From Halovulum marinum (GTDB lineage: Bacteria > Pseudomonadota > Alphaproteobacteria > Rhodobacterales > Rhodobacteraceae), in the NCBI RefSeq assembly GCF_009697225.1, contig NZ_WIND01000009.1:1-64000 (forward strand): DNA of 64,000 nt, in the 5' to 3' direction. Below, piece after piece: positions 1-64,000 of this stretch. Within the stretch, counting starts at the first letter, position 1; each line of letters begins with the position of its first letter. Under the pieces are notes generated by a model that saw only the letters and a program-made list of their open reading frames with translations, did no database searches and was not told the DNA's origin. The translations under genes were made by a program, and so were the position numbers.

Positions 1-49
1 GCCGCCGGTGAGGGGTTATCTACGGATCCACACCCCGACTCGCAAGACC

Positions 50-75
50 AAAATGCGCTTTTCAGGCATTTTTTT
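50..75. terminator. Hairpin terminator beyond msrQ
   Basis: A 7-bp stem (AAAATGC at 50-56, GCATTTT at 66-72) encloses a 9-nt loop and is followed on the plus strand by a T run to 75. On the minus strand it lies just after the msrQ stop, with a shorter T stretch, so it could work in both directions. Any plus-strand gene it serves lies off the left edge. Confidence 0.6.
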
Positions 76-88
76 GGCTGACCCAGCG

Positions 89-736
89 TCAGGCGGCGGT
101 CCGCAGCTCGCTCCGCGCCCGCCGGCGCCTTGTCCAGGCCCTGTGCAGCGGGCGATAGGCGACCAGCGCCACCGCCAGCGTCAGGTACAGCACCGGCTCG
201 GCGGGCCAGGATTTTACCGCCCACAGGTAATGCACCCCGGCCAGGATCGCCGCCGGATAGACCAGCATGTGGATCCGGTGCCAGGTCTGCAGCCGCAGCC
301 GGCGCACCGCGGCATTGTTCGAGCTGGCCGCCACCGGCGCCAGCAGCAGCAGCACGATCAGGCCGACGACGATGTGCGGCCGCTTGATCAGCTCGCGGCC
401 GATCTCGCCCCAGGCCAGCTGCAGGTCCAGCACCAGCCAGACCGACAGGTGCAGCAGCATGTAGTAGAACGCCATCAGCCCGATCAGCCGCCGGAACCGG
501 ATCAGGCTGATCCGGGTCTGGTGCAGCAGCGGCGTCACCAGCAGGCTGGCCAGGAACAGCTGCAGCGCGAACTTGCCCAGCTCCTGCTCCAGCGCCTTCA
601 CCGGCTCGGCGCCCAGCCCGCCGGTCAGACCCAGGTACAGCCACCAGGCGGCGGGCACGAATCCCAGAACGTAGCCGGGCCAGATCGGCACCCGGCGCAG
701 CCAGTGGTTCAGCTTCGATGCGACGGTGGTGGTCAT
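89..736 (-). CDS. msrQ: MsrQ, heme membrane subunit of the methionine sulfoxide reductase system
   Basis: A 215-residue integral membrane protein of the ferric-reductase-like (YedZ/MsrQ) family. It passes electrons from the respiratory chain through heme b to periplasmic MsrP. Several hydrophobic helices are visible, with candidate heme histidines in YYMLLHLSVW, TWHRIHMLVY and AGVHYLW. The upstream extension of the open frame is antisense-like noise. The ATG at 736 shares one base with the msrP stop (TGATG), which fixes the start and implies translational coupling. It is the second gene of a two-gene msrPQ operon. Confidence 0.93.
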   Translation of the reverse strand: MTTTVASKLNHWLRRVPIWPGYVLGFVPAAWWLYLGLTGGLGAEPVKALEQELGKFALQLFLASLLVTPLLHQTRISLIRFRRLIGLMAFYYMLLHLSVWLVLDLQLAWGEIGRELIKRPHIVVGLIVLLLLAPVAASSNNAAVRRLRLQTWHRIHMLVYPAAILAGVHYLWAVKSWPAEPVLYLTLAVALVAYRPLHRAWTRRRRARSELRTAA

Positions 737-1671
737 CAGAAGTTCCGCGCCAGGTCCATGCCGGCATACAGCTCCGCGACCTGCTCGCCATAGCCGTTGA
801 ACATCTCGGTGTCGCGTTTCCTCGACAGCAGCCCGCCGCCGACCACGCGTTCGGCGGCCTGGCTCCAGCGCGGGTGGTCGACCTGCGGGTTGACGTTGGC
901 GTAGAAACCGTACTCGTTCGGCGCCTGCCGGTTCCAGCTGGTCGGCGGCTGCTTCTCGGTCAGGGTGATGCGGACGATAGACTTGATCGACTTGAAGCCG
1001 TATTTCCACGGCACCACCAGGCGCAGCGGCGCGCCGTTCTGGTTCGGCAGTTCCTCGCCGTACAGCCCGGTGGCCAGGATCGTCAGCGGGTGCATCGCCT
1101 CGTCCAGCCGCAGCCCCTCGACATAGGGCCAGTCCAGCAGCTGGAAGAAGCCGCGCTGGCCGCGCATCTCGTCCGGGCGCACCACGGTCTCGAAGGCGAC
1201 GTATTTCGCCGCGCCCAGCGGCTCGGCCCGCCGCAGCAGGTCGGCCAGCGGAAAGCCGACCCAGGGCACGACCATCGACCAGGCCTCGACGCAGCGCAGC
1301 CGGTAGATGCGCTCTTCCTGGGTGGCGGGGACGATGTCCTCAAGCGCGTGCTTGCCGGGGTTCGCCACCAGCCCGTCGATGGTCACGGTCCAAGGCTCGG
1401 TGGTCAGCGCGTCGGCGTATTTCTCGGGATCGCCCTTGTCGAGGCCGAACTCGTAGAAGTTGTTGTAGCTGGTGACCAGCTCCTTCGGCGTCGGCTTGTC
1501 AGGGGCGGGACCGGTCCAGGGCGTATACTCCAGCGCCGCCGCGGGCCGCGCCCCGGCGGCGCCGGCCAGCGCCAGCGCGCCGGCGCCGGCGAGCAGCTGG
1601 CGGCGGTCCAGGTAGGCCTGTTTCGGCGTGATCTCGGAAGGCCGGATCCCGGCAGTGTGTCGTATCAGCAT
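736..1671 (-). CDS. msrP: MsrP, periplasmic molybdopterin methionine sulfoxide reductase
   Basis: A 311-residue catalytic subunit that reduces oxidised methionines in envelope proteins. A twin-arginine signal is present (DRRQLL at residues 22-27 followed by an Ala/Leu-rich core and an AAA site), so the protein is exported folded with its molybdenum cofactor. Cys127 in RLRCVEAWS is the expected Mo ligand of the sulfite-oxidase fold, and the NQNGAPLRL and WKYGFKSIK stretches are typical. GGAGATC lies before the ATG. It is first in the operon with msrQ. As a Mo enzyme it depends on molybdate uptake such as the modABC genes at 45.7-48.2 kb, although no direct link is shown. Confidence 0.95.
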
Positions 1672-2009
1672 GGCGATCTCCGCTTCAGGTCGTCAGGGGT
1701 GTGCGCCCGCAATGCAGGTGGCGCGGCGCACGCTTCCCCAAAGATACGGTACGGAAACGAAATTTGGCTCACGATCGCTCCATCCCGGCGTGTGCGGCAG
1801 CGGCCCGCGACGGCTCAGGTAACTGGAATAGCTTGTAAAAACCCGGAAAACACCGCGCGTAAACCTTTTGTGACTTCAGGTTCCCGACGGCCGCGGCACC
1901 GGCGCCGCCGTCGCGATCCGGTGCCCCTCGCGGCCCGGTGAGCATCGCGGCTCGCGGCCGCCGGGCGGGTTCCGCCGGTCCGCGCGATCGGCGGGACATC
2001 GCCGTTCGT

Positions 2010-2038
2010 TTGGCGCCGCGCCGCGGCTGCGCTAGCAT
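2010..2038 (+). promoter_or_regulatory. Predicted sigma-70-type promoter for the fasciclin lipoprotein
   Basis: TTGGCG (2010-2015) and TAGCAT (2033-2038) are separated by 17 bp, giving a start point near 2045 and a leader of about 34 nt. The rest of the 407-bp gap 1672-2078 between divergent msrP and this gene is G+C-rich. It contains an AT-richer patch around 1740-1860 that could carry the msrP promoter, but I see no clear motif there. Confidence 0.45.
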
Positions 2039-2078
2039 GCACGACGGCGCCTGTCGCCGAAACCTTGGGGAGTCCACA

Positions 2079-2567
2079 ATGAATCGCAGATCCGTCGTGG
2101 TGGGTGCGCTGGCCGCATCGGCGGTGGCCGCCTGCACGCCCGAGCCGCCCGAAGCGCCGCGCACGCTGGTCGACGTGGCCCGCGCCGACGGGCGCTTCAA
2201 CACCCTGCTGACGGTGATGGAGATCGCCGGGCTGACGCCGACCCTGGCCGCGCCGGGGCCGTTCACCCTGTTCGCGCCGACCGACACCGCCTTCGCGCAG
2301 GCGCCGCAGGGCGCGGTGGCGCAGCTGATGCAGACCCGCAACCGGGCGCAGCTGGCGACGCTGATGGCCTATCACCTGGTCGCCGGACAGCTGACCACCG
2401 CCGACATTCCGCTGGGCCGCTCGCAGGTGGTCTCGCTGCAGGGCACGCCGCTGTCGCTGGAATGGAACGGGCTGCTGCTGTCGGTGAACGGGGCGCTGGC
2501 GTCCAGATCCGACGTCACCGCCGACAACGGCGTGATCCACGCCGTCAACCAGGTGCTGCTGCCCTGA
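2079..2567 (+). CDS. Fasciclin (FAS1)-domain lipoprotein
   Basis: 162 residues starting at MNRRSVVVG, chosen because GGGGAG sits 6 bases upstream and a lipoprotein-type signal follows at once (AASAVAAC, Cys at about 20). The mature part is one FAS1 domain with its hallmarks: FTLFAPTDTAF (H1-like), an AYHLVAGQ strand, and a C-terminal NGVIHAVNQVLLP (H2-like). FAS1 proteins are extracytoplasmic adhesion or matrix proteins. A single small domain on a lipid anchor suggests a surface-exposed or periplasmic binding role. It is monocistronic, with its own promoter and terminator. Confidence 0.85.
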   Translation: MNRRSVVVGALAASAVAACTPEPPEAPRTLVDVARADGRFNTLLTVMEIAGLTPTLAAPGPFTLFAPTDTAFAQAPQGAVAQLMQTRNRAQLATLMAYHLVAGQLTTADIPLGRSQVVSLQGTPLSLEWNGLLLSVNGALASRSDVTADNGVIHAVNQVLLP

Positions 2568-2574
2568 GCGGCAA

Positions 2575-2600
2575 GGGCCGGCCCGAACCCGGACCGGCCC
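2575..2600. terminator. Hairpin between convergent fasciclin and clpB genes
   Basis: A perfect 7-bp stem, GGGCCGG (2575-2581) with CCGGCCC (2594-2600), just after the fasciclin stop and before the clpB stop on the other strand. It is followed by an AT-rich stretch rather than a clean T run. It probably acts for the plus-strand gene and possibly both. Confidence 0.5.
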
Positions 2601-2633
2601 CATACTATATTATACGCCCCCAGTCGGCGCGGC

Positions 2634-5237
<2,604 letters not shown>

Positions 5238-5305
5238 GTGTCTCTCCGTTACAGCGCCCCGTTCCGCGCCTTCTACGAAGCACACGCTGACGGGACCTCG
5301 GGTTG

Positions 5306-5322
5306 ATATCTGCACAAGATAT
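5306..5322. promoter_or_regulatory. Inverted repeat in the clpB promoter region
   Basis: ATATCT (5306-5311) and AGATAT (5317-5322) form a perfect 6-bp dyad with a 5-bp spacer, about 70 bp upstream of the clpB start in an otherwise G+C-rich leader. It could be an operator or part of the AT-rich promoter. I could not fit a convincing RpoH promoter. Confidence 0.3.
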
Positions 5323-5346
5323 GGGCAGAGGCCCCGCCACGCACAA

Positions 5347-5377
5347 GGCGCGCGATCCGGTTTCCGGACCGCGCGCC
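5347..5377 (-). terminator. Strong hairpin terminator of the Ala/Pro/Glu-rich protein gene
   Basis: Arms of 14 nt (5347-5360 and 5364-5377) pair with a single mismatch or wobble around a TTT loop, directly downstream of the minus-strand gene ending at 5405. It isolates that gene from clpB. Confidence 0.6.
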
Positions 5378-5404
5378 AAGCCGTTCATCGCGCGTGGGGC
5401 GCGG

Positions 5405-5812
5405 TTACTGCGAGGTCTCCGGCGCGGGCTCGGTCTCGGCCGGCGCGGCGTCCTCGGCGGGCGCTGCATCGGCGGGCGCCGCGTCCTCGGCGGGGGCGGC
5501 CTCGTCGGTCGCCGGCGCGGTCTGCTCGGTGGTCACGCCCGACTCGACCTCGACGTCGACCTCCGCCGGGGCGGCGCCGTCCGCCGGCACCTGCTCGACC
5601 GCCGGCGGCGCGGTCTGCACGATGTCGTCGTCGCCGCCGCCGGCGAAGATGAGCAGCAGCCCCAGCACGATCACCAGCGCGACCACCGCCACGACGATCG
5701 CCCCGGTGCGCCCGCCGCCGGTGGCGGGCGGCGGCGGGGTAACGCCGTCGTTCGGGCCGTAGCCGGGACGGGGTTTGGTTTCCTGACGCACGATCTCGCG
5801 TTCGTCGACCAT
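5405..5812 (-). CDS. Single-pass membrane protein with Ala/Pro/Glu-rich tail, function unknown
   Basis: 135 residues: a charged N-terminus (MVDEREIVRQETKPRPGYGP), a Pro stretch, one transmembrane helix (about residues 37-57), then GGGDDDIV. It ends in a low-complexity tail of about 75 residues dominated by Ala, Pro, Glu and Asp, with AAPAEDAAPADAAPAED-type repeats. The strong Shine-Dalgarno AGGAGGAG supports real translation. Topology is probably N-in with an acidic periplasmic tail. I recognise no family beyond Rhodobacterales-style small membrane proteins. It lies upstream of and co-oriented with clpB but is separated by a terminator. Confidence 0.7.
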   Translation of the reverse strand: MVDEREIVRQETKPRPGYGPNDGVTPPPPATGGGRTGAIVVAVVALVIVLGLLLIFAGGGDDDIVQTAPPAVEQVPADGAAPAEVDVEVESGVTTEQTAPATDEAAPAEDAAPADAAPAEDAAPAETEPAPETSQ

Positions 5813-5928
5813 GATCTCCTCCTATCGACTGTCCGCAGGGCAAACGCTTGCGCAGGCAGCATCGTTCCGCCCCCCTTGCGCCCGGCCCCGGCCTGCGCGA
5901 AAACCCGCCCAAACCGCAGGAGAGCGCG

Positions 5929-6630
5929 ATGACCGACGCCGACGACCGCCTGATCGTGGCCCTCGACCGCCCCGACGCCCTGTCGAACCTCGACCTGGTG
6001 CGGCAGCTCGGCGCCTCGGTCGGCTTCTACAAGATCGGCCTCGGGCTGCTGACCGGCGGCGGACTGGCGCTGGCCGACGAGCTGAAGCAGTCCGGCAACC
6101 GGGTGTTCCTCGACCTCAAGCTGTTCGACATCCCGGCCACCGTCGCCGCCGCGGTGCGCGGGCTGGCGCAGTACCGGCTCGACCTGCTGACGGTGCACGG
6201 CGATCCGGCGGTGGTCGCCGCCGCCGCCGACGGGCGCGGCGCCGCGCCGACCCGGATCATGGCGGTCACCTTCCTGACCTCGGCCGACCGGGCCGATCTC
6301 GACACCATGCTGATCCGGCCCGGCGACATCGCCGCGCTGACCTGCGAGCGCGCCGCCCGCGCGCTCGACGCCGGCGCCGACGGGGTGATCGCCGCGCCGG
6401 GCGAGGCGGCGGCGATCCGCGCCCTGCCGCAGGCCCGCGGCAAGCTGATCGTCACCCCCGGCGTGCGCCCCGCGGGCAGCGCGCAGGGCGACCAGAAGCG
6501 CACCGCCACCCCGGCCGAGGCGATCGCCGCCGGCGCCGACCACATCGTCGTCGGCCGCCCGATCCACGCCGCCGCCGACCCGCGCGCGGCGGCGCGGGCG
6601 ATCCTGGCCGCACTGCCGAGCCGCCGCTGA
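5929..6630 (+). CDS. pyrF: Orotidine 5'-phosphate decarboxylase
   Basis: 233 residues, the last step of de novo UMP synthesis (OMP to UMP), cytoplasmic TIM barrel. The catalytic signature DLKLFDIP is at residues 62-69 (Asp62, Lys64, Asp67), and the phosphate-binding loops TPGVRP and VVGRPI are present. The start is set by CAGGAGAG at 5917-5924, 4 bases before the ATG. Its only co-oriented neighbour is the broken ParB-like gene 64 bp downstream. Confidence 0.96.
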   Translation: MTDADDRLIVALDRPDALSNLDLVRQLGASVGFYKIGLGLLTGGGLALADELKQSGNRVFLDLKLFDIPATVAAAVRGLAQYRLDLLTVHGDPAVVAAAADGRGAAPTRIMAVTFLTSADRADLDTMLIRPGDIAALTCERAARALDAGADGVIAAPGEAAAIRALPQARGKLIVTPGVRPAGSAQGDQKRTATPAEAIAAGADHIVVGRPIHAAADPRAAARAILAALPSRR

Positions 6631-6694
6631 CGCAACGCCACGCGGCGTTAACCACGCCCTGCCCATGCTGCCGGTCCCACGGAAAGGACCGGCC

Positions 6695-7680
6695 ATGACC
6701 CACGCGATCACCCTGATCCCGCTCGCCAGCATCGACGACCACGCGCTGACCCGCGACCGGCCGGAGCCGGACCCCGGGGAACTGCGCCAGCTCAGGCACG
6801 CGATCTTCACCGGCGGCCTGCGCCAGCCGATCGAGGTCTTCGCCCTGGCCGAGGGCGGCAGCCACGCCTACGGCCTGCTCGCCGGCTACCGCCGGATCAC
6901 CGCCTGCCGCGAACTGCTGGCCGAGGGCCGGACCGGGACCGACCGCATCGCCGCCTTCGTGCGCACCCCGCGCGACGCCGCCGAAGGCTACCGCGCGATG
7001 ATCGAGGAGAACGAGATCCGCGCCCGGCCGACCCCGTGGGAGCGGGCGATGATCGCGGTCGAGGCGCACTGCCAGAACCTGTTCGCCTCGATCGACGAGG
7101 CGGTGACCGGGCTCTGCAAGGACGCCAGCCCCACCAGGCGCAGCCGGATCCGCGCCGTCGCCCGGGTGATCGAGCATCCGGGCGAGGTGCTGCACCACGG
7201 CCGCGCGCTCAGCCTGACCCGGTGCCTGCGGATCGCCGCGCGCTGCGCCAAGGGCTTCGCCGGGGTGATGTACGCGGCGCCGCAGACCCTCGCGCGCCGC
7301 AACGCCGGGCGCGAGCGGGAGGCGCTGCGCCCCTGTGTCGTAGCGGCCGAGGCGCTGCTGCGCGACCGCCCCACGCCCCCGAGCCCCACCCCGGCCGCCC
7401 GCGCCGCGTCGCCTACCTCAAGCCCAACCTGGTGCTGCGCCGCAAACGCTGCCCTGACGGGTCCGGCCTGAAGTTCACCGGCCGCGGAGCGGACGCGCAC
7501 CTGATTGATCTGGCGATGGCGCACATTGAGGGGCTGTTTGAGCCGGGGGGAGGAAAGTACCGATATACAAGCTACTCGCCACAGCCTTGGACAGGTGCAT
7601 CAAGACTAAGGAAGCTTACATACACTTGCGCACTTCCCACCAGAGCCAAGGCGAGCGTTAGAATAACTGCAACGTTCTGA
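6695..7680 (+). pseudogene. ParB-like nuclease-domain gene, frameshifted and cut at an AT-rich junction
   Basis: The start at 6695 is set by GGAAAGGA 6 bases upstream. The first part encodes a ParB/sulfiredoxin-like N-terminal domain (LASIDDHALTRDRPEPDPGE, GLRQPIEVFAL, YGLLAGYRRITACREL) and a KorB/HTH-like region, in frame to about 7380. After that the frame turns into Pro/Ala/Ser-rich nonsense. The sensible C-terminus (VAYLKPNLVLRRKR, GLKFTGRGADAHLIDLAM, EGLFEPGG) lies in the next frame, so one shift falls around 7375-7410 in a C-rich stretch. The C-terminal frame then runs from about 7553 into AT-rich DNA unlike the host and stops at 7680. It may be a real pseudogene or a base-call error. 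There is no ParA beside it, so it is not a chromosome segregation locus. Confidence 0.65.
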
Positions 7681-8455
7681 ATTCGAATGACGTCGGCATG
7701 CTTCCTATTTTCCTCATCCATAACAGACAGGGTATGGTGTGCTTTCGGTAGTATTTCATATCTGTGGTCTTTATAATGAACGTCCCCCGTGGCGAATACC
7801 CACAAATAATATGCCCGCAGAATATCGCGTTCTGGATGCCACACCCAGAGATTTCCATACCGCCAATTAATGTAGTCCACAATACTCACACCAGATGTTC
7901 CGTTTTTAGTCAACATTCTATGCATATACTTAAGAACATCATTCCTTTGGTCCCAAAACAATCTCTTTTTCCCAAATATCCACCGTCGAAACCGATCATA
8001 GAGAAGTGAACGCCGCCCCCTAAACGTAAGCCTTCCCAAAATATAATTTACGGGCCCGCTATATATTATCTGGATCTCTCCAAAATACTGCTCTATTGTC
8101 ACAAAGCTTCCGTGAAAAATGTCAGTAGAAATTAGAGCCTTATGTGGTAAATCCCTCTTATTCGCCCAATACAAACCTCTTATAGTAGAATCATCGCACA
8201 CGACTATGAGAAATTTTCTTTTATCACTATAGTCGCCTAAGTATACAGCGTTATAATTTCTCGCTGAAAGCCTGTTTGCGCCCGATAGCGGTATGCGATG
8301 CGGCGCAGGTCGCTTCATAGCAACCTTGATCGCGAATAGTTTAATCTTTGTAATTATGCTCGCTTTCAATTTCCTAATCACTTTCTCTTTCTGGCTATCG
8401 CGCCAGTCTAACCTTTCAATATGAGTCGAAGTTGTTTATATCGTAGGGATCCTAA
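7553..8455. other. AT-rich foreign island
   Basis: G+C falls abruptly from about 70% to about 40% (several lines near 33-50%) right after the ParB-like reading frame, and recovers before the small gene at 8474. The interval holds one minus-strand gene and no integrase, transposase or tRNA. Near its ends are roughly inverted sequences (TACCGATATACAA at 7558-7570 and TTGTTTATATCGTA at 8432-8445). They pair only with gaps, so a transposon-like boundary is possible but unproven. Confidence 0.65.
7572..8381 (-). CDS. Orphan membrane-anchored protein in the AT-rich island, unknown function
   Basis: 269 residues from a GTG start preceded by an AG-rich AGAAAGAGAAA. The N-terminus is basic, the body is a soluble domain rich in aromatic and basic residues (GLYWANKRDLPHKAL, FWDQRNDVLKYMHRML, VDYINWRYGNLWVWHPERD), and one hydrophobic helix lies near the C-terminus (about 235-255). 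Codon use is AT-biased, unlike every neighbour, so recent transfer is likely. I do not recognise the family. A C-terminal anchor with a large cytoplasmic domain is compatible with a stand-alone defence or effector gene, but this is only inference. Confidence 0.6.
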   Translation of the reverse strand: MIRKLKASIITKIKLFAIKVAMKRPAPHRIPLSGANRLSARNYNAVYLGDYSDKRKFLIVVCDDSTIRGLYWANKRDLPHKALISTDIFHGSFVTIEQYFGEIQIIYSGPVNYILGRLTFRGRRSLLYDRFRRWIFGKKRLFWDQRNDVLKYMHRMLTKNGTSGVSIVDYINWRYGNLWVWHPERDILRAYYLWVFATGDVHYKDHRYEILPKAHHTLSVMDEENRKHADVIRIQNVAVILTLALALVGSAQVYVSFLSLDAPVQGCGE

Positions 8456-8473
8456 ACAACCAACGAGGATGGC

Positions 8474-8611
8474 ATGACGCGCCTGCACAGCGCAATCACG
8501 ACCCTTTGGGACTATCTCAACCCGTCCGAGCCCTCGGCGCTCTACCTGATCGGGTTCCTGGCCTTCGCCCTGGCCGCCTTCGCCGCCGGGCTGCTCATCG
8601 GGCAGATCTGA
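8474..8611 (+). CDS. 45-residue single-pass membrane peptide
   Basis: Short gene beginning MTRLHSAITTLWDYLNPSEP, followed by one transmembrane helix (about residues 22-43) and ending in LLIGQI. A Shine-Dalgarno GAGG lies 5 bases before the ATG. Codon use is host-like (G/C at third positions), so it belongs to the chromosome and not to the adjoining AT-rich island. It is followed by about 200 bp before dinB. Function unknown; the features fit a genuine small membrane protein. Confidence 0.6.
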   Translation: MTRLHSAITTLWDYLNPSEPSALYLIGFLAFALAAFAAGLLIGQI

Positions 8612-8729
8612 CCGCGGATCGCGCCGGCGGCGGCGCCCTCACGGTGCCTCCCGGCCCCCCGCGCCGCGCCCGGAAATCCGCGTCAACACAGTTTTCATGG
8701 ACGGTCCCTGTGATTTCAGGGGGTTGAGG

Positions 8730-8750
8730 CGGTTTTCACTGTGACAACCG
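8730..8750. promoter_or_regulatory. 21-bp near-perfect palindrome upstream of dinB
   Basis: Arms CGGTTTTCAC (8730-8739) and GTGACAACCG (8741-8750) match at 9 of 10 positions around a single central T. The one-base centre makes it an operator-like dyad rather than an RNA hairpin. It lies about 62 bp upstream of the dinB ATG. It does not match the alphaproteobacterial LexA box (GTTC-N7-GTTC), so the regulator is unknown. Confidence 0.45.
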
Positions 8751-8799
8751 CCGTTTCCACGCGGCCACGCCGGCTCTCGCCCCCGCCCCGCCGGGGGCA

Positions 8800-8805
8800 T
8801 AGAAT
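8800..8805 (+). promoter_or_regulatory. Predicted -10 element giving leaderless dinB
   Basis: TAGAAT at 8800-8805 is six bases before the dinB ATG, so transcription would start at or next to the start codon. No Shine-Dalgarno is visible upstream, which supports a leaderless mRNA. The -35 region is not recognisable. Confidence 0.4.
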
Positions 8806-8811
8806 ACCCGC

Positions 8812-10074
8812 ATGGACACGCTCTGCCGCGACTGCTGCACCCTGGTCGACCTCGCCCCCGGCGCGCGGCGCTGCCCGGCGTGCCGCTCGCCCCGGCTGAC
8901 GTCTCACCCCGAACTGACGCAGCTGTCCATCGCCCACATCGACTGCGACGCCTTCTACGCCACCGTGGAAAAGCGCGACGATCCGGCCCTGCGCGACAAG
9001 CCGGTGATCGTCGGCGGCGGCAAGCGCGGCGTGGTCTCGACCTGCTGCTACATCGCCCGGATCCGCGGCGTCCGCTCGGCGATGCCGATGTTCAAGGCGC
9101 TGCAGCTCTGCCCCGAGGCGGTCGTGGTGAAACCCCGCGGCGCGGTCTACGTCGAGGTCTCGGGCCGGATCCGCCGGATGATGGAGGAACTGACCCCGGT
9201 GATCGAGCCGCTGTCGCTCGACGAGGCGTTTCTCGACCTGACCGGCACCGCCCGCCTGCACCACGCCCCGCCCGCCGTGCTGATGGCCAGGCTGGCCCGC
9301 CGGGTCGAGGTCGAGCTGGGGATCACCGCCTCGGTCGGCCTGTCCCACAACAAGTTCCTGGCCAAGATCGCCTCGGACCGCGACAAGCCCCGCGGCTTCA
9401 CCGTGATCGGCCGCGCCGAGACCGGGGCGTTCCTCGCCGCCCAGCCGGTCGGCGTGATCTGGGGCGTCGGCCACGTCACCCGCGAGAAGCTGGCCAACGA
9501 CGGCATCCGCACCATCGCCGACCTGCTGGGCCGCGACCGCAAGGCGCTGGCCGCCCGCTACGGGCAGATGGGCGACCGGCTGTGGCGGCTGGCCCGCGGC
9601 CAGGACAGCCGCCCGGTTTCATCGCGCAACGCGGTGAAGGGCCTGTCGAACGAGACCACCTTCCACGAGGACACCTCGGACCCCGAGCTGCTCGACGGGC
9701 ACCTCTGGCGGCTGGCCGACAAGGTGTCCTCGCGGCTCAAGGCCAAGGACATCGCCGGCCGGGTCGTCACCGTGAAGCTGAAGCGCGCCGACCACCGGCT
9801 GCTGACCCGGCGCCACGCCCTCGACCAGCCCACCCAGCTGGCCGGGGTGATCCACGCGACGGCGGCCCCCCTGCTGCGAAGATCGCTGGCCGAGGCGCCG
9901 TTCCGCCTGCTCGGCGTCGGCCTGTCCGACCTCGTTCCCGGGCATCTGGCCGACCGCGAGGCCGACCTGCTCGACCCCACCGCCCGCAGCCGCACCGAGG
10001 CGGAACGGGCGACCGACCGGATCCGGGCCCGTTTCGGCGAGGATTCGATCCTCAAGGGCCGGGCGCTGCGCTAG
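8812..10074 (+). CDS. dinB: DNA polymerase IV (Y-family) with N-terminal zinc-ribbon-like extension
   Basis: A 420-residue translesion polymerase. Catalytic carboxylates are visible: Asp44 in IDCDAFYA, and Asp137/Glu138 in SLDEAFLDL. The palm, fingers and thumb are followed by the HhH stretch WGVGHVTREKL and the little-finger domain, and the length is complete. The first about 30 residues carry CRDCC and CPAC (Cys5, 8, 9, 21, 24), a possible small zinc ribbon seen in many alphaproteobacterial versions but absent from E. coli Pol IV. No beta-clamp motif is obvious at the C-terminus (ILKGRALR). It is transcribed alone. Confidence 0.95.
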   Translation: MDTLCRDCCTLVDLAPGARRCPACRSPRLTSHPELTQLSIAHIDCDAFYATVEKRDDPALRDKPVIVGGGKRGVVSTCCYIARIRGVRSAMPMFKALQLCPEAVVVKPRGAVYVEVSGRIRRMMEELTPVIEPLSLDEAFLDLTGTARLHHAPPAVLMARLARRVEVELGITASVGLSHNKFLAKIASDRDKPRGFTVIGRAETGAFLAAQPVGVIWGVGHVTREKLANDGIRTIADLLGRDRKALAARYGQMGDRLWRLARGQDSRPVSSRNAVKGLSNETTFHEDTSDPELLDGHLWRLADKVSSRLKAKDIAGRVVTVKLKRADHRLLTRRHALDQPTQLAGVIHATAAPLLRRSLAEAPFRLLGVGLSDLVPGHLADREADLLDPTARSRTEAERATDRIRARFGEDSILKGRALR

Positions 10075-10171
10075 GAAGCATGCAAGCTGTTCATCCCGTG
10101 GGCGAATTGCCTGATTTCCGCGCAGCCGTGGCAGAATCGCACCGATCTGCATCAATATCAGGCGGGCCCCG

Positions 10172-10199
10172 TTGACTTCGCTGCAGTGCGGCATAATTC
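10172..10199 (+). promoter_or_regulatory. Possible promoter of the candidate small RNA
   Basis: TTGACT (10172-10177) is followed 16 bp later by TAATTC (10194-10199); other registers give shorter spacers. It lies about 100 bp after the dinB stop and immediately before a structured, noncoding, terminator-bounded stretch. Confidence 0.3.
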
Positions 10200-10205
10200 T
10201 GGTCA

Positions 10206-10286
10206 TGTTGATGCGCTGCATCACGCGCCCGTTCCCGGGCGTTTCCTCCCTAGACTTGGGCCGTGCCTTGCGCACGGCCCTTTTTT
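10206..10286 (+). ncRNA. Candidate small RNA with anti-Shine-Dalgarno-like linker
   Basis: About 80 nt with no coding potential but clear structure: a small hairpin (GATGC/GCATC, 10210-10222), then CGCCCG/CGGGCG (10226-10241). Next comes an unpaired TTTCCTCCC (10242-10250), and finally an intrinsic terminator. The exposed UCCUCCC is complementary to Shine-Dalgarno sequences, and the arrangement recalls the CCUCCUCCC-motif stress RNAs (CcsR) known in Rhodobacter. It could also be the processed 3' UTR of dinB. The start point is only estimated. Confidence 0.4.
10258..10286 (+). terminator. Intrinsic terminator after dinB / candidate sRNA
   Basis: A perfect 9-bp stem, GGGCCGTGC (10258-10266) with GCACGGCCC (10272-10280), a CTTGC loop and six Ts (10281-10286). 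This is a textbook rho-independent terminator and the clearest in the window. Confidence 0.9.
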
Positions 10287-10338
10287 CGTCGCCACCGGCC
10301 GCGCATCGGGCAGCTGCGGCCGCTGAGCCGGATGCCGT

Positions 10339-10372
10339 CGGGGCGGGCTGTCCGGGGCGGGCTGTCTGGGGC
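10339..10372. repeat. 14-bp tandem repeat, about 2.4 copies
   Basis: The unit CGGGGCGGGCTGTC occurs at 10339-10352 and 10353-10366, followed by a partial third copy. It is a short tandem duplication just outside the 3' end of the amidohydrolase-like gene, probably replication slippage without function. Confidence 0.6.
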
Positions 10373-10377
10373 GCGGA

Positions 10378-11235
10378 TTATTCGGCGGCGAGCGGCGTGG
10401 CGGCGTCCATCAGCCGGCTCAGCCCGGCGACCACCGCGTCGATGCGCGCGGCGACGTCGTCGTAGTCGTGCCGCGGCGCCAGCCGCCGCTCGTCCATGTA
10501 GAGCGCGCGGTCGATCTCGATCTGCAGCGCGTGCACGCCGCGCGCCGGGCGGCCGTACTGCTGGGTGATGTACCCGCCCGCGAACGGCGCGTTGCGCGCC
10601 ACCACGAAGCCCTGGCCGGCGAACAGCTCGGCGGCGCCGTCGATCAGCCAGCGCCCGCAGGCGGCGCCGAACCGGTCGCCGAGAATCACCTCGGGGCGGC
10701 GGCCGCGCACCAGCGGCGCGGCGCCCACCGCGTCGTGCGGCATCGAGTGGCAGTCGATCAGGATGGCGTGGCCGAATGCGTCGCGCTGGCGCGCCAGCAG
10801 CGTGTCGAGCTGGGCGTGATAGGGGTGATAGCCGTGGCGCAGCCGGCGGAACGCCTCGCGCAGGGGGATCTTGCCGCTGCGGATCGGCCGCCCCTCGGAG
10901 ACGACGCGGGGAATCACCCCCAGCCCGGCGGCGACCCGCGGGTTCGCGCCGCGCCGCTGCGCACCGACGATCAGCGCCGGGTCCAGTTCGTCCGCGCCGC
11001 GGTTCAGGTCGACATAGGCCCGTGGCAGCGTCGCCGCCAGCAGCGGCGCGCCGTGGCTGGGCGCGGTCGCGAACAGCCGGTCGACGAAGGCGTCCTCGGA
11101 CGAGCGGATGCTCATCGGGTCGAGTTCGGTTGTGGCCAGAAATTCAGCCGGATAACGGTCGCCGGAATGGGGCGAGCTGAACACCGCCGGAGAGGTCCAC
11201 CGGCTGGGTTCGCTCAGGGTGAAGGCACTCGTCAA
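10378..11235 (-). CDS. N-formylglutamate amidohydrolase-like protein
   Basis: 285 residues from a TTG start at 11235 (LTSAFTLSEPSRW), with GGAG 9 bases upstream. The ATG-initiated longer frame would read antisense through the tRNA promoter and is less likely. Family hallmarks include FSSPHSGDRYP near the N-terminus, YVDLNRGADELD, ILIDCHSMP (metal/active-site region) and HALQIEIDRALYMDE. The family hydrolyses N-formyl-glutamate in histidine degradation, but no hut genes are present here, so the true substrate may differ. It is monocistronic. Confidence 0.82.
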   Translation of the reverse strand: MTSAFTLSEPSRWTSPAVFSSPHSGDRYPAEFLATTELDPMSIRSSEDAFVDRLFATAPSHGAPLLAATLPRAYVDLNRGADELDPALIVGAQRRGANPRVAAGLGVIPRVVSEGRPIRSGKIPLREAFRRLRHGYHPYHAQLDTLLARQRDAFGHAILIDCHSMPHDAVGAAPLVRGRRPEVILGDRFGAACGRWLIDGAAELFAGQGFVVARNAPFAGGYITQQYGRPARGVHALQIEIDRALYMDERRLAPRHDYDDVAARIDAVVAGLSRLMDAATPLAAE

Positions 11236-11301
11236 CGGGCGGCACTCCGGTCTGTGTGATGGCTGCGCAGAGTAGTGCAAGATCCGGGCCGGCAAAAGGG
11301 C

Positions 11302-11330
11302 TTGAACCCCCCGGCGCATGTTATTATACG
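11302..11330 (+). promoter_or_regulatory. Promoter of tRNA-Val
   Basis: TTGAAC at 11302-11307 and TATACG at 11325-11330 (or TTATAC one base earlier) are separated by 16-17 bp. The predicted start lies about 35-40 bp before the tRNA. It is one of the best sigma-70-type matches in the window, as expected for a stable RNA gene. Confidence 0.65.
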
Positions 11331-11373
11331 AACGGCTCACACCGGGTCGCTTCGGCGGGCCGGCAGCTGTTTC

Positions 11374-11448
11374 GGGCGTATAGCTCAGCGGGAGAGCACT
11401 TCGTTGACATCGAAGGGGTCACTGGTTCAATCCCAGTTACGCCCACCA
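11374..11448 (+). tRNA. tRNA-Val (anticodon GAC)
   Basis: 75 nt including an encoded CCA. The acceptor stem GGGCGTA (11374-11380) pairs with TACGCCC (11438-11444), then discriminator A and CCA. The D arm is GCTC/GAGC, the anticodon arm CTTCG-TTGACAT-CGAAG gives anticodon GAC, and the T arm is ACTGG-TTCAATC-CCAGT. All four stems close without mismatch. Confidence 0.97.
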
Positions 11449-11527
11449 TTCCTTCTCGCCGGTCCCGCGGCGTGCAACGCAACCAAGGCGCAGGCAAGTC
11501 CGCGCGCCGCATGACAGGAGAGAGGCC

Positions 11528-11653
11528 ATGAAGGTCAGAAACTCGCTTCGCTCCCTCAAGCAGCGCCATCGCGATTGCCGCGTGGTGCGCCGCAAGGGCC
11601 GCGTCTATGTGATCAACAAGACCCAGCGCCGGTTCAAGGCCCGCCAGGGCTGA
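11528..11653 (+). CDS. rpmJ: 50S ribosomal protein L36, zinc-independent (YkgO-like) type
   Basis: 41 residues beginning [20 protein letters not shown] and ending [11 protein letters not shown]. The protein is highly basic with the L36 fold pattern. Only one cysteine remains, so it lacks the zinc site of the C+ form, as in the YkgO-like form found in many alphaproteobacteria. A Shine-Dalgarno AGGAGAG precedes the ATG. It sits between tRNA-Val and its own terminator. Confidence 0.95.
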
Positions 11654-11681
11654 ACCCGCCGCAGGGATCGGATCCAGATCG

Positions 11682-11709
11682 GAAAGGCCGCCTTCACGGG
11701 CGGCCTTTC
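11682..11709 (+). terminator. Terminator of rpmJ
   Basis: A perfect 11-bp stem, GAAAGGCCGCC (11682-11692) with GGCGGCCTTTC (11699-11709), with a 6-nt loop, 28 nt after the rpmJ stop. The arm carries the T-rich 3' side. It could also serve the convergent DUF1059 gene. Confidence 0.85.
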
Positions 11710-11766
11710 TGGTTTGCGGCGTCTTTCCGGTTTGCGGGGGCCGGGTCGCGATTCCCCGCCGCCGGG

Positions 11767-11940
11767 CTATTCCTCGCGGATCGCCGATCTCACCTTCTCG
11801 ACCAGCTCCGGCGTGGGTTCCAGGTTGTGCGCCTCGCGGGCGTGGGTGGCGGCGGCCTGCAGGATCTCGTCCTCGGTCTCGGCCTTCGCCTGGAAGGTGC
11901 AGCCGGGCATCAGGTCGCCGCACTTCAGTACCTTGGTCAT
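11767..11940 (-). CDS. DUF1059 small protein
   Basis: 57 residues, MTKVLKCGDLMPGCTFQAKA onward, matching the small DUF1059 pattern: KxLxCGDLxPGCxF at the N-terminus, then an acidic helix with AATHAREAHN, and a C-terminal VRSAIREE. The two cysteines (7 and 14) are conserved in the family. A very strong Shine-Dalgarno GGGGAGGAAG precedes the start. Function unknown; the family is widespread in bacteria and soluble. Confidence 0.85.
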   Translation of the reverse strand: MTKVLKCGDLMPGCTFQAKAETEDEILQAAATHAREAHNLEPTPELVEKVRSAIREE

Positions 11941-11992
11941 CGCTTCCTCCCCTGTGGTTGTCAGGCGCGGGCAGCTTAGCACAGCGGCGCGG

Positions 11993-12020
11993 TTGACGCT
12001 GCCGCGGCGGTCGCCATTGT
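11993..12020 (+). promoter_or_regulatory. Predicted promoter of the MFS gene, possibly leaderless
   Basis: TTGACG (11993-11998) and CATTGT (12015-12020) are separated by 16 bp. A start point 7-8 bases on would coincide with the ATG at 12028, and no Shine-Dalgarno is seen upstream of that codon. Confidence 0.4.
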
Positions 12021-12027
12021 GTCGCGG

Positions 12028-13245
12028 ATGAGCGCCGCAGCCGAACACGACAGCCGCTATTCCTGGGTCCGCCTGGGGCTGACCCTGCTGATCGCCACCG
12101 TCGGCAACGCCGGGATGTGGGCGATCATCGTGGTGCTGCCGCAGGTGCAGGCGGAATTCGGCGTCGGCCGCGCCGGCGCCGCGCTGCCCTACACGCTGAC
12201 CATGGTGGGCTATGCGCTGGGCAACCTGCTGATCGGCCGGGCGGTGGACCGGTTCGGCGTCACCGCCGCGCTGAGCGCCGCCGCCCTGGGCCTGGGCGCG
12301 GGCTTTGCCGCCGCCGCCGCCGCGCCGTCGCTGATGGTGCTGTCGGCGGTGCAGCTGCTGATCGGGATCTGCACGGCGGCGAGTTTCGGGCCGCTGATCG
12401 CCGACATCTCGCACTGGTTCCTGCGCCGGCGCGGCATCGCCGTGGCGGTGGCGGCCAGCGGCAACTACCTGTCTGGCGCGATCTGGCCCACAGCCCTGGC
12501 CGGCACGTTGACTGAGCATGGCTGGCGCGGCGCCTACCTGACGCTGGCGGTCGTCAGCGTCGCGGCGATGCTGCCGCTGGCGCAGACCCTGCGCCGCCGG
12601 CTGAGCGCCGAGGCCACCGGCCGCGCCCGCGCCGACGCCGCCGGACGGGCGCGGACGGTGCGCTTTCCGCCGGCCCGGCTGCAGCGGTTGCTGGCGCTGG
12701 CCGGCGTGGGCTGTTGCGTGGCGATGTCGATGCCGCAGGTGCACATCGTCGCGCTGAGCGTCGATCTGGGCTACGGGCCGGCGGCGGGCGCGCAGATGCT
12801 GTCGCTGATGCTGCTGGGCGGCGTCGCCTCGCGGCTGGTCTCGGGGTTCCTGGCCGATGCGCTGGGGGGTGTGCGCACGCTGCTGATCGGCTCGGCCCTG
12901 CAATGCCTGGCGCTGTTCCTGTACCTGCCGTTCGACGGGCTGATGTCGTTGTACGTCGTCAGCCTGGTGTTCGGCCTGTCCCAGGGCGGCATCGTGCCCA
13001 GCTATGCCATCGTGGTGCGCGAGTACATGCCGCCCGCCGAGGCCGGCGCGCGCGTCGGCTTCGTGATCATGGCGACGATCGTCGGCATGGCGCTGGGCGG
13101 CTGGATGTCGGGCTGGATCCATGACCTGACCGGCAGCTACCGCATGGCGTTCCTGAACGGGATCGCCTGGAACATGCTGAACATCCTGATCCTGCTGGCG
13201 ATCCTGCTGCGCTCTCAGGGGCGGCGGGCGCCGGCCGCCGCCTGA
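12028..13245 (+). CDS. Major facilitator superfamily transporter
   Basis: 405 residues with about 12 transmembrane helices in two halves. The MFS loop motif is visible after helix 2 (GRAVDRFG) and in the C-half as DALGG. The protein resembles monocarboxylate/oxalate-type MFS proteins of proteobacteria by its length and by HWFLRRRGIAVAVAASGNYLSG. A GTG three codons upstream (12019) is an alternative start. Substrate unknown, and no metabolic partner gene adjoins it. It converges on the caspase-like gene, whose stop lies 10 bp away. Confidence 0.85.
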   Translation: MSAAAEHDSRYSWVRLGLTLLIATVGNAGMWAIIVVLPQVQAEFGVGRAGAALPYTLTMVGYALGNLLIGRAVDRFGVTAALSAAALGLGAGFAAAAAAPSLMVLSAVQLLIGICTAASFGPLIADISHWFLRRRGIAVAVAASGNYLSGAIWPTALAGTLTEHGWRGAYLTLAVVSVAAMLPLAQTLRRRLSAEATGRARADAAGRARTVRFPPARLQRLLALAGVGCCVAMSMPQVHIVALSVDLGYGPAAGAQMLSLMLLGGVASRLVSGFLADALGGVRTLLIGSALQCLALFLYLPFDGLMSLYVVSLVFGLSQGGIVPSYAIVVREYMPPAEAGARVGFVIMATIVGMALGGWMSGWIHDLTGSYRMAFLNGIAWNMLNILILLAILLRSQGRRAPAAA

Positions 13246-13255
13246 GGGGCGGGGC

Positions 13256-14329
13256 CTAGCCGCCCTCGGCGACGATCAGGCGCTGCACCGTGGCGGTGTT
13301 GAAATAGCCGGTCGGCGTCAGCCCGGCGCGGGCCTGGAAGGCGGCGACCGCCTGCCGGGTACGCCGGTCGATGGTGCCGTCCGGCGCGCCGATGTCGAAG
13401 CCCATCGCCGACAGCCGCCGCTCCAGCTCGGTGACGCTGGCGACGGTCAGCGCCAGCCCGACCTCGATCTCGCGGTAGCGGCCGACGCGCTGCGCGGTCT
13501 CGGCCGCGGTCTCGAGCGTCTCGATCCGGTCGCGGGCGCGGTCGGCGAAGCGGCCCTGACCCCAGTCGCGCAGGAAGGTGCGGTACGCCTGCAGCGTGTC
13601 GACGTCGCGCGCCGCGTCCCAGGCGATCCGCTCCTGGTCGGGAAGATCCTCGGGCAGGCCGGGTGCGGGCGCCGGCGCGGCGGCGGGGTCGGGTCCGGGC
13701 GCGGCCGCGCCAAGGCGCAGCAGGTCCGAGACCAGCCCGGCGAACACCACGCCCTCGGCGTCGGCGTCGATCTCGACCGCGGTGCGGTTCGCCGCCAGCA
13801 TCTGCTCGGCCAGCACCCGGTCGACGTCCTCGGGCGCGCCGGCCAGCACCAGCACGCCCTGCGGCACCGTCATCGCGCGCCCGTCCGGCCCGCCGGGGGT
13901 GGCCAGCGCCAGCAGGCTGTGCCCGGGCCGGCGCGCGGCGATGTCGAGGAACAGCGCCATCGGCACGCCTTCGGTCAGCAGTTCGGCCGGGGTGTCGCCG
14001 TCGGTGCCGGCGGGCAGCAGCACGGTCAGCCCGGCGGCGGTGGCGGCGCGGCCGGTCAGGTGCAGCACCAGCCGGTCGGCGTCCGCCGCCCGCCGCTCGA
14101 ACCCGGTGAGCAGCGCGGTCAGCGCGGCGCGGTCCGGATCGAGCGCCTCGGTCACCTCGTAGCCGGCGGCGCGGAACGCGTCGGCGACGGCGGCGTGGCG
14201 GCCGGGTTGGCCGGCGGCGCCGTCCGACAGGATCAGCGCAAGATCCGCCGCGGCGGCGGATCCACCCGCAAGGCCCAGGCCCAGCGCCAGCGCGCGCAGC
14301 AGCGCGAGGGGTGTCGTGATCCGGGGCAT
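13256..14329 (-). CDS. Secreted caspase-like (probably inactive) protein with C-terminal peptidoglycan-binding domain
   Basis: 357 residues; MPRITTPLALL is chosen because GGAGAG precedes it and a clean Sec signal follows (AGGSAAA). Residues about 25-175 resemble a caspase/C14 fold: LALILSDGAAG, then a strand-helix series, LVLHLTGRA where active enzymes have a His-Gly, and LLALATPGG where they have Asp-x-Cys. Both catalytic residues seem absent. After an Ala/Pro linker, residues about 290-357 form a PG_binding_1 module (LERRLSAMGFDIG, IDRRTRQAVAAFQARAGL). The caspase assignment is my inference. It is last in the minus-strand block that starts with the acyl-CoA ligase. Confidence 0.65.
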   Translation of the reverse strand: MPRITTPLALLRALALGLGLAGGSAAAADLALILSDGAAGQPGRHAAVADAFRAAGYEVTEALDPDRAALTALLTGFERRAADADRLVLHLTGRAATAAGLTVLLPAGTDGDTPAELLTEGVPMALFLDIAARRPGHSLLALATPGGPDGRAMTVPQGVLVLAGAPEDVDRVLAEQMLAANRTAVEIDADAEGVVFAGLVSDLLRLGAAAPGPDPAAAPAPAPGLPEDLPDQERIAWDAARDVDTLQAYRTFLRDWGQGRFADRARDRIETLETAAETAQRVGRYREIEVGLALTVASVTELERRLSAMGFDIGAPDGTIDRRTRQAVAAFQARAGLTPTGYFNTATVQRLIVAEGG

Positions 14330-14383
14330 CGGCTCTCCAACCGGTTGTGATCTCCGCACGAAACCCGTCCGCCGGCCGCGCTG

Positions 14384-15622
14384 TCAAGCCCGCGGCGGCT
14401 GGTCGTAGCGGCGCGTGTCCTCGATCACCAGCCCGTCGTTGGGCAGCGTGCCGGGCGCGACCACCTCAACCGTGCCGGACAGCTTCAGCACCTCGGGCAG
14501 GCTGGCGGCGACGGCGGCGGCGATGTCGCGGTCCGACTCGACGCGCACGGTCAGCGAGTCGCGCTCGTCCGCGCGTCCGGCGACGACGCGGATCCGGGCC
14601 GCCTCGGGGTGGCGGGCGGCGAGTTCTGCCACCTGTTCGGGGCGCACGAACATGCCCTTGATCTTGGTGGTCTGATCGGCGCGGCCCATCCAGCCGCGGA
14701 TGCACATGTTGGTGCGCCCGCAGGGGCTGGTCCCCGGCAGCACGGCGGACAGATCGCCGGTGGCGAAGCGGATCAGCGGGTAGTCCGGGTTCAGCGACGT
14801 CACCAGCACCTCGCCGACCTCGCCGTCGGGCAGCGGATCGCCGGTGCCGGGGCGGACGATCTCGACGATCACGCCGTCGTCGACCACCATGCCCTCGGGG
14901 GCGCCGGTCTCGTAGGCGATCAGGCCCAGATCGGCGGTGGCGTAGCACTGCCGGCAGGTGATGCCGCGCCCGGCGTAATAGGCGCGCAGGCTGGGAAACA
15001 GCGCCCCGCCCGAGACCGCGGCGCTGGTGAAGGCCAGTTCCTGCCCCATCTCGTCGGCCTTCTCCAGGATCAGCTTCAGAAAGTCCGGCGTGCCGGCGTA
15101 GGCGGTGCAGCGCAGATGCGCCGCCGCCTGCACCTGCTGCTCGGTCTGGCCGGTGCCGGCGGGCAGGACGGTCGCGCCCACCGCGGCGCAGGCGTTCTCG
15201 AACATCGCGCCGGCGGGGGTCAGGTGGTAGGAGAAGCAGTTCTGCACCAGATCGTCCGGACCGATGCCCAGCGCGTGCACGAAGCGGCCGACGCGCCACC
15301 AGTCGTGCGCGCCGCCGCCGGGCTCGAAGATCGGGCCGGGCGACATAAACACCTGGGCGAACCCCGACACCGGCCGCGCCGCCAGCCCGCCCAGCGGCGG
15401 ATGCGCGGCCTGCGCCGCGGCCAGGTCGGCCTTGCGCAGCACCGGCAGGCGGGCCAGCGCGGCGCGGTCGGTCACAGCCGCCGCGTCGACCCCGTCCAGA
15501 CGCGCCGCGATGCCCGGCGCATGCGCCCGCGCCCGCGCGATCTGCGCCGGCAATTTCCGCGCCAGGTCGGCGGCGCGCTCGTCGGCGCTGCGGATTTCCA
15601 GGCTGTCATAGTGCGGGCGCAT
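14384..15622 (-). CDS. Phenylacetate-CoA ligase-like (PaaK-type) adenylate-forming enzyme
   Basis: 412 residues from MRPHYDSLEIRS, set by AAGGAGG upstream. The size and sequence fit the short PaaK branch of ANL enzymes: AYAGTPDFLKLILEKADE, SGGALFPSLRAYY, YATADLGLIAYE (adenylate-binding), then RFATGDLSAV and KIKGMFVRPEQVAEL in the C-terminal domain. It activates an aryl or related carboxylate to its CoA thioester. It lies downstream of the ABC importer genes, so it probably acts on the imported substrate. No phenylacetate oxygenase (paaABCDE) genes are nearby, so phenylacetate itself is not established. Confidence 0.85.
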   Translation of the reverse strand: MRPHYDSLEIRSADERAADLARKLPAQIARARAHAPGIAARLDGVDAAAVTDRAALARLPVLRKADLAAAQAAHPPLGGLAARPVSGFAQVFMSPGPIFEPGGGAHDWWRVGRFVHALGIGPDDLVQNCFSYHLTPAGAMFENACAAVGATVLPAGTGQTEQQVQAAAHLRCTAYAGTPDFLKLILEKADEMGQELAFTSAAVSGGALFPSLRAYYAGRGITCRQCYATADLGLIAYETGAPEGMVVDDGVIVEIVRPGTGDPLPDGEVGEVLVTSLNPDYPLIRFATGDLSAVLPGTSPCGRTNMCIRGWMGRADQTTKIKGMFVRPEQVAELAARHPEAARIRVVAGRADERDSLTVRVESDRDIAAAVAASLPEVLKLSGTVEVVAPGTLPNDGLVIEDTRRYDQPPRA

Positions 15623-15850
15623 GGCGGCCTCCTTCGGTTGGTTCGCCGCGGCGATCGGACCCCGCGCCGGGCGCCGGGTCAAGCGCCGTGCGCGGCGCGC
15701 CCCGGCTCGAATTTCCGGCGCGCGATGTTGGTCACGCCGTCGGCGCCGGGCGCCGGGGTGCGGCAGGGCCCCTAGGTGCCGTCCGCGGCGGTCATGGCGG
15801 CGCTGCCCGCCGCAGCGGCGTTTCGGGGCGCATCCGGCCGCGCCCGCGCA

Positions 15851-16495
15851 TCAGCCCGCCGCCCGGCGCACGGCGTCCGAGGGTCCTTCCAGCGCGGCAC
15901 GGGTCAGGGCCGCGACCAGCCGGGTGAATCCCCGGCGCGAGGGCGCGAGGCGGACCAGCGCCTCGGCGTCGGCGGGCAGGCCCAGCGCGCGGGCGGCATC
16001 GAGGCAGGGGCCCTCGGCGAACGGAAACAGCACGTCCCAGACCAGCTGCGCCTCGCGGCAGAAGATCTGCGCGCCGGTGGCGCCGATGCCGCGCACCTGG
16101 CGCAGCCGCTGCAGCACGTCGGCGCGGTCGCAGGCATCGGCCACCAGACGGCGCAGATCGCCGCCGTAGCGGTCGGCGACCAGCCGCGCGGCGTCGTGCA
16201 GGTAATCCGCGCCCTGGTTGTCGTAGCGGGCATAGCCGTTGGCGTTCAGCACCCGCACCCGCGCGGCGCGGTCGCTGGCCAGCACCGCGCCCGCGGTCGC
16301 CAACCCATCGGCCCTGAGCGCGGCGGCGGCGCGCACCGCCTGCGCAGCGTCGATCCGCGCCGACATCAGCAGCGCGGCCGACAGCCACAGGAACCATTGC
16401 GCCGGCTCGTCGCGGCCCAGCTCGATGCCGGCCTGTTCGCTGTAGAGCACGCCCTGGCTGTCGATCAGCGCCTCGACGACGTCCTGCTTGCCCAT
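15851..16495 (-). CDS. HhH-GPD (endonuclease III-fold) protein lacking catalytic and cluster residues
   Basis: 214 residues from MGKQDVVEALID (GAGGGGAAG upstream). The helical pattern and VRGIGATGAQIFCREAQ (helix-hairpin-helix) match the endonuclease III/DNA glycosylase fold. The usual Lys in the hairpin (GVGRKTA in Nth), the VDTH motif and the C-terminal four-Cys Fe-S loop are all missing, so repair activity is doubtful. It sits inside the transporter/CoA-ligase block, an odd place for a repair enzyme. The 228-bp gap 15623-15850 between it and the ligase shows no gene. Confidence 0.6.
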   Translation of the reverse strand: MGKQDVVEALIDSQGVLYSEQAGIELGRDEPAQWFLWLSAALLMSARIDAAQAVRAAAALRADGLATAGAVLASDRAARVRVLNANGYARYDNQGADYLHDAARLVADRYGGDLRRLVADACDRADVLQRLRQVRGIGATGAQIFCREAQLVWDVLFPFAEGPCLDAARALGLPADAEALVRLAPSRRGFTRLVAALTRAALEGPSDAVRRAAG

Positions 16496-16543
16496 CTTCT
16501 TCCCCTCGGAGGTGAAACGGCGCCCGGCGGGCGCCGGTTCCAC

Positions 16544-17365
16544 TCAGCTGAGCCAGCGCTTGCGGCGGCGGTAGGAGCGCACGTCGCGGAACGACTTGCG
16601 CCCGCTGTCCGACATGCCGAGGTAGAATTCCTTCACGTCCGGATTCTCGCGCAGCTCGGCGGCGGGTCCGTCCATCACCACCCGGCCCGATTCGAGAATA
16701 TACCCGTAATGCGCGAAACGCAGCGCCACGTTGGTGTTCTGCTCGGCCAGCAGGAAGGACACGCCCTCGTTCTCGTTCAGCGACCGGACGATGCCGAAGA
16801 TCTCCTCGACCAGCTGCGGGGCCAGGCCCATCGACGGCTCGTCCAGCAGGATCGTCTCGGGGCGGGACATCAGCGCGCGGCCGATGGCGCACATCTGCTG
16901 CTCGCCGCCCGAGGTGTAGCCGGCCTGGCTGCGGCGGCGCTCCTTGAGCCGCGGGAAGTAGGAATAGACCAGCTCCAGATCGGCCTCGACCGCGGCGCGG
17001 CCGTCGCGGCGGGTGTAGGCGCCGGTCATCAGGTTCTCCTCTACGGTCAGGTGCTCGAAGCAGTGCCGGCCCTCCATCACCTGGATCACGCCCTTGCGCA
17101 CCAGGTCCGACGGGCTGAGGTTGGCGACCGGCTGGCCGTGGTAGAGGATGCTGCCCTTGGTGATCTCGCCGCGCTCGGACTGCAGCAGGTTCGAGATCGC
17201 CTTCAGCGTCGTGGTCTTGCCGGCGCCGTTGCCGCCCAGCAGCGCGGTGATGCCGCCCTTGGGCACCGACAGGCTGACGCCCTTCAGCACCAGGATCACA
17301 TGGTTGTAGATCACCTCGATGTTGTTGACCTCGAGCAGCTGGCGGTCGTCGGTCCGGTCGAACAT
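16544..17365 (-). CDS. HAAT-family ABC transporter ATPase (LivF-type)
   Basis: 273 residues. Walker A GGNGAGKTTT, signature TSGGEQQM, Walker B ILLDEPSMGL and the switch His-equivalent region AEQNTNVAL are all present. It is LivF-type rather than LivG-type by order and by the short C-terminus, with an unusually basic tail (SYRRRKRWLS). It pairs with the LivG-type ATPase at 21944-22759 to power the importer. The start MFDRTDD follows the binding-protein gene by about 55 bp. Confidence 0.93.
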   Translation of the reverse strand: MFDRTDDRQLLEVNNIEVIYNHVILVLKGVSLSVPKGGITALLGGNGAGKTTTLKAISNLLQSERGEITKGSILYHGQPVANLSPSDLVRKGVIQVMEGRHCFEHLTVEENLMTGAYTRRDGRAAVEADLELVYSYFPRLKERRRSQAGYTSGGEQQMCAIGRALMSRPETILLDEPSMGLAPQLVEEIFGIVRSLNENEGVSFLLAEQNTNVALRFAHYGYILESGRVVMDGPAAELRENPDVKEFYLGMSDSGRKSFRDVRSYRRRKRWLS

Positions 17366-17420
17366 GGGCGGGTTCCCGTCACTGGGCCCGCCCCCGGCCG
17401 GGGCCGGGGGCGGGCGGCTT

Positions 17421-18707
17421 TCAGCAGTCGCGCGGCGTGATGCCGTTCTCGGCGGCATAGGCGGCGCTGTCCTCGTCGATCAGCTTCTGGATCAGCTCGC
17501 GGTCGGCGGCGATGAAGTCGGTGATCGGCGTCCAGGTCCTGGCCTCGGCGTCCCATTGCTGGACCAGGGCCACGCCGGGGCCGGCGTGGTTGGCGCAGCT
17601 GACCTCGACGGCGGGGCCGAAACTGGGCATGCCCAGCTCGGCCATGCGGTCCTCGGTCAGGTTCAGCGCCTCCATGCCGTCGCGCATCTGCGCGGCGTTG
17701 ATCGCGCTGGTGCCGTGGATCTCCTGCGCGGTGCGGGCGGCCTCGGCGGCCAGCATCGCGGCGTAGAGACCGCGGTTGTACTGCACCTGACCGACGCTGC
17801 TGCCGTCGCCGGCGGCCAGGCCCTTGTCGACGACATGGGTCCTGATGTCGTCGAAGATCGGGAAGTCGGTGCCGACGCCGGTGAAGTTCACCGACTTGTA
17901 GCCGTGCGCGCCCTTGCCGGCGGGCATCACGTCGGGCTCGGCCCCCGACCACCAGACGCCGATGAAGTTCTCCATCGGGTAGCGGATGTTGGCGGCTTCC
18001 TGGATCGCGACCTGGTTCATAACCCCCCAGCCCCAGAAGAACACGAAGTCGGGCCGCTCGCGCCGGATCTGCAGCCATTGCGACTTCTGCTCCTGGCCGG
18101 GGCTGTCGACCGGGATCAGCGTCAGGTCGAAGCCCTCGCGCTCGGCCAGGGTCTCGAGCGTGCGAATCGGCTCCTTGCCGTAGGCCGAGTTGTGGTGCAG
18201 CAGGGCGATGGTCTTGCCCTGAAGGCTGCCGTCGGACATGTCCTTGGCGTGCTGGGTCATGATCGAGGCGGCGTCCCAGTAGTTGCCGGGGTAGTTGAAC
18301 ACCCATTCGAACACGGTGCCGTTCGCCGCCGAGGTGCGCCCGTAGCCCATCGAATGGATCGGGATGCCGTCGGCGCTGGCCTTGGGGATCAGCTGGTAGG
18401 TGATGCCGGTCGACAGCGGCTGGTAGACCAGCGCGCCCTCGCCCTTGGTCGCCTCGTAGCACTCGACGCCCTTTTCGGTGTTGTAGCCGGTCTCGCAGGG
18501 GAGGACGCGGGTCATCTCGCCGCCGATGCCGCCGTCGCGCTCGTTCAGCAGGGTGAAATAGTCGGTGTAGCCGTCGGCGAAGGGGATGCCGCTGGCGGCG
18601 AACGGGCCGGTGCGGTAGTCGAGCGAGGGAAACACCAGCTCGGCCATCGCCGGCCCCGCGGCCAGCAGCGCCGCCGCCAGCGCGGCGGCCTGTCGTGTCA
18701 GTCTCAT
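17421..18707 (-). CDS. Periplasmic substrate-binding protein of the HAAT ABC importer
   Basis: 428 residues with a Sec signal (AAALAAALLAAGPAMA). The mature protein has the type I periplasmic-binding fold of the LivJ/LivK family: GIPFADGYTDYFTLLNERDGG, GKTIALLHHNSAYGKEP, a hinge, and NFIGVWWSGAEPD. Cysteine pairs (CETGYNTEKGVEC) may form a disulfide. GGGAGGATC precedes the start. It resembles the subgroup encoded beside acyl-CoA ligases in Rhodobacterales rather than true leucine-binding proteins. Ligand unknown; an aromatic or fatty acid is suggested by the two CoA ligases. Confidence 0.9.
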   Translation of the reverse strand: MRLTRQAAALAAALLAAGPAMAELVFPSLDYRTGPFAASGIPFADGYTDYFTLLNERDGGIGGEMTRVLPCETGYNTEKGVECYEATKGEGALVYQPLSTGITYQLIPKASADGIPIHSMGYGRTSAANGTVFEWVFNYPGNYWDAASIMTQHAKDMSDGSLQGKTIALLHHNSAYGKEPIRTLETLAEREGFDLTLIPVDSPGQEQKSQWLQIRRERPDFVFFWGWGVMNQVAIQEAANIRYPMENFIGVWWSGAEPDVMPAGKGAHGYKSVNFTGVGTDFPIFDDIRTHVVDKGLAAGDGSSVGQVQYNRGLYAAMLAAEAARTAQEIHGTSAINAAQMRDGMEALNLTEDRMAELGMPSFGPAVEVSCANHAGPGVALVQQWDAEARTWTPITDFIAADRELIQKLIDEDSAAYAAENGITPRDC

Positions 18708-18767
18708 GGTTCGATCCTCCCAGTTCTTCGGATGTCCGGGTGGTCCCGGTTTGCTTGGTGCCCGCCC

Positions 18768-19844
18768 CTAGTGCGGGAAGGGCCAGAGGCGCAGCTTCTC
18801 CTTGGCGGTGCGCCACAGGGCGGCCAGCCCGTGCGGCTCGACCACCAGGAAGAAGACGATCAGCGCGCCGACGATCATGAACTCGAAATGCGCCGCGATC
18901 GCGGTGGGCCAGGACAGCGTGTCGACCATCAGGTTCTTCAGCAGCACCGGCATCAGCACCATGAACGCCGCCCCCGCGAACGAGCCGAAGATCGAGCCCA
19001 GGCCGCCGATGATGATCATGAACAGCGCCAGGAACGACTTGTTGATGCCGAACGCCTCGCCGACCTCGACCGCGCCCAGGTAGACGGTGAAGAACAGCGC
19101 CCCGCCGACGCCGACGAAGAAGGACGAGATCGCGAACGCCGACAGCTTGGCCCGCAGCGGGTTCACGCCGATGATCTCGGCGGCGATGTCCATGTCGCGG
19201 ATCGCCATCCACGACCGGCCCAGCCGCCCGCGCGTCAGGTTCCGCGCCAGCCAGGCGAGGGCGAACAGGATCACCAGGCAGAACAGGTATTTCGGCACCG
19301 CCCCGGCCTGCGGCCCGGTCACCGCCATGCCCAGGATGCTGCGCTCCGGCGCGGTGATCTGCCCCGAGGCCGAGTTGTTGTAGAACCACGGCACCCGGTT
19401 GAACAGCCACACCAGGAAGAACTGCGCCGCCAGCGTCGCCACCGCCAGGTAGAAGCCCTTGATCCGCAGGCTGGGCAGCCCGAACAGCATCCCCACCGCG
19501 GCCGTCACCCCGCCCGACAGCAGCACCACGAACAGAATGTTCAGTTCGGGCGCGGCGGTCATGATCTTGTAGGCGGCATAGGCGCCCACCGCCATGAACC
19601 CCCCGGTGCCCAGGCTGACCTGCCCGCAATAGCCGGTCAGGATGTTCAGACCGATCGCCACGATCGCCCAGATCAGGAACGGGATCATCACCGCGTTGGC
19701 GGTGTATTCGGTCAGCACCAGCGGGATGCCGACGAAGCCCACCAGCAGCACGAAGTAGTAGCGCCAGCGGTCGAAGGCGATCGGGAAGGTCTGCCCGTCG
19801 TCGCGGTAGCTGGTCTTGAAGTCGCCGGCCTCGCGATAGAACAT
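18768..19844 (-). CDS. HAAT ABC transporter permease (LivM-type)
   Basis: 358 residues with about 8-10 transmembrane helices, NILTGYCGQVSLGTGGFMAVGAY in the first half (LivM hallmark), the EAA-like coupling region WMAIRDMDIAAEIIGVNPLR, and GGLGSIFGSFAGAA. The N-terminal about 30 residues are cytoplasmic. It lies between the small membrane protein and the binding protein, all on the minus strand. It forms the channel with the LivH-type permease. Confidence 0.93.
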   Translation of the reverse strand: MFYREAGDFKTSYRDDGQTFPIAFDRWRYYFVLLVGFVGIPLVLTEYTANAVMIPFLIWAIVAIGLNILTGYCGQVSLGTGGFMAVGAYAAYKIMTAAPELNILFVVLLSGGVTAAVGMLFGLPSLRIKGFYLAVATLAAQFFLVWLFNRVPWFYNNSASGQITAPERSILGMAVTGPQAGAVPKYLFCLVILFALAWLARNLTRGRLGRSWMAIRDMDIAAEIIGVNPLRAKLSAFAISSFFVGVGGALFFTVYLGAVEVGEAFGINKSFLALFMIIIGGLGSIFGSFAGAAFMVLMPVLLKNLMVDTLSWPTAIAAHFEFMIVGALIVFFLVVEPHGLAALWRTAKEKLRLWPFPH

Positions 19845-19884
19845 CAGCGCGCCCCCTGCCGCTGCGGGCGCTGCGGGCGCCGCC

Positions 19885-20277
19885 CTACATCGGGCGCCGC
19901 TGCCGGCCCGGGCGCGGCAGCAGTTCCAGCAGCTCGGGCGCGCGCCAGGCGATCAGCGCCGCGCCGCCGGCGAAGGCCGGCAGGAACCAGATCCCGAAGC
20001 CGTGCAGCCCCGCCACCGCGAACAGCGCCGGCGTGCCCCAGACGATCACCGGATCGCCCCCCTGCCCGGTGCGGTCCAGCCGCGGCAGCAGCGCGCGCAG
20101 CAGCGCGTAGGTCAGCAGCGCCAGCGCCAGCACCATCACCGGCACCAGCGGGTAGTAGATCCAGCCCAGCCAGCCGCGCAGCAGCACGATCAGGTAGGCC
20201 AGCAGCGCCGCGCCCAGAATCGTGCGCGGCGCCAGCGTCTCGTCCTCGCGGAACAGGCGGTTGCAGATCCGGTCCAT
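19885..20277 (-). CDS. Small polytopic membrane protein inside the ABC operon
   Basis: 130 residues from MDRICNRLFREDE, set by GGAGAGGGGG. Three to four hydrophobic segments are predicted (about 17-32, 38-60, 80-95, 100-112), with a basic end (RPGRQRRPM). I recognise no named family. Its position between the two permease genes, in the same direction, suggests an accessory subunit of the importer, but this is inference from context only. Confidence 0.65.
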   Translation of the reverse strand: MDRICNRLFREDETLAPRTILGAALLAYLIVLLRGWLGWIYYPLVPVMVLALALLTYALLRALLPRLDRTGQGGDPVIVWGTPALFAVAGLHGFGIWFLPAFAGGAALIAWRAPELLELLPRPGRQRRPM

Positions 20278-20394
20278 CGTCGGCGCCCCCTCTCCGAGCC
20301 GGGGCGTGCGTGCGCCCGGCGGTGTCAGGAAACCGGATGGCGGCGCGCGAGGCAAACCAAAACTGCACGGGACGGCAAAGCTGGCGCGGCATGG

Positions 20395-21396
20395 TCAGAC
20401 CCTTTCGATGATGCGTTCGCCGAACAGGCCCTGGGGCCGGAACACCAGGAACAGCAGCGCCAGCACGTAGGCGAACCAGTTCTCGGTCGCGCCGCCGATC
20501 AGCGGGCCGACCGAGAATTCGAACAGCTTCTCGCCGACGCCGATGATCAGCCCGCCGACGATCGCGCCGGGGATCGAGGTGAACCCGCCCAGCATCAGCA
20601 CCGGCAGCGCCTTGAGCGCGATCAGGCTGAGCGAGAACTGCACCCCCAGCTTGGCGCCCCACATGATCCCCGCGACCAGCGCCACGAACCCGGCGATCGA
20701 CCAGACGATCACCCAGATCACCCGCAGGCTGATGCCCACCGACAGCGCCGCCTGGTGGTCGTCGGCCACCGCGCGCAGCGCCCGGCCGGTGCGGGTGTAC
20801 TGCGAGAACAGCATCAGCGCCGCCACCAGCGCCACCGCGATCACGGTGGCCCAGACATCCAGCAGGTCGATGTACATGCCGTAGTAGTCCGCGCCCTCGG
20901 CGGCCCAGCCGCGGGTCACGTCCTCGAGCCAGAACGACCCGCCCGACGGCAGGCCGACGTCCAGCGTCTTCAGGTCCGAGCCCCACATCAGGTCGCCCAG
21001 CCCCTCCATGAAATAGGCCAGGCCGATGGTGGCCATGAACAGGATGATCGGCGCCTGGTTGACCAGGTGGCGCAGCACCAGCGCATTCACCGCCCAGGCG
21101 AACAGCACCATCACCCCCAGCGCCAGCAGGATCGCCAGCAGCGTCGGCACGGTCCAGCCGAAATCGCGCACCTCGGTGCCGAACACGGCGTTGATCAGGT
21201 GCGCGAACGGCACCTGCCCCTGCTGGATGCCGACCAGGGTCAGCGCCGCGAACAGCGCCATCACCCCCTGGGCGTAGTTGAAGATGCCGCTGGCCTTGAA
21301 GATCAGCACGAAGCCCAGCGCCACCAGCGCGTACATCACGCCCGCCATCAGCCCGTTCAGGATCACTTCCAGCGTGTAGAGGAAGGTGGGGGACAT
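20395..21396 (-). CDS. HAAT ABC transporter permease (LivH-type)
   Basis: 333 residues, about 8 transmembrane helices. Typical LivH features are NGLMAGVMYALVALGFVLIF at the start, ASGIFNYAQGVMAL, the coupling loop GRALRAVADDHQAALSVGI, and FTSIPGAIVGGLIIG near the end. A larger than usual loop (residues about 130-165, DLKTLDVGLPSGGSFW) faces the periplasm. The stop of the upstream secreted-protein gene is 3 bp from its start, so the two are coupled. Confidence 0.93.
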   Translation of the reverse strand: MSPTFLYTLEVILNGLMAGVMYALVALGFVLIFKASGIFNYAQGVMALFAALTLVGIQQGQVPFAHLINAVFGTEVRDFGWTVPTLLAILLALGVMVLFAWAVNALVLRHLVNQAPIILFMATIGLAYFMEGLGDLMWGSDLKTLDVGLPSGGSFWLEDVTRGWAAEGADYYGMYIDLLDVWATVIAVALVAALMLFSQYTRTGRALRAVADDHQAALSVGISLRVIWVIVWSIAGFVALVAGIMWGAKLGVQFSLSLIALKALPVLMLGGFTSIPGAIVGGLIIGVGEKLFEFSVGPLIGGATENWFAYVLALLFLVFRPQGLFGERIIERV

Positions 21397-21399
21397 GGC

Positions 21400-21951
21400 T
21401 CAGGCCTCGGCGTTGATTTCGAGCGCGCGGATACGGACGGTGCCCGCCGCCGGATCCGCCTCGAAGTGGATGTTCAGGCGCGGCTCGCGCCACAGCGTGC
21501 TGTCCAGCACCGCCGGCGCGTCGCCGGGCACGCGGCGATAGCGCCCTTCGGCGATCGCCTGCTGCGCCCAGGCCTCGAACGCCGCGGCCACCGCCACGAT
21601 GTCGGCGCGGGCATCGACGGTGCAGGCGGTCAGCTCGTCCGGCGCGGCGCCCGACAGGCTGAGGTAGATGCCCTCGCCCATCGCCCAGGTCTCGGCCCCG
21701 GCGGGCGGGCGCAGCCAGTCCGGCAGCGCCTGCGGCCGGCCGACGTCCGACAGGTCCGGCACGGCGACATCCTCCAGCGGCGCGATGCAGCGCTCCAGCG
21801 CCACGATCCAGGCGCGCGGCGCGGCCGCGTCCTGCGCCGCCAGCGGCGCGGCGGCCAGACACGCCAGCGCCAGCGCCGGCCACGCGCGCCGGGCGGGCGG
21901 CGGGGTGGGCGGGCGGGAGCCGACCGCCCGGCGCGCCGGCGCGCTAGTCAT
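21400..21951 (-). CDS. Secreted protein of unknown function in the ABC operon
   Basis: 183 residues from MTSAPARRA (an ATG 7 codons upstream is an alternative). A Sec signal follows an Arg/Pro-rich start (PALALACLAAAPLAAQ). The mature part has cysteines in LERCIAPLED and LTACTVDAR and a region rich in Trp, Asp and Glu; no domain is recognised. The start overlaps the 3' end of the LivG-type gene by 8 bp, and its stop adjoins the LivH-type gene, so it is translated with the transporter. A periplasmic accessory role is inferred. Confidence 0.65.
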   Translation of the reverse strand: MTSAPARRAVGSRPPTPPPARRAWPALALACLAAAPLAAQDAAAPRAWIVALERCIAPLEDVAVPDLSDVGRPQALPDWLRPPAGAETWAMGEGIYLSLSGAAPDELTACTVDARADIVAVAAAFEAWAQQAIAEGRYRRVPGDAPAVLDSTLWREPRLNIHFEADPAAGTVRIRALEINAEA

Positions 21952-22759
21952 GCGCCACGCCCAGGTAGGCATCGATCACCTGCGGGTTGGACCGCACCTC
22001 GTCCGGGGTGCCGTCGCCGATCTTGGCGCCGTAGTCCATCACCACCACCCGGTCCGAGATGTCCATCACCACGCCCATGTCGTGCTCGATCAGCGCGATG
22101 GTGGTGCCGAACTCGTCGTTCACGTCCAGGATGAAGCGGCTCATGTCCTCCTTCTCCTCGACGTTCATGCCCGCCATCGGCTCGTCCAGCAGCAGCAGCT
22201 TCGGCTCGGCGGCCAGGGCGCGGCCCAGTTCGACCCGTTTCTGCAGCCCGTAGGGCAGCCGGCCCACCGGCGTCTTGCGGATCGCCTGGATCTCGAGGAA
22301 GTCGATGATGTGCTCGACGAAGGCGCGGTTCGCGACCTCCTCGCGCTCGGCCGGGCCGGCCCAGACCGCCTGCTGCCACCACGGCGCGCGCATCCGGGTG
22401 AAGCGGCCGGTCATGATGTTGTCCAGCGTCGACATGCCCTTGAACAGGGCGATGTTCTGGAACGTCCGGGCGATGCCCTGGTGGGCGATCTGGTGCGGCT
22501 TCATCGGCTTTCGCCGCTGGCCGCGGAACCAGACCTCGCCCTCCTGCGGGTGGTAGAAGCCGTTGATCACGTTCAGCATCGACGACTTGCCGGCGCCGTT
22601 CGGGCCGATGATCGCGCGGATCTCGCCCGCGCGGATGTCGAAGCTGATGCCCCGGATCGCCACCACGCCGCCGAAGCGCAGGGTGATGTCGCGCATCTCC
22701 ATCAGCACCTCGGCGGGCGCCTGCGCCGGGGCCGGACCGGACTGCGGGGCGACGCTCAT
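21944..22759 (-). CDS. HAAT-family ABC transporter ATPase (LivG-type)
   Basis: 271 residues from MSVAPQSGPAPAQ. Walker A GPNGAGKSS, signature-equivalent LPYGLQKRVELGRAL (a degenerate LSGGQ typical of this subgroup), Walker B LLLLDEPMAGM, and EHDMGVVM with the switch His. The ATG overlaps the ligase stop in ATGA, which fixes the start. It partners the LivF-type ATPase 4.6 kb downstream in the same operon. Confidence 0.92.
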   Translation of the reverse strand: MSVAPQSGPAPAQAPAEVLMEMRDITLRFGGVVAIRGISFDIRAGEIRAIIGPNGAGKSSMLNVINGFYHPQEGEVWFRGQRRKPMKPHQIAHQGIARTFQNIALFKGMSTLDNIMTGRFTRMRAPWWQQAVWAGPAEREEVANRAFVEHIIDFLEIQAIRKTPVGRLPYGLQKRVELGRALAAEPKLLLLDEPMAGMNVEEKEDMSRFILDVNDEFGTTIALIEHDMGVVMDISDRVVVMDYGAKIGDGTPDEVRSNPQVIDAYLGVAHD

Positions 22760-24717
22760 TCCGCCGCCATCCGCGTGCCCGAGGCGCCGACCTTGGCGTC
22801 GCGGATCTCCAGCGTCGCGCGGATGCTGCCCTTGCGGCCGTCCTCGTAGGTGACCTCGGTCTCGGTGGCGATGGTCCCGGAGCCGTCGTAGAGCGCGTCG
22901 ATCAGGTCGGCGTACTTCTGCTCGATGATCCGCCGGCGCACCTTGCGGGTGCGGGTCAGCTCGCCGTCGTCGGGGTCCAGCTCCTTGTGCAGGATCAGGA
23001 AGCGGTGCACCTGGCAGCCCGACAGCGTCTCGTCCTGCGCCAGGTCGGCGTTCACCGCCTCGACATGCTCCTGGATCATCGCGTAGACGCGCGGGTGCGC
23101 GGCGAGTTCCTGGTAGCTGGCGTAGGCGATGTTGTTGCGCTCGGCCCAGTTGCCGACCGCGTTCAGGTCGATGTTGACGAAGGCGCAGCACATCCGCCGG
23201 TCGGCGCCGAACACCACCGCCTCGAGGATGTTGGGATAGAACTTCAGCTTGTTCTCGACGTATTTCGGCGCGAACAGCGCCCCCGATGCCAGCTTGCCGA
23301 CGTCCTTGGCGCGGTCGATGATCCGCAGATGGCCGGTGCCGTCCTCCAGGAAGCCGGCGTCGCCGGTCGCCACCCAGCCCTCGGCGTCCTTGGTCGCGGC
23401 GGTGCTGTCGGGGTTCTTGTAGTATTCCACGAACACCCCGGGCGAGCGGTAGAACACCTCGCCCGACTCGGCAATGCGCAGCTCGACCCCCGGCGTCGGC
23501 GGCCCGACGGTGTCGACGCGCACGTCGCCGTCGGCCTGCTGGGTGATGAACACGCTGGCCTCGGTCTGCCCGTAGAGCTGCTTCAGGTTGATCCCGATCG
23601 CGCGGTAGAAGCCGAACAGCTCGGGGCCGATCGCCTCGCCGGCGGTGTAGGCGACGCGCACCCGGCTGAGGCCCAGCGCGTTCTTCAGCGGCGCGAACAC
23701 CAGCGCCTCGCCCAGCCGGTAGCGCAGCCGGTCGCGCAGGCCGACCGGCGCGCCGTCCAGCAGTGCGCCGCCGACCCGGCCCGCCAGCGCCATCGCGCGG
23801 CGGTACAGCGCCTGCTTGACCGGCGCGGCGTCCTCCATGCGGATGGTGACGCTGGTCAGCAGCCCCTCGAAGAACCGCGGCGGGGCGAAGAAATAGCTGG
23901 GGCCGATCTCGCGCAGGTCCTGCTGCATCGTCGCCTCGCTTTCCGGGCAGCAGACGCAGAAGCCGACCCAGTAGGCCTGGCCCATCGAGAAGATGAAGTC
24001 GCCGACCCAGGCCATCGGCAGGTAGGCGAGGATCGAATCCGTCGGCCGCAGCGCGTCGACCTCAGCCGCGGCGCGGGCGGTCAGGATGATGTTGTCGTGG
24101 CTCAGCACCACGCCCTTGGGCCGCCCGGTGGTGCCCGAGGTGTAGAGCATCACGCAGGTGTCGGCGCCGCCGAGCGCGGCGCTGCGGGCGGTCAGCTCGG
24201 CCGCGTGGGCGTCGTCGCGCCCGGCGTCGGCGACGGCGGCATATCGGTGCAGGCGCGCGTGGTCGTAGCGGCGCAGGCCGCGCGGGTCGAGATAGATGAT
24301 CCGCTCAAGCCGCGGCAGACGGTCCTGGATCTCCAGCAGCTTGTCGACCTGTTCCTGGTCCTCGACCACGGCGAAGCGCGCGTCGCAATGGTCCAGCACA
24401 TAGGCGATCTCGTCGGCGACCGAGTCCTGGTAGACCGGCACCGGGATCGCCCCCGCCGCCTGCGCCGATGCCATCGCCCAGTACAGGTGCGGCCGGTTGG
24501 TGCCGACGATGGCGACATGATCGCCCACCGCCAGACCCAGCCCGATCAGGCCGCGGGCGAAGGCGCGGATCTCGGTCCCGGCCTCGGCCCAGGTCCAGCT
24601 TTGCCAGATGCCGAATTCCTTTTCGCGGTACGCCGGGCGCGCGCCGAAGTCGGCGACGTTCCGCGCCAGCAACCGGGGAAATGTATCCAGCCGCGCGGCC
24701 GGATCCGCATCGCCCAT
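22756..24717 (-). CDS. Long-chain-type acyl-CoA synthetase (AMP-forming)
   Basis: 653 residues. AMP-binding P-loop YTSGTTGRPKGVVLSH, A5 motif LKQLYGQTEASVF, A7-like GWVATGDAGFLEDG and A8-like IDRAKDVGKLASG place it in the FadD/long-chain family. A C-terminal extension (about 590-653) contains TRTRKVRRRIIEQKY. It activates a carboxylic acid as acyl-AMP and then CoA thioester. As first gene of the operon with LivG in ATGA overlap, it is probably the entry enzyme for the imported substrate. Confidence 0.92.
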   Translation of the reverse strand: MGDADPAARLDTFPRLLARNVADFGARPAYREKEFGIWQSWTWAEAGTEIRAFARGLIGLGLAVGDHVAIVGTNRPHLYWAMASAQAAGAIPVPVYQDSVADEIAYVLDHCDARFAVVEDQEQVDKLLEIQDRLPRLERIIYLDPRGLRRYDHARLHRYAAVADAGRDDAHAAELTARSAALGGADTCVMLYTSGTTGRPKGVVLSHDNIILTARAAAEVDALRPTDSILAYLPMAWVGDFIFSMGQAYWVGFCVCCPESEATMQQDLREIGPSYFFAPPRFFEGLLTSVTIRMEDAAPVKQALYRRAMALAGRVGGALLDGAPVGLRDRLRYRLGEALVFAPLKNALGLSRVRVAYTAGEAIGPELFGFYRAIGINLKQLYGQTEASVFITQQADGDVRVDTVGPPTPGVELRIAESGEVFYRSPGVFVEYYKNPDSTAATKDAEGWVATGDAGFLEDGTGHLRIIDRAKDVGKLASGALFAPKYVENKLKFYPNILEAVVFGADRRMCCAFVNIDLNAVGNWAERNNIAYASYQELAAHPRVYAMIQEHVEAVNADLAQDETLSGCQVHRFLILHKELDPDDGELTRTRKVRRRIIEQKYADLIDALYDGSGTIATETEVTYEDGRKGSIRATLEIRDAKVGASGTRMAAE

Positions 24718-24925
24718 CAGATCTCCTCCCTTGGCGGGTCGTTGCCCGCCGGCCGGCGTCTCGCGCGCCGTCCCTTGATCCTAGCAACAAACGTTCGCCG
24801 GTAAACAGAAAAATTGAACTACCGTTCATTTCCGCGGCGGCAACCTGCCGGGGTGACGGCGCGCGGAAAAAAACCCAAGCTGCCGCCAAGGACCGGCGCC
24901 TGGGCCGCGTCGAAGGATCATGAGG

Positions 24926-25462
24926 ATGGAGCCGAGCGACCGTGCGCTGGTGGACCGTGCCCTGGCGGGCGACGCCGGGGCCTTCGGCCTGCTGGTCGCG
25001 CGGCACTACGACCGCATCTTCCGCGTCGCGTGGCGGGTGCTGGGCAGCCAGGCCGACGCCGAGGATCTGGCGCAGGACGTCTGCGCCGCCCTGCCCGGCA
25101 AGCTGGACGGGTTCCGCGCCGAGGCGCGGTTCACCACCTGGCTGCACCGGGTGGTGGTGAATGCCGCCCGCGACCGGCTGCGCCGCCACGCCACCCATGC
25201 CCGCGCCGTCCAGGGCTGGGGCGATGTCGAGACGCTGCGCCGGGACGAGGCGCGGCAGGCCGCCGACCAGCAGGAATGGCTGGTCCGGGCGATGACGGCC
25301 CTGCCCCTCGATCTGCGCGAGACCGTCGCGCTGGTGCTGGGCGAGGAGATGACACATGCCGAGGCCGCAGCAGCACTGGGCGTCTCGGAAGGAACCGTCA
25401 GCTGGCGCATGAGCGAGGTTCGCAAGCGCCTGCGCCGGCTGGCCGAGGAGGAACGGGCATGA
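24926..25462 (+). CDS. ECF-type RNA polymerase sigma factor
   Basis: 178 residues from MEPSDRALVDRAL (AAGGA 8 bases upstream; an ATG two codons earlier is closer than usual to it). Region 2 is seen in RIFRVAWRVLGSQADAEDLA and FTTWLHRVVVNAARDRLRR, and region 4 in LPLDLRETVALVLGEEMTHA and GVSEGTVSWRMSEVRKRL. Only sigma-2 and sigma-4 are present, as in the ECF class. Its stop overlaps the VWA gene start (ATGA), marking a regulator-partner pair. It diverges from the acyl-CoA ligase gene; the 208-bp gap between them should carry both promoters, but I found no clear self-regulated ECF motif. Confidence 0.92.
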   Translation: MEPSDRALVDRALAGDAGAFGLLVARHYDRIFRVAWRVLGSQADAEDLAQDVCAALPGKLDGFRAEARFTTWLHRVVVNAARDRLRRHATHARAVQGWGDVETLRRDEARQAADQQEWLVRAMTALPLDLRETVALVLGEEMTHAEAAAALGVSEGTVSWRMSEVRKRLRRLAEEERA

Positions 25463-27540
25463 CCGATCCGCTGGACGATCTGAAGAAGGCGCTGAAGGCG
25501 CAGCAGCCGCGGCCCCGACCCGAGGCCCGCGCCGCCGCCCTGCGCGCCGCGGCCGAGGCGTTCGACGAAAAAAGATCCGCCGCCGCCCAAGGAACGGCGG
25601 ATTTGGCGCGTCCCACCCAGGACCGACCCGACAGGCGGGCCGGATTCCGGAGGGGAGTTCTGACCATGTTTTCCAACCTGACGCAGCCGCGCATCCTGAT
25701 GGGCACCTCGGCCCTGGCCACGGTGGTGATCGCCGTCGCCATCACCCAGAACCTGCCGCTGGGCGGCAGCGGGATCTCGCCCGCCGAGCTGACCGGCGCC
25801 GTGGACGAGCGGACCCGCGCCGACGGCGCCCGCCGCGCCGTGCGGCCGCCGGCCCAGTCGCCGGCCCCCGCGCCGCAGACGCGAACCGAGGCGGTCGAAG
25901 AGCAACCGGCCGCGCGGCGCGCGGACGCCGGTGACGCCGATGACGCCAACGCGCCCGTCGCCGAGTTCGAGGCGCTGGCCGACGCCCCCGCCGAGACGCG
26001 CACACGCGATCTTGTCGCCTCCCCGTCGTCGCAGGCGGCGCCGCCGCTCGCCCAGCGCCAGCTGGGCAAGATACAAGCCGAATCCTCGGCTGGCTTCCTG
26101 CCGCGCCCGATGCCGGAGCCGTTTCCCCAGGTGGTCGAGGGCAACACCGAGCGTTACCCGCAGGCGCAGCCGAACCCGCTTAAGCTGGTGGCGGACGAGC
26201 CGGTGTCCACCTTCTCGATCGACGTCGACACGGCCAGCTACGCGGTCGTCCGGTCCTCGTTGAACGCCGGGCAAATGCCGCCGCGAAACGCGGTGCGGGT
26301 CGAGGAGATGATCAACTACTTCGATTACGACTACCCCGCACCGGACAGCCGCGAGGTGCCGTTCGCGACCTCGGTCTCGGTCCAGCCGACGCCGTGGAAC
26401 GACGGCACGCAGCTGCTGCACATCGGCATCCAGGGCTATGACATCGCACCCGCCGAGCGGCCGCCGCTGAACCTGGTGTTCCTGATCGACACCTCGGGCT
26501 CGATGAACGATCCGCGCAAGCTGCCGCTGCTGGTGAGGTCCTTCGGGCTGCTGCTGGACACGCTGGACGCGCGCGACACGGTCGCGATCGTGACCTATGC
26601 CGGGTCTGCCGGGCTGGTGCTGGAGCCGACCGCCGCGTCGGACAAGGTGACGATCCTGAACAGCCTCGACCGGCTGGCGGCGGGCGGGTCCACCGCCGGG
26701 CAGGCCGGGCTGCAGCAGGCCTATCAGGTGGCCGGGCGGATGGCGCAGGAGGGCGCGGTTAGCCGGGTGATCCTGGCGACGGACGGCGATTTCAACGTAG
26801 GCCTGTCCGACCCCGGGGCGCTGAAGGATTTCGTCGCCGAGCGGCGCGAGGACGGCACCTACCTGTCGGTGCTGGGCTTCGGGCGCGGCAACTACGACGA
26901 CGCGATCACGCAGGCGCTGGCGCAGAACGGCAACGGCACGGCGGCCTATATCGACACCCTGGCCGAGGCGCAGAAGGTGCTGGTCGAGGACATGACCGGC
27001 GCGCTGTTCCCGATCGCCGACGACGTGAAGATCCAGATCGAGTTCAACCCGGCGCAGGTCAGCGAGTACCGGCTGATCGGCTACGAGACCCGCGCGCTGA
27101 ATCGCGAGGATTTCAACGACGACACGGTGGACGCGGGCGAGATCGGCGCGGGCCATACCGTCACCGCGCTTTACGAGATCACGCCGGTCGGATCCTCGGC
27201 CGAACGGATCGGCGGGCTGCGCTATCAGTCCGAGCCGCAGCCGGTGGTGGACGACGGCGCGGAATACGCCTTCCTGAAACTGCGCTACAAGCTGCCGGGC
27301 GAGGAGACCTCGAAGCTGATCGAGACGCCGGTGCTGCCGGACCGGCAGGACATCGCGCCCGAGGAAACCCGCTTCGCCGCCGCCGTCGCCGGCTTCGGCC
27401 GGCTGCTGCGCGGCGAGACGCTGCCGGGCTGGAGCTGGGACGAGGCGCGCGAGCTGGCGGCGGCGAACCGCGGCGACGATCCCTACGGCTACCGCTCGGA
27501 ACTGCTTTCGCTGATCCGCATGGCCGACGCGCTGGAGTAG
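25459..27540 (+). CDS. Transmembrane von Willebrand factor A protein (YfbK-like), candidate sigma partner
   Basis: 693 residues. A short cytoplasmic N-terminus with LDDLKKALKAQQPRP and an Ala/Arg helix is followed by one membrane helix (about 78-98) and a low-complexity Pro/Ala/Glu spacer to about 230. A VWF-N-terminal-type region (STFSIDVDTASYAVV) comes next. The VWA domain has its MIDAS DTSGSMND from residue 344 and later TDGDFNVGL, and the protein ends in a DUF3520-like domain with EYAFLKLRYKLPGE. The VWA part faces the periplasm. ATGA coupling to the ECF sigma gene and the cytoplasmic N-terminus suggest it may act as the membrane anti-sigma or sensor; that is inference. Confidence 0.88.
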   Translation: MTDPLDDLKKALKAQQPRPRPEARAAALRAAAEAFDEKRSAAAQGTADLARPTQDRPDRRAGFRRGVLTMFSNLTQPRILMGTSALATVVIAVAITQNLPLGGSGISPAELTGAVDERTRADGARRAVRPPAQSPAPAPQTRTEAVEEQPAARRADAGDADDANAPVAEFEALADAPAETRTRDLVASPSSQAAPPLAQRQLGKIQAESSAGFLPRPMPEPFPQVVEGNTERYPQAQPNPLKLVADEPVSTFSIDVDTASYAVVRSSLNAGQMPPRNAVRVEEMINYFDYDYPAPDSREVPFATSVSVQPTPWNDGTQLLHIGIQGYDIAPAERPPLNLVFLIDTSGSMNDPRKLPLLVRSFGLLLDTLDARDTVAIVTYAGSAGLVLEPTAASDKVTILNSLDRLAAGGSTAGQAGLQQAYQVAGRMAQEGAVSRVILATDGDFNVGLSDPGALKDFVAERREDGTYLSVLGFGRGNYDDAITQALAQNGNGTAAYIDTLAEAQKVLVEDMTGALFPIADDVKIQIEFNPAQVSEYRLIGYETRALNREDFNDDTVDAGEIGAGHTVTALYEITPVGSSAERIGGLRYQSEPQPVVDDGAEYAFLKLRYKLPGEETSKLIETPVLPDRQDIAPEETRFAAAVAGFGRLLRGETLPGWSWDEARELAAANRGDDPYGYRSELLSLIRMADALE

Positions 27541-27729
27541 GCACTCCGCCTGCGCGCCCGGTCGAGGCGGGCAGGCGCCCGGCGGGTCCTGCTCGCGCCG
27601 CTTCGGGCGCTGGTGACGCCGGCCCGGCGGCCCAGACTCCGCACCGCCCCTGCCGGCCAATCTGCGGCAGGACATCGGGCTGAAGCCCGGCGGGCGCCCC
27701 CGGCGGGGCAGCTGAGCCCTTGAGCGGAA

Positions 27730-27755
27730 AAAGCCCGCCGTCGCCGGCGGGCTTT
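27730..27755. terminator. Bidirectional terminator between VWA and hsp20 genes
   Basis: Stem AAAGCCCGCC (27730-27739) and GGCGGGCTTT (27746-27755) with a 6-nt loop, flanked by an A run on the left and T/C-rich sequence on the right. It fits termination of both convergent genes. The 189 bp between 27541 and the hairpin hold no convincing gene. Confidence 0.8.
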
Positions 27756-27778
27756 CCCTTGTCGATCGTTGGTCGGGA

Positions 27779-28228
27779 TCAGTTCGCGGCGTTTTCCAGC
27801 GCCGGAGCCTGACCGATCTCGATCTTGCGCGGCTTCAGCGCCTCGGGCACCTCGCGCACGAGGTCGACATGCAGCAGGCCGTTCTCGGTCGCGGCGCCGG
27901 TGGCGCGAACGTGGTCGGCCAGCTGGAAGCGGCGCTCGAAGGCGCGGGTGGCGATGCCGCGGTAGAGGAAGTTCGGCTCGCCTTCCCCGGCAGCTTTCTT
28001 GCCCGAGATAACCAGCTGCCCTTCGCGGGCCTCGATGGTCAGCTCGTCATCGGTGAAGCCCGCCACCGCCAGCGTGATGCGGTAGGCGTCGTCGCCGGTC
28101 TTCTCGATGTTGTAGGGCGGGTAGGTCTGGCCGCCGACGTCGTTGGTCAGGACGCTGTCCAGGACGTTGGCCAGACGGTCGAAACCGATCGTCGAACGGT
28201 AGAGCGGCGTGAAATCATAGGTGCGCAT
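27779..28228 (-). CDS. Small heat shock protein, Hsp20 family (IbpA-like)
   Basis: 149 residues. N-terminus MRTYDFTPLYRSTIGFDRL is typical of IbpA-type chaperones. The alpha-crystallin domain (about 38-130) carries YPPYNIEKTGDDAYRI, LVISGKK and the A-x-x-x-n-G-L motif as AATENGLLHVDL. The C-terminal IEI (RKIEIGQ) is the I-x-I that docks oligomers. It binds unfolding proteins without ATP and hands them to DnaK/ClpB. AAGGAGGATG precedes the start. A heat-shock promoter is expected, but I could not identify one. Confidence 0.95.
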   Translation of the reverse strand: MRTYDFTPLYRSTIGFDRLANVLDSVLTNDVGGQTYPPYNIEKTGDDAYRITLAVAGFTDDELTIEAREGQLVISGKKAAGEGEPNFLYRGIATRAFERRFQLADHVRATGAATENGLLHVDLVREVPEALKPRKIEIGQAPALENAAN

Positions 28229-28382
28229 GAGTGCATCCTCCTTCAGAAGCGATACGTCACGGGCGGGCCTTCCACCATCGGACAGGCCCTTTTCCGTCGC
28301 CGGACCCTGTCAGAGGCGCCCGGCTGCGACATATCTGGGAAGCAGGATCGGGGCCGTCAAGACCCCGCCCATGCCCGGGGCT

Positions 28383-29225
28383 TCAGCGCGCGATCTGCGG
28401 CAGCCGCCCCGGCTGGCTGGCCGCCGTGCGGCCCAGCTGCTTGGCGATCGATGCGCGGTCGCCCTCGGCCTTGACCTGCAGCGACCGGAACACCGGGTCG
28501 CTGACCGCAAGCTGCCGCAGCAGCGAATCCAGCGGCGCGCCCAGCGAGGCGGCGAGCGAAACGTCCTGTTCGCGCCAGCTGGCCATCGCCGACATCACCG
28601 AGGCGATCTTGGGGCCGCTGGCGGACTGCACGAAGACCGGCGAGCCCGACGCCCCGAAGGTCACGGCGCAGGACATCACCAGCACGTCGCCGCGCTCGTC
28701 CAGCATCTCGCAGGCTTCCTGCAGCGACGGCGCGTCCTCGCGCCCGGCGGCGTAGGAGACGACCATGAACCGGTCCTCGGCGCGGGGCGTGCCGTAACGC
28801 TCGAACGGGATCACCGAGGCGTCGCGGATCGGCCGTTCCAGCTCGACGATGGCGACGTCCGAGGCGACCCGCCGCATCTTGTCGTCGTCGTCGTAGCGGT
28901 ATTTGTCATGCACGATGAACCGGCGGGCCCGGCGGCTGGCGGTGGCGCGGCCGTTGCGCAGCCCCGCCCGGAACACGATGCGGCCGGGGTCGTACATCTC
29001 GCCCGAGCGCCGCGAGTAGACGCAGTGCGCCGCGGTCAGGACAAGGCTCTCGCTGATCAGCGCGCCGGTGCAAAACCCGGAATCGTCCAGATCCAGCCGC
29101 CCCACGGCCTGCCAGGCGCGCGCTTCGTCCGCGTTCACCAGCATGCGCAGTTCGGATGGCGACTGGGCCCAGACTCCGGTCCCGAGCGCCAGCGCAAGCA
29201 GACACCCCGCCAGCTTTCCTATCAT
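28383..29225 (-). CDS. Secreted trypsin-like serine protease
   Basis: 280 residues from MIGKLAGCLLALALG with a Sec signal ending near VWAQ. The chymotrypsin-fold triad is visible: His in LTAAHCVYS, Asp in ASDVAIVELE, Ser in TFGASGSPVF (the usual GDSGGP is replaced by GASGSP, as in Glu-specific and V8-like relatives). Disulfide cysteines are present (FCTG, AHCV, EACEML, MSCAV). It acts in the periplasm or outside; target unknown. It is monocistronic on the minus strand. Confidence 0.88.
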   Translation of the reverse strand: MIGKLAGCLLALALGTGVWAQSPSELRMLVNADEARAWQAVGRLDLDDSGFCTGALISESLVLTAAHCVYSRRSGEMYDPGRIVFRAGLRNGRATASRRARRFIVHDKYRYDDDDKMRRVASDVAIVELERPIRDASVIPFERYGTPRAEDRFMVVSYAAGREDAPSLQEACEMLDERGDVLVMSCAVTFGASGSPVFVQSASGPKIASVMSAMASWREQDVSLAASLGAPLDSLLRQLAVSDPVFRSLQVKAEGDRASIAKQLGRTAASQPGRLPQIAR

Positions 29226-29305
29226 GTATTGCCTCGTTCGATTTCTGCCTGTTTCGAAGGACAAGCTTGCCGGGGAAATGTGGCAAGAATAGCGACGCCT
29301 TCGGC

Positions 29306-30598
29306 CTAGTTTTCCCTCAGCTTCCTTGGCTGCGGCCCACCCGTGGCCCAATCGAGCAGTTCGGCGGTGTGAACAACCGGCACAGCGGTGTCCGAACCGA
29401 TCTGCATCATGCAGCCGATATTGCCCGCGGCGATCACTTGCGGCCGGGTCGCTTCCAGCGTTGCGATCTTGCGCGATTTCAGCTCGCCCGAGATCTCGGG
29501 CTGCATCAGGTTATACGTGCCCGCGCTGCCGCAGCACAAGTGCGGATCTTGCGGTTCCACCACCTCGAACCCGGCGGCCTTCAGCAACTTCTTCGGCTGC
29601 GCGGTAATTTTCTGCCCGTGCTGCAGCGAGCAGGCGGCGTGATAGGCCACCCGCAGCCGCGGTGCATCCTCGACCGGCGCGATGCCCAGATCGGCCATCA
29701 CCTCGGTCACGTCGCGGGCGATGGCGGCCACCCGGGCGGCGTCTTCGGCCAGTTGCTCGGTGCGGAACATGTGGCCGTAGTCCTTCACCGTGGTGCCGCA
29801 GCCGCTGGTGTTGATGACGACGGCGTCCAGACCGTCGCCGTCCATCTCGGCCGTCCAGGCGCGGATGTTCGCCGCCGCGCTGGCGTGGCTTTCGGCGGTC
29901 TTGCCCATGTGGTGGGTCAAAGCGCCGCAGCAGCCGGCGCCGCGCGCCACGACCACCTCGCAGCCGTGCCGGGTCAGCAGCCGGATGGTGGCGTCGTTGA
30001 TGTCGGTATCCAGCACCCGCTGCGCGCAGCCGGTCAGCAGCGCCACGCGCCGGCGGCGCGCGCCCTCGGCCGGGAACACCTGCGGGCGGTCGTTCGGGCT
30101 TGCGGCGGGGATCGCCTCCGGCGCCATGTCGAGCATCGCCCGGAGGCGCGCGTCCGGCATCAGCCCGCGCAGCGGCCGGGCCAGCCGCGCCGCGCGCAGC
30201 GCCAGGCGGAAGCGGCCCGGATGCGGCAGGATCCGCGCCAGCAGCCAGCGCAGCGCGCGCTCGGCGGGCGGCCGGCGGTAGGTGTTCTCGATATGCTCGC
30301 GGGCGTGGTCGACCAGGTGCATGTAGTGCACGCCCGAGGGGCAGGTGGTCATGCAGGCAAGGCAGGACAGGCAGCGGTCGATGTGCTTGACCGTCTTCTC
30401 GTCCGCCGGGCGGCCGCTTTCCAGCATGTCCTTGATCAGGTAGATCCGCCCGCGCGGGCTGTCCAGCTCGTCCCCCAGCACCTGGTAGGTCGGGCAGGTC
30501 GCGGTGCAGAAGCCGCAGTGCACGCAGGCGCGCAGCACCTGGTTGGAACGGGCGGTCTGCGGATCGGCAAGCTGTTCGGGGGTGAAATTGGTCTGCAT
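29306..30598 (-). CDS. glcF: Glycolate oxidase iron-sulfur subunit
   Basis: 430 residues. Two 4Fe-4S ferredoxin motifs at the N-terminus (CVHCGFCTATCP, about 25-36, and CLSCLACMTTCPSG, about 76-89), then two CCG domains (GAGCCGAL and HLCCGSAG), the standard GlcF layout. It transfers electrons from the flavin subunits to the respiratory chain during glycolate to glyoxylate oxidation. It is last of glcD-glcE-glcF, 9 bp after glcE. The glyoxylate it yields joins that from ureidoglycolate (allA at 39.8 kb). Confidence 0.95.
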   Translation of the reverse strand: MQTNFTPEQLADPQTARSNQVLRACVHCGFCTATCPTYQVLGDELDSPRGRIYLIKDMLESGRPADEKTVKHIDRCLSCLACMTTCPSGVHYMHLVDHAREHIENTYRRPPAERALRWLLARILPHPGRFRLALRAARLARPLRGLMPDARLRAMLDMAPEAIPAASPNDRPQVFPAEGARRRRVALLTGCAQRVLDTDINDATIRLLTRHGCEVVVARGAGCCGALTHHMGKTAESHASAAANIRAWTAEMDGDGLDAVVINTSGCGTTVKDYGHMFRTEQLAEDAARVAAIARDVTEVMADLGIAPVEDAPRLRVAYHAACSLQHGQKITAQPKKLLKAAGFEVVEPQDPHLCCGSAGTYNLMQPEISGELKSRKIATLEATRPQVIAAGNIGCMMQIGSDTAVPVVHTAELLDWATGGPQPRKLREN

Positions 30599-30607
30599 GT
30601 CGGATCC

Positions 30608-31744
30608 TCAGCCGCCCATCCGGCCCGGGTTCAGCACGCCCTGCGGGTCGAACTGCGCGCGCAGCCCGGCGGCGATCCTCGCCAGCGGCGCGGGCTCGGG
30701 GTGAAACACGCGCAGCCGCGCCTTGGTGCCCTCGTCGCCGCGCACCAGGGTGGCGTGGCCCGGCAGCCCCTCCAGCGCCGCGCGCAGATCGGTGCCCTTG
30801 GGCATCAGCAGCCATACCAGCCCGCCGCCCCAGTCGTAGTAGACAGGATGATCGAGGCCGGCGCGGCGCCGCACCTCGGGGCCGTCGGTGGGCCGGACCG
30901 AGACGCGCCAGACGTCGCCGACCGCGTCGCCCAGCGTCTGGCCGTCGCGCACCGCCGTCCACGGCGCCGCATCGTCGCGTTCGGTGATCTCGTCGGCGTA
31001 CTTGCGCAGCAGCTCGCGCAGCTGGCCGGCGCGGTAGGCGACCGACTCGGCGAAACCCTCGATGCGGAGCAGGGTGATCGGGCCGTCCGCGGGCCCCGGC
31101 AGGTGCGCGGCCCCGGTCACGTCGAACGGCGAGCCCAGCGCCGCCGACATCGCCGCCACCGCCGCGTTGTCCGTCAACCCGTGCAGGCAGAGCGTGGCGC
31201 TGCTTTCCGGCGCCGGCAGCAGCTTGAAGGCGACCTCGGTCAGCACGCCCAGCGTGCCGTGGCTGCCGGCCAACAGCTTGACCAGATCGTAGCCGGTGAC
31301 GTTCTTCATCACCCGGCCGCCGTTCTTCAGCACCGTGCCGCGGCCGTCGACGAAGCGCACGCCGATCAGGCTGTCGCGGCAGGCGCCGGCCTGGATCCGG
31401 CGCGGCCCGGAGACGTTGGCCGCAACCACGCCGCCGATCGTCGGCGCGCCGTTGGTGCCGTAAAGCGCGCGGTGGTCCATCGGCTCGAACGGCAGACGCT
31501 GGTTCTCGGCGGCGAGCGCGGCCTCGATCTGCTCCAGCGGCGTGCCCGCGGCCGCGACCAGCGTCAGCGCGCCGGGCTCGTGCAGGCGGATGCCGGAAAG
31601 GCCGCCGGTCTCCAGCACCTCGCCGGTGACGGCGTGGCCCAGCCCGGCGCGGGTGCCGCCGCCGCGGATCGCCAGCGGCGTGCCGGCGGCGGCGGCCGCG
31701 GCGACGGCCTCGGCCAGATCGGATTCGGTCGTCGGCGAGATCAT
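30608..31744 (-). CDS. glcE: Glycolate oxidase FAD-binding subunit
   Basis: 378 residues. A PCMH-type FAD domain with AIRGGGTRAGLG, TIGGVVAANVSGPRR, and FVDGRGTVLKNGGRVMKNVTG, ending in LRAQFDPQGVLNPGRMGG, all characteristic of GlcE. The ATG overlaps the glcD stop (ATGA). It lacks a complete substrate-oxidase C-terminal domain, as normal for the subunit that complements GlcD. Confidence 0.95.
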   Translation of the reverse strand: MISPTTESDLAEAVAAAAAAGTPLAIRGGGTRAGLGHAVTGEVLETGGLSGIRLHEPGALTLVAAAGTPLEQIEAALAAENQRLPFEPMDHRALYGTNGAPTIGGVVAANVSGPRRIQAGACRDSLIGVRFVDGRGTVLKNGGRVMKNVTGYDLVKLLAGSHGTLGVLTEVAFKLLPAPESSATLCLHGLTDNAAVAAMSAALGSPFDVTGAAHLPGPADGPITLLRIEGFAESVAYRAGQLRELLRKYADEITERDDAAPWTAVRDGQTLGDAVGDVWRVSVRPTDGPEVRRRAGLDHPVYYDWGGGLVWLLMPKGTDLRAALEGLPGHATLVRGDEGTKARLRVFHPEPAPLARIAAGLRAQFDPQGVLNPGRMGG

Positions 31745-33174
31745 GCGGCGCGGCGGCTTTCGGTGGTGGACAGCGGGAACACCTTGGCCGGGTTCAGCAG
31801 CCAATTCGGGTCGAACACGTCCTTGACCCGCAACTGCGCCTCGATGTCCGCGGCGGTGTACTGGGTCAGCATCAGGTCGCGCTTTTCTACGCCGACACCG
31901 TGTTCGCCGGTCAGGCAGCCGCCGACCTCGACGCACAGCTTCAGGATCTCGGCGCCCAACGCCTCGCAGGTTTCCAGCTGGCCGGGGGCGTTGGCGTCGA
32001 ACAGGATCAGCGGGTGCATGTTGCCGTCGCCGGCGTGGAACACGTTGGCGACCTCCAGCCCGTATTCCTTCGACAGCGCGCCGATGCGGCCCAGCACATG
32101 CGGCAGCTGGCTGACCGGGATGGTCCCGTCCAGGCACATGTAGTCGTTGATCTGCCCCATCGCGCCGAAGGCGGACTTGCGGCCCAGCCAGATCGCGGCG
32201 GATTCCTCGGCCGAACGGCTTTCGCGCCATTCGGTCGGGCTGTGGCGGTCGGCGATGGTCTTGATCCGCGCCAGCTGCGCGTCGATCTCGGCCTCGGAGC
32301 CCTCGACCTCGACGATCAGCAGCGCCTCGACATCCGGATAGCCGGCGTGGGCGAACGCCTCGCAGGCGCGGATGCAGGGGCGGTCCATGAACTCGATGGC
32401 GACCGGCAGCACGCCGGCCTTGATGATGTCCGACACGCACGCGCCGGCGACCTCGTTCGAGTCGAACCCCATCAGCACCGGGCGCGCGCCCTCGGGCTTG
32501 CGCAGGATGCGCAGCGTCGCCTCGGTCACCACGCCAAGCTGCCCTTCCGAGCCGCAGAGCACGCCCAGCAGGTCGTAGCCCGGCGCGTCCAGATGCGCGC
32601 CGCCAAGCTGGACGATCTCGCCCGCCATCGTCACCAGCGTCACGCCCAGCAGGTTGTTGGTGGTGACGCCGTATTTCAGGCAGTGCGCCCCGCCCGAGTT
32701 CATCGCGATGTTGCCGGCGATGGCGCAGGCCAGCTGGCTGGAGGGATCGGGGGCGTAGAAGAAATCGTCGGCCTCGACCGCGCCGGTGACGGACAGGTTG
32801 GTGCGGCCGGACTGCACGCGGATCACGCGGTTGTCGTAGTCGGTTTCCAGCACGCGGTTGAGCTTGGCCACGCCCAGGATGATGCTGTCGGCGGTGGGCA
32901 GCGCGCCGCCGGCCAGCGACGTGCCCGAGCCGCGCGGCACCACCGGCACGCCCTCGGCATGGCACAGCTTCAGCACCGCGGCGACCTGCTCGGTGGTGGA
33001 CGGCAGCACCGCGGCCAGCGGCGGGCAGCGATAGGCGGTCAGCGCGTCGCACTCGTAGGCGCGGGTCTCGGCCGGGTCCGAGATCACCGCCTCGGGCGGC
33101 AGGATCCGGCACAGCCGGGCGACGATCTCGTCCTTGCGGGCAAGGATGGCCTGGGACGGCCGGGGCATCTGCAT
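31741..33174 (-). CDS. glcD: Glycolate oxidase catalytic FAD subunit
   Basis: 477 residues from MQMPRPSQAILAR (the second ATG, two codons on, is also possible). FAD-linked oxidase N-domain with VPRGSGTSLAGGALP, CAIAGNIAMNSGGAHCLKYG and GSEGQLGVVTEATLRIL; C-terminal domain with VANVFHAGDGNMHPLILFD and LTGEHGVGVEKRD, whose histidines bind the active-site metal/substrate. It oxidises glycolate (or D-lactate-like 2-hydroxy acids). First gene of glcDEF; the promoter should lie in the 100-bp gap to the divergent DUF599 gene. Confidence 0.95.
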   Translation of the reverse strand: MQMPRPSQAILARKDEIVARLCRILPPEAVISDPAETRAYECDALTAYRCPPLAAVLPSTTEQVAAVLKLCHAEGVPVVPRGSGTSLAGGALPTADSIILGVAKLNRVLETDYDNRVIRVQSGRTNLSVTGAVEADDFFYAPDPSSQLACAIAGNIAMNSGGAHCLKYGVTTNNLLGVTLVTMAGEIVQLGGAHLDAPGYDLLGVLCGSEGQLGVVTEATLRILRKPEGARPVLMGFDSNEVAGACVSDIIKAGVLPVAIEFMDRPCIRACEAFAHAGYPDVEALLIVEVEGSEAEIDAQLARIKTIADRHSPTEWRESRSAEESAAIWLGRKSAFGAMGQINDYMCLDGTIPVSQLPHVLGRIGALSKEYGLEVANVFHAGDGNMHPLILFDANAPGQLETCEALGAEILKLCVEVGGCLTGEHGVGVEKRDLMLTQYTAADIEAQLRVKDVFDPNWLLNPAKVFPLSTTESRRAA

Positions 33175-33274
33175 CGCGGTGGGCCTTTCGGGCGGGGGCC
33201 TTTCGGTACTGCGGCGGATTTTCGCCCGCCGCGCGGAGGATTGCAAACGCCATCGACGCGGGCGACAAGGCGGC

Positions 33275-34006
33275 ATGCTGAACCTCACCGACCCCGGCCC
33301 GCTGCTGAGCGCCTTTTCCGCCATCGACTGGGCCGCGGCGGCGCTGACGCTGGCGACGCTGTTCCTGTCCACCTGGGTGATCGAGCATCCGCCGAAGGGG
33401 CGGCCGTCGACGCATGTGCTGATGCACCACTACCGCCGCGCCTGGCTGCACGAGATGGCGCTGCGCGACGTGCGCATCTTCGACGCGCAGCTGCTGGCGA
33501 CGCTGCGGCAGGGCACCGCCTTTTTCGCATCCACGACGATGATCGCCATCGGCGGCGGCGCGGCGGCGCTGGGCCGGACCGAGCAACTGGATTCGGTGGC
33601 GAGCGACCTGAACCAGGCGCTGTCGGCGCCGATCGTGGTGTGGGAGGTCAAGATCCTGTTCGTGATCGCCTTCCTGACCTTCGCCTTCCTGAAGTTCGTC
33701 TGGTCGATGCGGCTGTTCGGCTATTGCGCGGTGCTGATGGCGGCCACCCCCAGCGAGCAGGACCCCGAGGCGGCGATGGCGATGGCGACCCGCGCGGCGC
33801 GGGTGAACATCCTCGCCGACCGTGCCTTCACCCGCGGGCTGCGCGGGCTGTATTTCGCCATCGCCGCGCTGGGCTGGTTCCTGGGCCCGGCGGTGATGAT
33901 CGGCGCGGTGCTGCTGACCGGCTCGATCCTGTGGCGGCGCGAGTTCAAGTCGCAGACCCGCACCGCGCTGCTGGAAGGCATGCCGAGGCCCTGGACCCCG
34001 AGCTAG
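33275..34006 (+). CDS. DUF599 membrane protein
   Basis: 243 residues from MLNLTDPGPLLSAF. About four transmembrane helices, with the DUF599 hallmarks HHYRRAWLHEMALRD near residue 50, FASTTMIAIGG, and FLKFVWSMRLFGYCAVLMAA. Function unknown in the family. It diverges from glcD. Its TAG stop and that of the convergent gene share the palindromic CTAG at 34003-34006. Confidence 0.85.
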   Translation: MLNLTDPGPLLSAFSAIDWAAAALTLATLFLSTWVIEHPPKGRPSTHVLMHHYRRAWLHEMALRDVRIFDAQLLATLRQGTAFFASTTMIAIGGGAAALGRTEQLDSVASDLNQALSAPIVVWEVKILFVIAFLTFAFLKFVWSMRLFGYCAVLMAATPSEQDPEAAMAMATRAARVNILADRAFTRGLRGLYFAIAALGWFLGPAVMIGAVLLTGSILWRREFKSQTRTALLEGMPRPWTPS

Positions 34007-34866
34007 CCGAACAGCGACTTGAAGAGCTCGACGTTCTGCCGGAAGCCGGCCTCGAAATCGCCGTCGCCGGGGTGGTAGACGCTTTCGAACGACACCGGGC
34101 CGGCATAGCCGTCGCGCTTCAGCGCCGCGGCGATGCTCGGGTAGGCGCCCGCCAGCTGGCCCGCGCCCATCGGCCGCACCTCGAGCGTCGCCTTCGGCGT
34201 GTCGACCTGCACGTCCTTGATGTGGATATGGCCGATATAGCCGTCGCGGAGGGTCTGATAGGCGTCTTCCGGGTCCTCGTGGCAGTAGCAGGCGTTGGCC
34301 GGATCCCACAGCACCTTGAGCGTGTCCTTCGCATCCAGATCGTCGATCAGCCTGCGCGCCGTCCAGGCCGAGTGGACCATGGTACCGTTGCCGGTCTCGA
34401 CCACCAGCGTCACGCCCTCGGACCGGGCCAGTTCCACCGCCGGGGCGATCAGGGGAAGCTGCGCATCCCATGCGCCCCTGGCGACGTTCCAGACCTCGGC
34501 GCCGTGGCTGCCCCAGAGGATCATCTCCTTCTTGCCGGTCATGATCCGCACCAGCCCGCAGTCCAGCGCCTGCGCCATGCCGATGCAGCGCCTGAGCGCC
34601 TCCATGTGGCGGGTGTGCTCGGCGTCGCCAGGGCGGGCGTCGGACATCCGCATGCCCGCGAACAGGTGCCGCGAGATGCAGGAGACGGGGGTGCCGTGGC
34701 TGTTGGTCAGGTCACGCACCGCGCCGGTCTGCTCGGGCGTCAGGTCGCCGACCTCGGTGTCGCCGATGAACTGCAGCTCGGCCTCGGCCAGCCCGGATTC
34801 GGTCGCGACGCACAGCGCGTGGTCGAGGTCGCGGCTGATGCCGTCGGTGATGACGCCCAGCCTCAT
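34003..34866 (-). CDS. Sugar phosphate isomerase/epimerase-like TIM-barrel protein
   Basis: 287 residues (AP endonuclease family 2 / xylose isomerase-like barrel). Metal and active-site type residues in VVETGNGTM, VLWDPANACYCHED, HIHIKDVQVDT and VSFESVYHPGDGD. It may isomerise or epimerise a sugar or sugar acid. It overlaps the dehydrogenase upstream in ATGA, so the two probably act in one pathway. I cannot name the substrate; no kinase or aldolase partner is present. Confidence 0.8.
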   Translation of the reverse strand: MRLGVITDGISRDLDHALCVATESGLAEAELQFIGDTEVGDLTPEQTGAVRDLTNSHGTPVSCISRHLFAGMRMSDARPGDAEHTRHMEALRRCIGMAQALDCGLVRIMTGKKEMILWGSHGAEVWNVARGAWDAQLPLIAPAVELARSEGVTLVVETGNGTMVHSAWTARRLIDDLDAKDTLKVLWDPANACYCHEDPEDAYQTLRDGYIGHIHIKDVQVDTPKATLEVRPMGAGQLAGAYPSIAAALKRDGYAGPVSFESVYHPGDGDFEAGFRQNVELFKSLFG

Positions 34867-35744
34867 CGGTGCAGCTCCTTGCCGGTGATCTCTTCGGTGA
34901 TGCGGGTGACGGACCAGTTGTCGCCGTTCGGGTATCTGGTCTTGCCGGCCTGGAACAGCTGCATCGCGGTGGACGCGGTGAACTGCGGCACGCCCAGCGA
35001 CCGGGCCATGTCCATGACGATGGTCAGGTCCTTGTACATGGTCGCGATATGGCTGCCGGTGCCCTCGAACCTGCGGTCGATGATGTTCTCCAGCGCGGCG
35101 CGCACCGCCGGGCAGCCGGCCGAGGAGTTCACGAACACGTCGTGGACCACCTGGCCCTTCACCCCGGCGGCGGCGGCCAGCGCGGCGGATTCGAACACGC
35201 CGGCGAAGATCGCGCCGTTCAGCGATTGCAGGCAGGCCTTGACCGTCTGCCCCATGCCGGGCTCGGTCCCGACGCGGTGGATGGTGGCCGAGACCGCCTC
35301 CATCGCCGGGCGGGCCCTGTCCAGCGCCGCGTCCGAGCCGGCGGCCATCATCACCAGGGTGCCGTTCTGCGCGCCGGGAAAGCCGCCCGAGACCGGCGTG
35401 TCGACCAGCGCGATGCCGGTGCCGTCCAGCGCGCGGCCGATCGCGGCGGCCTCGTCCGGAAGGATGGTGGCGGTCAGCAGGACCACCGATCCGGGGGCCA
35501 TCGCCGGCGCGACCTGATCGACGATGACGTCGTGCGCCTGCGCGCCGGTCATCACCATGACGAACACCGCGTCCGCGCCGGTCGCCGCCTCGGCGGCCGA
35601 CGCCGCCGGGATGCCGCCCAGCGCGGCGAACGCCTCCATCCGGCCTTGCGCCAGGTCGAAGCCGGTACACTCGAACCCGGCCGCGATCACATTCTTCGCC
35701 AGCCCGGAGCCCATGTCCCCGAGACCAATCACGCCTATACGCAT
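34863..35744 (-). CDS. NAD(P)-dependent 3-hydroxyisobutyrate dehydrogenase-family oxidoreductase
   Basis: 293 residues from MRIGVIGLGDMGSGLA (GGAGGTGG upstream; an ATG 5 codons earlier is weaker). Rossmann motif GLGDMG, substrate loop DTPVSGGFPGAQNGTL, and catalytic-Lys region GMGQTVKACLQSLNGAIFA (Lys in QTVKAC, Asn following) as in beta-hydroxyacid dehydrogenases. It oxidises a 3-hydroxy acid or sugar acid with NAD(P). First gene of a pair with the TIM-barrel protein. The resemblance to threonate/erythronate enzymes is only general. Confidence 0.85.
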   Translation of the reverse strand: MRIGVIGLGDMGSGLAKNVIAAGFECTGFDLAQGRMEAFAALGGIPAASAAEAATGADAVFVMVMTGAQAHDVIVDQVAPAMAPGSVVLLTATILPDEAAAIGRALDGTGIALVDTPVSGGFPGAQNGTLVMMAAGSDAALDRARPAMEAVSATIHRVGTEPGMGQTVKACLQSLNGAIFAGVFESAALAAAAGVKGQVVHDVFVNSSAGCPAVRAALENIIDRRFEGTGSHIATMYKDLTIVMDMARSLGVPQFTASTAMQLFQAGKTRYPNGDNWSVTRITEEITGKELHR

Positions 35745-35854
35745 CGCCACCACCTCCATCGCGTGCGCCCAGGCCTTCTTCCGCCACGCACGTGACCAGG
35801 TGAGGCAAACCGTCAACCCGTGCGGCGAGCCTGCCGCAGGTGCGCGTGATTTGT

Positions 35855-37081
35855 CTAGAGCGCGCCGCCGCTGGCGCGGCGATACCAGTCGACGATCAGC
35901 GCGCGCTCGGCGTCCTCCATGTGCGACAGGTTCGCGGGCGGCATGGCGCGGGTGACGCCGGCCTGAAGATAGATCTCGCGGGCGTGGCGGGCGATGTCCT
36001 CGGGGGTGTCCAGCCGCACGCCCTTGGGCGGCCAGAGAATGCCGTCCCAGCCCGGCTCGGCCGCGTGGCACATCGCGCAGCGGCCGGTCACCACGTCGGT
36101 CACCTGCGCGAAGCCGTCGGCGGCGGCGAAGCGCTGCGCGGCGGGGGTCATCGCCTGCGCCTCGGGCTGGCGCAGCGGCTGCGCGGACAGCCACATGATC
36201 ACGATGAAGATCACCGCCGTCGCCGCCCAGGTCCAGGTCGGGTTGCCCCGGCGCGCGTGCAGCGTGTTGAAGTAGTGCCGGATGGTGACGCCCATCAGGA
36301 ACACCAGGCTGGCGATCGCCCAGTTCCACGGGCTGGCGAAGGCCAGCGGATAATGGTTCGACAGCATCAGGAACAGCACCGGCAGCGTCAGGTAGTTGTT
36401 GTGCGTGCTGCGCTGCTTGGCGATCCTGCCGTACTTCGCATCCGGCGTGCGGCCGGCCTTCAGGTCCGCGACCACGATCTTCTGGTTCGGGATGATGATG
36501 AAGAACACGTTCGCCGACATGATCGTGGCGGTGAACGCGCCCAGATGCAGCAGCGCCGCCCGCCCCGAGAACACCTGCGCGTAGCCCCAGGCCATCGCCA
36601 CCAGGATCAGGTAAAGGCCCAGCATCAGCCGGGTGTTGTCGTCGCCGAAGCGGCTCTTGCAGATCAGGTCGTAGGCAAGCCAGCCGAAGCCGATCGAGGC
36701 CAGCGAGATCAGGATCGCGACCCAGATCGGCAGGTCCAGCACCGACGGGTCCACCAGATACAGCTCGGCGCCGACATAATAGACCAGCACCAGCATGGCG
36801 AAACCGGTCAGCCAGGTGGAATAGCTTTCCCATTTGAACCAGACCAGGTGGTCGGGAAGGTTCGACGGGGCGACCAGGTATTTCTGGATGTGGTAGAAGC
36901 CGCCGCCGTGGACCTGCCATTCCTCGCCGTCCGCCCCGCTTGCCAGGTTCCGGTCCCGGTGCAGCCCCAGGTCCAGCGCAATGAAATAGAAGGACGAGCC
37001 GATCCAGGCGATGCCGGTAATGACATGCGCCCAGCGGACCGCGAACTCGATCCAGGCGCCGATGACGGCGGCATCGTACAT
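35855..37081 (-). CDS. puuD: Membrane urate hydroxylase PuuD with C-terminal cytochrome c
   Basis: 408 residues. Eight or so transmembrane helices with PuuD signatures (WAHVITGIAWIGSSFYFIALD, THNNYLTLPVLFLMLSNHYP), then a periplasmic cytochrome c module containing CAMCH (about residue 325) and a distal Met in TRAMPP. It oxidises urate to 5-hydroxyisourate and passes electrons to the respiratory chain, replacing soluble uricase. uraH ends one base before it starts, so the product is handled by the next enzyme in the same mRNA. In the 110-bp gap upstream of the dehydrogenase gene I see no element. Confidence 0.96.
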   Translation of the reverse strand: MYDAAVIGAWIEFAVRWAHVITGIAWIGSSFYFIALDLGLHRDRNLASGADGEEWQVHGGGFYHIQKYLVAPSNLPDHLVWFKWESYSTWLTGFAMLVLVYYVGAELYLVDPSVLDLPIWVAILISLASIGFGWLAYDLICKSRFGDDNTRLMLGLYLILVAMAWGYAQVFSGRAALLHLGAFTATIMSANVFFIIIPNQKIVVADLKAGRTPDAKYGRIAKQRSTHNNYLTLPVLFLMLSNHYPLAFASPWNWAIASLVFLMGVTIRHYFNTLHARRGNPTWTWAATAVIFIVIMWLSAQPLRQPEAQAMTPAAQRFAAADGFAQVTDVVTGRCAMCHAAEPGWDGILWPPKGVRLDTPEDIARHAREIYLQAGVTRAMPPANLSHMEDAERALIVDWYRRASGGAL

Positions 37082-37082
37082 C

Positions 37083-37451
37083 TCAGCTGCCCCGGTAGGT
37101 GGAATAGCCGTAGGGCGAGACCAGCAGCGGCACGTGGTAGTGCGCGGCCGCGTCGGCGATGCCGAAGCGGATCGGCACCACCTCCAGGAACGCCGGCTCG
37201 GGCAGGTCGCTGCCCATGCGCAGGTGATAGTCGCCGACGTGGAACTCCAGCTGGTAAGTGCCGGTGGCGAAGGTCTCGACCGGCAGGATCGGCGCGTCGG
37301 TGCGCCCGTCGCTGTTGGTGACGCGTGTGGTCAGGTGCACGCGCCCGCCGTCGTCGACGCGGTAGAGCGAGATCTCGAGACCCTCGGCCGGCAGGCCCAG
37401 CGCCGTATCCAGCACATGCGTGGTCAGGAAACCGCCCGCAGGTTCGTTCAT
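37083..37451 (-). CDS. uraH: 5-hydroxyisourate hydrolase (transthyretin-like)
   Basis: 122 residues from [19 protein letters not shown], set by CCGGAGA. Family motifs: [13 protein letters not shown] (His), TNSDGRTD (Arg) and the C-terminal YRGS tetrapeptide of HIU hydrolases (not transthyretin). It converts 5-hydroxyisourate to OHCU. No signal peptide, so cytoplasmic. First gene of uraH-puuD, divergent from puuE. Confidence 0.96.
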
Positions 37452-37465
37452 CGCGTGTCTCCGGA

Positions 37466-37520
37466 TTGTCCTTGCCCGCGCGGGGCGTCTATTCTGCGCC
37501 GGATGTTGCGTCGCGACGCA
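37466..37520. promoter_or_regulatory. Divergent purine-catabolism promoter region with 14-bp perfect palindrome
   Basis: TTGTCC (37466-37471) and TATTCT (37490-37495), 18 bp apart, would drive puuE. Just past the predicted start lies TGCGTCGCGACGCA (37507-37520), a perfect 14-bp palindrome, 24 bp before the puuE ATG. On the other strand the same palindrome falls in the spacer of a weak promoter for uraH (TTGTGT, then CAACAT). One repressor at this site could control both operons. No regulator gene adjoins. Confidence 0.5.
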
Positions 37521-37544
37521 GCCCGACACAAGACCCGAGGTCCC

Positions 37545-38963
37545 ATGCCCGACCGCTATCCCCGCGACTTGCACGGCCACGGCCCCGCGCCCCGGGACCC
37601 GAAGTGGCCAGGCGGCGCCAAGGTCGTCGTCCAGATCGTCCTGAACTACGAGGAGGGCGGCGAGAACTGCCTGCTGCACGGCGATCCGGCCTCCGAGGCG
37701 TTCCTGTCCGAGGTCGTCGGCGCCCAGCCCTGGCCCGGCCAGCGGCACTGGAACGTCGAGACGATGTACGAGTACGGCGCCCGCGTCGGCTTCTGGCGGC
37801 TGCACCGGCTGCTGACGCAGATGAACGTGCCGGTCACCGTCTACGGCGTCGCCGCGGCGCTGGCGCGCAGCCCGGCGCAGGTCGCCGCGATGCAGGACGC
37901 CGGCTGGGAGATCGCCAGCCACGGCCTGCGCTGGATCGAGTACAAGGATTTCTCCGAGGCCGAGGAACGCGCCCACATGGACGAGGCGATCCGGCTGCAC
38001 ACCGAGGTGACGGGCGAGCGCCCGCGCGGCTGGTACACCGGCCGCTGCACCGAGCGCACGCTGGACCTGGTGACGCAGGAGGGCGGTTTCGCCTACGCCG
38101 CCGACAGCTACGCCGACGAGCTGCCGTACTGGCACCGGCACGGCGGGCGGGATCAGCTGGTGATCCCCTATTCGCTGGACGCCAATGACTCGCGCTTCGT
38201 CGGCGCACCCGGGTTCAGCCACGGGCAGGACTTCTTCACCTACCTGCACGACGCCTTCGACGTGATGTACGAGGAAGGCCACCACGGCCCGGCGCGGATC
38301 CTGTCGGTCGGCCTGCACTGCCGGCTGGCGGGCCGTCCGGGGCGGCTGGCGGGGCTGAAGAAGTTCCTCGAGCACGCGAAGCGGCACGAGGGCGTCTGGA
38401 TCGCGCGCCGCGTCGACATCGCCGGGCACTGGGCGAAGGCGCATCCGCCGCAGGCATGGGACCGGCCCTCGCAGATGGACCGCGAGACGTTCGTGGCGAA
38501 GTGGGGCGGGATCTTCGAGAACTCTGCCTGGGTGGCGGAACGGGCCTACGAGCTGGAACTGGGTCCGGCGCACGACACCGCCGTCGGGATGCATTCGGCG
38601 CTGGCGCGGGCGTTCCGCGCGGCCTCGGACGCCGAACGTCTGGGCGTGCTGCGGGCGCACCCGGATCTGGCGGGCAAGCTGGCCGCCGCACGGGCGCTGA
38701 CCCCGGAAAGCACCGCCGAGCAGGCCGGCGCCGGGCTCGACATGCTGACCGACGCCGAGCGCGCCCGGTTTGCCGAACTGAACACGCGCTACACCGACCG
38801 GTTCGGCTTTCCGTTCATCATCGCGGTCAAGGACCACGACAAGGCGGGGATCCTGGCCGCCTTCGAGGCCCGGCTGGAGAACGACCCCGAGGACGAGCGC
38901 GCCGCCGCCTGCCGGCAGGTCGAGCGCATCGCCGCGCTGCGGCTGAAGGACCGGCTGCCATGA
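37545..38963 (+). CDS. puuE: Bifunctional allantoinase (PuuE) / OHCU decarboxylase (UraD) fusion
   Basis: 472 residues from [13 protein letters not shown] (GAGG 4 bases upstream; an ATG at 37503 is also open). Residues about 1-300 are a metal-independent PuuE allantoinase of the polysaccharide-deacetylase fold ([41 protein letters not shown]). Residues about 310-472 are OHCU decarboxylase ([41 protein letters not shown]). Thus OHCU to (S)-allantoin and allantoin to allantoate are fused. The order of domains does not follow pathway order. First gene of a plus-strand operon with allE and allA. Confidence 0.94.
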
Positions 38964-39781
38964 CCCGCTATGCCCTGCCGGCCGCCGGCCTGCCCGACCA
39001 GCGAGCGGTGATGACCGACCGGGCGATCTTCACCGACGCCTACGCGGTGATCCCGCGCGGCGTGATGCGCGACATCGTCACCAGCTTTCTGCCCGGCTGG
39101 ACCGGCACCCGCGCCTGGATCATCGCGCGGCCGCTGAGCGGCTTCGCCGAGACCTTCGCGCAGTACATCGTCGAGGTTTCCGCCAGCGGCGGCTCGGACA
39201 CGCCCGAGCCGGACAGCCGGGCGCAGGCGGTGCTGTTCGTCGTCGGCGGCACCCTGACGGTGACGGTCGACGGCGCGACCGAGGCGCTGGCCGCGGGCGG
39301 CTTCGCCTACATCCCCTGCGGCGCGGACTGGTCGGTGCGCAACGACGCGGCCGAGCCCGCGACCTTCCACTGGGTCCGCAAGCGCTGGGAGCCTGCGCCG
39401 GGCCTCGACCGGCCCGACCCGGTCTTCGCCGACGAGGCGCGGATCGACCCGACGCCGATGCCCGGCACCGACGCCTGGACGACCACGCGCTTCGTCGATC
39501 CGGCCGATCTGCGCCACGACATGCACGTCACCGTCGTCACCTTCCGGCCCGGCGGCAACATCCCCTTCGCCGAGACGCATGTGATGGAGCACGGGCTCTA
39601 TGTGCTGGAGGGCAAGGCGGTCTACCGGCTGAACGGCGACTGGGTCGAGGTCGAGGCCGGCGATTTCATGTGGCTGCGCGCGTTCTGCCCGCAGGCCTGC
39701 GTCGCCGCCGGCCCCGGTCCGTTCCGCTACCTGCTCTACAAGGACGTGAACCGGCACCCGAAGCTGGGAGTGGGCGGATGA
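38960..39781 (+). CDS. allE: (S)-ureidoglycine aminohydrolase
   Basis: 273-residue bicupin. N-terminal cupin around [13 protein letters not shown] and [10 protein letters not shown]-terminal metal-binding cupin with [16 protein letters not shown] (His, Glu, His) and [14 protein letters not shown]. It hydrolyses ureidoglycine to ureidoglycolate with release of ammonia. ATGA overlap with puuE/uraD and with allA on the other side. The preceding enzyme, allantoate amidohydrolase, is not encoded in this window. Confidence 0.92.
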
Positions 39782-40254
39782 TCCGCACCGAGCCGCTGAC
39801 CGCCGAGGCGTTCGCGCCGTTCGGCCAGGTGCTGCAGGTCGCGGGCGAGCCGTCGATGATCATCAACCAGGGCAATTGCGGGCGCTGGCACGACCTGGCC
39901 GACCTGGACATGGGCGGCGGGCGCGCCGGCCTGAGCCTGTTCCGGGCGAAGCCGCGCGCCCTGCCCTATGCGCTCGAGATGCTGGAACGGCACCCGCTGG
40001 GCGCGCAGGCGTTCGTGCCGATGACCGCCGATCCGTTCCTGGTGATCGTCGCCCCGGACGCGGGCGGGCGGCCCGGCGCGCCCCGCGCCTTCGTGACCGC
40101 GCCGGGCCAGGGGGTGAATTATCGCCGGGGCACCTGGCACGGAGTGCTGACGCCGCTGACCGGGCCTGGCCTGTTCGCGGTGGTGGACCGGATCGGCGAC
40201 GGCGACAACCTTCAGGAACACTGGCTCGAGACGCCGCTCACCATCGCCCGGTGA
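39778..40254 (+). CDS. allA: Ureidoglycolate lyase
   Basis: 158 residues. AllA hallmarks: LTAEAFAPFGQVL at the N-terminus, LSLFRAKPRALP, LERHPLGAQAFVPM, and GVNYRRGTWHGVLTPL. It splits ureidoglycolate into glyoxylate and urea. Last gene of the operon, in ATGA overlap with allE. The glyoxylate product connects to glycolate metabolism (glcDEF 6.6 kb away). Confidence 0.95.
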   Translation: MIRTEPLTAEAFAPFGQVLQVAGEPSMIINQGNCGRWHDLADLDMGGGRAGLSLFRAKPRALPYALEMLERHPLGAQAFVPMTADPFLVIVAPDAGGRPGAPRAFVTAPGQGVNYRRGTWHGVLTPLTGPGLFAVVDRIGDGDNLQEHWLETPLTIAR

Positions 40255-40493
40255 CCCGGATGCGGCGAAGGCCGCGCACTTCGCCCCCTGCCGCCGGGTC
40301 GCAGCCGCGACGCCCGCGCCGCCGCGGATCGAAGGCGAATTACCGTCATTCTGCCCGCGCAGCAGAAAAATAATTTGTACCGCAACACAAAATGGGCACT
40401 TTCTCGCGAAAATTAGCTGCTCATGATCCAGACGCGCTGCCGGCCGACGGTGTTCGGCGGTGCATGACCAGATAGTATTGAGGGCCTTGTATT
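40255..40493. other. Gap with AT-rich patch upstream of the TPR-sulfotransferase gene
   Basis: 239 bp without a gene. From about 40340 to 40425 it is clearly AT-richer than its surroundings, with poly-A/T tracts, consistent with a promoter for the following three-gene cluster. No clean -35/-10 pair or hairpin was found. Confidence 0.35.
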
Positions 40494-42257
40494 GTGACTA
40501 TCCCGGACGATCGCCTTGACCCCGCACCCGCCCCGATCGGCAAACTGGTTGACCTGGCTGAAGCTGCCTCGAACGAACGGAACTGGTCCGAGGCGATTGC
40601 CCGCTGGACCGCCTGTTTCGCACACCCCGAGGCGCACCCCGCACCGCGCTGGCACGCGGCCCTGGGCAACGCACTGCTGGCGTCCGGACAGGCGAATCGC
40701 GCCGTCGACGTTTTCGAGCCCGCACGCGTCCGGCATCCGAAGGCGCCGGAAATCGCGCTCGGGCTGGCGCGCGCCTACACCCGCGCCGAGCGGTGGGACG
40801 ACGCGGCCGGCGTGTGGGCGGCCTGCATCGCCGAGTTTCCCGACCGGGTCCGATCCGACTGGCGCGTGAATTATGCCGAATGCCTGGGCCATCTCGAGCG
40901 CTGGGCCGAGGCCGAGGAGCAGACAACGCTGGTAGTCGATACCGAGCCGGTGCGGGTGGCGATCATGGCGCTGCACGCGCGCTGCGCGCAGCAGCGCGGC
41001 GACTGGCCGGCCGCGCTGGAACGGTGGGACCGCTGCATCGCCGCGGCGGACGACGCGCGGCCGATCTGGCTGATGGACCGTGCCACCGCCCTGCAGGCGG
41101 TCGGGCGCAGCGCCGAGGCGACCGCGGCCTTCAACCTGATCCGCGACTCCGGCCGCGCCACCTGCAACGAAACGCGCCGCGCCTTCGTGCAGGCGATGAC
41201 GCGGGCCCGGCGGGGCGACGAGCTGGCGCAGGCGTTCACCGAAGGTTTCCTGAAGGACGCGCCGCCGGACCCGAGCGATCTGACCGCGGCGCGCGGGCTG
41301 ATCACCTGCAACCGCGTCGACGACGCGCGGCGGCTGTTCGCGCGCCTGCTGCCCGAGCTGCACAACGCTCAGGGGCTGGTCCGCAGCCTGAACATCGTCG
41401 CGCTGGCCCATGACGCCGACGAACGCCCGGCGCTCTACCGCCGGATCGCCGATCGCGCCCACGAGATGCTGGCCGCGGAGCCGACGGACGTGGCGCCGCT
41501 GCACCGCGCGCGGGTCGGCGCCGCCTTCGGCACCCGGGACATCGGCCTGATCCGAACGGCGGTCGCCGACGCCGAGGCGGACGATCCCGCCGCCGCCGCG
41601 CCTGCGCGCGAGATCCTGCGGCGCATCGAAACCCCGGACGATCCGGCGCACCGGCGCGGCAAGGTGTTCTGCATCGGCCTGTCCAAGACCGGCACCACCT
41701 CGCTGTCGCGGGCCCTCGGGATGCTTGGCTATGCCTCGGCGCACTGGGCGAACCCCTACACCTGGGAATTGCTGGGCGAGCGGGATCTGCTGCTGTTCGA
41801 TGCGCTGGCCGACACCCCGATCACCTGGCAGTTCCGGCAGCTGGAGGAATCGTTTCCCGACGCGCGGTTCATCTTCACCAGCCGGCCGCTGGAGGACTGG
41901 CGCAGGTCCTGGAGGAAACACATGATCCGCGACCTGGGCGTGGCGGATTTCGACGGCTTCAAGGCAATGATCGAAAGCCCCGATCGCGTTCGCTATGGCG
42001 AGCGGTACCGCCGCATTCACCGGGATCTCTATGGCCGATACGACGACCCCGACAGCGCGTTCCTGGGCCTGGGCGAGGAGATCCGCGCGCATTTCTCCGG
42101 CGCCAGGGCGGACAAGCTGCTGGAATTCGACGTGTTCGCCGGAGACGGGTTCAACAAGCTTTGCGGATTTCTGCGGCGGCCGATCCCGAAAGACCCCTTC
42201 CCGTGGAGCAATGCCGCCCACGAGAAGCCGCGGGTGGTCTACGCCACCGCCTCCTGA
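40494..42257 (+). CDS. TPR-like repeat protein with C-terminal sulfotransferase domain
   Basis: 587 residues from a GTG (GAGGG 9 bases upstream). Residues about 15-380 are helical repeats of TPR type (RNWSEAIARWTACF, PAPRWHAALGNALLASG, ERWAEAEEQ, GDWPAALERWDRCI). The C-terminal about 200 residues form a sulfotransferase: 5'-PAPS loop VFCIGLSKTGTTSLSRALG, then FIFTSRPLEDWRRSW (3'-phosphate-binding type). It probably sulfates a glycan, lipid or protein in the cytoplasm. It starts a cluster of three, followed by a related TPR-glycosyltransferase and another sulfotransferase. Confidence 0.85.
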   Translation: MTIPDDRLDPAPAPIGKLVDLAEAASNERNWSEAIARWTACFAHPEAHPAPRWHAALGNALLASGQANRAVDVFEPARVRHPKAPEIALGLARAYTRAERWDDAAGVWAACIAEFPDRVRSDWRVNYAECLGHLERWAEAEEQTTLVVDTEPVRVAIMALHARCAQQRGDWPAALERWDRCIAAADDARPIWLMDRATALQAVGRSAEATAAFNLIRDSGRATCNETRRAFVQAMTRARRGDELAQAFTEGFLKDAPPDPSDLTAARGLITCNRVDDARRLFARLLPELHNAQGLVRSLNIVALAHDADERPALYRRIADRAHEMLAAEPTDVAPLHRARVGAAFGTRDIGLIRTAVADAEADDPAAAAPAREILRRIETPDDPAHRRGKVFCIGLSKTGTTSLSRALGMLGYASAHWANPYTWELLGERDLLLFDALADTPITWQFRQLEESFPDARFIFTSRPLEDWRRSWRKHMIRDLGVADFDGFKAMIESPDRVRYGERYRRIHRDLYGRYDDPDSAFLGLGEEIRAHFSGARADKLLEFDVFAGDGFNKLCGFLRRPIPKDPFPWSNAAHEKPRVVYATAS

Positions 42258-42314
42258 CAAGATGTCTCGCGCATTCCCGGCCTGGGACGGACCCGGCCAG
42301 CCAAGGTGGACGAC

Positions 42315-44573
42315 ATGACGATCGACTTCGGGGCACACGGCGATGACGCCGCGCCGGACATGGGTTCCGCCGCGGACGGCGCGGCGAGCATCGAGGACGT
42401 GGTGGCGCGGGCCGAACAGGCGCGCGCGGACCGGAACTGGACCGCCGCCGCCGAGCTGTGGTCCGAGGCGTTGCGCCGGTTCCCGGGAAAGGCGCGGCCG
42501 GCCTGGTTCCTGAGCCTGGGCGACACGCTGCTGGACCTGCGCCGCACCGGCCGGGCCGAGCAGGTGTTCCAGGCGGGCGCCGAGCGCTTTCCCGCCGCCG
42601 TCGGGCTGCAGGCCGCGCTGGCCCGCACCGCCGTCGCCCGCCGCGACTGGCCTGCGGCCGCGCTGCGCTGGCAGGCGTGCGTCGACCGCTTTCCCGACGA
42701 GGTGCGGCCGCACTGGCTGATCTCGCTGGGCAGCGCGCTGATCAGCATGGGCAGCCTCGACCGGGCCGAGCGGGTGCTGGCCGATGCGGTCGCGCGGTTT
42801 CCCGACAACCGCCGGGCCTTCGTCTCGCAGGCCAGGGTCGCAGCGGAACGCCAGGACTGGGCGGAATGCGCCGCGCGCTGGCGCACGGTCATCGCCACCT
42901 TCCCCGATCAGGACCTGCCCGAGAACGGCGCCGGCCTCGCCCGTGCCCTGCGCATGGCCGGCCGCTTCGACGAGGCCGACGCCGTGCTGCGCAGCTATAT
43001 TGCCGCACACCCGAACGAGGCCGAGCTGTACATGGCGCTGGCGACCAACGCGCACATTGCGCGCGATACCGACGCGCGCGCGCGTCGCTGGGCGGATGCG
43101 CGGCAGCGGTTCCCCGCCGCGGTCGAGACCAGCCCGCTGTTCAAGGCGTTCCAGCTGGACGCGCAGACCGGCGCGGATGTCTCGGACGACTACCGGTTCG
43201 ACCCCGGCCTGACCGAGGCCGCCGCGCTGGCGCGGGTGAACTCGCTGTCGGCGCACCTGCTCGTGATCGACGCGGTGGCGCTGATCGGCCGCTATCACCA
43301 GCTCTACCCCGACAACCTGCGGATCTGGGCCAAGTACGTCCGCGGCCTGGCCCGGCAGCTGTCCGGTCCGGCCGACCTGGCGCGGCTGCTGGACGAGACC
43401 GCGCGCCTGTGCCGGGCGGCCCCGGAGAGCCGGCAGGCGATGCAGGAACGCGGCCTGGCGCTGATCTGTGCCGACGACCGCGACGCGATGCAGGATCATG
43501 TCGGGCGGATGGAGCGCGACCTGGGGCGCGGCGCAGACACCGACACGATGCGGATCTGGCTCCGCGCGGCGCAGGGCGACGCCGCGGGCGCCGCGCGGCT
43601 GTACGCCGAGCGGAAGCAGCACACCTACGTCCCGGCCAGCGACGCGCCGATCCGCCGGTTCGAGCGGCTGGACGACACGCCCGCGCCGGCGATGCGCGAC
43701 GGCATCGTGCTGTTCGCGCCGATGCGCAACGAACGGGCCTTCCTGCCCTGGTTCCTGAAGCATTATCGCGGCATCGGCGTCGAGCGATTCGTGCTGGTCG
43801 ACAACGGCTCGACCGACGGATCGCGGGACTACGCCGCGGCGCAGCCCGACGTGCTGCTCTACGGCACCGACGACAATTTCTTCCAGGCCGCCTCGGGGAT
43901 GCGGTGGATCAACCACATGATCGCGCTGCACGGCCAGGACAACTGGTGCCTGTTCGTGGACATGGACGAACAGCTGGTGTTTCCCGGCATGGACGGCACC
44001 GGGCTGCGCGGCCTGGTGACGGCGATGGCGGACCGCGGCGACGAGGTGATGCCGGCGTTCATGCTGGACACCTTTCCGCGGCGGATCGGCGATCTTTACG
44101 ACTGGCAGCCCGAACAGGACCCGCTGGAAGCGGTGCCGCTGTTCGACCGGACGCACTTCGCCTATGGCGGGCCGGATGCGCCGCACCGGCAGGTGCGCGG
44201 CGGCGTCCGCAACCGTCTGTTCGGCATGGCCGAGGTCCTGGAGAAGGCGCCGATCCTGCGCGGCCGGCCCGGGCTGCACTACACCGGCAACCACACCACC
44301 GCGCCGGCGCGGGTCAGCGATGCCGGCTGCGTGCTGCTGCACCACAAGATGCTGCAGGAGGGCATCGGCCTGAAATCGGAAATCCACATCACCGCCAACG
44401 AACGCGTCCGCGACCGCAACCCCGCCTGCCAGCGCCGCTACCTGCGCTACCGCGACGTGCTGCAGGCGCTGGGCCGAGATGCGGGGCTGGAATCGGAGCA
44501 AAGCGAGTGCTACCGCTCGGCCGAACAGCTGGTGCAACTGGGACTGATGAAGGAGATCGGCGATGCCGTGTGA
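42315..44573 (+). CDS. TPR-like repeat protein with C-terminal glycosyltransferase domain
   Basis: 752 residues from the ATG at 42315 (AAGG 8 bases upstream; GTG three codons earlier is possible). Residues about 25-270 are the same kind of repeats as in the previous gene (RNWTAAAELWSEALRRFP, RPAWFLSLGDTLLDLRR, RRDWPAAALRWQACVDRFP). The C-terminal half is a GT2/GT92-like glycosyltransferase: FAPMRNERAFLPWFLKHYRG, VLVDNGSTDGSRDYA, CLFVDMDEQLVFPG with the DxD-like motif, and a C-terminal LLHHKM. Sugar and acceptor unknown. Confidence 0.85.
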   Translation: MTIDFGAHGDDAAPDMGSAADGAASIEDVVARAEQARADRNWTAAAELWSEALRRFPGKARPAWFLSLGDTLLDLRRTGRAEQVFQAGAERFPAAVGLQAALARTAVARRDWPAAALRWQACVDRFPDEVRPHWLISLGSALISMGSLDRAERVLADAVARFPDNRRAFVSQARVAAERQDWAECAARWRTVIATFPDQDLPENGAGLARALRMAGRFDEADAVLRSYIAAHPNEAELYMALATNAHIARDTDARARRWADARQRFPAAVETSPLFKAFQLDAQTGADVSDDYRFDPGLTEAAALARVNSLSAHLLVIDAVALIGRYHQLYPDNLRIWAKYVRGLARQLSGPADLARLLDETARLCRAAPESRQAMQERGLALICADDRDAMQDHVGRMERDLGRGADTDTMRIWLRAAQGDAAGAARLYAERKQHTYVPASDAPIRRFERLDDTPAPAMRDGIVLFAPMRNERAFLPWFLKHYRGIGVERFVLVDNGSTDGSRDYAAAQPDVLLYGTDDNFFQAASGMRWINHMIALHGQDNWCLFVDMDEQLVFPGMDGTGLRGLVTAMADRGDEVMPAFMLDTFPRRIGDLYDWQPEQDPLEAVPLFDRTHFAYGGPDAPHRQVRGGVRNRLFGMAEVLEKAPILRGRPGLHYTGNHTTAPARVSDAGCVLLHHKMLQEGIGLKSEIHITANERVRDRNPACQRRYLRYRDVLQALGRDAGLESEQSECYRSAEQLVQLGLMKEIGDAV

Positions 44574-44596
44574 CGCCGCGGGGCGCGAGACCTGAC

Positions 44597-45700
44597 ATGC
44601 GCATCCTGGTTCATTTCGGACAGGCCAAGACCGGCACCACCGCCCTGCAGCACACGTTCGGCAAGCACCGGCGCGACCTCGCCGGGCGCGGCATCCTCTA
44701 CCCGCGGCTGCCGAAGGTTCCGCACAACCACGGCCTGCTGGCGATCGGCTTCAAGGCGGCCGAAACCCTGCATCCCAACTTCCTGCGGATGTTCGGCGGC
44801 GATGCCGAGGCGATGCGCGCGGGCGGCGAACAGGCCTGGGACGCGGTCAGGCAGCAGGTCGAACAGGAACGGCCGGAGCTGCTGGTGCTCAGCGCCGAGG
44901 AGTATTTCTCGCAGCTGAACGCCGAGGCGGCCGAACGGCTGCGGTCGCGGCTGGAGGGTCTGGGCGCGGCGCGCGCGGACATCGCGACCTGCGTCTACCT
45001 GCGCGACCCGGCCTCGCAACTGCTGTCCCTGATCGCGCAGAACGCGGTTTCGATGATGCCGCTGAGCAACCAGTTGCGGCTGCACGCGAAGGGCCGGCTG
45101 GCGGCGCTTGAGGCGACGTTTCCCGCAGCGCCGACGGTCTGTGCCTACGACCGCGCGCGTCTGGCCGGCGGCGACATCGTGCAGGATTTCGTCACCCGCT
45201 TCCTGCCCGAGATCGCCGATCTGACCCTGACCGCGCCGCAGCGCAAGAACGTGTCGCTGTCCGGCGAGGGCACCGCGATCGTTCTGTGGTACCGCGACCG
45301 GCTGCTGACCGAGCGCCGGCCGGACACGATCCACCAGGTGCGCCGGATCCGTCAGTTCCTCGCGCGGATCGAGGTCGCCGACGGCATTTCGCGCAAGGCG
45401 CGGCTGCGGCCCGAGGTCCACGACGCCATCATCCGCGGCTCGGAGGAGCTGATCTGGCTGCGCGACACCCACGGGCTGACCTACACCGGCATCGACTACG
45501 CGACGATCGACGGCAAGGCGCCGAAGCTGCCGGCGCCGACCCCGGCGACGATCGACCGGTTCCTGGATCTGGACCTGGACCTGCGCGACCATCTGCTGGC
45601 GCGGCTGGTGCAGGATCTGCTGCCGGAGATGCCGGCGGCCGGCATCGGTCCGAGAGCGGATCTGGACGACGACAGCGACGACGCCGTCGACGCGGCGTGA
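44597..45700 (+). CDS. Sulfotransferase-fold protein
   Basis: 367 residues from MRILVHFGQAKTGTTALQHT, where GQAKTGTTALQ is the PAPS-binding P-loop. It continues with the acidic LVLSAEEYFSQL, and CVYLRDPASQLLSLIAQNA matches the 3'-phosphate region. No TPR part. A highly acidic C-terminus (DLDDDSDDAVDAA) ends the protein. Third gene of the cluster, 23 bp after the glycosyltransferase. It converges on modC, whose stop is 6 bp away. Confidence 0.8.
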   Translation: MRILVHFGQAKTGTTALQHTFGKHRRDLAGRGILYPRLPKVPHNHGLLAIGFKAAETLHPNFLRMFGGDAEAMRAGGEQAWDAVRQQVEQERPELLVLSAEEYFSQLNAEAAERLRSRLEGLGAARADIATCVYLRDPASQLLSLIAQNAVSMMPLSNQLRLHAKGRLAALEATFPAAPTVCAYDRARLAGGDIVQDFVTRFLPEIADLTLTAPQRKNVSLSGEGTAIVLWYRDRLLTERRPDTIHQVRRIRQFLARIEVADGISRKARLRPEVHDAIIRGSEELIWLRDTHGLTYTGIDYATIDGKAPKLPAPTPATIDRFLDLDLDLRDHLLARLVQDLLPEMPAAGIGPRADLDDDSDDAVDAA

Positions 45701-45706
45701 CCGGCG

Positions 45707-46795
45707 TCAGTCGCCGATCAGGCCGACGTTCTGCCGGGTGACGGCCACCGTCTTCACGATCCCGAAGCAGTCCACGCCCTCGCCGATGCCCAGCGCGCGG
45801 GCCGAGCGCCGGGTGATCCGCGCCAGCAGCAGGTCCTGCCCGGCGCGCAGCTGAACCATGACCCCGGGCCCTTCGCCCTCGCGCACGGCGGCGACGGTGG
45901 CGGGCAGGATGTTCAGCGCCGACAGCCCCTCGGGGCGGGCGCGGGACAGGATCACGTCGCGCGCCTCGATCCGGATGCGGATCTGCGCCCCGGGCGGCGC
46001 ATCCACCATCGGCAGGTACAGCACGCCGCCGGACACCGCGATCTCGGTCAGCCCGTCGTCGTGCTGCCGCGCCACGCGGCCGGTCAGCACCGCGCCGGCG
46101 TCGGCCACGCCCAGGGTGGGGATCGCGCCGATGTCGGACAGGATCTCGGCCGCCGGGCCGGCGCGCTGCACCCGGCCCGCGTCCAGCATCACCACGGTCG
46201 TCGCCAGGCGGGCGACCTCGGGGACCGAATGGCTGACGTAGATCAGCGGCACCCGCGTCTCGTCGCGCAGACGCTCGAGATAGGGCAGGATCTCGGCCTT
46301 GCGCGGATCGTCCAGCGCCGCCAGCGGCTCGTCCATCAGCAGCAGTTGCGGCGCCGACAGCAGCGCCCGGCCGATGGCGACGCGCTGGCGCTCGCCGCCC
46401 GACAGGTCGGCGGTGCGGCGGCGCAGCAGATCGCCGATGCCCAGCAGCGCGACGACGTGGCCGAAATCCTCGGGCGTGCCGCGGGCGAAAAGCCGTCCGT
46501 ACTTCAGGTTCCGCGCCACCGACAAATGCGGGAACAGCCGGTCCTGCTGGAACACATAGCCGACGCGGCGGCGGTGCGGCGGCAGGAACCGCCCGGCCTC
46601 GGTGTCCAGCAGCACCGCGCCGTTGACCGCGACCCGGCCGGCGCGCGGGCGCAGCAGCCCGGCGACGGCGTTCGCCACCGTGGTCTTGCCCGAGCCGGAG
46701 CGTCCGAACAGCACCGTCACCCCCGGCGGCGCGTCGAAGGCGACATCCAGCGCGAAGCCGGGAAAGTCGTGGGCCAGGCGCACCGACAGCGTCAT
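45707..46795 (-). CDS. modC: Molybdate ABC transporter ATPase
   Basis: 362 residues. Walker A FGRSGSGKTTV, signature LSGGERQRVAIGRAL, Walker B LLLMDEPLAALD, switch His in VSHSVPEV. The C-terminal about 70 residues form a MOP/TOBE domain (SALNILPATVAAVREGEG, VQLRAGQDLLLARIT) that binds molybdate. Start fixed by ATGA overlap with modB. Confidence 0.95.
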   Translation of the reverse strand: MTLSVRLAHDFPGFALDVAFDAPPGVTVLFGRSGSGKTTVANAVAGLLRPRAGRVAVNGAVLLDTEAGRFLPPHRRRVGYVFQQDRLFPHLSVARNLKYGRLFARGTPEDFGHVVALLGIGDLLRRRTADLSGGERQRVAIGRALLSAPQLLLMDEPLAALDDPRKAEILPYLERLRDETRVPLIYVSHSVPEVARLATTVVMLDAGRVQRAGPAAEILSDIGAIPTLGVADAGAVLTGRVARQHDDGLTEIAVSGGVLYLPMVDAPPGAQIRIRIEARDVILSRARPEGLSALNILPATVAAVREGEGPGVMVQLRAGQDLLLARITRRSARALGIGEGVDCFGIVKTVAVTRQNVGLIGD

Positions 46796-47490
46796 CGGCC
46801 CGCGATCCACCTGGCGACGCGGGTCGCGACCAGTTCCGACAGCAGCAGCGCGCCCATCGCCACCGCGACCGAGACCAGCACCAGCCGCAGCGCCGAGGCC
46901 TCGCCGCCGGGCACCTGCAGGAAGGCGTAGATCGCCGAGGGCAGGGTCTGGGTCTGGCCGGGGATGTTGGACACGAAGGTGATCGTCGCGCCGAACTCGC
47001 CCATCGCCTTGGCGAAGGCGAGGATCGCGCCGACGATCACGCCGGGCAGGATCAGCGGCAGGGTCACGGTCAGGAACACCAGCGGCCGCGCCGCGCCCAG
47101 CGTCGCCGCGGCCTGCTCCAGCCGCGGGTCCACCGCCTCGATCGCCAGCCGGATCGCACGCACCATCAGCGGAAACGCCATGATCCCCGCCGCCAGCGCG
47201 GCGCCGGTCCAGCGGAAGGCGAAAACGATGCCGAGGGTCTGCTCGAGGAACTGCCCGACCGGCGCGCGGCGGCCGAAGGTCGCCAGCAGCAGGTAGCCGG
47301 TGGCGACCGGCGGCAGGATCAGCGGCAGGTGCACCAGCCCGTTGAGCAGCTGCCGCCCCGGAAACCGCCACCGCGCCAGCGCGTGCGCCACCAGGATCCC
47401 CGGCGGCAGGCTGACCAGCGTGGCCCAGAACGCCACCCGCAGCGACAGCGCCACCGCATCCCATTCCTCGGGGCTCAGCCAGCCGCTCAC
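46792..47490 (-). CDS. modB: Molybdate ABC transporter permease
   Basis: 232 residues from a GTG (VSGWLSPEEW) that overlaps the modA stop as GTGA. Five to six transmembrane helices and the EAA loop AAATLGAARPLVFLTVTLPL. ModB-type start SPEEWDAVALSLRVAFWAT and end ASALRLVLVSVAVA. It forms the channel of the molybdate importer. Confidence 0.95.
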   Translation of the reverse strand: MSGWLSPEEWDAVALSLRVAFWATLVSLPPGILVAHALARWRFPGRQLLNGLVHLPLILPPVATGYLLLATFGRRAPVGQFLEQTLGIVFAFRWTGAALAAGIMAFPLMVRAIRLAIEAVDPRLEQAAATLGAARPLVFLTVTLPLILPGVIVGAILAFAKAMGEFGATITFVSNIPGQTQTLPSAIYAFLQVPGGEASALRLVLVSVAVAMGALLLSELVATRVARWIAGR

Positions 47491-48242
47491 GGCGCGCGGT
47501 CCGGCACGGTGAAGCCATGGTCGCGGAAGATCGCGGCCGCCTGCGGCCCGTTCAGCCAGCGCAGCAGCGCCCGCGCCTCGGGCCCGGCGTCGCGCATCGC
47601 CGCCAGCGGGTAGCGGATCGGCGGGTGGCTGTCCGGCGGGAACCGCGCGGCGACGGTGACCGCGGGCTCGGCGGCGGCGTCGGTGGCGTAGACCACGCCG
47701 AACGGCGCCTCGCCGCGCGCGACCAGCGCCAGCGCCGCACGCACGTTGTCGGCCTGCGCCACCTTGGGCGCCAGCGCGTCCCACAGCCCCAGGTGCGCCA
47801 GCGCCGCCTTGCCGTAGATGCCGGCGGGAACCGCGTCGACCAGCGCCATCGCCAGCCGCTCGTCATCCAGCGCCCGCGCCAGCGCCCCCGGCGCCAGCGG
47901 ATCGGGCAGCACCGCGCCGGGCGCGGCGATCAGCACCAGGCGGTTGCCCAGCAGGTCGGACCGGGTGTCCGGGTCGATCAGCCCTTCGTCCTGCAGCACG
48001 TCCATCCAGTCCGCGTTCGCCGACAGGAACAGCTGCGCCGGCGCGCCCTGCTGGATCTGCCGCGCCAGCGCCGAACTGCCGGCGTAGGAGAGCACGACCT
48101 CGTGGCCGGTCTCGGCCTCCCATGCCTCGGCCGCGCGGTCCAGCGCCTCGCGGGTGCTGGCGGCGGCGAACACCGTCACCGTGCCGGCCGCCGCCGGGGC
48201 GGCCAGTGCGAGCAGTGCCAGAAGGGCAAGGCGAAGCGGCAT
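47487..48242 (-). CDS. modA: Periplasmic molybdate-binding protein
   Basis: 251 residues with a Sec signal (ALLALLALAAPAAA). Mature start TVTVFAAASTREALDRAAEA, then YAGSSALARQIQQGAPAQLFLSA, the oxyanion-binding Ser/Ala loops of ModA, and VPAGIYGKAALAHLG. First gene of modABC. The 62-bp gap upstream shows no ModE-type palindrome or molybdenum-cofactor riboswitch. Confidence 0.95.
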   Translation of the reverse strand: MPLRLALLALLALAAPAAAGTVTVFAAASTREALDRAAEAWEAETGHEVVLSYAGSSALARQIQQGAPAQLFLSANADWMDVLQDEGLIDPDTRSDLLGNRLVLIAAPGAVLPDPLAPGALARALDDERLAMALVDAVPAGIYGKAALAHLGLWDALAPKVAQADNVRAALALVARGEAPFGVVYATDAAAEPAVTVAARFPPDSHPPIRYPLAAMRDAGPEARALLRWLNGPQAAAIFRDHGFTVPDRAP

Positions 48243-48304
48243 CGGGTCTCGGCTCGGTTGCAATGGTCCGCACCTAAGCGACCGGGCGGGGCCGGGGCAA
48301 GTCC

Positions 48305-49237
48305 CTAGGCCGGCGCGCGGCGGCCGTAGAGGCGGGTCAGCAGGATCGGCGTCAGGTACATCGGCACCTGGTAGCAGCCGATGAAGATCAGCAGCGGGTC
48401 GGTGACCGCCGGCGGCAGCGCCACCAGGAACAGCGCGATGTTGCGGTTGCCGGCGACGATCGACACCGGCACCGCCGCCTCGGCGTGGCCCGCGCCGCGC
48501 ATCGCGGCGTGCGTGGCCAGTTGCAGCCCGAAGTTCGCCGCGACCGCGACCGCCAGCCAGCCGGCGACCGTCCAGGGCTCGGTGCGCAGCGCCGGGCCAA
48601 GCGCCGCCATCAGCCCCACGACCAGCACCCCCAGCAGGATCGAGGAGGCCCCGTCGAGCGCGTCGCGGTGCCGGTCCGACAGCGCCGGCGGCAGCGCGGC
48701 GCGCAGCGCGAACGCCGCCAGCACCGACGCGGCAATCACCGCGAACAGGCGCAGCGCCGCCAGCACCACCGCCTGAACCTCGCCCAGCGCGGGTGACAGC
48801 AGCAGCACCGGCAGCACCGTCAGCGGCACCAGCCCGGTGCCCAGGATCAGCAGCCGCATCGCCGGCGCCGGGTCGCGGCCCAGCATGACGGTGAAGTTCG
48901 GGCTGCCGGTGATCGACGGCGCGGACAGCATCAGCACCAGCGCCACCGCCAGCGGCGCCTGCGCCAGGCCCAGCGGCATCAGCGCCAGCACCAGGCCCAG
49001 CGGCAGCGCGCACTGCAGCAGCAGCACCAGCCCGGCCGAGCGGCCGAGATCCCGCAGCCCGCCCACCGCCCGGCGCGGCCCGATGCGGAAGGCGTTGAGG
49101 AACAGCAGCAGCGCCACCAGCTGCGGCAGCCAGTCGCGCAGCACCGCCGCCAGCGCCGGCAGCAGCAGCCCGGCCAGCAGCCCGGCGACAAGGCAGACCC
49201 GCCCGTGGCGGGCGGCCAGGTGCAGGACCGGGATCAC
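48305..49237 (-). CDS. Putative BASS-family (bile acid:sodium symporter-like) permease
   Basis: 310 residues, about 9-10 transmembrane helices. LVALLLFLNAFRIGPR and LMLSAPSITGSPNFTVMLG resemble the helix-break region of the SBF/BASS fold, and VPVSIVAGNRNIALFLVALP the second broken helix. Substrate unknown. It starts 3 bp after the TRAP large permease stop, so it is probably co-transcribed with the TRAP genes. Family assignment is moderate. Confidence 0.65.
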   Translation of the reverse strand: MIPVLHLAARHGRVCLVAGLLAGLLLPALAAVLRDWLPQLVALLLFLNAFRIGPRRAVGGLRDLGRSAGLVLLLQCALPLGLVLALMPLGLAQAPLAVALVLMLSAPSITGSPNFTVMLGRDPAPAMRLLILGTGLVPLTVLPVLLLSPALGEVQAVVLAALRLFAVIAASVLAAFALRAALPPALSDRHRDALDGASSILLGVLVVGLMAALGPALRTEPWTVAGWLAVAVAANFGLQLATHAAMRGAGHAEAAVPVSIVAGNRNIALFLVALPPAVTDPLLIFIGCYQVPMYLTPILLTRLYGRRAPA

Positions 49238-49240
49238 CGC

Positions 49241-50557
49241 TCAGCCGCCGCCCGGCGCCTGGCGGATGTTCTCGGGCAGCCAGGTGGCGAGGTCCGGAAA
49301 CGCGATCAGCACGAACACCATCACCACCATGATCGCGAACATCGGCAGCGCGGCGCGGGCGATGAAGCTCATCTCGTGGTTGGTCATGCCCTGCAGCACG
49401 AACAGGTTGAAGCCGATCGGCGGGGTGATCTGCGCCATCTCGACCACCACGACGATGAAGATGCCGAACCAGACCAGGTCGATCCCCGCCTGGCGGATCA
49501 TCGGCTCGACCACCGCCATGGTCAGCACCACCGACGAGATTCCGTCGAGAAAGCAGCCGAGGATGATGTAGAACACCAGCAGCGCCATCAGCAGCTCGAA
49601 CCGCGACAAATCCAGCGAGGCGATCAGGTTCGCCAGCCCGCGCGGGATGCCGGTAAAGCCCATCGACAGCGACAGGAACGCCGCCCCCGCCAGGATCAGC
49701 GCGATCATCGCCGAGGTGCGCACCGCGCCCATCAGGCTTTCGCTGAAGCTGCCCCAGCTGAGCGAGCCCTGCCCGGCGGCCAGCGTCAGCGAGCCCAGCA
49801 CGCCGAAGGCCGCAGCCTCGGTCGCGGTGGCGAAGCCAAGGTACATCGAGCCGATCACCAGCATGATCAGCAGGATCACCGGCACCAGGAAGCGGGAATT
49901 CTTCAGCTTCGCGCCGAAACTCATCGGCGGGTCGGCCTTGGGGTTGAAGTTGCGCGATAGCTGCGAGGTGACGGCGACATAGGCCATGAACATCGCCGCC
50001 AGCACCAGACCGGGCAGGATCCCGGCGATGAACAGCTTCGAGATGCTCTCGCGCACGGTCACGCCGTAGACGATCAGCGTCAGCGACGGCGGGATCATCA
50101 GGCCCAGCGTCGCCGCGCCCGCCAGCGTGCCGATGATCATGCGCTCGGGGTAGTCGCGGGCGCGAAGTTCCGGGACCGACATCTTGCCGACGGTGGTCAG
50201 GGTCGCGGCGGACGATCCCGAAACCGCGGCGAACACGGTGCAGCCGACGATGTTGGTGTGGATCAGCCCGCCCGGCAGCCGCGCCATCCACGGCGACAGG
50301 CCGCGGAACATGTCCTCGGACAATCGCGTGCGATAGAGGATCTCGCCCATCCAGATGAACAGCGGCAGCGCCGTCAGCGTCCACGACGAGGACGCGGTCC
50401 AGACGATCGTCGCCATGGCGTCGCCGACGGGGCGCGGGGTGAACAGCTCCATCCCCACCCAGGCGACGCCCAGCAGGGCAAGGCCGACCCAGACGCCGCT
50501 GCCCAGCAGCAGGAACAGGACGAACAGGAAGATGGTGATCGCGCCGATCTCGCCCAT
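49241..50557 (-). CDS. TRAP transporter large permease (DctM-type)
   Basis: 438 residues with about 12 helices. Landmarks include LPLFIWMGEILYRTRLSEDM, VSGSSAATLTTVGKMSVPEL, LMIPPSLTLIVYGV, and QITPPIGFNLFVLQGM, all typical of DctM. It carries the elevator transport domain driven by a sodium gradient. It follows the small permease by 3 bp. Confidence 0.93.
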   Translation of the reverse strand: MGEIGAITIFLFVLFLLLGSGVWVGLALLGVAWVGMELFTPRPVGDAMATIVWTASSSWTLTALPLFIWMGEILYRTRLSEDMFRGLSPWMARLPGGLIHTNIVGCTVFAAVSGSSAATLTTVGKMSVPELRARDYPERMIIGTLAGAATLGLMIPPSLTLIVYGVTVRESISKLFIAGILPGLVLAAMFMAYVAVTSQLSRNFNPKADPPMSFGAKLKNSRFLVPVILLIMLVIGSMYLGFATATEAAAFGVLGSLTLAAGQGSLSWGSFSESLMGAVRTSAMIALILAGAAFLSLSMGFTGIPRGLANLIASLDLSRFELLMALLVFYIILGCFLDGISSVVLTMAVVEPMIRQAGIDLVWFGIFIVVVVEMAQITPPIGFNLFVLQGMTNHEMSFIARAALPMFAIMVVMVFVLIAFPDLATWLPENIRQAPGGG

Positions 50558-50560
50558 GCG

Positions 50561-51085
50561 CTATTCCGCCCGGCTTTGCTGGGCGGTGTCCGACCGGATG
50601 CCGTGATCGCCGGCGAAGACGATCTGCAGCAGGTGGTCGGTCAGCGCCACCGCGAACACCACCGAGCCAATCGCCATCGGCATCTGCGGGATCCACAGCG
50701 GCGTCGCGTCCTGGCCCTGGCTGACATCGCCAAGCTTGCGCGACCACAGGACAAGGTTGACCGCATAGCGCGCCAGGAACCAGGCGGCGACCGAGCCGAC
50801 GGCGAAGCACCACAGCTCCAGCCAGCGGCGGTGGCGGCCGGCGGCGTTCAGCAGGATGCCGACGCGGATGTGCGCGCCCCGGTTCAGCGCGTGGGCGAAG
50901 GCGAAAAAGCTGGCCCCGGCCATGCAGTAGCCGGCGTAGCTGGCCGCACCCGGGAACACCAGGCCGGTCCAGCGCGCGATCATCTGCGCGACGATGATGC
51001 CCAGCATGGCGATCAGGAAGGCCGCGGCGATCACGCCGCAGCCGAAGTAGATCGCATCGAGGCCCTGGCGCAGCCGGCGCAGCAT
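50561..51085 (-). CDS. TRAP transporter small permease (DctQ-type)
   Basis: 174 residues, four helices: GCGVIAAAFLIAMLGIIVAQ, ASYAGYCMAGASFFAFAHAL with the typical GAHIRVGILLN loop, LWCFAVGSVAAWFLARYAV, and QMPMAIGSVVFAVALTDHLL. Start ATG shares one base with the stop of the 157-residue gene. Partner of the DctM- and DctP-type proteins in the cluster. Confidence 0.9.
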   Translation of the reverse strand: MLRRLRQGLDAIYFGCGVIAAAFLIAMLGIIVAQMIARWTGLVFPGAASYAGYCMAGASFFAFAHALNRGAHIRVGILLNAAGRHRRWLELWCFAVGSVAAWFLARYAVNLVLWSRKLGDVSQGQDATPLWIPQMPMAIGSVVFAVALTDHLLQIVFAGDHGIRSDTAQQSRAE

Positions 51086-51558
51086 CAGTGCGCCGCCCGG
51101 GCTTGTCCCGGCCTGCCGGCCAGCCGACGCGGATGCCGGCGCGCGGCGGCCTCGTCGCCGGGGCACGCAAACGGCCAGGCCCGGTAGTCGCCGGCGCCGA
51201 GGAACGCGCGCGCACGGCGGCGGCCGCCGAACAGCGACACCCGCCTCGTGCTGTCCGGCAGCGGGCGAAAGGCGGGCAGCCGGTGCCGCGGCCAGACATA
51301 GGGCCGGTCGCTGTCGAGGAACAGGATCCAGCGCAGGCATTCGCGGCGCTCGATCGGGTGCAGGGCGTGGCGTCCGCTCAGCTCCGGCGCACCGTCGGAA
51401 TAGAAACACCAGGCCGACTGCCATATTGCCCCGATCGCCGGGTCGCGGCTGTCCGGCATCGCGGCCTCGAAGGCATCGCTGGCGATCCGCCCCGAGACGA
51501 GGCGGCGCAGCAGCAGGGCGGCGCGGCGGCGCGCGGCACTGTCGACGGCAGGGGTCAT
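51085..51558 (-). CDS. Conserved soluble protein of unknown function between TRAP genes
   Basis: 157 residues. No signal or membrane helix. Notable stretches are LLLRRLVSGRIASDAFEAAM, WQSAWCFYSDG and RRECLRWILFLDSDRPYVWP, then an Arg-rich end. The Trp/Tyr/Asp pattern looks like a conserved, unnamed family. TGATG coupling to the small permease and 54 bp to the binding protein place it inside the TRAP operon, where such a gene is not standard. Role unknown. Confidence 0.65.
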   Translation of the reverse strand: MTPAVDSAARRRAALLLRRLVSGRIASDAFEAAMPDSRDPAIGAIWQSAWCFYSDGAPELSGRHALHPIERRECLRWILFLDSDRPYVWPRHRLPAFRPLPDSTRRVSLFGGRRRARAFLGAGDYRAWPFACPGDEAAARRHPRRLAGRPGQARAAH

Positions 51559-51612
51559 GGCGGTCCTTTCGGGGTGGCCGGCCCCGGCGCCGCGCGCCGG
51601 GGCCGGTCCTGC

Positions 51613-52587
51613 TCAGTTCGCCTTGTAGGCGTCGATGATCGACTGGCCCTTCTCGCCGGCCGCGTCGAGCCACTCGGCGGTCATCGTCTCGCCGATCTTG
51701 GCCAGCCCGGCGCGCAGCTCGTCGCTGGGCGGCTCGACCGCCATGCCGCCTTCCTTCAGCCCGTCGAGGTAGAACTGCGTCAGCTCGCGGGACTTGGCCA
51801 GCCCCTCTTCCTGCGCGGCGGCGGCGCAGTCGCGGATCGCGGTCTGCTGGTCCTCGCCCAGGCCGTCCCAGGCGTCCTTGTTCGCGAACACGGTGTTGCG
51901 CGGCAGCCAGGCGTCGACCTCGTAGAAGTTCGACAGATGCTCCCACACCTTCTCGTCGTAGCCGGTGGAGCCGGACGAGATGAACGCCTCGGCCACGCCG
52001 GTCGCCAGCGCCTGCGAAAGCTCGGCCGCCTCGATCTGCACCGGCTGCATGTTCGCCAGTTCGGCCAGGCGCGCGGTGGCGGCGTTGTAGGCCCGGAACT
52101 TCAGCCCGGACAGATCCTCGACGGTGTTGATCTCTTTCGGTGCGTAGATGCCCTGCGGCGGCCACGGCACCGAGTAGAGGTGCACCAGGTTCTGGCTTTC
52201 CAGCAGTTCGGTCAGCGCCGGTTCGGCGGCCTCGGCCAGTTTCACCGAATCGTCGAACGAGGTGGCCAGGAACGGCACAGAATCATAGCCGAACAGCGCG
52301 TTCTCGTTAGCGTGCGCCGACAGCAGCCGCTCGCCGATCAGCGCCTGGCCGGTCTGCACCGCCCGCTTGATGTCGCCGCCCGAGAACAGCGCGCCGTTCG
52401 GGTGGGTGACGATGTCGATCTCGCCGCCGGTGGCCTCGCCGACGCAGGCGGCGAAGCTGGCGGCGGTCTCGGAATGGAAGTTCGTCGCCGGATACGCCAG
52501 CGGCATGTCCCAGGTCTCGGCCAGAACCGGCGCCGCCGAGGCCGCGGTCAGCGCGGTCGCGGCCAGCAGGTGCGTGAACTTTGTCAT
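51613..52587 (-). CDS. TRAP transporter periplasmic binding protein (DctP-type)
   Basis: 324 residues from MTKFTHLLAATAL (AGGGAAAA upstream), Sec signal ending at VLAE. Mature part has the DctP pattern: MPLAYPATNFHSETAASFA, GGEIDIVTHPNGALFSG, and KFRAYNAATARLAELANM with the Arg that clamps a substrate carboxylate. Probable ligand: a carboxylate-containing compound; the neighbouring FAD and ThDP enzymes suggest an amino acid or its keto acid. Confidence 0.93.
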   Translation of the reverse strand: MTKFTHLLAATALTAASAAPVLAETWDMPLAYPATNFHSETAASFAACVGEATGGEIDIVTHPNGALFSGGDIKRAVQTGQALIGERLLSAHANENALFGYDSVPFLATSFDDSVKLAEAAEPALTELLESQNLVHLYSVPWPPQGIYAPKEINTVEDLSGLKFRAYNAATARLAELANMQPVQIEAAELSQALATGVAEAFISSGSTGYDEKVWEHLSNFYEVDAWLPRNTVFANKDAWDGLGEDQQTAIRDCAAAAQEEGLAKSRELTQFYLDGLKEGGMAVEPPSDELRAGLAKIGETMTAEWLDAAGEKGQSIIDAYKAN

Positions 52588-52628
52588 CGTGATTTTCCCT
52601 GATGTTGACGGTCTTTCCCGCGGGCGTG

Positions 52629-53882
52629 TCACCCGCCCTTGCGCACGAACCGTGACGGAGAATACGGGGCGAGGTCAACATTCGGTTGCCGGCCCGAGAC
52701 CAGTTGCGCCAGCAGCCGGCCGGTTTTCGGCCCGCCGGTCAGGCCGATGTGGTGGTGGCCGAAGCCCATGTAGGCGCCGTCGACCCCCGGCACCGCGCCG
52801 ATGACCGGCACCGAGTCGGCGGGCGCGGGGCGATGGCCCATCCATTCGCGGGTCTCGCCCCAGGTGATGCCGGGCAGCGCCGCCCGGACGTTGCGGCGCA
52901 GCAGCTCCAGCGGCGCGCGCGAGGGTGGCGCGTCGAGGCCGCCGAACTCGACCACGCCGGCCAGCCGCAGCCGGCCCTCCATCGGCGTGGCGACGAACTT
53001 GCCGGCGGCGACCATGACCGGCGCGCGGGGCATCACCGACGGCTCCCACAGCTCCAGGTGGTAGCCGCGCTCGCTTTCCAGCGGCACGTCGATGCCCAGC
53101 CGGCGGGCGATCGGCCCGGACCAGGCGCCCAGCGCCAGCACCGCGGCGTCGCAGGGCAGCGTCTCGGCGGTGGTGCGCACGCCGGTGACGGCGCCGTTCT
53201 CGCGCACGATGTCGGTGACCTCGGCCCGGACCATCCGCCCGCCCTGACGTTTGAAATGCGCGGCAAGGTCCTGCACGTAGCGGCCCGGATCGGCGATCCG
53301 CCCGTGCCCGCCCAGGCGGACGGCGTAGTTCAGGCCAGGCGCGAAGGCGGGATCGTAGGCGTGGAACTCCGGCCCCTCCAGCTCGTCCCAGTCGAAGCCG
53401 AAGCGGCGGCGCAGGTCCCAGCCGAAGGTGTCGGCGTGGAACTGGTCGCGGTCGCGGTAGATGTAGAGATAGTCCGAGGGCACGATCCAGCGTTCGGCCC
53501 CGGTATCGGCGGCCAGCGCCTGGTGGTCGTGCAGGCTGTCGCCGATGATGTCGACCAGCGCCGCGGCGGCGCGCGTTGCGCCCTGTTCGCTGGCGTTGCG
53601 CAGGTAGCGCGCCAGCCACGGCACCAGCCGCGGCAGGTAGCGCCAGCGCAGGAACAGCGGCTGGCGCGGGTCGAACAGCATCCGCGGCGCCTTGCGCACC
53701 AGCCCCGGCACCGTCACCGGCACGATCGAGCAGGACGCCAGCACCCCGCCGTTGCCGAAGCTGGCCCCTGCGGCGGGACCCTCGCGGTCGATCAGCGTCA
53801 CCCGGTGACCGTCGCGCTGCAGCCAGATCGCCGTCGAGACGCCGACGATCCCCGCGCCGACGACGCAGACGCTGCGGCTCAT
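52629..53882 (-). CDS. FAD-dependent D-amino acid dehydrogenase-like oxidoreductase
   Basis: 417 residues (DAO/DadA family). Rossmann VVGAGIVGVSTAIWLQRDGH, ASFGNGGVLASCSIVPVTVP, and near the end GAYMGFGHHHIGLTGGPKTG. The second FAD region is in VLALGAWSGPIARRLG. It likely deaminates an amine or D-amino acid to a keto acid and passes electrons to quinone. No signal peptide. ATGA overlap with the ThDP enzyme gene upstream. Confidence 0.85.
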   Translation of the reverse strand: MSRSVCVVGAGIVGVSTAIWLQRDGHRVTLIDREGPAAGASFGNGGVLASCSIVPVTVPGLVRKAPRMLFDPRQPLFLRWRYLPRLVPWLARYLRNASEQGATRAAAALVDIIGDSLHDHQALAADTGAERWIVPSDYLYIYRDRDQFHADTFGWDLRRRFGFDWDELEGPEFHAYDPAFAPGLNYAVRLGGHGRIADPGRYVQDLAAHFKRQGGRMVRAEVTDIVRENGAVTGVRTTAETLPCDAAVLALGAWSGPIARRLGIDVPLESERGYHLELWEPSVMPRAPVMVAAGKFVATPMEGRLRLAGVVEFGGLDAPPSRAPLELLRRNVRAALPGITWGETREWMGHRPAPADSVPVIGAVPGVDGAYMGFGHHHIGLTGGPKTGRLLAQLVSGRQPNVDLAPYSPSRFVRKGG

Positions 53883-55573
53883 GCCACCCACTCCGACACC
53901 GGGGCGGCGGCCTCGTGCAGCGGCTGGGCGATCACGTCGATCAGTGCCGGGCCGCCGTGGTCCAGTGCCTCGCGAATGCTGCGGCGCAGGTCGGCCGGAT
54001 CCTCGACCGTCCACGCCTTCAAGCCGAAGGCGCGGGCCACGGCGGCATGATCGGTGCGGCCGAAGTCGACATTGTAGAACCGTTGCCCGAAGCCGGCGTC
54101 CTGGCCGGCCTTGATCCAGCCGAAGGTGGCGTTCGAGAACACCAGGCTGACCACCGGAAGGTCGTAGCGCACCAGCGTCTCGAACTCGCCGCAGCAGAAG
54201 TTGAACGAGCCGTCGCCCATCGCCGCGATCACCCGCGCCCCGGGCCGCCCCACCTGCGCGCCCATCGCCGCGGCCAGCGCGTAGCCGAGCGCGCCGTGGG
54301 CGCGGTTGGTGATGAACTGCCGCCCGGCCCGCGGCCAGCGGTAATGCGCCGAGAAATAGGGGCAGGGCGTGCCCGGGTCGGCGACGATGACGGCGTCGTC
54401 GTCCAGCGTGTCCTGCAACTCGGCGATCACCGCCTCGGGGCGGATCGGCCGCTCGGTGCTGCCGGCCAGCGGCGCGAACGCCGCCAGCTTGCCTTGCCAT
54501 GCGGCGGCGGCGCGCGCGGCGCCGCCTTGCGCCGGCAGATCGCCGCGCGCCTCGGCCGCGTCGGCCAGCGCCTGCAGCGCCAGCCGCGCGTCGGCGCGGA
54601 TCGCAACCTCGGTTCGGTAGCTGGCGCCGATCACCATCGGGTCGCTGTCGATGTGGATCACCGGCACGCCCGGCGCCGGGCTGCGCCAGCGCTCGGTGGT
54701 GACCGAGCCGGCGCGGCAGCCGACGAACAGCACCAGGTCGGCCGCGTCCACCACCGCGCGGGTCGCCGGCACGCCGCCGTTCGAGCCGACGACGCCGACC
54801 GCCAGCGGGTCGGTCTCGGCGATCGCGCCCTGCCCCGACACGGTGGTCGCCACCGGCAGGTCCAGCGCCCGCGCCAGCCGCGCCAGCGGCTCGAACGCGC
54901 CGGCGATCACCGGGCCGCCGCCGCAGATCGCCACCGCCCGCTTCGCCCGCGACAGCAGGTCCACCGCCGCGGCGATGGCGTCGGGATCGGGGCCCGCAGG
55001 CTCGGCCGGAAAGCTTCGGTGCCGCGGCTCGGCCCAGATCTCGGCGGCGTCGACCGGCGCCTTCTGGGTGTCGAAGGGCAGCGACAGATGCACCGCGCCG
55101 GGGCGGCCGGTGGTCATCGCGCGGAACGCCTGGCGCATCGCGGCGGGCAGGCGCGCGGGCGTGTCCAGCGCCGCGTTCCACTTGGTCAGCGGGCGGAACA
55201 GCGCGGTCTGGTCCAGCTCGGTCAGCGGGTAGCGGCCGGCCGAGGTCGTCGCCACGTCGGTGGTGATCGCCAGCACCGGCACCGAGCTTTCGTTGGCCTC
55301 GACCAGCCCCGGCAGGATGTAGGTCGCGCCGCCGCCGGACGGCCCCTCGCACACGCCGGGGCGGCCGGTGACGCGGGCATAGCCGTCGGCCATGTAGGCG
55401 GCGTGACGTTCGTCGCGGGTCAGGAAGTGGGTGATGCCGTGGTCCAGCCGGGCCAGCGCGTCATAAAGCGGCAGCGTGGTGTCGCCGCACAGGCCGAACA
55501 GGTGCCGCACGCCACAGGCCTGCAGCATGCGGACCATCGCCTCGGCCCCGGTAAGCTGGTTTCCATGCGGCAC
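53879..55573 (-). CDS. Thiamine-diphosphate-dependent enzyme (acetolactate synthase/2-keto acid decarboxylase superfamily)
   Basis: 564 residues from a GTG (VPHGNQLTGAEAM) preceded by GGGGAGAG. Order: N-terminal PYR domain with the ThDP-activating Glu in TRDERHAAYMADGYARV and GPSGGG; central domain; C-terminal PP domain with GDGSFNFCCGEFETLVRYDL (Mg/ThDP motif). Closest by eye to acetolactate-synthase-like decarboxylases. Coupled to the FAD dehydrogenase, it may decarboxylate the keto acid formed by it. Sulfoacetaldehyde acetyltransferase is unlikely because no pta follows. Confidence 0.85.
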   Translation of the reverse strand: MPHGNQLTGAEAMVRMLQACGVRHLFGLCGDTTLPLYDALARLDHGITHFLTRDERHAAYMADGYARVTGRPGVCEGPSGGGATYILPGLVEANESSVPVLAITTDVATTSAGRYPLTELDQTALFRPLTKWNAALDTPARLPAAMRQAFRAMTTGRPGAVHLSLPFDTQKAPVDAAEIWAEPRHRSFPAEPAGPDPDAIAAAVDLLSRAKRAVAICGGGPVIAGAFEPLARLARALDLPVATTVSGQGAIAETDPLAVGVVGSNGGVPATRAVVDAADLVLFVGCRAGSVTTERWRSPAPGVPVIHIDSDPMVIGASYRTEVAIRADARLALQALADAAEARGDLPAQGGAARAAAAWQGKLAAFAPLAGSTERPIRPEAVIAELQDTLDDDAVIVADPGTPCPYFSAHYRWPRAGRQFITNRAHGALGYALAAAMGAQVGRPGARVIAAMGDGSFNFCCGEFETLVRYDLPVVSLVFSNATFGWIKAGQDAGFGQRFYNVDFGRTDHAAVARAFGLKAWTVEDPADLRRSIREALDHGGPALIDVIAQPLHEAAAPVSEWVA

Positions 55574-55661
55574 GGGCCACTCTCCCCTGTCCCGGCAAGT
55601 CGTTGACGGGACGGGCAAGTCTTGGCGAGCGGCCCGCGCGGTGTCAACGCCCGGCGGCGGT

Positions 55662-58600
55662 TCAGGCCGCCAGCGGCGCGGCGGCCGCCTGCCGCCGCTC
55701 GCTGCGCGCGAAGAACACATAGTAGAGTACCGGCGCCGCGATCAGCGTCAGCACCGAGGCGAACGCCAGCCCGCCCATGATCGTCACCGCCATCGACACG
55801 AAGAACGCGTCGGTCAGCAGCGGCGCCATGCCCAGGATGGTGGTCGCCGCGGCCAGCACCACCGGCCGCAGGCGCGAGGTCGAGGCGGTGACGATGGCCT
55901 CGCGCAGCGGCAGGCCCTCGGCGCGGACCAGGTCGATCTCCTCGACCAGCACGATGCCGTTCTTGATCAGCATCCCCGACAGGCTGAGCAGGCCCAGCAG
56001 CGCGGTGAAGGTGAACGGCAGCCCGGTGCCCAGCAGCGCCAGCACGACGCCGTTGACCGACATCGGCACCAGCAGCCAGATAATGATCGGCTGGCGCAGC
56101 GCGTTGAACAGCAGCACCGAGATCAGCACCATCACCAGCAGGCTGATCGGCAGCTGCTGGCCCAGGCTTCGCTGCGCCTCGGTCGAGCTTTCGTACTCGC
56201 CGCCCCAGGCCATGCTGTAGCCCTCGGGGATCGGCATCGCCTCGACCGCGTTCCTGATCTGGGCGTGTACCTCGGCGGCGGTGCGGTCGCCGGGGATGTC
56301 CGCGCCGACGGTCAGCGTCGGCAGCCGGTTGCGCCGGTGATAGAGCGTGTCCTGCACCTCGAAGGCGAAGCCGTCGGTCACCTGGTCGATCGGCACCAGC
56401 AGGCCGCCGCTTTCGCTGTAGACCAGCTGGTCGTCCAGCTTCAGCCCCGAGTCGTCGGGCTGCTTCACGTAGATCGGGATCAGCCGTTCGCCCTCGCGGA
56501 ACATGCCGGCGGACACGCCGTCGGTGGCGAAGCGCAACGCGTTGGCGATGTCGTCGCGGCTGATGCCGGCGCTTTGCGCCCGGTCGGTTGCGTAGACCGG
56601 CTTGAGCACCAGTTCGGGCTCGCGCCAGTTCTGGCGCAGGTCGATCAGCTCGTCGCTGGTCCGTTCCATCACCGCGATCGCCTGCTCGCCCAGCTGGCGC
56701 AGCACCGCCGGGTCGCTGCCGGCGAAACGCACCTCGATCGGATCGCCGCCGCCGGGGCCGAACACCAGCCGGCGGGTGCGGAACTCGGCCCCCGGCAGCG
56801 TCTCGCGCCCGAACCTCTCGAGCGCGTCCTGCAGCGGCGGGATATCGTCGATGGTCTGGGTGCGGATGATCAGGTGCCCGTAGCTGGGGTTCGGCTTCTG
56901 CGCCGCGTAGGTCAGCATGAAGCGCGTCGCGCCCTGGCCGACGAAGGTGGTGTAGGACACCACGTCGTCGCGCTGCGCCAGCCAGTCCTCGACCCGCGCC
57001 AGGTCCTCGGCGGTGGTGGCGATGTCGGTGCCCTGCGGCAGCTTGTAGTGCACGAAGAACAGCGGCGTGTTCGAGTCGGGAAAGAACTGCTGCCGGATCT
57101 GGCCGAAACCGACGAAACTGGCGGCGGTGATCGCCAGCAGCGCCAGCAGCACGATCCAGCGCGCCGCCAGCGCGCCGCGCAGCACCGAGGCGTAGGCGCG
57201 GAAGACCGGGCCGTCGTAGGCCCCGGCCCCCCGGCCGTCGCCGCGCTTGAAGAAATAGTGCCCCAGCAGCGGCGTGACGGTGATCGCCAGCACCCAGGAC
57301 AGCAGCAGCGAGATGCCGATCACGGCGAACAGCGAGAACATGAACTCGCCGGTCGCGTCGGGGCTGAGGCCGATGCCGGCGAAGGCCATGATGCCGATCA
57401 CCGTCGCGCCCAGCAGCGGGATCTGGGTCTTGCCCGCGGCCTCGTCCGCCGCCGCGCGCGACGATCGCCCGCCGCGCATCGAGATCTGCATCCCCTCGGC
57501 GACGACGATGGCGTTGTCGACCAGCATGCCCATGGCGATGATCAGCGCGCCCAGCGAGATGCGCTCCATCTCGATCGAGAACAGCGCCATGAAGAACAGC
57601 GTGCCGACCACGGTCAGCAGCAGCGTGCTGCCCACCACCACGGCGGCGCGCCAGCCCATGAACAGCGCCAGCACCGCGACGACGATGCCGACCGACATCG
57701 CCAGGTTGACCAGGAACGCGTTCGACGCCGCCTCCACCACGACGTGCTGCTGGTAGATCGGGTGCAGCTCGATCCCCTGCGGGATCGAGGGCATCAGCGC
57801 CGCCAGCTTGGCGTCGACGCGCTTGCCGACATCGACGATGTTCTCGCTGGACAGGCCGGCGATGCCCAGGGTGAACGCCTCCTGGCCGTTGAAGCGCACC
57901 ATCATGTCCGGGTCCTCGACCCGGCCGCGGCGCACCCGGGCGACGTCTGCCAGGTTCAGCACCTCGCCCGAGACGCCAATCGCCAGCCCCGAGATCGCCG
58001 AGACGCTGTCCGAGCCGTCGGCACCCTGGAGGATGGTGCGGTTGCGCGCGCCGGTCAGCGAGCCGGCCGGCACCACCGAGTTCGCGGTGGCGATGGAGTT
58101 CACCATCGCCGCCGGCGCCACGTTCTGGTTCACGCTCAGCGCCAGTTCCGGCTCGACGAAGATCGCCTCCTCGGGCAGGCCGGCGGTCTCGACGTCGGCG
58201 ACGCCGTCGACGGTCAGCAGCTCGCGCCGCAGCCAGTTCGCCAGCCGGTGCTTCTCGGCGTCGCTGTAGCCATCTGCGGTCACCGCGTAGTACAGGCCGA
58301 ACACGTCGCCGAAGCCGTCGTTGACGAACGGCGCGCTGACGCCCTCGGGCAGGCCGCGGGCGGCGTCGCGGACCTTGGCGCGCAGCTTGGTCCACAGATC
58401 CGGCAGCTCGGTGCCGTCGTAGGTCGACTTGATCTCGACCTCGATCAGCGACTGGCCGGGGCGGTTGACCGAGGTGATCGTGTCCACCTCGCCCATCTGC
58501 TGGATGGCGGATTCCAGCGGCTCGGACACCTCGCGCGCCACCTGCGCGGCCGAGGCGCCGGGATAGCTGGTGGCGATGACGGCGTTCTTGATGGTAAACG

Positions 58601-58715
58601 CCGGGTCCTCCAGCCGGCCCAGCGCGTTGAAGCCCCAGATGCCGCCGAACAGGCTGGCGAGGATCAGCAGCCAGGTCAGCAGCGGCTTCTCGATTGACGC
58701 GCGCGCGATGTTCAT
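55662..58715 (-). CDS. RND-family efflux pump inner-membrane transporter
   Basis: 1017 residues, full RND length with 12 helices and two large periplasmic loops. The proton-relay Asp is in LIIAMGMLVDNAIVVAEGM; SLSGMLIKNGIVLVEEIDLV marks the second half. N-terminus MNIARASIEKPLLTWLLILA. This is the AcrB/MdtBC-like group often found with a single adaptor and using a separate TolC-type channel, none of which is in the window. Start set by GAGGAC. It follows the adaptor by 10 bp. Confidence 0.95.
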   Translation of the reverse strand: MNIARASIEKPLLTWLLILASLFGGIWGFNALGRLEDPAFTIKNAVIATSYPGASAAQVAREVSEPLESAIQQMGEVDTITSVNRPGQSLIEVEIKSTYDGTELPDLWTKLRAKVRDAARGLPEGVSAPFVNDGFGDVFGLYYAVTADGYSDAEKHRLANWLRRELLTVDGVADVETAGLPEEAIFVEPELALSVNQNVAPAAMVNSIATANSVVPAGSLTGARNRTILQGADGSDSVSAISGLAIGVSGEVLNLADVARVRRGRVEDPDMMVRFNGQEAFTLGIAGLSSENIVDVGKRVDAKLAALMPSIPQGIELHPIYQQHVVVEAASNAFLVNLAMSVGIVVAVLALFMGWRAAVVVGSTLLLTVVGTLFFMALFSIEMERISLGALIIAMGMLVDNAIVVAEGMQISMRGGRSSRAAADEAAGKTQIPLLGATVIGIMAFAGIGLSPDATGEFMFSLFAVIGISLLLSWVLAITVTPLLGHYFFKRGDGRGAGAYDGPVFRAYASVLRGALAARWIVLLALLAITAASFVGFGQIRQQFFPDSNTPLFFVHYKLPQGTDIATTAEDLARVEDWLAQRDDVVSYTTFVGQGATRFMLTYAAQKPNPSYGHLIIRTQTIDDIPPLQDALERFGRETLPGAEFRTRRLVFGPGGGDPIEVRFAGSDPAVLRQLGEQAIAVMERTSDELIDLRQNWREPELVLKPVYATDRAQSAGISRDDIANALRFATDGVSAGMFREGERLIPIYVKQPDDSGLKLDDQLVYSESGGLLVPIDQVTDGFAFEVQDTLYHRRNRLPTLTVGADIPGDRTAAEVHAQIRNAVEAMPIPEGYSMAWGGEYESSTEAQRSLGQQLPISLLVMVLISVLLFNALRQPIIIWLLVPMSVNGVVLALLGTGLPFTFTALLGLLSLSGMLIKNGIVLVEEIDLVRAEGLPLREAIVTASTSRLRPVVLAAATTILGMAPLLTDAFFVSMAVTIMGGLAFASVLTLIAAPVLYYVFFARSERRQAAAAPLAA

Positions 58716-58725
58716 CGGTCCGTCC

Positions 58726-59763
58726 TCAGTTCGGGAAGCCGGCGAAGCGCCGGACCGTCTGGCCGTCGTCCAGCGCGGCGGCGCCGGCGAGCACGATCTC
58801 CTCGCCGGCCTCGAGCCCGGCGCTGACCGCGACCTGGCCGTCGGCGGTGGGCCGGATCTCGACCGCGCGCCGCTCGACCGAACCGCGCCCGTCTTCATCG
58901 GGGTGGAACACCATGACGTGCGCGCCGCCGTCGGGCTGCGGCACCACGGCCGAGGGCGGCACCACGATCCGGGTGCCCGGCTCGCGCAGCGTCGCTGTCA
59001 CCACCGCCGACGAGCCCGGCAGGATCGCCAGATCCTCGGGCGGGGTCATTCCCAGGGTCAGCGTGTAGGTCTGTCCGACCTGCGAGGCCTGGGCGTTGAA
59101 CTCGCGGATCTCCAGCGGAAAGCTGCGCTCGGCGGCGGGGAAGCTGGCGGTCAGCGTCACGTCCGGGTCGCGGCCGGCGCGCTGGAACAGGATCTCGGGC
59201 ACGTTGATGTCGATCCGCAGGTCCGACATGTCGTGCAGGCGCACCACCGGCGTTCCGGCCGCGATCGTCGAGAAGCTGGCGACGTTGCGGCTGGCGACCA
59301 GCGCGTCGAACGGCGCGGTCAGGGTGGCGTTCTCGAGATCGCGCTCGGCGCGGCGCACGGCGATGCGCGCCAGGTTTGCGGCGGTGCTGGCGTCGTCCAC
59401 CGTCACCTCGCTCACCGCCGCGCCGCGCAGCTTGGTCAGCCGTTCCAGGTCGCGCTCGGCCTGATCGAGCTGAAGCCTGGCCTGGTCCAGCGCCAGCTCG
59501 AACGGCTCGGTATCGAGCCGCGCGATCAGCGCGCCGGCGGGCACATGCGCGCCCTCGACCACCGGCAGCTCGACGATCTGCCCCCCGACCTGGAACGCCA
59601 TGTCCACCGTCTCGCGCGCCACCACATGGCCGAAGAACACCCGGCTGAGGCCGCTTTCCCCGGCCTGCACGGTCATCAGCTTGACCGGCCGGGGCGCCTC
59701 CTGCGCCGCGACCGGGACCGCGCCCAGCGACAGCAGGACGATCAGCGTGGTCAGGTGTCGCAT
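58726..59763 (-). CDS. RND efflux periplasmic adaptor (membrane fusion protein)
   Basis: 345 residues with a Sec signal (LIVLLSLGAVPVAAQ). Lipoyl/barrel-sandwich halves (ARETVDMAFQVGGQIVELPV and ENATLTAPFDALVASRNV) flank a helical hairpin (ALDQARLQLDQAERDLERL), then beta-barrel and membrane-proximal domains (GSSAVVTATLREPG). It joins the RND pump to an outer-membrane channel. The start overlaps the marR-type gene by 13 bp. Confidence 0.93.
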   Translation of the reverse strand: MRHLTTLIVLLSLGAVPVAAQEAPRPVKLMTVQAGESGLSRVFFGHVVARETVDMAFQVGGQIVELPVVEGAHVPAGALIARLDTEPFELALDQARLQLDQAERDLERLTKLRGAAVSEVTVDDASTAANLARIAVRRAERDLENATLTAPFDALVASRNVASFSTIAAGTPVVRLHDMSDLRIDINVPEILFQRAGRDPDVTLTASFPAAERSFPLEIREFNAQASQVGQTYTLTLGMTPPEDLAILPGSSAVVTATLREPGTRIVVPPSAVVPQPDGGAHVMVFHPDEDGRGSVERRAVEIRPTADGQVAVSAGLEAGEEIVLAGAAALDDGQTVRRFAGFPN

Positions 59764-60233
59764 AGTTTCAGCCCCTCGGGGTAGCCGTTTTCCAGAATGC
59801 GCGCCGTGGCCTGGCGCACCAGCGCGGCGAATTGCTCGATGTCCTGTTCGGACAACCCGGTGACCTCGCGCACCGTGGCGCCGGCCTCGCGCAGCATGCG
59901 CTCGCGCAGCGCGCGGCCGTCGTCCGTCAGCCGCAGCAGCCACGCGCGGCGGTCGTCCGGGTCACGCCCGCGCACCGCCAGGCCCTTGGCCTCGAGCGCG
60001 TCGGCGACCGCGGTCACCGTCGACGGCAGCGCCATCAGCTCGCGCGCCAGATCGCCCATCCGCTTCGGCGCGGGCAGCCGCACGATCAGGTGCTTTTCGG
60101 GCTTGCTCAGCTCGACGCCCAGGTCGACCTGGGCGATGCGCTCGCTCAGCCGGGCGTAGAGCAGGCTCACGCCCATGAAAAGCTGCACGTCGGGCGCGAA
60201 ATCGAGAAGCTCGTCTGCGGGTCTGTCGGTCAC
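59751..60233 (-). CDS. MarR-family transcriptional regulator
   Basis: 160 residues from a GTG at 60233 (AGGAGAGA 7 bases upstream); an ATG 10 codons earlier lies within the predicted promoter and is less likely. Winged helix with LARELMALPSTVTAVADALEAKG and the wing RDPDDRRAWLLRLTDDG typical of MarR. Probably a repressor of its own efflux operon, relieved by a pump substrate. First gene of marR-adaptor-RND. Confidence 0.9.
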   Translation of the reverse strand: MTDRPADELLDFAPDVQLFMGVSLLYARLSERIAQVDLGVELSKPEKHLIVRLPAPKRMGDLARELMALPSTVTAVADALEAKGLAVRGRDPDDRRAWLLRLTDDGRALRERMLREAGATVREVTGLSEQDIEQFAALVRQATARILENGYPEGLKLCDT

Positions 60234-60260
60234 GGTATCGTCTCTCCTGTCAGGTTGCTT

Positions 60261-60287
60261 CATTTATCGAAACTTTCATTGTGTCAA
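60261..60287 (-). promoter_or_regulatory. Likely promoter of the marR-efflux operon
   Basis: On the minus strand TTGACA (60287-60282) is a perfect -35. TAAATG (60266-60261) is the best -10 but with a short 15-bp spacer. The AT-rich patch stands out from G+C-rich flanks and ends just before the GTG leader. MarR could bind here, though no clean dyad is seen. Confidence 0.45.
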
Positions 60288-60406
60288 CCAACCTCCCGCG
60301 ACCGTGAACGGCGGACGGCGTTTCCCTTCGGCCGGGCACGGGGCTATAACCGGCGCGCACGGGGCCGGAACCGCCGCCCCGCCAGGACCGGACGGAGGGG
60401 GCGCGG

Positions 60407-61699
60407 ATGCCGATCGAGATGCTGTATGGAAAGGGCCATCTTCGGCTGGAACTGCCGCAGGGCGCGGTCCCGCACCTGATCGAGAAGCCGCCGTTTCCGG
60501 CCACGGAGCCGCCTGCGCAGCAGATCGGCGCGGCCTTCGCCGCACCGGTCGCGGCCGCGCCGCTGGCGCGGCTGGCGCAGGGCCGGACCTCGGCCTGCAT
60601 CCTGATCTGCGACATCACCCGGCCGGTGCCGAATCACCTGTTCCTGCGCCCGATGATCGAGACGATGATCGCCGGCGGCATCCCCGCCGGGCACATCACC
60701 GTGCTGGTCGCCACCGGCCTGCACCGGCCCAACGAGGGCGCGGAACTGGCCGCGCTGGTCGGCGATCCCTGGGTGCTGGAGACCGTCACCGTCGCCAATC
60801 ACTTCGCGATGAACGACGACGACCACGTCGATCTGGGCACCACCACGGGTCGCGGCGTGCCGGTGAAGATCGACCGCCGCTTCGTCGAGGCCGACCTGCG
60901 CATCGCCACCGGCCTGGTCGAGCCGCATTTCATGGCCGGCTATTCCGGCGGCCGCAAGGTGATCGCCCCCGGCGTCGCCCATCACGAGACGATCCGCACC
61001 TTCCATTCCGCCCGCTTCATGGAAGACCCCAACGCCCGCGAGTGCAACCTGCACGCCAACCCGCTGCACGAGGAGCAGCTTGAGATCGTCCGCATGGTGG
61101 GCGAGGTCTATGCGCTGAACACGGTCATCGACGACCGCCGCAACCTGGTGTTCGCCAGCTTCGGCGAGATCGTCGAAAGCCATCTTGCCGCGGTAAAATT
61201 CGTCCGCGGCTTCACCGAGATCCCGGTCGGACGGACGTTCAGCACGGTGGTGACGTCCTCGGCCGGCTACCCGCTGGACCAGACCTACTACCAGACGGTG
61301 AAGGGCATGGTGACGCCGCTGGACATCCTGAAGCCGGGCGGCACGCTGATCATCGCCTCGCACTGCGGCGAGGGCATCGGCTCGGCGCATTTCCGCGCCG
61401 CGCAGCAGCGGCTGGTGGCGATGGGGCCAGACGCCTTCCGCGACAGCCTGCTGCAGAAGGCGCTGGCCGACGTGGACGAATGGCAGACCGAGATGCAGCT
61501 CAAGCCGATGCGCGCGGGCCGGATCCAGCTGTTCACCGAGGGGTTGAGCGCGGACGACCTGGCCGTGACCGGGGTGGAACCGATCACCGACCTGGCCGCC
61601 GCCATCGCCGCCAGCATCGCCGCGCATGGCGACCCGGACGTGGCCGTGATCCCCGAGGGGCCCTATGTGGTTCCCCTGTCGGCCGCGACCGCGGCCTGA
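60407..61699 (+). CDS. LarA-family nickel-pincer racemase/epimerase
   Basis: 430 residues, LarA fold in full. Key residues by motif: Arg in DITRPVPN, His in VATGLHRPNEG, His and Lys in GLVEPHFMAGYSGGRKVIAPG, and the later His region NARECNLHANPLHEE. The enzymes interconvert 2-hydroxy acids using a nickel-pincer nucleotide made by LarB/LarC/LarE, which are not in this window. The substrate may be lactate or another 2-hydroxy acid. Divergent from the efflux operon. Confidence 0.88.
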   Translation: MPIEMLYGKGHLRLELPQGAVPHLIEKPPFPATEPPAQQIGAAFAAPVAAAPLARLAQGRTSACILICDITRPVPNHLFLRPMIETMIAGGIPAGHITVLVATGLHRPNEGAELAALVGDPWVLETVTVANHFAMNDDDHVDLGTTTGRGVPVKIDRRFVEADLRIATGLVEPHFMAGYSGGRKVIAPGVAHHETIRTFHSARFMEDPNARECNLHANPLHEEQLEIVRMVGEVYALNTVIDDRRNLVFASFGEIVESHLAAVKFVRGFTEIPVGRTFSTVVTSSAGYPLDQTYYQTVKGMVTPLDILKPGGTLIIASHCGEGIGSAHFRAAQQRLVAMGPDAFRDSLLQKALADVDEWQTEMQLKPMRAGRIQLFTEGLSADDLAVTGVEPITDLAAAIAASIAAHGDPDVAVIPEGPYVVPLSAATAA

Positions 61700-61711
61700 C
61701 CTCACGATTTT

Positions 61712-61738
61712 CGCGCGGACCGTTGAAGGATCCGCGCG
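61712..61738 (+). terminator. Hairpin between larA-like gene and gabD
   Basis: 8-bp perfect stem CGCGCGGA (61712-61719) with TCCGCGCG (61731-61738). A second small hairpin ACCTT/AAGGT follows at 61742-61757. There is no T run, so it may attenuate rather than fully terminate. Confidence 0.4.
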
Positions 61739-61817
61739 CGCACCTTTCGTTGAAGGTGGAAGCAGCGCGCCGCCGGACCCCGGCGGCACCCCGCACAAGC
61801 ACAGGAGGAGTATTCCC

Positions 61818-63302
61818 ATGCCCGACGCAAGCACCCCGATGCCCGACCTGAACCTGAAGGATCCCGGCCTTCTGACCGACGCCAACATGATCGCCGGCGA
61901 ATGGGTCCGCGCGCCCAAGGGCGGCGACGGCATCGACGTGACCAACCCCGCCGACCGCTCGGTCATCGCGCGGGTGCCGAAGGTCTCGGCCGAGCAGCTG
62001 AAAAAGGCCATCGCCGCCGCCAAGGCCGCCATGCCCGCCTGGGCCGCCCGCCCCGCCAAGGAGCGCGCCGCGCTGCTGCGCAAGTGGTACGAGCTGATCG
62101 TCGAGAACGCCGACGATCTTGCGAAGATCCTGACCGCCGAGCAGGGCAAGCCGCTGGCCGAGGCCAAGGGCGAGATCCTGTCGAACGCCGGCTACCTGGA
62201 ATGGTTCGCGGAAGAAGCCAAGCGGCTGTACGGCGACGTGATCCCGACCCCCTCGACCGACCGGCGGATCCTGACCCTCAAGCAGCCGGTCGGCGTCTGC
62301 GCCGCGATCACGCCCTGGAACTTCCCCAACGGCATGATCACCCGCAAGGCCGGCCCGGCGCTGGCCGCCGGCTGCCCGATCATCGTCAAGCCGGCCTCGC
62401 AGACGCCGCTGTCGGCGCTGGCGCTGGCGGTGCTGGCCGAACGCGCGGGCATTCCGGGCGACATCTTCCAGGTGGTGACCGGCAAGGCGTCGGACATCGG
62501 CACCGAGTTCTGCACCAATCCGGACATCGCCAAGATCACCTTCACCGGCTCGACCGAAGTCGGCCGCAAGCTGCTGCGCGACAGCGCCGACCAGATCAAG
62601 AAGCTGTCGCTGGAACTGGGCGGCAACGCGCCGTTCATCGTGTTCGAGGATGCCGATCTGGATGCGGCGGTCGAGGGCGCGATGATGGCCAAGTTCCGCA
62701 ACTCGGGCCAGACCTGCGTCTGCGCCAACCGCATCTACGTGCACGAGGCCGTGGTCGAGGAGTTCACGAAGAAGCTGACCGAGAAGGCGGCCGGGCTGAA
62801 GCTGGGCCGTGGCGAGGACGAGGGCACCCAGCAGGGCCCGCTGATCGACGATGCCGCGGTCGCGAAGATGGAGGAGCATCTGAAGGACGCGCTGGACAAG
62901 GGCGCGACGCTGCACACCGGCGGCGAGCGGTCGGAGCTGGGCGGCACCTGGTTCAAGCCGACGGTGATCTCGGGCGTGACGCAACAGATGAAGCTGGCGC
63001 ACGAGGAAACCTTCGCGCCGCTGGCCCCGGTGATCCCGTTCCGCGAGGAAGCCGAGGCGATCGCCATGGCCAACGACACCGAGTTCGGCCTGGCGGCGTA
63101 TTTCTACACCCGCGACCTGGCCCGCACCTTCCGCGTGGCCGAGGCGCTGGAGTCGGGCATGGTCGGCATCAACACCGGCCTGATCGCTTCGGAAGTCGCG
63201 CCCTTCGGCGGCGTGAAGCAGTCCGGCCTGGGCCGCGAAGGTTCCAAGTACGGCATCGACGAGTATGTGGAGATCAAGTACCTGGCCGTGGCCGGGATGT
63301 GA
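61818..63302 (+). CDS. gabD: NAD(P)-dependent succinate-semialdehyde dehydrogenase
   Basis: 494 residues from MPDASTPMPDLN (AGGAGGAG upstream). Aldehyde-dehydrogenase motifs: ITPWNFPNGMITRKAGPALA, FTGSTEVGRKLL, Glu in LELGGNAPFIVFED, Cys in NSGQTCVCANRIYV, and FGGVKQSGLGREGSKYG at the end, which fits the GabD subgroup. It oxidises succinate semialdehyde to succinate at the end of GABA degradation. No transaminase gene (gabT) is present in the window. Confidence 0.93.
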   Translation: MPDASTPMPDLNLKDPGLLTDANMIAGEWVRAPKGGDGIDVTNPADRSVIARVPKVSAEQLKKAIAAAKAAMPAWAARPAKERAALLRKWYELIVENADDLAKILTAEQGKPLAEAKGEILSNAGYLEWFAEEAKRLYGDVIPTPSTDRRILTLKQPVGVCAAITPWNFPNGMITRKAGPALAAGCPIIVKPASQTPLSALALAVLAERAGIPGDIFQVVTGKASDIGTEFCTNPDIAKITFTGSTEVGRKLLRDSADQIKKLSLELGGNAPFIVFEDADLDAAVEGAMMAKFRNSGQTCVCANRIYVHEAVVEEFTKKLTEKAAGLKLGRGEDEGTQQGPLIDDAAVAKMEEHLKDALDKGATLHTGGERSELGGTWFKPTVISGVTQQMKLAHEETFAPLAPVIPFREEAEAIAMANDTEFGLAAYFYTRDLARTFRVAEALESGMVGINTGLIASEVAPFGGVKQSGLGREGSKYGIDEYVEIKYLAVAGM

Positions 63303-63325
63303 GACGAGCACTAGTGTATGAAATC

Positions 63326-63348
63326 GGCCGCGCCTTCGGGGCGCGGCC
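63326..63348 (+). terminator. Terminator of gabD
   Basis: 9-bp perfect stem GGCCGCGCC (63326-63334) and GGCGCGGCC (63340-63348) with a 5-nt loop, 23 nt after the gabD stop. No T run follows. Confidence 0.6.
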
Positions 63349-63359
63349 ATGAGTAGTTC

Positions 63360-63886
63360 GGTAACGCCGTCTGCTATGCGGGACTTTGCTGCTGTTCAAC
63401 ATGACGGAGGCAATGACCGCTTCCAACCCAAAGCGCTCAATGGTTCATGCCGCAGGACCAGCCACTGAAAGCTCTTCGCGGTTGATCGAGCAATCAATCT
63501 GCGAGAGCTTCGGAAATTCTCAATCCGCCTCTCACACATTGTGCCGATCAATTAGAGAAGAGCGATGACTCCCGGTTGTGCAATGGCAACCAATTGCCGC
63601 ATGAAAATGGCCTGCGGAACGACGAGAGCTTCTGCTCCCGGGGTTCCACAGGCACCCACCCCATACCCCTTGGATAGGAGGAAGCGCGCGACCTGTCAGG
63701 AACGCGCCTTGCCCCTTCCGTTCGGACCTTCGAAATCGCGGCGGCGCAGGGGCGAAATGGCCCGCTGCGCGGCTTTGCCTTTCGGCGGCGACCCCTGACA
63801 CGTTCAACCCTCCGGGTTGACGCCACATGCAGCCATTTTGGCGGTCATTGGGTGTTCGAGGAAGTTACTGGCACGTCTCGGAAAAC
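63360..63886. other. Lower-G+C stretch without a recognisable gene
   Basis: About 530 bp with visibly lower G+C than the neighbouring genes. Open frames on both strands are short (up to about 98 codons), lack ribosome sites and resemble nothing known to me. It has the look of decayed mobile or intergenic repeat DNA. Confidence 0.4.
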
Positions 63887-64000
63887 TCAAGCTTGTTCAG
63901 CTTCGGACACTTCGTCGGACAGGGTTTCGAGACCATCGACAACATAGCCATGTTTCATCAAGGCGAGCGTCGTCAGGAGTCCGAGGCGCTCCAATCCCAA
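63887..64000 (-). CDS. 3' end of an unrecognised gene running off the right edge
   Basis: The last 37 codons of a frame, LGLERLGLLTTLALMKHGYV continuing to a TGA at 63889-63887 after SDEVSEAEQA. The frame is open to the window end. Third-position G+C is lower than in neighbours, as in the adjoining stretch, so it may be foreign, for example part of a mobile element. Too short to assign. Confidence 0.35.
   Translation of the reverse strand: MGLERLGLLTTLALMKHGYVVDGLETLSDEVSEAEQA

Follow-up and report, generated by a model that had tools for sequence, protein, structure and literature searches.

What do a sulfotransferase and a glycosyltransferase build together when they are encoded side by side and begin with the same kind of TPR arm? 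This question is raised by three genes, here called A, B and C, in a stretch of 64,000 nucleotides from Halovulum marinum (contig NZ_WIND01000009.1, positions 1 to 64,000; hereafter the window). The source genome has 4.63 Mb and a high GC content. The initial annotation had placed three consecutive genes at 40494-45700, and the ORFs are present on the forward strand with exactly these limits (Table 1). Their third-codon GC, 0.88-0.92, is high like that of the real genes of the genome. The only features that point to an operon are the intergenic gaps, of about 50 bases between A and B and 23 bases between B and C. A search of the forward strand gave no sigma-70-type promoter, and no terminator signal rose above chance.

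Table 1. Position of the three genes and of their domains in the window
Feature	Position	Strand	Description
Gene A	40494..42257	+	TPR domain and PF17784 sulfotransferase, 587 aa
A, six collinear TPRs common to B	40536..41168	+	residues 15-225
A, Sulfotransfer_4 catalytic domain	41661..42221	+	residues 390-576, E 1e-27
Gene B	42306..44573	+	TPR domain and PF13704 GT2-type glycosyltransferase; 755 aa (GTG 42306) or 752 aa (ATG 42315)
B, six TPRs	42390..43022	+	residues 29-239
B, Glyco_tranf_2_4 domain core	43725..44009	+	residues 474-568, E 7e-25
Gene C	44597..45700	+	367 aa, predicted sulfotransferase without Pfam family

The cluster is immediately flanked by ureide genes on its 5' side and by molybdate-type ABC genes on its 3' side. 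A ureidoglycolate lyase gene ends 239 bases upstream of A, and a convergent gene for an ABC-transporter ATPase with a TOBE domain (molybdate type) lies downstream of C. Further upstream, positions 37011-38963 hold a single ORF that joins a polysaccharide-deacetylase (PuuE allantoinase-like) domain to an OHCU decarboxylase, adjoined on the opposite strand (35855-37081) by a gene for a PuuD-type urate oxidase that bears a cytochrome domain at its C-terminus. Among the window genes scanned, neither nucleotide-sugar, export or PAPS-synthesis genes beside the trio nor a gene for flagellin or another protein target was recognised; export and nucleotide-sugar functions may be encoded at a distant locus. 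A DNA-level search of plasmids gave no useful match.

The catalytic kinds of A and B can be read from their Pfam matches. A scores 97.9 bits against PF17784 (Sulfotransfer_4; cut-off 22.8), covering profile positions 1-213 of 215, and carries the PAPS-site motif SKTGTT at residues 397-402 (KTGTT at 398-402) near the start of the catalytic domain, which also bears a distant similarity to the oxamniquine sulfotransferase of Schistosoma. B reaches 87.9 bits against PF13704 (Glyco_tranf_2_4; cut-off 27.5), covering positions 1-95 of 98, with the GT2-typical motifs VDNGS at residue 498 and DMDE (DxD-type) at 552. As to its alternative starts, AAGGTGG sits a few bases 5' of the ATG. The N-termini of both proteins match the TPR_19 and TPR_14 profiles above cut-off. 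A, B and C all lack a long hydrophobic segment, and they are therefore probably soluble cytoplasmic proteins.

Gene C has no match in Pfam, even at E 10, nor in NCBIfam, which bars it from those families but not from the sulfotransferase fold. It contains the PAPS-site motif GQAKTGTT (KTGTT at residues 11-15), in which K11 and G13 are invariant among C relatives, and a second motif of the VYLRDPxxxxxS type. Its fold was modelled with AF2 from seven aligned sequences (pLDDT 80). A Foldseek search with this model was weak, giving no hit with E < 1e-3 and ranking PFKFB and TPST1 at the top. With VIA-align, the best match was the Alicyclobacillus sulfotransferase 3rnl (Z 14.5 over 208 residues), followed by the heparan sulfate sulfotransferases NDST1 (Z 13) and 3-OST (heparan 3-O-sulfotransferases, Z about 12); the top rows were all sulfotransferases, whereas the best unrelated P-loop kinases, adenylate kinases, reached only Z 8.7. 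It is thus VIA-align, and not Foldseek alone, that sets the sulfotransferases apart from other P-loop folds, and by its predicted fold C is a PAPS-sulfotransferase. C shares this fold with 3rnl, NDST1 and 3-OST (Z 12-14.5) at 13-18% identity, and the fold does not allow their substrates to be transferred to it. The succession of a TPR-sulfotransferase, a TPR-glycosyltransferase and a plain sulfotransferase, as initially proposed, is borne out by PF17784 in A, PF13704 in B, and the fold and PAPS motif in C.

The genes related to C are located in nucleotide-sugar and glycosyltransferase loci, together with nucleotide-sugar dehydrogenase, glycosyltransferases and GSCFA proteins. At another locus (L109:700-7248) a C-type sulfotransferase gene is flanked by an alginate-lyase-family gene and an ABC exporter, and a PF13704 gene stands ahead of them.

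The N-terminal arms of A and B consist of TPR units of 34-36 residues; helix pairs are seen in the AF2 model (pLDDT about 90 or more across residues 30-200 of B). The distinctive repeat that had been noticed in both proteins is real: odd repeats follow the pattern xxNWxxAxxxW and even repeats RPxWxxxLGxAL, and two TPRs together make up a super-unit of about 70 residues. In A it reads RNWSEAIARW..PRWHAALGNAL, and copies in B read RNWTAAAELW..RPAWFLSLGDTL and RDWPAAALRW..RPHWLISLGSAL. When the repeats of A and B were compared one by one, the top-scoring pairs joined odd repeats to odd ones and even repeats to even ones.

Far from belonging to unrelated repeat families, the two arms align as one collinear six-repeat block with 31% identity and two one-residue gaps. 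The local score of 222 compares with 41 +/- 6.6 for shuffled sequences, and none of the other TPR proteins fetched in a search of 385 genomes exceeded 151; blastp gives 31.7% identity over 202 aa (E 2e-18). When a combined profile of both arms was run against the same genome, with all 137 candidates scored, A and B obtained 370 bits or more and the next protein 22 bits or less. These scores, the alignment and the genome-wide uniqueness indicate a common origin of the arms, probably, to judge from the sequences, by duplication and domain joining. Demonstrable similarity is confined to the repeats and does not reach into the linkers behind them.

Linkage of the two kinds of gene is not confined to this genome. 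Full-length relatives of A and full-length relatives of B are present in the same 3 of 385 genomes of the class (the source genome, G515 and G411), a count based on profiles that include G515 proteins; as two or three candidates were scored per genome, the absences in this survey are soft. G515 and G411 belong to one genus of another alphaproteobacterial family, and the linkage therefore occurs in two independent lineages only. Closer to home, the architecture of A was found in 0 of 295 genomes of the family, that of B was not recognised among 149 of them, and the trio is absent from the congeneric genomes searched.

In G515 the gene order is TPR-PF13704 (700 aa), PF03567 Sulfotransfer_2 (163 aa), TPR-like-PF17784 (457 aa) and TPR-PF13469 Sulfotransfer_3 (480 aa). 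Beyond these four, the other strand encodes a Pfam-less protein of 524 aa, a GT2, a protein of 802 aa that begins like C, and a GT4. G411 has the first three genes in the same order, after which the contig ends. The G515 relative of B is 31% identical over 678 columns, most of its length, and the catalytic parts share 36-41% identity. The best TPR match to A outside its own genome is the TPR-Sulfotransfer_3 gene of the G515 cluster. The proposal that one scaffold was combined with several catalytic domains is upheld, and a third such domain can be added to it. In G515 and G411 the A-type protein has a shorter N-terminus that is only weakly TPR-like, so that a shared arm is a weaker claim for it than for A and B of the window or the third TPR gene of G515, where the claim is strong. 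Linkage of C to orthologues of A and B is known from this genome only.

In G495, of another family, a TPR-PF13704 gene lies just ahead of a 220-aa gene that by eye resembles an FkbM-type methyltransferase. At L160:7180-10512, PF03567, PF17784 and PF13469 sulfotransferases are encoded by consecutive genes after a TPR-glycosyltransferase.

The same catalytic domains are also associated with each other without TPRs. The N-terminal part of C matches the start of open frames of about 740-1040 aa in about 37 of 149 genomes of the family (a hand count of the listed frames). In the two loci scanned, L114 and L115, these frames are fusions of a C-like sulfotransferase to PF13704. In 8 of about 12 fetched loci, a sulfotransferase gene of 204-238 aa lies 0-3 bases upstream of the fusion. 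HHalign connects ten of these upstream sulfotransferases (two of them the same loci twice) to the catalytic domain of A (99.1%, E 2e-18), and the one in L115 exceeds the PF17784 cut-off; in L114 and L115 a further PF13704 gene precedes it. The order of this operon, a common one in Rhodobacteraceae (L114:2975-8890, L115:3305-7373, also L016-L020, L023, L024 and L031), is PF13704, PF17784-type sulfotransferase (motif LGLPKSGTTTL) and a Pfam-less sulfotransferase-PF13704 fusion of about 780-800 aa, and in L114 it continues with an FkbM-like methyltransferase and another PF13704. Quite apart from the clusters with TPRs, fusion and adjacency thus connect C-type domains with PF17784 and PF13704.

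The TPR-less operon is missing from the genome of the window, where the top matches of the fusion protein are C and B. An orthologous relation was rejected: the glycosyltransferase domain of the fusion reaches only E 5e-5 in the genome of the window, against E 1e-43 for stand-alone PF13704 genes. Since that domain is not the closest relative of the one in B, the operon is an analogue of the trio by domain kind, not an orthologue. Consecutive genes of the same three catalytic kinds are found in both, but the operon has no TPR arms, its C-like domain is fused to a glycosyltransferase and its gene order is different.

Apparent long fusions of PF17784 or of PF13704 (open frames of 420-1123 aa) in genomes of the family turned out, among those examined, to be mostly overlapping long frames around stand-alone genes. 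Two exceptions were found: in L212:579-4773 a PF13704 gene (611 aa) overlaps a real 789-aa protein that begins with PF17784, followed by some 600 residues without assigned domain, and in L104 a gene of 659 aa begins with the glycosyltransferase domain. In the source genome, the stand-alone PF13704 gene (L112:1153-10127, contig C14) belongs to a surface-polysaccharide locus with cytidylyltransferase, epimerase, branching-enzyme, GT1 and Branch/DUF5927 protein genes. The succession of a PF13704 gene and one of about 485-570 aa seems to be repeated in L105, L106, L214 and L215.

We give an even chance to the reading that A, B and C are a small operon of soluble cytoplasmic enzymes making a sulfated glycan, with the TPR arms holding A and B on a common partner. 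The three genes would be co-transcribed. B would glycosylate an acceptor from a nucleotide sugar, and A and C, with PAPS as the donor, would then sulfate that glycan or residues next to it. The homologous arms would dock A and B on one partner, either the acceptor or a shared assembly protein, for which FlmG offers a precedent; the same molecule would in this way be glycosylated and sulfated in sequence. The loci of the genes related to C and the stand-alone PF13704 locus of the source genome favour a polysaccharide as the acceptor, and the TPR arms favour a protein. The TPRs could also be ordinary interaction arms with different partners.

FlmG of Caulobacter crescentus is a TPR-glycosyltransferase of flagellins, whose TPR domain alone binds flagellin and is needed for efficient glycosylation, while the catalytic domain does not bind it (PMC7591256). 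On this precedent, the acceptor of the trio may be a cytoplasmic protein, flagellin-like or a surface protein before its export, that is read by the TPRs as in FlmG; B would glycosylate it, A would sulfate the sugar or an adjacent residue, and C would be a second sulfotransferase. FlmG is an established case of protein glycosylation directed by TPRs (PMC7591256), the three proteins look soluble, and one protein target is the easiest explanation of two enzymes with one kind of arm. We nevertheless consider this unlikely, given that no gene for flagellin or another protein target was recognised among the window genes scanned and that the relatives of the catalytic domains are located in polysaccharide loci. 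FlmG and B are alike in their N-terminal TPRs, C-terminal glycosyltransferase domain and cytoplasmic pathway; however, the catalytic domain of FlmG is described as resembling GT-B (PMC7591256), while that of B is of the GT2-type PF13704. As the catalytic fold differs, the trio was not assigned to the FlmG family. A sulfotransferase partner with the same TPR arm, as the trio has in A, is not described for FlmG in PMC7591256.

Alternatively, the arms might bind each other or one scaffold in an A-B complex, the acceptor being an ordinary lipid-linked polysaccharide or lipopolysaccharide that the TPRs do not read. Homologous arms are what would be expected of a homodimer turned heterodimer, and the location of the stand-alone GT2_4 gene of the source genome and of the C relatives in polysaccharide loci agrees with such an acceptor. 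However, self-association of the arms is a supposition, and the usual ligands of TPR superhelices are other proteins or peptides, so this explanation too seems unlikely. It is likewise unlikely that a TPR adaptor fused to at least three enzymes (the PF13704 glycosyltransferase and the PF17784 and PF13469 sulfotransferases), which would meet on one protein acceptor, constitutes a bacterial 'glycosylate then sulfate' pathway of protein modification, set by the docking domain that these enzymes share.

It is improbable that the target is a small molecule or a glycolipid, sulfated by A and C and given its sugar by B, with TPRs that have nothing to do with acceptor choice. NodH and Stf0 are bacterial sulfotransferases that act on glycolipids (PMC11625862), and the Schistosoma enzyme resembled by the catalytic domain of A points the same way, but the presence of the same arm on a sulfotransferase and a glycosyltransferase would be left unexplained. 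Chance neighbours with generic TPRs, which the rarity of the trio and its absence from the congeneric genomes searched might suggest, are largely refuted by an A/B score far above that of other TPR proteins and by the recurrence of the linkage in another family.

To return to the favoured reading of a sulfated-glycan operon, glycosyltransferases and sulfotransferases are also found together in the synechan locus of Synechocystis (PMC8205485) and, according to the available text of PMC11641403, in the sulfated capsule cluster of Vibrio KMM 8419. In that text, the Vibrio cluster has export and PAPS-synthesis genes, none of which was recognised near the trio among the window genes scanned, and TPR-fused enzymes, a feature of the trio, are not described. 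A limited search of the open-access literature found no description of TPR-sulfotransferases, nor of a linked TPR arm on a glycosyltransferase and two kinds of sulfotransferase. The single domains are already known; what is new, in that no description was found, is the arrangement of one TPR arm on a linked glycosyltransferase and two sulfotransferase kinds. The initial interpretation of the locus, an assembly building a sulfated glycan, glycolipid or glycoprotein, is supported to the extent that sequence allows.

Little work has been done on glycan sulfation in bacteria, and sequence seldom suffices to predict its substrates. C stands for a group of sulfotransferases that Pfam misses, with related domains that are common in Rhodobacteraceae, also fused to glycosyltransferases. 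Should the acceptor be set by the shared TPR arm, the trio would make specificity accessible from sequence and would help to address how glycosylation and sulfation are coordinated.
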